Below, in pieces: positions 1-21,427 of a DNA stretch of 21,427 bases. The notes under the pieces are model-generated. The model made no database searches and was not told the DNA's origin. It saw nothing but the letters and a program-made list of their open reading frames with translations. The first letter of the stretch is position 1, and the number at the start of each line of letters is the position of its first letter. The position numbers and the translations under genes are program-made. The stretch spans positions 1 through 21,427 of the IMG/VR virus record IMGVR_UViG_3300047552_000480; one strand, 5' to 3'. This DNA comes from a virus.

Positions 1-207
1 CAGGCGAGCACCGCCGTCAGCCGTATCTCCCGCCTGCGACAAGCAAGCCGAGCCCTTGTGATTGTCAACGCTGTTACTATCGTATCTGAGGATACGACGG
101 AAGAATTTGCCCAAGCCCTAGAAGAAGCTAGAGGTTTCTCTGTGTGGGACAGCCTTAAAACGCTGCTTACAGAAGCTGAAGTTGCTAAACTGGAGAGTCT
201 GTTGTGA
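1..207 (+). CDS. C-terminal end of an unidentified protein, possibly the SbcD/gp47-like nuclease partner
   Basis: An open frame runs in from the left edge and stops at TGA 205-207, giving 68 residues of a C-terminus. It ends in a charged helical stretch (motif TTEEFAQALEEARGF, then LLTEAEVAKLESLL). The stop overlaps the GTG start of the Rad50-like gene by 4 nt (GTGA), so the two genes look translationally coupled. In SbcDC and in phage gp47/gp46 modules the metallophosphoesterase subunit lies just upstream of the ATPase, often with such an overlap. On that basis this may be the nuclease subunit. No catalytic motif falls in the visible part, so this is inference from position only. Function is otherwise unknown. 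Confidence 0.6.
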   Translation, partial: QASTAVSRISRLRQASRALVIVNAVTIVSEDTTEEFAQALEEARGFSVWDSLKTLLTEAEVAKLESLL

Positions 208-2264
208 TTACAAGTCTCACCCTAACTAAATTCAAACGACATGAGAGTCTTCATATTGACTTTACTGGTGGCCTTGTTGTCCTTCGTGGTTCTAATGAAG
301 TCGGCAAGTCCACTGTATTTCACGCCATAGCCTACGCCTTGTACGGTAGTCGAGGATTGCCGGACTCCTTGGACGATACGGTGACGTATGGCTTCCCAGC
401 ATCACAACTCAAGGTTGAGTTGAAGTTCTCGCACTGCGGAGTAGATTACGAACTTGTCAGGTCAAAGTCTGGGGCGACTTTGACTGGAGGTGGAAACATT
501 TCGAGTGGGCAAGCTGAGGTAACGGCTTACGTTTCTAGTCTGTTTGGGTTGAGGCAAGAGGTAGCCACTAAGATCACCATAGCTAACCAAAGCAGCCTGA
601 AAGCGGCTGTCGAGGGTGGTGTTCAAGCCCTGACTCTCATAGAGTCTTTGTCTGGTATGGGGCTTATCGACGATTTGATCGGTCTGGTGCAGGAAAAGCT
701 GCCCTCTGGCAATACAAGCAGTCTGGCTGCTCAGGTGCAGCAGTTGAAGTCGTTGGAAGCCCCTGTTGCTGACTTTGATGCTCTGGAGGACGCTGTAAAT
801 GGGGCTCGGCTAGAGCTTGGGGCTAAACAGTCAGCGGTCAACGTGCTTCAAGACGAGATTGACGGCATTGATGCTCCCACGCTGCGGCAGCGAGTTCGTG
901 AAGCGGATGCGGCAGAGAGCAGGGAAGCCGAGTTGATGAAAACAGTTAAGGGCTGTACAGAAGCCCTGTTAACGCCAGTACCAAATAAGCCTGCAGATCG
1001 GCGAGACGAGTACAACGCTAGAGCGTTGGAAGAGGCTGAGCATAAAAAACTGCGCGAGTTGTTTAAGCAGTTCTCTGCTATACAGCAAGTTGATCCAGCG
1101 TTCTACTCTTACGCGGAATACAAGCAAGAGGTTGATCGTGTTAAAAACGCTCTTATCAAGAGTACCGCTATCGTTCAGCAGATCGAAGTTGAGTTGGCTG
1201 TAGCGAAAGCGGCTAGAATTAACGACACCAGTTGTGCTCTGTGTGGTAAGCTACTATCTGAAGTGCCAGAAGTGGTTACGACAAATGCGCGGGTTGATGC
1301 CAATGTACTCAGACTTGAAAGTTTGCTTGAGGCTGAGAAGGATGTAGGCGTTGGGCTACGTAAAGAGAAGGCTACACTAGATTACCTGCTAGAGCAGGAT
1401 ACAAAATTCAGCGCGGCCTTTACCAAATTCGGCAGCCACATATCCCAACTTGGCACAGTACCAGCTACAGCTATCTGGCTTACTAAAATAGCAGAAGCAG
1501 CGCCAATCTCTATTGACTGGAAGCAACTAAAAGCTGATAACGAAGCCGAGCTTCACAAATGGTACGCGCTACAGGCGGAACACGAAGCCGCCAAAAAGCG
1601 TTTGGCAGACGCCAAAGTAGCGTTGGAGTCCCTTATCAAGGTTGACGCAACATCTGCGCGTGAAGCCCTTGCGCGACTGGACGGTCTGCAACGGAGTATG
1701 TTTGCTGCCAAGGATACGGTAGCTACGTATATGAACAAGTTGCACATAGCCGAGTCAGCGCTTAATCGCGCTAAGGCAGACTACAGTGCAAAACTTAGTG
1801 CGTACAAGCAAGTGAGACACCAGCTTGAACAGGCTGAACTCACACTTGCCGAGTGCGAAGCTAACAACCAAATCATCACGAAGCTACGTAACGCTAGACC
1901 TGTCGTTGCGAAGCAGTTGTGGAACACGGTGCTACACGCAGTGTCCACGTACTTCTCTCAGATTCGTGGAACACACTCAGTAGTCACAAAGTCCGACAAG
2001 GGCTTCTTGGTTGATGGCAAGTCTTACACAAACCTGTCAGGGTCTACCGTAGACAGTCTGGGGCTTGCGGTGCGGATGGCGCTGCAGAAAACATTTCTGC
2101 CGTCGCTGGACTTTATGTTGCTGGACGAGCCCGCATCTGGGATGGACGATGAGAGAGAAGCGGCGATGCTGGGGACTTTGGCGTCCTGCGGGTATGAGCA
2201 GGTCGTGCTAGTCACCCACTCAGAGCTTGCTGATTCGTTTGCCGCTCAGGTAGTGCGGCTATAA
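204..2264 (+). CDS. Rad50/SbcC/gp46-like SMC-family ATPase with zinc hook
   Basis: A 686-aa ABC/SMC-type ATPase. Walker A is GSNEVGKST at residues 29-37, and a CALC zinc-hook motif (C344, C347) lies mid-protein between two helical, charged arms (about 165-330 and 360-590). The ABC signature LSGST is at about 611-615, Walker B LDFMLLDEP at 635-643 with D-loop SGMDD after it, and the switch histidine is H672 (VLVTHSE). Family members pair with an Mre11/SbcD/gp47 nuclease to process DNA ends for recombination or to degrade DNA. The arms are much shorter than in E. coli SbcC and close to T4 gp46 in scale. The start is GTG at 204, overlapping the previous stop, and residues 1-8 (MITSLTLT) give the usual first beta strand. 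The gene is last in a + strand operon and converges on the late genes. Confidence 0.92.
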   Translation: MITSLTLTKFKRHESLHIDFTGGLVVLRGSNEVGKSTVFHAIAYALYGSRGLPDSLDDTVTYGFPASQLKVELKFSHCGVDYELVRSKSGATLTGGGNISSGQAEVTAYVSSLFGLRQEVATKITIANQSSLKAAVEGGVQALTLIESLSGMGLIDDLIGLVQEKLPSGNTSSLAAQVQQLKSLEAPVADFDALEDAVNGARLELGAKQSAVNVLQDEIDGIDAPTLRQRVREADAAESREAELMKTVKGCTEALLTPVPNKPADRRDEYNARALEEAEHKKLRELFKQFSAIQQVDPAFYSYAEYKQEVDRVKNALIKSTAIVQQIEVELAVAKAARINDTSCALCGKLLSEVPEVVTTNARVDANVLRLESLLEAEKDVGVGLRKEKATLDYLLEQDTKFSAAFTKFGSHISQLGTVPATAIWLTKIAEAAPISIDWKQLKADNEAELHKWYALQAEHEAAKKRLADAKVALESLIKVDATSAREALARLDGLQRSMFAAKDTVATYMNKLHIAESALNRAKADYSAKLSAYKQVRHQLEQAELTLAECEANNQIITKLRNARPVVAKQLWNTVLHAVSTYFSQIRGTHSVVTKSDKGFLVDGKSYTNLSGSTVDSLGLAVRMALQKTFLPSLDFMLLDEPASGMDDEREAAMLGTLASCGYEQVVLVTHSELADSFAAQVVRL

Positions 2265-2267
2265 GGT

Positions 2268-2307
2268 GAAACGCTAGTCAGGAGGAGAGGGGCCTGACTA
2301 GCGTTTC
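2268..2307. terminator. Strong hairpin between convergent operons (likely bidirectional terminator)
   Basis: Perfect 15-bp inverted repeat: left arm GAAACGCTAGTCAGG (2268-2282), 10-nt loop, right arm 2293-2307. It begins 3 nt after the stop of the Rad50-like gene and lies beyond the end of the - strand lysis genes. The arms end in AAA/TTT, so there is a short T-run in both directions but no long U-tract. Position and symmetry suggest it ends transcription from both sides. Confidence 0.7.
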
Positions 2308-2309
2308 TG

Positions 2310-2358
2310 TTGGGGTTGGGTCGTGCCCATGAATCACACGATCTAGCCTGCACCCCAA
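2310..2358. other. Second, imperfect inverted repeat downstream of the lysis module
   Basis: Between the main hairpin and the 26-aa peptide gene, TTGGGGT (2310-2316) can pair with ACCCCAA (2352-2358). Inside it, TCGTG (2321-2325) can pair with CACGA (2337-2341). There is no T-run. It may add structure to the 3' end of the late - strand transcript. No coding potential was seen here. Confidence 0.3.
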
Positions 2359-2367
2359 CTGGCTTGG

Positions 2368-2448
2368 CTAAATTCTGGTCCAGAGAGTGATGGCTACTCC
2401 GAAGATAAACCCTACGAAGGCCCCTAGGATAAATGCAGCGAGTATCAT
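2368..2448 (-). CDS. 26-aa single-pass membrane peptide at the end of the lysis module
   Basis: ATG at 2448-2446 overlaps the TGA stop of the holin-like gene (ATGA), and the frame ends at TAG 2370-2368. The peptide is one hydrophobic helix (MILAAFILGAFVGFIFGVAI) followed by TLWTRI, with glycine spacing (GxxxG-like GAFVG) and a single basic residue near the C-terminus. It has no cysteine or lipobox, so it is not an Rz1-type lipoprotein. The stop-start overlap with a membrane protein gene, and translation by re-initiation without a clear Shine-Dalgarno, argue that it is real. Tiny membrane peptides beside holins can be co-holins or antiholins. That role is only inferred here. Confidence 0.55.
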   Translation of the reverse strand: MILAAFILGAFVGFIFGVAITLWTRI

Positions 2449-3005
2449 GATTTCTTCGGGGGACGGCTACCGAACCACCACAAAGTGCAAGCAGAGGCGA
2501 GATACAAGATTGTGGCTACGATCTGACCGATAATCGTCAGAGCTTGGTCCTGGGACAAAGCGTTATCACCTGCAAGTTCTTTAGCCCAGATAAACATCAT
2601 CGTTGTCAGTACAACAAGGTACGTAGTAATGATGGGTCTGATAAGTCCACGAATAGTGTCCACCAGCGTGAAAGCAAAGACAACCCACTTGTTAGACTGG
2701 GCAGACTTTTCAAGGTACTGAGCTTGGTCGTGCTCAAAACTGGCAACCATACTGCGACCGTCTGCTTCCATTTCACGCGCTTGTGCTGCACGATCAGCAG
2801 CAAACTCGTCTGCTTCTGCACGGCGCTGCGCCGACGCAGCTTCAATCTGAGCAAGTGCTAGGGCTTGCTCGTGCTGCAGCTTGAGCATAGCAAGGTCGCG
2901 GTCTTTGGTTTTCAGGTCAAAGAACCGCTGTATGATGACGCCTAACAGTCCGGTAGCACCGCCTGATAGTACGCCAGAAATCAAAGTTCCAATAAGGGCT
3001 AACAT
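2445..3005 (-). CDS. Holin-like 3-TM membrane protein with coiled-coil segment
   Basis: A 186-aa protein with an N-terminal hydrophobic glycine-rich helix (about 2-26). A long charged Ala/Glu/Gln helical segment follows (about 30-105), then two further membrane segments (about 122-141 and 157-180) and a basic tail RPPKKS. The motif IRGLIRPIIT just before the second membrane segment, and the overall order, recall phage and gene-transfer-agent 3-TM holins. The gene sits right after the endolysin (8-nt gap) with a good ribosome site GGAGAAACT before ATG. The likely role is permeabilising the inner membrane so that the signal-less GH19 enzyme reaches the cell wall. The long coiled coil is unusual for a classic holin, so a spanin-like or other membrane role remains possible. 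Confidence 0.6.
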   Translation of the reverse strand: MLALIGTLISGVLSGGATGLLGVIIQRFFDLKTKDRDLAMLKLQHEQALALAQIEAASAQRRAEADEFAADRAAQAREMEADGRSMVASFEHDQAQYLEKSAQSNKWVVFAFTLVDTIRGLIRPIITTYLVVLTTMMFIWAKELAGDNALSQDQALTIIGQIVATILYLASACTLWWFGSRPPKKS

Positions 3006-3013
3006 AGTTTCTC

Positions 3014-3571
3014 CTAAACAACAAAAAGAGCGCGAGCATACAGGGCTTGACGATCTGCCAACCCGTTGTACCCACCGTTAATTCTACGAGTCAATTCTGA
3101 GAAATTCCCAGAGTCTACGTAGCGATTCAAGTTGCGGGTCTTCCAGTACAGGCTCGCAGTTAGTGCAGCCCAAAGTCTATACTGCAGGGCTTCTGGTGTT
3201 GCTTCAAAATCGGGCACGTCGGACATAAACTCCGACAACTTATCCCTAGCGTTACAGTAATTTGCACGCCCGGTGATCTGCAGCAAGCCTCGGCCCATGT
3301 ACCGATAGCCGTCGCCCTCTTGGACGTTTCCAAGGCGGGCAGCCAGCGGGGTTCCAAGCTCATACCGAAGCTGCTGCTTAGTCGGCCCCCAAATCTCGCG
3401 GACGTACCGCAGGCGGCCCGATTCGTGGCCTACCTGCGCCAGCCATGCGGCTGTCCTTTGCGGTGTAGTGCAATCCGCAAGCTGCAGAGCCGCCCGGATG
3501 TGTGGTAGCCACGCAACAGCGGTGCTTGTTGGTATACCGAACACTCGCACAAGTGTAGTGACATCAATCAT
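3014..3571 (-). CDS. GH19-family endolysin (chitinase-like lysozyme)
   Basis: A 185-aa single-domain enzyme. AQVGHESG at 45-52 supplies the conserved catalytic acid (E50). GDGYRYMGRGLLQITGRANY at 86-105 is the hallmark GH19 substrate-cleft motif, and INGGYNGLADR near 164-174 is the conserved C-terminal motif. Phage GH19 enzymes cleave peptidoglycan between MurNAc and GlcNAc. There is no signal peptide and no added cell-wall-binding domain, as is common in phages of Gram-negative hosts, so export needs the neighbouring holin-like protein. The start overlaps the end of the upstream peptidase-like gene by 8 nt. Recognition is confident. Confidence 0.93.
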   Translation of the reverse strand: MIDVTTLVRVFGIPTSTAVAWLPHIRAALQLADCTTPQRTAAWLAQVGHESGRLRYVREIWGPTKQQLRYELGTPLAARLGNVQEGDGYRYMGRGLLQITGRANYCNARDKLSEFMSDVPDFEATPEALQYRLWAALTASLYWKTRNLNRYVDSGNFSELTRRINGGYNGLADRQALYARALFVV

Positions 3572-4016
3572 CGGTCGCGGCCTTCCACTTCAAGATGTCA
3601 CAAGGTGACGGAGGCTCGTCGTTCGGATGCCAAGGTGTTTCTACACCGCACTCCCATAGGTCGCTATTCACCATCTCGCTGCAGATCGTGCCACCAGCGT
3701 TTCGAGTCGACTTGCCAAAAAGGTGGTACAGTGGGCGCAGACCAAACAAGATGTAGTCCCACACACCGTATACAGACTCGTCAGAGCGAAGCTTTTCCTC
3801 AAGGAAGTGAACTGTGACTTCTGGCGAGTCATACAGCAAAACCTCATTGTGCCCAGTGTAGTGAGGCCACGGGCGTTTTCGACGTAGCAGGTGCATATCG
3901 TACATCGTGTTAGTCTCTTCACACACCCATGCAACGTGGTATGCATAACACCCAGTAACGAGCTTGGTGAGCAGGCCGCTCAGCTTTCGCTTGTTAAGTA
4001 TGATAGCGAGTTTCAT
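3564..4016 (-). CDS. Probable permuted NlpC/P60 (papain-like, YiiX/YebB type) cysteine peptidase or amidase
   Basis: A 150-aa protein with a histidine in an N-terminal hydrophobic strand (YHVAWV, H27) and a cysteine near the C-terminus in ICSEMV (C112), followed by a helix. This His-before-Cys order with a C-S-E nucleophile motif is typical of circularly permuted NlpC/P60 enzymes, which cleave amide bonds in peptidoglycan peptides or acyl groups. E33 or D40 could be the third polar residue. The gene starts in a TGATG overlap with the fibre-like gene and overlaps the endolysin by 8 nt, which ties it to the lysis and tail-end module. It may be a second muralytic enzyme or a virion-associated peptidase. 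The family call rests on motif order only. Confidence 0.5.
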   Translation of the reverse strand: MKLAIILNKRKLSGLLTKLVTGCYAYHVAWVCEETNTMYDMHLLRRKRPWPHYTGHNEVLLYDSPEVTVHFLEEKLRSDESVYGVWDYILFGLRPLYHLFGKSTRNAGGTICSEMVNSDLWECGVETPWHPNDEPPSPCDILKWKAATDD

Positions 4017-4654
4017 CAGACATACTCCGCCACAGTTAGAACAACACCAGCTACCCCACCAAAGACGCGCCCGCCAGAAGTGCCGTTGATAGCCACATTA
4101 CCCGTAGCCGTAGTAGGGCCGAGTCTTACGTTGTATGTGCGCAGGCTCGTAGAACCGGAAGTAACAACCTTCACCATACGAATCGGCACGACGTGATCAA
4201 TGCTGGCGGTGTGTGCGTAGGCAAGCCATTGAGCATGGATAGCGTTAGCGCTTCCGTCAAACAGTGCAAGGGCTGCACTGTCGTACAGGGCGGTGCCACC
4301 GCACACAGCAAAACCGTCAAGGGATATGACGATAGTGCTTGTCGCGCTCTTTGGTGTAAAAGCTTGATTAAGCAGGCTGTAGCCCTCTGTGCTCTGCGGG
4401 ATACTGTCATCCAATGGGATGATATTTGCCGCAGTAGAGCCGGGGATATTGATGTTGGTCGTAATCGTCTGCGTGACTATTTGCACTAGGGATTGTGCAA
4501 CTAGAGGCCACGCTGTAGTAGCTGCTGACGCTGGGTGCAACAGCATTTCGTTTACCCGCCCAAGAGCGGTGTGTAGTTGCGATAGCCCCGATGCCACGTT
4601 GTCCGTTGTAGCGTCAAGGGCGTCTCTAGCGAGCGCAGAAGTATTCCATGTCAT
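4016..4654 (-). CDS. Probable tail fibre / receptor-binding-associated structural protein
   Basis: A 212-aa protein. The first ~60 residues are helical (SGLSQLHTALGRVNEMLL). A beta-rich C-terminal half follows, with the pattern TYNVRLGPTTATGNVAINGT, then VFGGVAGVVLTVAEYV at the end. Short C-terminal domains of this kind (NVR-G-…-INGT-…-FGG-…-T-E) are common in phage fibre and decoration proteins that trimerise. The ribosome site is clear (AGGAGAAG, six bases before ATG 4654) and the gene lies 12 nt after the J-like tail-tip gene. Position next to the tail tip fits a side or tip fibre, but the exact role is inferred. Confidence 0.55.
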   Translation of the reverse strand: MTWNTSALARDALDATTDNVASGLSQLHTALGRVNEMLLHPASAATTAWPLVAQSLVQIVTQTITTNINIPGSTAANIIPLDDSIPQSTEGYSLLNQAFTPKSATSTIVISLDGFAVCGGTALYDSAALALFDGSANAIHAQWLAYAHTASIDHVVPIRMVKVVTSGSTSLRTYNVRLGPTTATGNVAINGTSGGRVFGGVAGVVLTVAEYV

Positions 4655-4666
4655 GTTCTTCTCCTA

Positions 4667-7600
4667 TTACCAAGTTGGACTGCCGTTAAGTATGGCGTCG
4701 CCCACTCCGCGAATTACAACAGTCATGCTAGTAGGTACGGTAACAATGCCGTTTAACCTACACGTGATAGTTGGGTTTGCTTCTGGGCCAGTGTAGTTCC
4801 TACGCGGGGATACGACAACTTCCCACACGCCGGCATCATGCACAGTTACATCCGTGCTGTGCCACCACGCTATGGTGCCACCCAATACCTGAATAACCCC
4901 ATTTCGTACCTCAAACCCAGAAGCCGTAGATGGGTTGATTCCCGAGTATGTTTCGACGCGAAGGTCCCCAAGCAATCGAATGTTGGCTGAGTGCAGCGCA
5001 GGAGTAGTAACACCAGTGGCTTGATCCACCACTACTGTGATCTGAATCACGTTGCTGTAGATCGTGGTTTCCGGAGTCAGTGTGGCAGGGCCAGCCCACG
5101 ATGAAAACTCGTTTTGATAGTCGTATAAGTAGGAAGCCTGCCCATCAAACAAGGTAGTCATGCCAATACGCACCTTGATCGGAGCGTAAAACATGAACGT
5201 GTAGTTAGCGATAACCTGCGTGCCGGTTTGGTTCCTGCTCCACGTACTACTTCCCCACGTAGTGCCACAAGCAGTCGCCCATGTAGTAGTTTCTGCCCAA
5301 ATACGCCCGTCCAGCTTATCGCCTTCGATTACAGTCCACCCGGACCAGTTACTTGCTCCGTCGATTTCCCTGATAACCGTACCCTCAGCCAGCCGCGGTA
5401 CATCCACACCACTCACTGTTCTAGCTGTGGAGCTATAGTTACCTGTAGTGTCTACAGCCTTGATCGAAAATGTATACAAGCCCGGAAACAGGGTGTTAGT
5501 CCTGTAGGGGCTATCAGTAATCAACCCAGTGTGGAGCGGGGTCATGCTGCCCCATGTTGGGCTAGCTACATCACCAAACACATAACGAATCTCAGCGCCG
5601 GCGTAATCAAGCGGTTTTGTCGTGCTAGTGTAGCCATAAGAAAACAAGCGCATACCTGCAGGGTCAAATGCCACGGACAATGTATCAAAGACGGCAGGAG
5701 GCGCGGTCTTACCCAGCACTTGATGCGTCACAAACACCGGCAAGCTGTACAAGTTCAGCGTTGGGTTGTACAAATGCACCATCAAGGCGTAAATCTCGCT
5801 GTCTGATACAGGAGAGATATACGCACCAGTCTCTGAAGCAGACACCATAACGCTAGCCCAGTTCGCTGGGTTTGCATCGTACTCGTCCGTGCTGCAGTAG
5901 CGCACTTGCACGTAAGCGCCGGGCGTGTATGGTATGGTGTCCCACGTCACATAAATTCGTGACGTGATGCTACCACTAGAGTCGATAATCAGGTGGTCGT
6001 CCCCACTTGCCGCTACGACGTTTGTCGGGCGGTTCAACCGGTATGGGCTTGGAATAGTCGAGTTCAACGTCGCATCAACCGTTGTCGAAGGCGCTGCATC
6101 CCAGATAGTAGCATCGTCTTCTTTCATGACGATCTTAACCGGCTCCCCAAACTTGAACGTCTTATTGGTAACACGAAACACCTTGTTTGTCATGCTAAGC
6201 AAGGTGCTTGGAGAGGTAAACCGAATGCGGTCGCCGGGCCGCAATTTCCACGCCTTATAGGAGAAGTCAGCGGAGATGGTAAGACCGTTTCGGTTGTCTT
6301 CTGTGTAGATCGATGCAAGGTTGTGAATGCGTTGCTGGGTGTTGGTATAAGCGAACGTCATGTCGCGTGTCAACTCTTCACCGTCAGCGGCTTTATACAC
6401 AGTGTCTATGTATGGTGCTATATCCTTAGCTACCCACTTAGTCTCGCTGCTGCGGTACTGACCTTTAACTGTGTTGAAGATTTCCGTGCGGGATAGCCCC
6501 GGAGAAACAGACAGATCGCCAACCACATCATCCATGTGGTTAAGGTCAAGAACTGTAGTCTTGTACTCCCCGGCATACATAAACCAGTCAAGTGCGTTAA
6601 CTGATCCAGCCATAGACATAGCCATAGCATCCAAGACATCACGAGCAGGTTCATCAGCAGTAACGGTGCCGTTGAACGTGTACCTAGCCTGCGACGACCC
6701 ACTGATCGTAATTAGGTCGTCACAATCATTTGCAGACTGCTGTATGGACGCAATAGACGAGGCTTGGATTGAAGCCAAGGTCACGCCGACCATAGGACTT
6801 GTAATGTAGTCAAGCATCACAAGTGCGGGGTTTGCGCTGTAAGCTGTTGTCGCTGTACGCGGGTCATACAACTTTTTGCCCTTGATCCGGGCTTCAATCG
6901 TCGGCGTGCCGTTCTGAAACTCACTGAAATTCAAGTCCAGAGTCAGAACAATGTAGCAGTGCCCGCGCAAGACGTGATTAGAGGTCCACTTGCTTGGCAC
7001 TGTGGACATCAGGTAGCTATCTGCGGTATCTGCCGGAGTCCCGAGGTGCTTCTTAATTGTGCAGTACTGCTCAATACTCGGGTACTGATAAGTAGCCCGT
7101 AAAGGTGTAGTGGTGTACGGAGCAAGCGCAGTAACGATGCCGCTGCTAACTGTGTAATCCACTCCAAGCGTCAAAACTTGGTCAAACACTGTGCTCTGCG
7201 AGGCCCAGCAGACCTTCAAGTCGGAGTAACCGGAAGGCAGGGCTGCTGACGTGCCTGTAAAATCTTGCTGGCCGTAAGTAGAAATCTGTTTGTAGAACGA
7301 GTTAGGGCTGTACGTTACCTTAATAAGGTACGTACTAGTAGCTAGACTAGCTCCAAGCGTAATCACAAACGCAGAACTAACCTGATACTGCATTGCACCA
7401 GCGCCAGCAGATGCTGTGATGTAATTAACACCACCATCGTTGCTGTACTGAACAACAAGGTTCCCATACGTATCCGGCAACTTGTAGGTCTGCAGGTCGC
7501 CCCGGAAAATAGCTTCATCGCTATCCCCATTCAGGGTGGGGCTACCGTTAACGTCTAGGGTGCCTACAGGCTTTCCGTTGAGGTACACTTCTTCGATGTC

Positions 7601-7924
7601 AGTGCATTCGTGATTAGCGAATATACAGACAAGGTGTTTATATTCGTCCTTCGCACCGGTGGTGAACATTGCAACAATGTTTGCACCAACCCGATCTGTT
7701 CCATAGACGTATCTGATAGGAGCATCAGTAGATACGTTAGTTACAGTTTTGGCTTCTAGTGAGGCGTTATGGGCTTCACGGGCCTTTCGTTTTGCTCGAT
7801 TACGCGAGGATATTCCGTACGCGGTGCTAGCTATGAACCACGCCGCCTTGGTCGTCATAAACGCGCCCACAGCGCCGGCAGCTTCTGTGATCGCGGCAAT
7901 TGTTGCCGCTACTGCTTCTGCCAT
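4667..7924 (-). CDS. J-like tail tip protein (host specificity / central fibre)
   Basis: A 1085-aa protein starting at ATG 7924, which overlaps the stop of the upstream gene as TGATG. A longer reading to 8023 would need 33 more residues inside that gene and is less likely. The N-terminus is alanine-rich and helical, with a hydrophobic stretch (VGAFMTTKAAWFIA). A J-type hub region follows (TDAPIRYVYGTDRVG…). Two fibronectin-III-like segments lie at about residues 628-730 (RPTNVVAASG…) and 738-842 (TAPPAVFDTL…), and the C-terminus is beta-rich. In lambda and its relatives J forms the tail tip that contacts the receptor. Gene order here (Dit-like, DUF2163-like, NlpC-like, then this) is the usual tail-tip order. 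Receptor specificity cannot be read from the sequence. Confidence 0.85.
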   Translation of the reverse strand: MAEAVAATIAAITEAAGAVGAFMTTKAAWFIASTAYGISSRNRAKRKAREAHNASLEAKTVTNVSTDAPIRYVYGTDRVGANIVAMFTTGAKDEYKHLVCIFANHECTDIEEVYLNGKPVGTLDVNGSPTLNGDSDEAIFRGDLQTYKLPDTYGNLVVQYSNDGGVNYITASAGAGAMQYQVSSAFVITLGASLATSTYLIKVTYSPNSFYKQISTYGQQDFTGTSAALPSGYSDLKVCWASQSTVFDQVLTLGVDYTVSSGIVTALAPYTTTPLRATYQYPSIEQYCTIKKHLGTPADTADSYLMSTVPSKWTSNHVLRGHCYIVLTLDLNFSEFQNGTPTIEARIKGKKLYDPRTATTAYSANPALVMLDYITSPMVGVTLASIQASSIASIQQSANDCDDLITISGSSQARYTFNGTVTADEPARDVLDAMAMSMAGSVNALDWFMYAGEYKTTVLDLNHMDDVVGDLSVSPGLSRTEIFNTVKGQYRSSETKWVAKDIAPYIDTVYKAADGEELTRDMTFAYTNTQQRIHNLASIYTEDNRNGLTISADFSYKAWKLRPGDRIRFTSPSTLLSMTNKVFRVTNKTFKFGEPVKIVMKEDDATIWDAAPSTTVDATLNSTIPSPYRLNRPTNVVAASGDDHLIIDSSGSITSRIYVTWDTIPYTPGAYVQVRYCSTDEYDANPANWASVMVSASETGAYISPVSDSEIYALMVHLYNPTLNLYSLPVFVTHQVLGKTAPPAVFDTLSVAFDPAGMRLFSYGYTSTTKPLDYAGAEIRYVFGDVASPTWGSMTPLHTGLITDSPYRTNTLFPGLYTFSIKAVDTTGNYSSTARTVSGVDVPRLAEGTVIREIDGASNWSGWTVIEGDKLDGRIWAETTTWATACGTTWGSSTWSRNQTGTQVIANYTFMFYAPIKVRIGMTTLFDGQASYLYDYQNEFSSWAGPATLTPETTIYSNVIQITVVVDQATGVTTPALHSANIRLLGDLRVETYSGINPSTASGFEVRNGVIQVLGGTIAWWHSTDVTVHDAGVWEVVVSPRRNYTGPEANPTITCRLNGIVTVPTSMTVVIRGVGDAILNGSPTW

Positions 7925-8289
7925 CACACACTCCAAACATGTTGAACCATACCGATACCAATAGTTTTGATACCAGTTGCCGTCAAGGCGTACACACAGC
8001 CGTGGCCAACAATAGCCATGCAATTGTGCGGGAATTTTAGCAGAGCTACATCCCCTTCCTTGAATGTTTTCGCTGGTGTGCCTAGAACCTGCAGCGCAGC
8101 CTGCTCCATACTTCCGTAGGACTTGATTACGCGGGCAGCGTCCCCGGCACTATGCCAGCGTGTTAACTTCAGGGTGTGGTTAACGCCGGTTCGGTTTTCG
8201 ACCCAACGAGAGGCGAAAAGAGCGCAGTCGTCTACACCCCATTTAAACGGTCGGCTGCTGTACGAATCTAGGTACTGTTGTAGCGTCAT
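7924..8289 (-). CDS. DUF6950/NlpC-P60-like tail-tip assembly protein
   Basis: A 121-aa protein. The N-terminal motif FKWGVDDCALFAS carries the predicted nucleophile C22. Later come a short strand-rich domain (EGDVALLKF) and the histidine-bearing motif AIVGHGCVYAL. This matches the DUF6950 family found between DUF2163-like and J-like genes in siphoviruses, in the place of lambda K. The family is related to NlpC/P60 peptidases and may act in tail-tip assembly or local cell-wall hydrolysis. The start ATG overlaps the previous stop by 4 nt, and the stop overlaps the J-like start by 1 nt. Confidence 0.8.
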   Translation of the reverse strand: MTLQQYLDSYSSRPFKWGVDDCALFASRWVENRTGVNHTLKLTRWHSAGDAARVIKSYGSMEQAALQVLGTPAKTFKEGDVALLKFPHNCMAIVGHGCVYALTATGIKTIGIGMVQHVWSV

Positions 8290-8861
8290 ACTTCCTGCAT
8301 TTTCTTAGATAGCCAGACCTGCGGATTAGCTATAAGGTCGGCTTGATACTGGAAACCAAGGTCTGTAGACAGTACAAGTTTTTGCTGGTCTGCATTTGTC
8401 CTAAGACCGGAGGCTCTAGCCAGCTTCTCGCTCATAGGGTAGCAGCGGACAGAAACGGTGCCACCGCTAGATGTGTAGGTGATAGCCATAGTGTCCATGT
8501 AGCCAGACCACACAGCGATTGGGTCGTCAATCAAGGCTCCGTTGCTCATTGGGCACATGTAGATGGACGCAGTTCGACCACGATAGGCCTCGGCCTCTCC
8601 CATTGCCAGAGCCAGAATAGTCGCATTTGCAGCGTTGAGATTCATATCGATTGCGCTGGTATCTAGCTTTTCGCTGTCCTGCACATCACTGATACTAGCC
8701 AGGTTTCCAAGCCCCGTCCACGTATAGCCGCCCCATACAAGGTCGTGGTTCCAGCTTGTAACACGTACGGCACCACCGGAGAAATCCAAGTATGCAAACA
8801 AAGCCATAGCAAAGCTACGGCTCTCAAGCGCTGTCTGTTGCCCAGTCGTTACTGTAATCAT
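8286..8861 (-). CDS. DUF2163-like minor tail / tail-hub protein
   Basis: A 191-aa protein with the features of phage DUF2163-type tail proteins. The N-terminal strand region has FAYLDFSGGAVRVTSWNHDLVWGG…YTWTGLGNL. A middle segment reads AIDMNLNAANATILALA and is followed by YRGRTASIYM. A C-terminal part follows (CYPMSEKLARASGLRTN). These proteins build the distal tail hub between the Dit ring and the tip. The gene overlaps both neighbours by 4 nt (ATGA type), which supports stoichiometric co-translation. The family is recognised by eye from sequence pattern and gene order. Confidence 0.75.
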   Translation of the reverse strand: MITVTTGQQTALESRSFAMALFAYLDFSGGAVRVTSWNHDLVWGGYTWTGLGNLASISDVQDSEKLDTSAIDMNLNAANATILALAMGEAEAYRGRTASIYMCPMSNGALIDDPIAVWSGYMDTMAITYTSSGGTVSVRCYPMSEKLARASGLRTNADQQKLVLSTDLGFQYQADLIANPQVWLSKKMQEV

Positions 8862-9478
8862 GGGCGTACATCCTCAAGCAGGTCTAGGGACATACCATCA
8901 GCTATAACAGTTGTATAGTCCCAGCCGACTATATTTACCTGTTGCCTAAATAGGGCTTTTGGTTTATCGTACGTGATAGAAGTTCCTGCTGTCATGCTGT
9001 TTCTAAGAGCAGGGTAAACACTTACCGTAGCCGTAGAAGCACCAAAAGTAGCGTCAGCCATGACCATGACCACCTGCTTAGTGATGCCGCTTCCAAACCC
9101 AATCATATCCCCCTGCTTAAAGGTCTTACCTGAAGGACTTGCGGTAGCAGCAATGACAATAGAAGTAGCTCCTGCTGACGCAGTGGAGTTGAACGTAAGG
9201 ACGTGACCACCTGTGCCAATAGTCCCTTTCGGGGTTGGTCTACCGATGTCCCACAACTCAAGTTGGTTTCGACTTCCGTCGAGTTGCATAAGCAGTGCCT
9301 TATATGGTCCGGAGTCGGTTTCCCCTACTGTTTCAAACGTCAAGGCGACTTTCCACAGTGGTGCGATGGGGCTAATCGACTGGACGCCAAAAGCCCCTCG
9401 CATGGTAATGTCCTGATCGTATCGCTCCCAGCGCATAGAGCGAACTAGGAGCGTTGTAGGAAACGTGATGACTGCCAT
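8858..9478 (-). CDS. Distal-tail (Dit)-like minor tail protein
   Basis: A 206-aa beta-rich protein. It begins with a strand region containing RWERYDQDITMRGAFGVQS. The middle (TSIVIAATASPSGKTFKQGDMIGFG) and the end (TAGTSITYDKPKALFRQQVN) resemble small beta-barrel structural domains of phage minor tail proteins. It lies directly after the tape measure, the usual place for the distal tail protein. The start overlaps the tape-measure stop by 1 nt (TAATG) and the end overlaps the DUF2163-like gene by 4 nt. The structural role is reliable. The Dit assignment comes mainly from position. Confidence 0.6.
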   Translation of the reverse strand: MAVITFPTTLLVRSMRWERYDQDITMRGAFGVQSISPIAPLWKVALTFETVGETDSGPYKALLMQLDGSRNQLELWDIGRPTPKGTIGTGGHVLTFNSTASAGATSIVIAATASPSGKTFKQGDMIGFGSGITKQVVMVMADATFGASTATVSVYPALRNSMTAGTSITYDKPKALFRQQVNIVGWDYTTVIADGMSLDLLEDVRP

Positions 9479-12400
9479 TAGATAGCCCCAGCTTGTTGCA
9501 GTTGATCCACGAGTTTAGCATTTCCAGCAGCCACCGCACGCTGAACAAGTGCCATAACTTGCGCCTGATCGGCCCTCGAATCGACGTGAATTTGTGGTGA
9601 AAACACAACAGTAGCACCAAGTCGGTTAGCCGGTGTGATATTTCCACCCTGCCCCCCTGTCATCAGGTAGTCTTTACCTCCGACAGACAGCATCTCCATG
9701 CCGCTCTCGTTTACGCGATAGCCGCTATACGGGTTGATGGTTCCGCCAGACGCCTTGCCAAGCAGACTAGCTAAATCAAATTCCCAGCTATTGAAACTAT
9801 CAATGGTCGGAATAGAAGGAGACGAGACACCGCTGCGCCCAGTAGACCAATTGAAGAGTCCTTGAAGACTGCTCTTACCAAATGCTGTATCAATAGCGCT
9901 TTCAAGCATGATCTTGAACGGACGCTCGATCAGTACCTGCTGTAAGTAGTTACGCAGTTTCTTTCCACCTTCAGCACCACCTTGGAAGATAGCCGTGCTA
10001 ACTGCGTCAGATAGTGTACCTTTAAACTCGTCAGCAAACTTTTTGTACTCTTCATCAAGAGAAGCCTTGAAGGCGCCAGCCGACTTATCAGCAGCAAACC
10101 TTGACGCATTGTTGCGCAGGCGGTCAAGAGACTCGCTAGCTTTGTTACGTAGCGTAGTGGCATTAGCATAGTTGTCTATAACCTCTGGGGAGAAGTCCCC
10201 AGCATCCATGCGCTTCTCCCACTTAGCTCTTTCAGCGTTAAGTTCCTCAACTACCCGCACGGCAGCAGAGATATTATCAGCCCATTGCTTAATCGCTTCA
10301 GCGCGTGCCTTCATGGCAGCAATCTCCTCTGGCTTCTTGCCGGCAAGCTGACCCATAGCCGCCTCTGACTCTGTAAGAGCCGATATAGCGTCTTCCAGTT
10401 TCTTTACGTCATCTCCTATAGTCTTTACCCCTTTACTTTGCTCCACAAGGTAGTCTGCTGATGACTTAATCATGCGGTTATTAATCTCCGCTGTCAGAGT
10501 CTCCGTCTCAGCCACACGTTTTTGCTCATTCATTTTCTTTGCGTGCATAAACGCACGCACTTCTAGCATGTGTGACTTGACCTTAGAGTCGTCTGTCTTT
10601 GCAATCTGGTCGTCTGTCAGCTTCAACCAAGCTTGTATGTTTTTCTCTCCAAACTCCTTACGGAGACGGTCATCCTCCTGTGCAAACTTGTTGACCTGCT
10701 CGGTATGCACCTGAGACATCAAGGCCGACTTGGCAGCCTCGTGCCTACGGATTTCCGCAAACTCTTCGTCAGCAAAATCAGCAGCAGACTTCAATCCAGC
10801 ATCATGCTGGGCCTTCAAAATCAGCATACGGTTCGTGTGCTGCCGATCCAGCACAGACGACATCTTGCTAAGCTGGTCGTTAGTCTCTTGCAGAAAGTTG
10901 GTATAGTCCTTTTGAGAATTTGCAAGTGAACGGAAGTCCGTCTTTGGCAACTTAGGACCGGTACTAGCTAGACTCTCGCGCTCAGCCTTTTCCTGTGCAG
11001 CCGCGAGCTTTGCTGCATAGGTCTTCCTAGACTCTAGGATCAGCATACTAGCCCCAAGTGCCGCCTGCTCAGACTCTAGCTCACGCAGTTTCTGCTGTGC
11101 CGCTTTTCTGGCAGCTTCTGTAGATGGGCCGTATACCCGGTCTTCTCTAAACGAAGGATCAGTGACACGCTTAGCCCTGTATGCTCCAGGTTCTGGAGGA
11201 CTATTGTCAGCTACTATCTTTTTCTGCTTGTCTATCTCTGCCTGCAGTTGTTGACCAGCAGTACGATTATTCATCTCCTTAACAGCAATCTCCTGTTGAA
11301 GTTCAAGCTGTTGCAGAGTGATGTTCTTACGGCGAGCTTCAGCCATCTTTTCTAGACGGCCAATCTCCTCGTCAAGCTTGTCGATAAGTGCTTTATTGCT
11401 TTGTGTAGCGAGTTCTGCAGACTTGTTCTTTGCCTTCTCAGCACTAAACGTAAAGATGTTCCATGCTGCGGCTGCAGCGCCAATCGCCAGAGCAAGTCCG
11501 GTAAGAATAGCTCCCCACGGTGTTGCGATAAACGCTCGGCTGAGGCCAACAGCAACCGCCATTGCTCCATTTACCCCGACAATAGCTTTATGGAAAGCCA
11601 AAGTTGAAGCTATTGCAGCACCGCCAAAGAGTGTAAGACCCTTCAGCGTCATATAGCCCAGCACGACAAGACTGAGAGCCTTACCCCACCGCATAGTTAC
11701 ATCAACCAGAGACATAACCACGTTAGCCAAACCAGCTACACTATCGCGGAAGTCCTGAGAGCGCAGGATTTCACGAAGACGTACGCTAAAATCTACGACA
11801 TATGGCTGTATCTCAGCAAAGGCGGATACCATCGCCGTACGGAAGGCGCTAGAGATGGCTAGCAACTGGTTCTGCGTGGTCAGAGACATCTCAGCAGCAG
11901 CAATGATGCTGAAGCCAGCGCTATTATTCAACTCAGCCTGAATCTTTTTATACGTATCTGCATACGTCATCAGAGCCTGTACGGGCACCTTGCCCATAGT
12001 CTCCTTGTCGTTTGCAAACTTACGAGCAAGCTCTTCGTTAGCTTGTTCAGTCTCAGTCTTGATGCGCTGGATCATCTCGATAGCGCCTTTTTCACCGCGC
12101 TCAGTAAAGATGTTTCTCAGAATATCAAACTTCTCAGGCCCCTTGAACTTATCAAGCCCACCGAGCACCTTGAGCATGATCCCATCAAGTGGGCGCATCT
12201 TGCCGCTAGCATCGATGATGTCAGTCATCTCCACGCCAAGCTTTTTAAGGGCAGCTACGGCTTTTGGTGTGCGACCAGTAAGATCGGCTAGCATGTTACG
12301 GAACGCCGTACCAGCCGCTGTACCTTGAATATTGACGTTAGACAGGGCAGCCAGAACAGTAGCAGACTCTTTTAGGGACACGCCATACTGGGTGTAAGCT

Positions 12401-14445
12401 ACTGAAGCTGTCTTAAACGCTTCACCCATAGTCTCCACACTAGACTTGCTAGTGGCAGCAGCGACAGAGATAATATCGGCTACGTAGCCATACTCAGAGG
12501 CGTTGTACTTAAAAGCTTGTGCAACCCCGGTCAGCACTTCAGAAGCTTTAGCGACCGTAGTATCACCAGCAGTAGCAAAATTAAGCACCGTGTTGATAGC
12601 CTCATACACCTGACCAGCATTCAAGCCGGCGAGTGACAAGGTTTTCATAGCCGTAGCGAGTTCAAGTGGGCCGTACTGGCTGCTGTACCCAAGGTCCAGC
12701 ATTTTCTTTGTAAGCTGGCCGACATCCTCCGATGTCTCGCGTGACAGCACGCGAATTTTCGTCATCTCGTGCTCAACGGCTGCGCCCTGCTGAACCATCA
12801 TCCGCAGAGAGTTAGACACCGCAGCACCGGCAAAGATCGGGGCCATCGCACCCCACGTCAGCCACAGCAGGTTGAAACCGGACGCCAAACCCCGTGCGGC
12901 GCTATGGGCGTAACCCATATCGTCACCGAGTTTCTTGAACTTGCCGTCGCTGTCTTTGAAGAGCGCAGTGATAGCGTCAAATACACCAGTCTTTTTTGTG
13001 GGCTGCTCGATTGGCTTTGCCATCTTGGCGTTGTACACAGAAAACTGACCCCAAACTTTCTCAGTGTCTAGTCCTGCTTTTCTTGCACTAGCGTGTATAT
13101 CCTTCCAATGACCAGTGATGCTGGCTTTAAGGCGCTCCATATCTTTGCTAGAAGGCATGCCGAAAGTAAACCTAATGTCGTCTTCAGACATAGGAGTAGC
13201 AGAGTTGGCTCTATTTTTTACCGTTTGCTCAGCCTCTTTTCTAAGTTGAGCCACGGCGGCAGTACCCCTGCGCAGAGACGCAGCGTACCCAGCATTCAAA
13301 GCCTTGATAGCCGCGTTTACTCGGTCATTCTTATCGGAGAACCACTCTAGGTACTTGCTGTACTCGCTATCAATCTCATCTTTGCTACCAGTTCTCTTTA
13401 CACGCTTAGCGTTGTAGGAAGAAAACTCCCCCCAAACTTTGTCAGTTTCAAGTCGGGCCTTACGAGCACTTGCGTGTACGTCTTTCCAGTGCCCTATGAT
13501 ACTAGCTTTTAGGCGTTCAAGCTCCGAGCGGGCCGGCATGCCAAGAGTAAAACGTATGTCGTCCTCGGACACCCCTGTAGCCGATGCAGCCCTATTTTTT
13601 ACGTTTTGCTCAGCTTCTTTACGAAGCTGTTTAGTGGTGTTGGTGCCAACTTTTAGCGAAGCCGCGTAATCCGCATTAATCCTTACCATCGCAGATTTAA
13701 CCGTAGCGTTCTTGTCAGAAAACCACTGCAAGTACCTCTTGTACTCGGCGTCAATTTCTTGCTTACTCTGCTCCTGCAACTCACGCGCCATATCCACATG
13801 ACTAGCCGCCCATGCTTTAGCAATCTTCTTGTGCGGTGCAGATAGTTTAGCCCCAGCTTCCATATACTGGTATAGGGCTTGCTCGCCGCGAGGTGTTACT
13901 TTGGCCTTGGGGTCGTGAAAGACCATAGCCTCATAAGCCTTGGTCATATCCTCACTGTACTTTTGAGCAATAGTCTTAGCACGGCGGCCAGAAGCCTCGG
14001 TAGCAGATGCTACACCGTCTGTCATGGTGGATGTAGCCGCCTTAACACGTTTAACGGCGTGATCAACAGGGGCATCCATCTTGGACACCATCTTCATAGC
14101 TTCTGCCGACACTACATTACCAGCATCCGACAGAATGGTCTTCATCGTAATAAAGGAAGCATTCAACTCCTTGTTGATGCGGTCAATCTCCTTAGCCGGC
14201 ACCTTACCCTTGGCGCTCTTAATCATGTCGTCTAGCGACAGATTCATCAGGCTGGCGATACGGCGAATCGAGTCCAGCGAGGATTGCTTACCAATGTTCT
14301 GGATTTCTTGCTGAACGCTGCGCAGACCGGCTTTGTTCATCGAGCCGAGCTTTGTCAGGGACTCCCCAAGGGAGTTCACCAGCGCAAGGGTGTTGGCTAG
14401 GCTTCGATCCGCTTTACCGCTGTCAATATCAAGTTCAAGGCTCAT
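9478..14445 (-). CDS. Tape-measure protein
   Basis: A 1655-aa protein with the TP901-type tape-measure core at about residues 545-800 (TKKMLDLGYSSQYG, LATAMKTLSLAGLNAG, GTAAGTAFRNMLADLTGRTP). A hydrophobic region at about 920-1000 includes LTGLALAIGAAAAAW, and long helical arms follow. The C-terminal motif VNESGMEMLSVGGKDYLMTG is seen in many such proteins. It sets tail length inside the tube and is ejected with the DNA. At roughly 0.15 nm per residue the tail would be near 250 nm, an estimate from length only. The N-terminal part has a 127-residue tandem repeat. The ribosome site is weak (GGGTG close to ATG), and a terminator plus a candidate promoter lie just upstream. Confidence 0.95.
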   Translation of the reverse strand: MSLELDIDSGKADRSLANTLALVNSLGESLTKLGSMNKAGLRSVQQEIQNIGKQSSLDSIRRIASLMNLSLDDMIKSAKGKVPAKEIDRINKELNASFITMKTILSDAGNVVSAEAMKMVSKMDAPVDHAVKRVKAATSTMTDGVASATEASGRRAKTIAQKYSEDMTKAYEAMVFHDPKAKVTPRGEQALYQYMEAGAKLSAPHKKIAKAWAASHVDMARELQEQSKQEIDAEYKRYLQWFSDKNATVKSAMVRINADYAASLKVGTNTTKQLRKEAEQNVKNRAASATGVSEDDIRFTLGMPARSELERLKASIIGHWKDVHASARKARLETDKVWGEFSSYNAKRVKRTGSKDEIDSEYSKYLEWFSDKNDRVNAAIKALNAGYAASLRRGTAAVAQLRKEAEQTVKNRANSATPMSEDDIRFTFGMPSSKDMERLKASITGHWKDIHASARKAGLDTEKVWGQFSVYNAKMAKPIEQPTKKTGVFDAITALFKDSDGKFKKLGDDMGYAHSAARGLASGFNLLWLTWGAMAPIFAGAAVSNSLRMMVQQGAAVEHEMTKIRVLSRETSEDVGQLTKKMLDLGYSSQYGPLELATAMKTLSLAGLNAGQVYEAINTVLNFATAGDTTVAKASEVLTGVAQAFKYNASEYGYVADIISVAAATSKSSVETMGEAFKTASVAYTQYGVSLKESATVLAALSNVNIQGTAAGTAFRNMLADLTGRTPKAVAALKKLGVEMTDIIDASGKMRPLDGIMLKVLGGLDKFKGPEKFDILRNIFTERGEKGAIEMIQRIKTETEQANEELARKFANDKETMGKVPVQALMTYADTYKKIQAELNNSAGFSIIAAAEMSLTTQNQLLAISSAFRTAMVSAFAEIQPYVVDFSVRLREILRSQDFRDSVAGLANVVMSLVDVTMRWGKALSLVVLGYMTLKGLTLFGGAAIASTLAFHKAIVGVNGAMAVAVGLSRAFIATPWGAILTGLALAIGAAAAAWNIFTFSAEKAKNKSAELATQSNKALIDKLDEEIGRLEKMAEARRKNITLQQLELQQEIAVKEMNNRTAGQQLQAEIDKQKKIVADNSPPEPGAYRAKRVTDPSFREDRVYGPSTEAARKAAQQKLRELESEQAALGASMLILESRKTYAAKLAAAQEKAERESLASTGPKLPKTDFRSLANSQKDYTNFLQETNDQLSKMSSVLDRQHTNRMLILKAQHDAGLKSAADFADEEFAEIRRHEAAKSALMSQVHTEQVNKFAQEDDRLRKEFGEKNIQAWLKLTDDQIAKTDDSKVKSHMLEVRAFMHAKKMNEQKRVAETETLTAEINNRMIKSSADYLVEQSKGVKTIGDDVKKLEDAISALTESEAAMGQLAGKKPEEIAAMKARAEAIKQWADNISAAVRVVEELNAERAKWEKRMDAGDFSPEVIDNYANATTLRNKASESLDRLRNNASRFAADKSAGAFKASLDEEYKKFADEFKGTLSDAVSTAIFQGGAEGGKKLRNYLQQVLIERPFKIMLESAIDTAFGKSSLQGLFNWSTGRSGVSSPSIPTIDSFNSWEFDLASLLGKASGGTINPYSGYRVNESGMEMLSVGGKDYLMTGGQGGNITPANRLGATVVFSPQIHVDSRADQAQVMALVQRAVAAGNAKLVDQLQQAGAI
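13015..13761 (-). repeat. Two-copy tandem repeat (127-residue period) inside the tape measure
   Basis: Copy A is residues 229-350 (13761-13396) and copy B is 356-477 (13380-13015), each 122 residues and offset by exactly 381 nt. By eye about two thirds of residues match. Shared blocks are YAASL, QLRKEAEQ, SEDDIRFT, GHWKD, HASARKA and KVWG. The unit is helical and charged. Copies have diverged at third positions and in the linker, so this is an old duplication. Confidence 0.9.
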
Positions 14446-14470
14446 GCTGCACCCGTTCAGAATTCCCTAA

Positions 14471-14479
14471 ATTCTACCA
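14471..14479 (-). promoter_or_regulatory. Candidate extended -10 promoter before the tape measure
   Basis: Read on the - strand the sequence is TGGTAGAAT: an extended -10 (TGn) followed by TAGAAT, five of six matches to TATAAT. No good -35 lies 16-18 nt upstream, where the terminator hairpin sits. Transcription would start about 18 nt before the tape-measure ATG. It would re-start transcription after the hairpin at 14493-14520. Confidence 0.35.
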
Positions 14480-14482
14480 AGC

Positions 14483-14520
14483 ACAAAACAAAAAAGCCAG
14501 CAACATGTGTTACTGGCTTT
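14483..14520 (-). terminator. Intrinsic terminator after the G/GT chaperone genes
   Basis: The arms AAAGCCAGCAACA (14493-14505) and TGTTACTGGCTTT (14508-14520) pair with one mismatch (13 positions). On the - strand the hairpin is followed by TTTTTTGTTTT, a proper U-tract. It lies 13-40 nt past the T-ORF stop and before the tape measure, so it would reduce read-through within the tail operon. Confidence 0.8.
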
Positions 14521-14532
14521 ATGTAGCAAAGC

Positions 14533-14871
14533 TTACTTTTTGGCGTCTTTTGCTTTTTGTCTCTTATACCACTCTTCCAAATATATGTCGTCTATCATCT
14601 TCATGTATTTGTAGAACTCATACTTATCTTCTACGCCAAAGAAGTCGCAATAAGCGGCGATGTCAGTCGTACTTATTGCGATTGGATACCCTTGGTCAGT
14701 TCTACGGTCCCTAGCAATCGAGTTATACTCGTCGTAGTACCATCCAAGAATGGGACCAAGCTCTGGCTTGTTGGCTATCGCCAACGGTAGAATGCCAGAG
14801 TCTGCTGCAAACTCCAGCAACATTGACTCGCTTGAGCCCCAGTCCAGAACCCAAAGGATGTAGTCCTTTAG
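14533..14871 (-). CDS. Tail assembly chaperone T extension, made as a GT fusion by -1 frameshift
   Basis: The frame is open from just after the slippery site of gene G to the stop at 14535-14533, giving 112 residues. It is in the -1 frame relative to G. Sixteen codons beginning CTA AAG GAC and reading LKDYILWVLDWGSSES precede its first internal ATG at 14823. That ATG has no clear ribosome site. The extension contains an aromatic, acidic segment (GWYYDEYNSIARD) and ends in a basic tail (WYKRQKAKDAKK). In lambda-like siphoviruses such GT fusions carry the tape measure to the tube during tail assembly. Position right before the tape measure and the slippery heptamer support this. A separate 96-aa protein from ATG 14823 is the alternative. 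Confidence 0.8.
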   Translation of the reverse strand, partial: LKDYILWVLDWGSSESMLLEFAADSGILPLAIANKPELGPILGWYYDEYNSIARDRRTDQGYPIAISTTDIAAYCDFFGVEDKYEFYKYMKMIDDIYLEEWYKRQKAKDAKK

Positions 14872-15281
14872 TTTTTTGCGTCTTCGGCCTCTTTAACAGC
14901 CTTGAACGTACTGAAGTCTTCTGCAAGCTCAGTAATTACTTCGCGGAATTTCGGCAGAGACAGGGCTTTCTTGGCAGCGTCCACGCTGTACTCAACAGGT
15001 TCGCCGCCCTTCTCCACAACCAGCTTGCCTTTCCAGCCAAGCAGGATAGTGTGGGCCATAACGTCAGCCAGAATTTCATTCGACTTCGTTTCAGCGGCAG
15101 CACTGCCGGTCTTCAGCAGTTTCTCGTGAGGCTTGTACAGCTTCACAAAGCGGGCGCGGTACTTGCGATTGCCCCACATGGCAATCAGAAATTCGGTTTC
15201 ACCGTAGGGCACCCAAACGCCATCTTCCTCGGAAGTGGCATCAGTGGCAAATTCGGCAAACAGGTCCATAGCAGCGGTCAT
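14868..15281 (-). CDS. Tail assembly chaperone G
   Basis: A 137-aa protein with the acidic, helical look of G-type chaperones (MTAAMDLFAEFATDATSEEDG at the start, FREVITELAEDFSTFKAVKEAEDAKN at the end). The start is set at ATG 15281 because TGGAG lies five bases upstream. A longer reading from 15338 would translate through the promoter-like region and has no ribosome site. G and its frameshift product GT keep the tape measure soluble and recruit tube subunits. It follows the tail-tube gene and precedes the tape measure, as is typical. A slippery A AAA AAC lies immediately before its stop. Confidence 0.85.
   Translation of the reverse strand: MTAAMDLFAEFATDATSEEDGVWVPYGETEFLIAMWGNRKYRARFVKLYKPHEKLLKTGSAAAETKSNEILADVMAHTILLGWKGKLVVEKGGEPVEYSVDAAKKALSLPKFREVITELAEDFSTFKAVKEAEDAKN
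14871..14877 (-). other. Programmed -1 ribosomal frameshift site (A AAA AAC) in gene G
   Basis: The - strand heptamer A AAA AAC fits the X XXY YYZ rule in the zero frame (GCA AAA AAC TAA) and sits directly before the G stop. A -1 slip continues as CTA AAG GAC TAC and runs in frame into the T ORF. A hairpin AAAGGA-CTACA-TCCTTT (14869-14853) follows almost at once. The spacer is only about one nucleotide, shorter than the usual 5-9. Confidence 0.85.
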
Positions 15282-15311
15282 GAGAACTCCAGAAGGGTTA
15301 ATGAAGCCTGT

Positions 15312-15340
15312 AGTATATAGCAACAAAAAAGCCCGCACAA
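15312..15340 (-). promoter_or_regulatory. Candidate promoter for the chaperone genes
   Basis: On the - strand, TTGTGC (15340-15335) and TATACT (15317-15312) are separated by 17 nt. The -10 matches five of six consensus bases and the -35 only three. The -35 overlaps the terminator hairpin. A start near 15305 would give a short leader to ATG 15281. Confidence 0.35.
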
Positions 15341-15348
15341 GGCGGGCT
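15325..15348 (-). terminator. Intrinsic terminator after the tail-tube gene
   Basis: On the - strand the stem AGCCCGC / GCGGGCT with a 5-nt loop (CTTGT) is followed by TTTTTTG. The stem is perfect and GC-rich. It begins about 22 nt beyond the tail-tube stop (15372-15370). Confidence 0.9.
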
Positions 15349-15369
15349 CTGTTGTTTCGTAGCTACGGT

Positions 15370-16629
15370 TTACAGTGTAATAGCAGCACCGCAACGGTCG
15401 ATAATAAGAACCTTATCAAGGGAGCCGCCACGAAGCCCTGCAAACGTCACATCAACCAAAAGGTCGTTGTCCTTACCACCAGCATTGACTTTGTACGTCG
15501 ACACGTTAGCCGCAGGCAGCGTAAACACATACGCTTGACCGGTGCTATCTACTGTGCTGAACGCCAGCTCAAAGTTGCTGTTTCCGAGGAACTCTGAGAA
15601 GAAAGTGGCACCAGAGGCGAAGTACATTTGCATCGTAACCGAGCAATTGATGTTACCAGAACGAATGCCAACAGCCCCAAGGCTGCACACAGCTTCCTGC
15701 ACTGCAAGACTATTGTCGTAGTCAAGAGTGATACTCTTTGCCAGCGTTGCGGTCAACGGAGCACCACTTTTCCAAATTACACAGTTTGTAGCTGTTACGC
15801 CGGAGTGAGTTCCATACGTCAAAGACGCCAAAGACGTAGACGTACCTGTATCAAGTGTGTTGTCAGAAGCCTTAATACCCTTAGACAGCGGATTGTTAGC
15901 GCCGGAAAAGTTGAGGCCATCTTTGCCCATGAAGTCAAAACTAATCGTCGTCAAGGAGCCAGACGCGATGTTCAGTGAGAACTTGCTAGGGGTCATGCCA
16001 CGATACACCATGTACTCCAGGGGAGACATGTCATTCATCGTACGCTGGATGGAAAAGCTCGACTGCGTGGTGCCGTTAGTAAGGCGAGCAGCCTGCAAGA
16101 ACCAGTTTGCAGAAGCAACTTCCGCAATAGCAGGAGTACCTGCGTCAAGAGGGATAGACGTAGCCGTAATCGAGCTGGATGCGTGAACACGGAACAGCTT
16201 ACCGTCGTTCGTTCCGCCAGACTTTGACATGCGGAACCACTGACCAGCAACCAAGCCGTGAGTTACGCTTGCACTAAACGAAATAGCCCCGGTAGCAAAC
16301 GTAGTGGTAGTCGCGCCTATAGACACAGAACCATTAGTGCCAGAAGCTACGTAGGTGTTCTGTACAGCGCCCTGCATCAAACGGTCATACTCGCCGTGGC
16401 TGAACTCAGCCTGCACCCCGCCCTGAGCAGAGGCTGAAGTAGGCGTCTGAGACGACACAGCGCGGTTTGCGTTAATTTCAGACGACTGCGTTTTGGCGAC
16501 GGTAAAGTCAAGGGACTCGCCAGTCACCCGAAGTTCGTAGTAATTGGTGCCGGCGGCAGGCGTAACACCAAAAGTCGTTTCCGGCTTGTAGGCTACGGAA
16601 ACGCGGGAAGTGGATGCAAGGGTCGGCAT
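15370..16629 (-). CDS. Major tail tube protein
   Basis: A 419-aa beta-rich protein of the Phage_tube_2 type. The N-terminus SVAYKPETTFGVTPAAGTNY leads to a strand, then SLDFTVAKTQSSEINANR, the conserved tube-protein motif. A middle segment (PLEYMVYRGMTPSKFSLNIASG) and a C-terminal Ig-like half (from about residue 300) follow. It polymerises into the tail tube around the tape measure. The start at ATG 16629 has an AGGAG site seven bases upstream. A strong terminator follows the gene, consistent with high expression kept apart from downstream genes. Gene order (tail terminator, tube, G/GT, tape measure) is standard for siphoviruses. Confidence 0.9.
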   Translation of the reverse strand: MPTLASTSRVSVAYKPETTFGVTPAAGTNYYELRVTGESLDFTVAKTQSSEINANRAVSSQTPTSASAQGGVQAEFSHGEYDRLMQGAVQNTYVASGTNGSVSIGATTTTFATGAISFSASVTHGLVAGQWFRMSKSGGTNDGKLFRVHASSSITATSIPLDAGTPAIAEVASANWFLQAARLTNGTTQSSFSIQRTMNDMSPLEYMVYRGMTPSKFSLNIASGSLTTISFDFMGKDGLNFSGANNPLSKGIKASDNTLDTGTSTSLASLTYGTHSGVTATNCVIWKSGAPLTATLAKSITLDYDNSLAVQEAVCSLGAVGIRSGNINCSVTMQMYFASGATFFSEFLGNSNFELAFSTVDSTGQAYVFTLPAANVSTYKVNAGGKDNDLLVDVTFAGLRGGSLDKVLIIDRCGAAITL

Positions 16630-16669
16630 TTGAATGCTCCTGTCTAGGTTAGGCGTATTGTAGGAAGAT

Positions 16670-16685
16670 GCAGCCTATAGGCTAC
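16670..16685. other. Palindrome in the leader of the tail-tube gene
   Basis: The 77-nt gap before the tail-tube gene contains the perfect palindrome AGCCTATAGGCT (16672-16683), extendable to GCAGCC…GGCTAC with one G-T pair. It has no U-tract. It could be an operator-like site or an RNA hairpin in the leader. Confidence 0.4.
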
Positions 16686-16706
16686 CGGAAAATGTAACAA
16701 AAACGC

Positions 16707-17117
16707 TTAGTTGTCATACCAGAACGGGATAACAGCGCTTTTACCAAACCAGTCCTTACTCGGTTTGGCATTTACAAGCTTTGCAGCACTTGTACGAACT
16801 GGGGGCATTGCATCACTCATGTGCAGACTTGGGTAGAAGTGTGCCAGCAAATCGTTCGCTGGCTTATCGCCTGACCCACGATGCACCCAAGCCGTCAGGA
16901 TGATGGAACCGTAAACCCTATGAGCCGCGTCTGGACCAAGGCTTGCTTGCTCCCCGTCAATCAACATAATCTCGACGGACAAGTACGGGCTGACTTGTGT
17001 GCCAAGGTTCACAAGGTTTCTGTTATCATACTCTACCGCTAGGGTGTAGGCAGACCACGTAGCCGCTAGGGCTTTAACGGCTGTAACTATTGCAACTCGT
17101 GCGGTTTCTGCGCTCAT
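16707..17117 (-). CDS. Tail terminator / completion protein (gpU-like)
   Basis: A 136-aa protein with an N-terminal helix (ARVAIVTAVKALAATW). It has strands typical of tail terminator proteins: YLSVEIMLIDGEQASLG, then RVYGSIILTAWVHRGSGDKPAND, then LLAHFYPSLH. These cap the tube at the head-proximal end. The order (connector proteins, this gene, then tail tube) supports the call. ATG 17117 overlaps the upstream TGA by 4 nt. Confidence 0.75.
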   Translation of the reverse strand: MSAETARVAIVTAVKALAATWSAYTLAVEYDNRNLVNLGTQVSPYLSVEIMLIDGEQASLGPDAAHRVYGSIILTAWVHRGSGDKPANDLLAHFYPSLHMSDAMPPVRTSAAKLVNAKPSKDWFGKSAVIPFWYDN

Positions 17118-17737
17118 TTAGCACCAGACTTTGCATTATTGTTAAAGATACCGCCCATAGCAGGACGCAAATAGTGGTACTTTCCATACTTCATAAGAGC
17201 GTACTCCACCATAGCAATACCATGAGCAGGCACATTTGGTCCATGGAACTTGTTCACATCTCGAATCGCAAGTGCTCCATCCTCGCCCTGTGGCCCTTCT
17301 CCGATTTCCACCTCTTCGGCATATGGAGTCGTGTTGACGATACGAATCAGCGAGTTCCACTTGACGTGAGGAACTTGTTTCGTAAACGCACCAAACCCGT
17401 ACGTAATCGTGTCCATACTGTTCACGACTTTGTACCCTCGGCTAAGAGCCATACTGACTGCTGGATCGCTACCAGCGCGAAATGGAACAAAATCTGAACC
17501 CTTGTGCGGTGGATGCTTATCTTTCTGTGTGTAGGTAGAAGTCCCAAGTGAAGAACCACCAACTTCTACGTGCCAATTCGCAGCAAGATTGCCTGACCAC
17601 TGTGGTGTATGTACAACAATGTCCCGGAATACAGTCCAGACGAAGTTCTTCTTGGCTTCCGTGACACTAATCTCGTAAGCCTTCGCTGCATTCTGCAGCT
17701 TCTTTAGTGTTGTATCAAGCCCCGTGACTTTAAGCAT
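17114..17737 (-). CDS. HK97 gp10-like neck / head-tail joining protein
   Basis: A 207-aa protein. An N-terminal helix (GLDTTLKKLQNAAKAYEISV) is followed by FRDIVVHTPQWSGNLAANWHVEVGG, the typical HTPxxSGxLxxxW motif of HK97 gp10-like connector proteins. Near the end is TTPYAEEVEIG…YHYLRPAM. These proteins join the connector to the tail. ATG 17737 abuts the preceding TAA without a gap. Confidence 0.85.
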   Translation of the reverse strand: MLKVTGLDTTLKKLQNAAKAYEISVTEAKKNFVWTVFRDIVVHTPQWSGNLAANWHVEVGGSSLGTSTYTQKDKHPPHKGSDFVPFRAGSDPAVSMALSRGYKVVNSMDTITYGFGAFTKQVPHVKWNSLIRIVNTTPYAEEVEIGEGPQGEDGALAIRDVNKFHGPNVPAHGIAMVEYALMKYGKYHYLRPAMGGIFNNNAKSGAK

Positions 17738-18568
17738 TTACACCCTCTGCAAGTGGCAAAGGTAGGCATCCAGATGCGGTATAACCTGAGCAACGCGCCA
17801 AGACCCGCTAGCCGACACAGACGCTCCGACTTTAGGAGTTACTGCGCTGGCGGCTACCAGAAGCGTTTTATCCCCCGGTTTGTTCGTAGGGTCTGACTCT
17901 GTTTTGTAGGCGTACAGCTTATACATATCCATAAGCAGGCCAGTAGTAACAACCGGCACGCCCCCGTAACTATCGGTAATGGGGTCATACGTACCAAGCT
18001 CTGTAAAGGTTACTGCAACTTCAGCAGCCTCAATTTCGTCAACTTCGGCTACCTTGAAACCCTCAAGCAGTTCGTGAGTGCCCCTCACGTTGTAGTACTT
18101 GCCGTATGAGCGCAGTATGTAGCCCTTGTTTACGGTCTCACTGCTGCTAAAACTCACCTCATACTGAGAGTCATACTCGCTGTCGGTTGGACTGTTTACC
18201 GTAGACTTCAGATAGTCTTTCTGGCCGTACGCTTCCACACCATTCAAGGTCAAGCATGCGTCTCCAGGAGTGCGAATCATGAATTTTTCATCACACCGTT
18301 TAGCAGCGACACTTGTGCGTAGGGCTGTGCCCTGCAGGTAATCCTTAATACCATCGCCAACAATCCACACCTCGTTGCCGTACTTCAAGGCGCGGCGTGT
18401 AGGCAGGGTGATGCTAGGATCAAGCGAGATTGTGCGACGGCGCGAGATCGTGCCGTCCACTTGGGAATCTATGTAAGCCGCAACTTGGGCTTTGAAAAGA
18501 AAGACGTTCGTGTAGGCGTCTCTAACGACTACATCGTCAAAGTATCTGCTGGCATCTACAAGGCGCAT
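17738..18568 (-). CDS. Head-tail joining / head-closure protein (unrecognised family)
   Basis: A 276-aa mostly beta protein. The N-terminal part has RRRTISLDPSITLPTRRALKYG and EVWIVGDGIKDYL, resembling head-closure (stopper) proteins with a barrel domain. The middle has acidic and Ser/Tyr-rich loops, and the C-terminus SGSWRVAQVIPHLDAYLCHLQ ends in strands. It lies between the adaptor-like gene and the gp10-like gene, where a stopper is expected. ATG 18568 overlaps the previous stop by 1 nt (TAATG). The family is not recognised and the role comes from position. Confidence 0.55.
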   Translation of the reverse strand: MRLVDASRYFDDVVVRDAYTNVFLFKAQVAAYIDSQVDGTISRRRTISLDPSITLPTRRALKYGNEVWIVGDGIKDYLQGTALRTSVAAKRCDEKFMIRTPGDACLTLNGVEAYGQKDYLKSTVNSPTDSEYDSQYEVSFSSSETVNKGYILRSYGKYYNVRGTHELLEGFKVAEVDEIEAAEVAVTFTELGTYDPITDSYGGVPVVTTGLLMDMYKLYAYKTESDPTNKPGDKTLLVAASAVTPKVGASVSASGSWRVAQVIPHLDAYLCHLQRV

Positions 18569-19059
18569 TACTCATTCGTCACCGGGTTTACGGCGAGCCC
18601 TGTAGAAGTTGAGAACGTAACAACCCTAGTTACTGTCGTCACAGTCGTGCCAACACCAGCCAAGGCGCTAACCAGTCGGTCTTTCAGGGAAATCAAGCCA
18701 GCGTCTACACCTTCACGAACGTCCTCAAACGGGTCCACAACCCTCTCAGTCTCTGCCCGTCCATCAGTAATTCGGCGTGGAGCAAATAGGGCAACGCTTG
18801 TGAGCAATGTTTTTGCTACGGCGTAGGGTGCGTAAACCTGCATAACATCGTATAGCCTCTGCTGGGCCGTAGTACGAGATGCAAGGGCAGCGATTGTCAG
18901 GTACGTGGACTCAAGAGTCCCATCAATGTCGCTCAATGCAAACTGCAGTTGCCGCAGGTACATAGGCATAGCAAGAACTTCATCCCGAAGTTCTTCAGGA
19001 GCTACCCCAAGGACGGCCCGCACTTCGTCAGGCGTCGTGAATTGAGCAAGTGTCGTCAT
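18568..19059 (-). CDS. Head-tail connector (adaptor)-like protein
   Basis: A 163-aa, largely helical protein (TTPDEVRAVLGVAPEELRDEVL, then LRQLQFALSDIDGTLE, then TAQQRLYDVMQVYAPYAVAKTLLTSVALF). The TPDEVRAVLGV start and the paired long helices resemble HK97 gp6-type adaptor proteins that bind under the portal. The C-terminus is Thr/Val-rich and extended. There is no Shine-Dalgarno before ATG 19059, and a 6-bp hairpin (19069-19085) lies ten bases upstream. Role is inferred from fold pattern and position. Confidence 0.6.
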   Translation of the reverse strand: MTTLAQFTTPDEVRAVLGVAPEELRDEVLAMPMYLRQLQFALSDIDGTLESTYLTIAALASRTTAQQRLYDVMQVYAPYAVAKTLLTSVALFAPRRITDGRAETERVVDPFEDVREGVDAGLISLKDRLVSALAGVGTTVTTVTRVVTFSTSTGLAVNPVTNE

Positions 19060-19068
19060 TGTGGGACT

Positions 19069-19085
19069 GTAGCCTACTTGGCTAC
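19069..19085. other. Short intergenic hairpin before the adaptor-like gene
   Basis: GTAGCC (19069-19074) and GGCTAC (19080-19085) pair perfectly around a 5-nt loop. There is no U-tract. It lies in the 39-nt gap before a gene that lacks a visible Shine-Dalgarno. Confidence 0.35.
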
Positions 19086-19098
19086 TTAGTGGGCGTCA

Positions 19099-19302
19099 TT
19101 ACGCCTTTTTTGCTACTTTAGCCTCGGGCTGTTTCGCCAGAGGGTCAGCAACACGTTGAAAAGTGGGCTGGGACTTGATCCAGTCTGTCAGCTTGGCTCG
19201 GGTAACTTCGCCGGGCTGAAAGGTTGTGTTAGTGGTTGGGTCAGTAAACGAGTACTTGCCAGTGTTGACAAGCCACTCTCCGTCTGTGTGTACGATTCTC
19301 AT
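19099..19302 (-). CDS. Small protein of unknown function in the head-tail region
   Basis: A 67-aa protein. The N-terminal part is strand-rich (MRIVHTDGEWLVNTGKYSF). A short proline/threonine loop (DPTTNTTFQPGEVTRA) is followed by a helix (KLTDWIKSQPTFQRV) and a lysine-rich tail (EAKVAKKA). It has a good ribosome site (AAAGGAA) and a candidate promoter, so it is a real gene. It lies first in the connector operon. Small proteins at this place can be head-tail joining or decoration factors, but nothing in the sequence names it. Confidence 0.6.
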   Translation of the reverse strand: MRIVHTDGEWLVNTGKYSFTDPTTNTTFQPGEVTRAKLTDWIKSQPTFQRVADPLAKQPEAKVAKKA

Positions 19303-19324
19303 GGTGTGTTCCTTTGGAGGGCTA

Positions 19325-19354
19325 ACTGTACTTTGGGCTTTTCGTGCTGGTCAA
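19325..19354 (-). promoter_or_regulatory. Candidate sigma70-like promoter for the connector/tail operon
   Basis: On the - strand TTGACC (19354-19349, five of six matches) and TACAGT (19330-19325, four of six) are 18 nt apart. Start would be near 19318, giving a short leader with the AAAGGAA site before ATG 19302. It is needed because the terminator at 21107-21136 would cut transcription coming from the capsid gene. Confidence 0.5.
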
Positions 19355-19388
19355 CGGATTCGTAACACTTCCGTCGGGTTGTCGTTTG

Positions 19389-19397
19389 TGGTACACT
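19389..19397 (+). promoter_or_regulatory. Candidate extended -10 promoter for the endonuclease gene
   Basis: TGGTACACT: an extended -10 TG followed by TACACT. No -35 was found 16-18 nt upstream. A small hairpin (ACTGC…GCAGT, 19394-19408) and GGAG (19416-19419) follow before ATG 19430. Confidence 0.3.
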
Positions 19398-19429
19398 GCA
19401 GTTCGCAGTAAATTTGGAGTTCACGTGAA

Positions 19430-21106
19430 ATGGGCATGACGTACGAGGAATTCGTGGCAACAGCTACGGAAAAATTTAATGGACGGTACACGTACCTACG
19501 CCAAGGCGAGTATAGGCACAAGGAGCGCACAGTTGTGTATACGTGTCCAGAGCATGGTGAGGTTACGCAGAAATTCTCACAGCATCTTAAACTGGGGTGC
19601 GGCAAGTGTGGGATTAAAGCTGCAAACCTAGCTAAACGCTGGAATCTAGAAGAGTGGGTAGCTAAAATTGGCGATAAATTTGATCACAGGTACACGTACA
19701 CGTCTGCTGATAAAGTGGGGGTAATAACATACATCATATACACCTGCCCAGAACATGGCGAAATTAGGCAGTCGTTTCAGGCACACCTGAATAGTACGTA
19801 CGGGTGTCCGAAGTGCTCTCTCAGGAATATGCCTGTCAAGCAGAAGAGCCTACCTTCAGAATGGGATGCCAAGGGTAAACACCTATTCGGTGAGAAGTTT
19901 CTTGGTACTGTGCTGTCGTCAAAGCCCACTATGTTTAGATTTGTGTGCGACACACACGGAGAGACAATGGTTAATGCGTATCAAGCTGCTAAGGGTCGAA
20001 GGTGTAAACACTGCGCTAGAGAAAACTATAGCGGCGGAAAAAGAGTGCGTTGGACGCCAGAGTTTGAAACGCACCTACACAAGATACACAATAACTCGTA
20101 CACCTATGTAGGGCTTAGCAACACTTTTGGAGAAAAAACACACATAATGTATGAGTGCGAACATCACGGTGTCGTGGAACAGGCACTTAATGACCACGTA
20201 CGCGGGCACGGGTGCACCAAGTGTGCCGGAAGAACGTCTAAGGGTCATATGGAAATACACGAGTACCTGGCCGGCCTAGGTTTGGCACCACAGGGGGAAG
20301 TGCGCTTAGGCTCCTCTAAATTTTTCTGGGACATCGTTATACCAGAGAAAAGTATTGCAATTGAGTTTCATGGGCTATACTGGCATAGCTCAAAATACCG
20401 GGCTAACAACTATCACAAGATAAAACACGAAGAAGGTTTACAAGTCGGCTATCGCACCATTCACATATTCGAGGATGAGTGGACGAACAGGAAGCAACAA
20501 GTCAAGGCTTTGCTGGCATCGGCTGTAGGCGTAAATACCTCTAGTGGGTCTACCTATGCCCGCTCCTGCACTATTTCCTCAGTAGTCGCTTCGGAGGCAA
20601 GAGAATTCTTAGAGCAGCACCACGTACAGGGTTTTAGGTCGGGAAGTCACTACATCGGGCTGTATAACCAAGGTGAGCTAGTTGGGGTTCTGGGGTACGA
20701 GTTCCGAAAGTCCGGAAGAGGTCAGACGACGACACTTGAGAGCATGGAGATAACAAGGTATGCCACGTCTACGCATGTAGTCGGTGGTATGAGCAAGCTG
20801 ATGTCACATCTTGTCAAAATAACGCCAGAGCTTAAAGAGGTGTACTCATTTAGCGATATACGGATGTACTCTGGCAATTTGTACGCTGCCTGCGGTTTTA
20901 CACAGGTATACTCAACAGCACCGGATTACAGCTACGTCGTTAACGGCAAACGAATTCACAAGTCCAGCTACCAAAAGTCGCGGTTCAAGTCGGACCCAAA
21001 TCTCCAGTACGCTGATGGACTAACTGAGGTTGAACTTGCCGAGCTAAACAACCTATATCGCATCTACGACTGCGGAAAAGTGAAGTGGGTGAAAAAGGTC
21101 AGGTAA
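19430..21106 (+). CDS. Probable homing endonuclease: four zinc-finger repeats, Vsr/EDxHD-like nuclease, GNAT-like C-terminal domain
   Basis: A 558-aa protein in three parts. Residues 1-265 hold four repeats, each with C-x2-H then C-x2-C (C39/H42/C57/C60; C106/H109/C126/C129; C173/H176/C192/C195; C243/H246/C262/C265), DUF723-like and probably DNA-binding. About 266-365 is a Vsr-related EDxHD-like nuclease, with WDIVIPE (D301), IEFHGLYWHS (E312, H314, H319) and TIHIFEDEW. About 376-558 looks GNAT-like: VGVLGYE, VVGGMSKL, and GNLYAACGF, the typical N-x-Y-x3-GF signature. It is the only + strand gene here among late genes and has its own terminator, which fits a mobile intron-less endonuclease. 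A GGAG site lies ten bases before ATG 19430. ATG 19436 is an alternative start. Function of the C-terminal domain is unknown. Confidence 0.8.
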   Translation: MGMTYEEFVATATEKFNGRYTYLRQGEYRHKERTVVYTCPEHGEVTQKFSQHLKLGCGKCGIKAANLAKRWNLEEWVAKIGDKFDHRYTYTSADKVGVITYIIYTCPEHGEIRQSFQAHLNSTYGCPKCSLRNMPVKQKSLPSEWDAKGKHLFGEKFLGTVLSSKPTMFRFVCDTHGETMVNAYQAAKGRRCKHCARENYSGGKRVRWTPEFETHLHKIHNNSYTYVGLSNTFGEKTHIMYECEHHGVVEQALNDHVRGHGCTKCAGRTSKGHMEIHEYLAGLGLAPQGEVRLGSSKFFWDIVIPEKSIAIEFHGLYWHSSKYRANNYHKIKHEEGLQVGYRTIHIFEDEWTNRKQQVKALLASAVGVNTSSGSTYARSCTISSVVASEAREFLEQHHVQGFRSGSHYIGLYNQGELVGVLGYEFRKSGRGQTTTLESMEITRYATSTHVVGGMSKLMSHLVKITPELKEVYSFSDIRMYSGNLYAACGFTQVYSTAPDYSYVVNGKRIHKSSYQKSRFKSDPNLQYADGLTEVELAELNNLYRIYDCGKVKWVKKVR

Positions 21107-21136
21107 AAATAAAGCCCTCCGAAGAGGGCTTTATTT
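21107..21136. terminator. Bidirectional intrinsic terminator between endonuclease and capsid genes
   Basis: Perfect 13-bp stem AAATAAAGCCCTC (21107-21119), CGAA tetraloop, right arm 21124-21136. It reads TTTATTT after the GC part on the + strand and TTTATTTTTA on the - strand. It starts at the endonuclease stop and lies 15 nt past the capsid gene stop, so it serves both. Confidence 0.9.
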
Positions 21137-21151
21137 CTAGGTAGTGCCTGT

Positions 21152-21427
21152 TTAGGCGATAGTCAGCACATCAAACGGCTTGAGTTCGCTGTCGCCTGCA
21201 GTCCGATAAACGGCCTCGGACCAGTGCATAACCATGGCTTCCGACCGGCGCAGAGCGAACGTCTCCGCAGCGGTGTAGTTCGCCGAGGTGTTGCTAACGC
21301 GGGTGATAGCTTGAGCAGCATCAATCGCGTACACGGTATTGGCAGGAACCGGACCACCATCAGCAGCAGAGTCGACGATGAACCACTGGACATTGTTGCC
21401 AAAGCCCACGTTCATTGCCACAGCCTG
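21152..21427 (-). CDS. C-terminus of the probable major capsid protein (partial)
   Basis: An open frame enters from the right edge (first full codons read QAVAMNVGFG) and stops at 21152, giving the last 91 residues. The GTG at 21421 is most likely internal, not a start. The end, with FALRRSEAMVMHWSEAVYRTAGDSELKPFDVLTIA, resembles capsid C-termini where the chain closes with a strand such as KPFDVLTI. Its place just before the connector genes, and the strong terminator behind it, agree with a major capsid protein. No other domain can be seen because the rest lies outside the window. Confidence 0.5.
   Translation of the reverse strand, partial: QAVAMNVGFGNNVQWFIVDSAADGGPVPANTVYAIDAAQAITRVSNTSANYTAAETFALRRSEAMVMHWSEAVYRTAGDSELKPFDVLTIA

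Follow-up and report, generated by a model that had tools for sequence, protein, structure and literature searches.

A Hef-type homing endonuclease gene with a Mom-related GNAT domain, inserted beside a phage head protein gene

The window, the whole 21,427-nucleotide stretch of viral DNA that was analyzed, carries an open reading frame of 558 aa at 19430-21106 that starts with ATG and is intact to its stop. It is flanked on one side by the 3' end of the gene for the major head protein and on the other by a late gene of 67 aa, and it faces the late genes. The features of the locus and of the encoded homing endonuclease (HEN) are as follows.

19099..19302, minus strand: next late gene, 67 aa, one flank of the insertion (homologues lie just downstream of the head gene in the HEN-less contigs L083-L086)
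19416..19419, plus strand: ribosome-binding site GGAG, with the ATG 10 nt downstream (direct reading)
19430..21106, plus strand: Hef-type homing endonuclease gene, 558 aa (phrog_559, phrog_3339, homology to U5 Hef)
19544..19609, plus strand: zinc-binding repeat 1, C39-x2-H42..C57-x2-C60 (sequence; Pfam DUF723/CapR)
19745..19816, plus strand: zinc-binding repeat 2, C106-x2-H109..C126-x2-C129 (best DUF723 stretch, 72-130)
19946..20014, plus strand: zinc-binding repeat 3, C173-x2-H176..C192-x2-C195 (sequence; invariant residues among relatives)
20156..20224, plus strand: zinc-binding repeat 4, C243-x2-H246..C262-x2-C265 (sequence; invariant residues among relatives)
20231..20524, plus strand: EDxHD/Vsr-type nuclease domain, residues 268-365 (profile match to 3r3p; invariant residues)
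20549..21103, plus strand: Mom-related GNAT domain, residues 374-558 (Pfam Mom, AF2, Foldseek, VIA, hhalign)
20621..20623, plus strand: H398, counterpart of Mom H58 (H48 in the 231-aa numbering), conserved in HENs and bacterial relatives
20747..20758, plus strand: E440..R443, counterpart of Mom E108..R111 (ELNR), from alignment with Moms
20777..20797, plus strand: V450-K456 (VVGGMSK), putative acyl-CoA pyrophosphate loop (conservation; strand-to-helix turn in the model)
20855..20884, plus strand: D476..Y485, counterpart of Mom D149..Y159 (SFAD..Y), from alignment, 73/73 each
21107..21136, no strand assigned: perfect inverted repeat AAATAAAGCCCTC-CGAA-GAGGGCTTTATTT between convergent genes (direct reading)
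21152..21427, minus strand: major head protein gene, 3' end, the other flank (full-length genes in L083/L086 match phrog_3922)

The inverted repeat is a probable two-way terminator serving both convergent genes. It is not among the terminators listed by the terminator scan, and two sub-threshold sRNA matches in Rfam both fall on this hairpin. A group I intron enclosing the HEN gene was rejected, the Rfam search giving zero matches at gathering score. The scan for a sigma-70 promoter upstream of the gene did no better than chance. Foreign base composition was also considered; the GC content is 0.478 against 0.510, but there is no clear compositional signal because third-position GC falls inside the neighbors' range or close to it. 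PADLOC, searched for a phage defense system, returned nothing beyond a generic homing endonuclease match. Elsewhere in the window a gene at 204-2264, on the other strand from the late genes, encodes a 686-aa SbcC/RecF-like ATPase.

The gene is free-standing and occupies a conserved intergenic site in some genomes but not in others. Six viral contigs from three lineages (L083-L088) lack the insert, and their head gene directly adjoins the next late gene. Contig L001 carries a HEN of 39% identity at the same place; the homologous late genes there are 34-74% identical, so the insert occupies a common site and has diverged about as much as its neighbors. Loci were retrieved with the head-gene fragment as bait but not with the connector protein (18568-19059), and the neighborhood 14500-19400 has zero DNA-level relatives among cultured phages. 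Acinetobacter phage Kimel has a Hef-type gene (L142:907-2334) on the opposite strand, flanked by gp24 and by gp23, the gene for the major capsid protein; here too a capsid gene adjoins the insertion, which is independent of that in the window. Five other contigs (L034, L042, L045, L056, L074) hold two to four Hef-type genes within ~10 kb, on both strands. In L083 an 807-aa ORF (8703-11126) separates the homologues of the tail terminator and the tail tube; the window lacks this ORF at that place.

The N-terminal part consists of the four zinc-binding repeats. Pfam DUF723 (2.2e-11) and CapR (3.1e-6) both match the 558-aa protein above threshold. In an alignment with 67 relatives, C173, H176, G177, C192 and C195 of repeat 3 and C243, H246 and C265 of repeat 4 are invariant. 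The nuclease residues of the window protein are D301, E312, G315, H319, H329, K332 and F347-W351. Among the same 67 relatives E312, G315, H319, H329, K332, F347 and D349-W351 are invariant and D301 nearly so, and the window protein keeps them all. A profile of 36 relatives matches the PDB structure of I-Bth0305I (3r3p) with E 5.6e-6, whereas the window sequence by itself gives a weak match (E 0.016) and scores 21.7 bits against Pfam MTES_1575, under the cut-off of 38.2. The window protein thus has a nuclease core of the EDxHD/Vsr type, in which acidic and histidine residues are conserved. The sequence-only reading had named four repeats, a Vsr/EDxHD-like nuclease and GNAT-like motifs, and all were borne out, by the motifs, the 3r3p profile and Pfam Mom, far beyond chance.

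The whole protein matches phrog_559 (E 4.4e-91) and phrog_3339, homing endonuclease (4.2e-80). In phage records, 819 match the whole protein and 406 the C-terminal domain; the gap would be due mainly to zinc repeats common to other homing endonuclease genes (HEGs). The T4-like gene L136 aligns with residues 206-551 of the window protein (30% over 365 aa, E 2e-33), and its DNA is 99.6% identical to phage U5 hef across 1590 aligned bases. In the U5 record AY262133.2 the gene order is nrdA-hef-nrdB. Hef is reported to cleave nrdB (PMC2988022), and to have endonuclease activity but no similarity to known homing endonucleases (PMC3322345); cutting of the gene-less allele near the own locus is reported for U5 Hef only. 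The domains found here, an EDxHD nuclease and a Mom-related GNAT, place Hef. Homology to U5 Hef across the nuclease and the C-terminal domain argues for Hef-type membership, and the window gene is almost certainly a Hef-type HEG carrying a Mom-related GNAT domain.

The GNAT-like motifs are VVGGMSKLM at residues 450-458 and GNLYAACGF at 482-490. Pfam Mom (PF25680) matches the protein at 1.3e-10 with 41.7 bits, against a gathering cut-off of 27.1, and residues 371-558 used alone as query match the Mom-like phrog_1384 at 3.4e-12. The structure of residues 365-558 was predicted by AlphaFold2, with 73 relatives, at pLDDT 91.4. In the PDB, Foldseek ranks crystallized Mu Mom S124A (8bv8) first, with 2.0e-9, followed by GNAT-kind acetyltransferases; 170 PDB chains match at E <= 0.001, with acetyltransferases in every row among the matches listed. 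Against Mom, VIA-align scores Z 13.4 across 149 residues; other GNATs reach Z 12-14, many of them 12.5-13.8. The fold is therefore of the GNAT superfamily, and the GNAT/Mom call survived this check against a non-GNAT fold. Structure alone cannot single out Mom because many GNATs score level with it by VIA Z; unlike structure, sequence profiles do favor Mom among GNATs. Aligned by hhalign with 14 standalone Moms, drawn from annotated phage records since a Mu Mom query of IMG/VR yielded near-copies only, the fused domains gave E 4.5e-15.

The alignment with Moms pairs H58, E108, R111, D149 and Y159 (241-aa numbering) with H398, E440, R443, D476 and Y485. In 73 fused domains H398, R443, D476 and Y485 are present in 73/73 and E440 in 71/73, and G452 and K/R456 of the putative loop are also 73/73. 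H398 is kept in these 73 HENs, in 24/24 of a diverse set and in 31/31 bacterial relatives. The 73 sequences were fetched partly by motifs that include EQHHVQGF, which may inflate H398 conservation; that motif was not used for the phage-record set, part of a wider set, or for the genome search. In the wider set U5 Hef, Kimel and several more proteins have Asn in place of D476, with the H, R and Y unchanged. We take the Mom active-site set to be H58, Y59, E108, R111, D149 and Y159; S124 was instead taken from 8bv8, where it is the residue mutated in the inactive Mom. The Y59 position is I/L/V/M in HENs, the W-x2-DD-x-P-x-N-x-ES loop of Mom is missing, and S124 aligns loosely with T448. A maximum-likelihood tree separates Moms from Hef-type domains by a long branch with support of 100/100. 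The domain thus has the PF25680 score of the Mom family proper, but neither its full active-site set nor a place in the Mom clade. Because of the Y59 and S124-loop differences and the fully supported split it is named Mom-related GNAT rather than Mom; it belongs to a clade sister to Mom.

Zinc repeats are the most variable part of these proteins and the GNAT domain the most conserved, with a mean identity of 0.37 in the repeats against 0.52 in the nuclease and 0.53 in the GNAT domain. The dN/dS of the GNAT part among close relatives is mostly 0.03-0.2, up to 0.38 for the closest pairs. It is about that of the nuclease and usually below that of the zinc repeats.

A search for other proteins with the C-terminal domain, as had been suggested, returned chromosomal Bacteroidota proteins in addition to the 406 phage records. 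These proteins of 260-285 aa, found by a GNAT-profile scan of bacterial genomes, come from Pedobacter, Persicobacter, Lacihabitans and one Cyclobacteriaceae bin (L163, L165-L171, L173-L197). By profile comparison, the Hef-type nuclease is recognizable in their first ~100 residues (E 7.6e-10, against 0.029 for a reversed control). The nuclease catalytic residues are lost, zinc repeats are absent, and the HEN-typical tail residues Y500, Y502, R508 and K516 are also lost. H398, E440, R443, G452, G453 and D476 are kept in 31/31 and Y485 in 27/31, and dN/dS of the GNAT part is 0.03-0.09. With Mom as outgroup, the tree places the branch among HENs. Of 101 Pedobacter-family genomes sampled, about half carry a copy, almost always single. 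A miaA-like gene adjoins the bacterial relative in 24/31 sequences examined, and the three that were tested are miaA. The product of miaA modifies tRNA adenine-37 at N6. The branch looks like a domesticated Hef that retained GNAT activity and lost cutting. Since it kept the GNAT residues and lost those of the nuclease, real acyl-transfer chemistry is favored over mere DNA binding.

The observed domains, family, insertion, conserved pocket residues and selection can be joined in one explanation, a homing endonuclease with an active Mom-sister GNAT acting near the bound site, to which we give a probability of about 0.5. The zinc repeats would locate a long stretch of DNA close to where the gene itself lies. 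By homology to Hef, the EDxHD nuclease would cleave phage genomes in which the gene is missing, and repair by recombination would then copy the HEN gene into them. The GNAT domain, with its pocket assessed on sequence alone, is probably catalytically active; it would most likely still bind acyl-CoA and transfer an acyl-derived group. The target would be a base near the bound site, by analogy with Mom the N6 of adenine; that the product is a modified DNA base has slightly less than an even chance. Such a modification may mark or shield the DNA that carries the gene. T4-like phages such as U5 already have heavily modified DNA, which counts against this explanation, as do the Asn of U5 Hef and Kimel at D476, the missing Mom features and the split between Hef-type domains and Mom in the tree.

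Alternatively, the GNAT domain could be catalytically dead and serve the nuclease as a structural or DNA-positioning platform, its conserved residues holding DNA or the fold. U5 Hef, for which endonuclease activity is reported, has Asn in the pocket, so Asp at D476 is dispensable for that activity, and HENs have kept neither Mom Y59 nor the loop specific to Mom. Y500, Y502, R508 and K516 look like DNA contacts, in keeping with their loss from the nuclease-dead branch. On the other hand H398, R443, G452 and Y485 are present in every phage HEN examined, and bacterial proteins without zinc repeats or a working nuclease keep the pocket while losing the tail, which fits chemistry better. A recognition module is expected to be the most variable part, but the GNAT part is the least variable. 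A dead platform is judged somewhat unlikely. The earlier suggestion that the domain had become a DNA-recognition module is less likely, given how variable the zinc repeats are, how conserved the GNAT part is and that the nuclease-dead branch keeps the GNAT site; the conserved active-site residues agree with the suggestion that it could modify something.

A one-protein restriction-modification weapon, in which the GNAT would modify phage DNA and the nuclease attack unmodified host or competitor DNA, is what has been predicted in print for this architecture (PMC7824862), and both catalytic sites are conserved. It is improbable here because the gene acts as a mobile insert at a single site, Hef acts close to its own locus, and the zinc repeats vary strongly between homologues, as expected of locus-specific recognition. 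Acylation of a protein or tRNA instead of DNA is very improbable: many N-terminal protein acetyltransferases match the fold equally (VIA Z 13.8 against 13.4 for Mom) and the bacterial relatives adjoin miaA, but sequence profiles favor Mom and the GNAT domain of HENs is tied to a DNA-binding nuclease.

Returning to the homing endonuclease with an active GNAT, a wider and rather doubtful extension is that Hef-family HENs are selfish elements that cut and tag with one polypeptide and were exapted in Bacteroidota as an acyltransferase beside miaA, perhaps modifying RNA or DNA adenine. Should the GNAT domain prove active, some homing endonucleases would both cut DNA and mark it chemically, an overlap of homing with restriction-modification. 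A model system exists in T4-like phages with hef and E. coli K-12, and the GNAT question is thus directly testable.

Among known systems, T5orf172 HEGs have a GIY-YIG-type nuclease and are not known to carry a GNAT, unlike the window protein. Those with CapR/DUF723 repeats share its kind of zinc-finger DNA-binding repeats (PMC10448857). I-Bth0305I (3r3p) has the nuclease core in common but is intron-encoded according to a review, which does not mention a GNAT domain. Mu Mom (8bv8, PF25680) shares the GNAT fold, with H, E, R, D and Y in matching positions around the active site; it differs in standing alone, in its HY, its W-DD-P-N-ES loop and S124, and in its separate clade (100/100). The combination of domains was already known: Iyer et al. 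2021 described jumbo-phage fusions of Mom domains to nucleases of the REase fold (PMC7824862), one public record names such a gene nuclease/acetyltransferase, and the domain occurs in hundreds of phage records, U5 Hef included. Annotated homing endonucleases of PA5oct, named in that paper, match the window GNAT model. Its authors read the fusions as restriction-modification, whereas the window locus shows presence and absence at one site. No description of the Hef link or of the nuclease-dead bacterial branch was found in the literature searched; the Hef link, the near-invariant Mom-type active-site residues, the low dN/dS and the Bacteroidota family beside miaA are added here. U5 Hef, and also Hef-like F-LimX and RaK2 hef, resemble the window protein in being free-standing, with an EDxHD nuclease and a Mom-related GNAT, and like the window gene they adjoin conserved essential genes. 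U5 Hef differs in its N-terminus, where DUF723/CapR repeats were not detected, in the N at the D476 position, and in its insertion at nrdA-nrdB rather than at the head gene.
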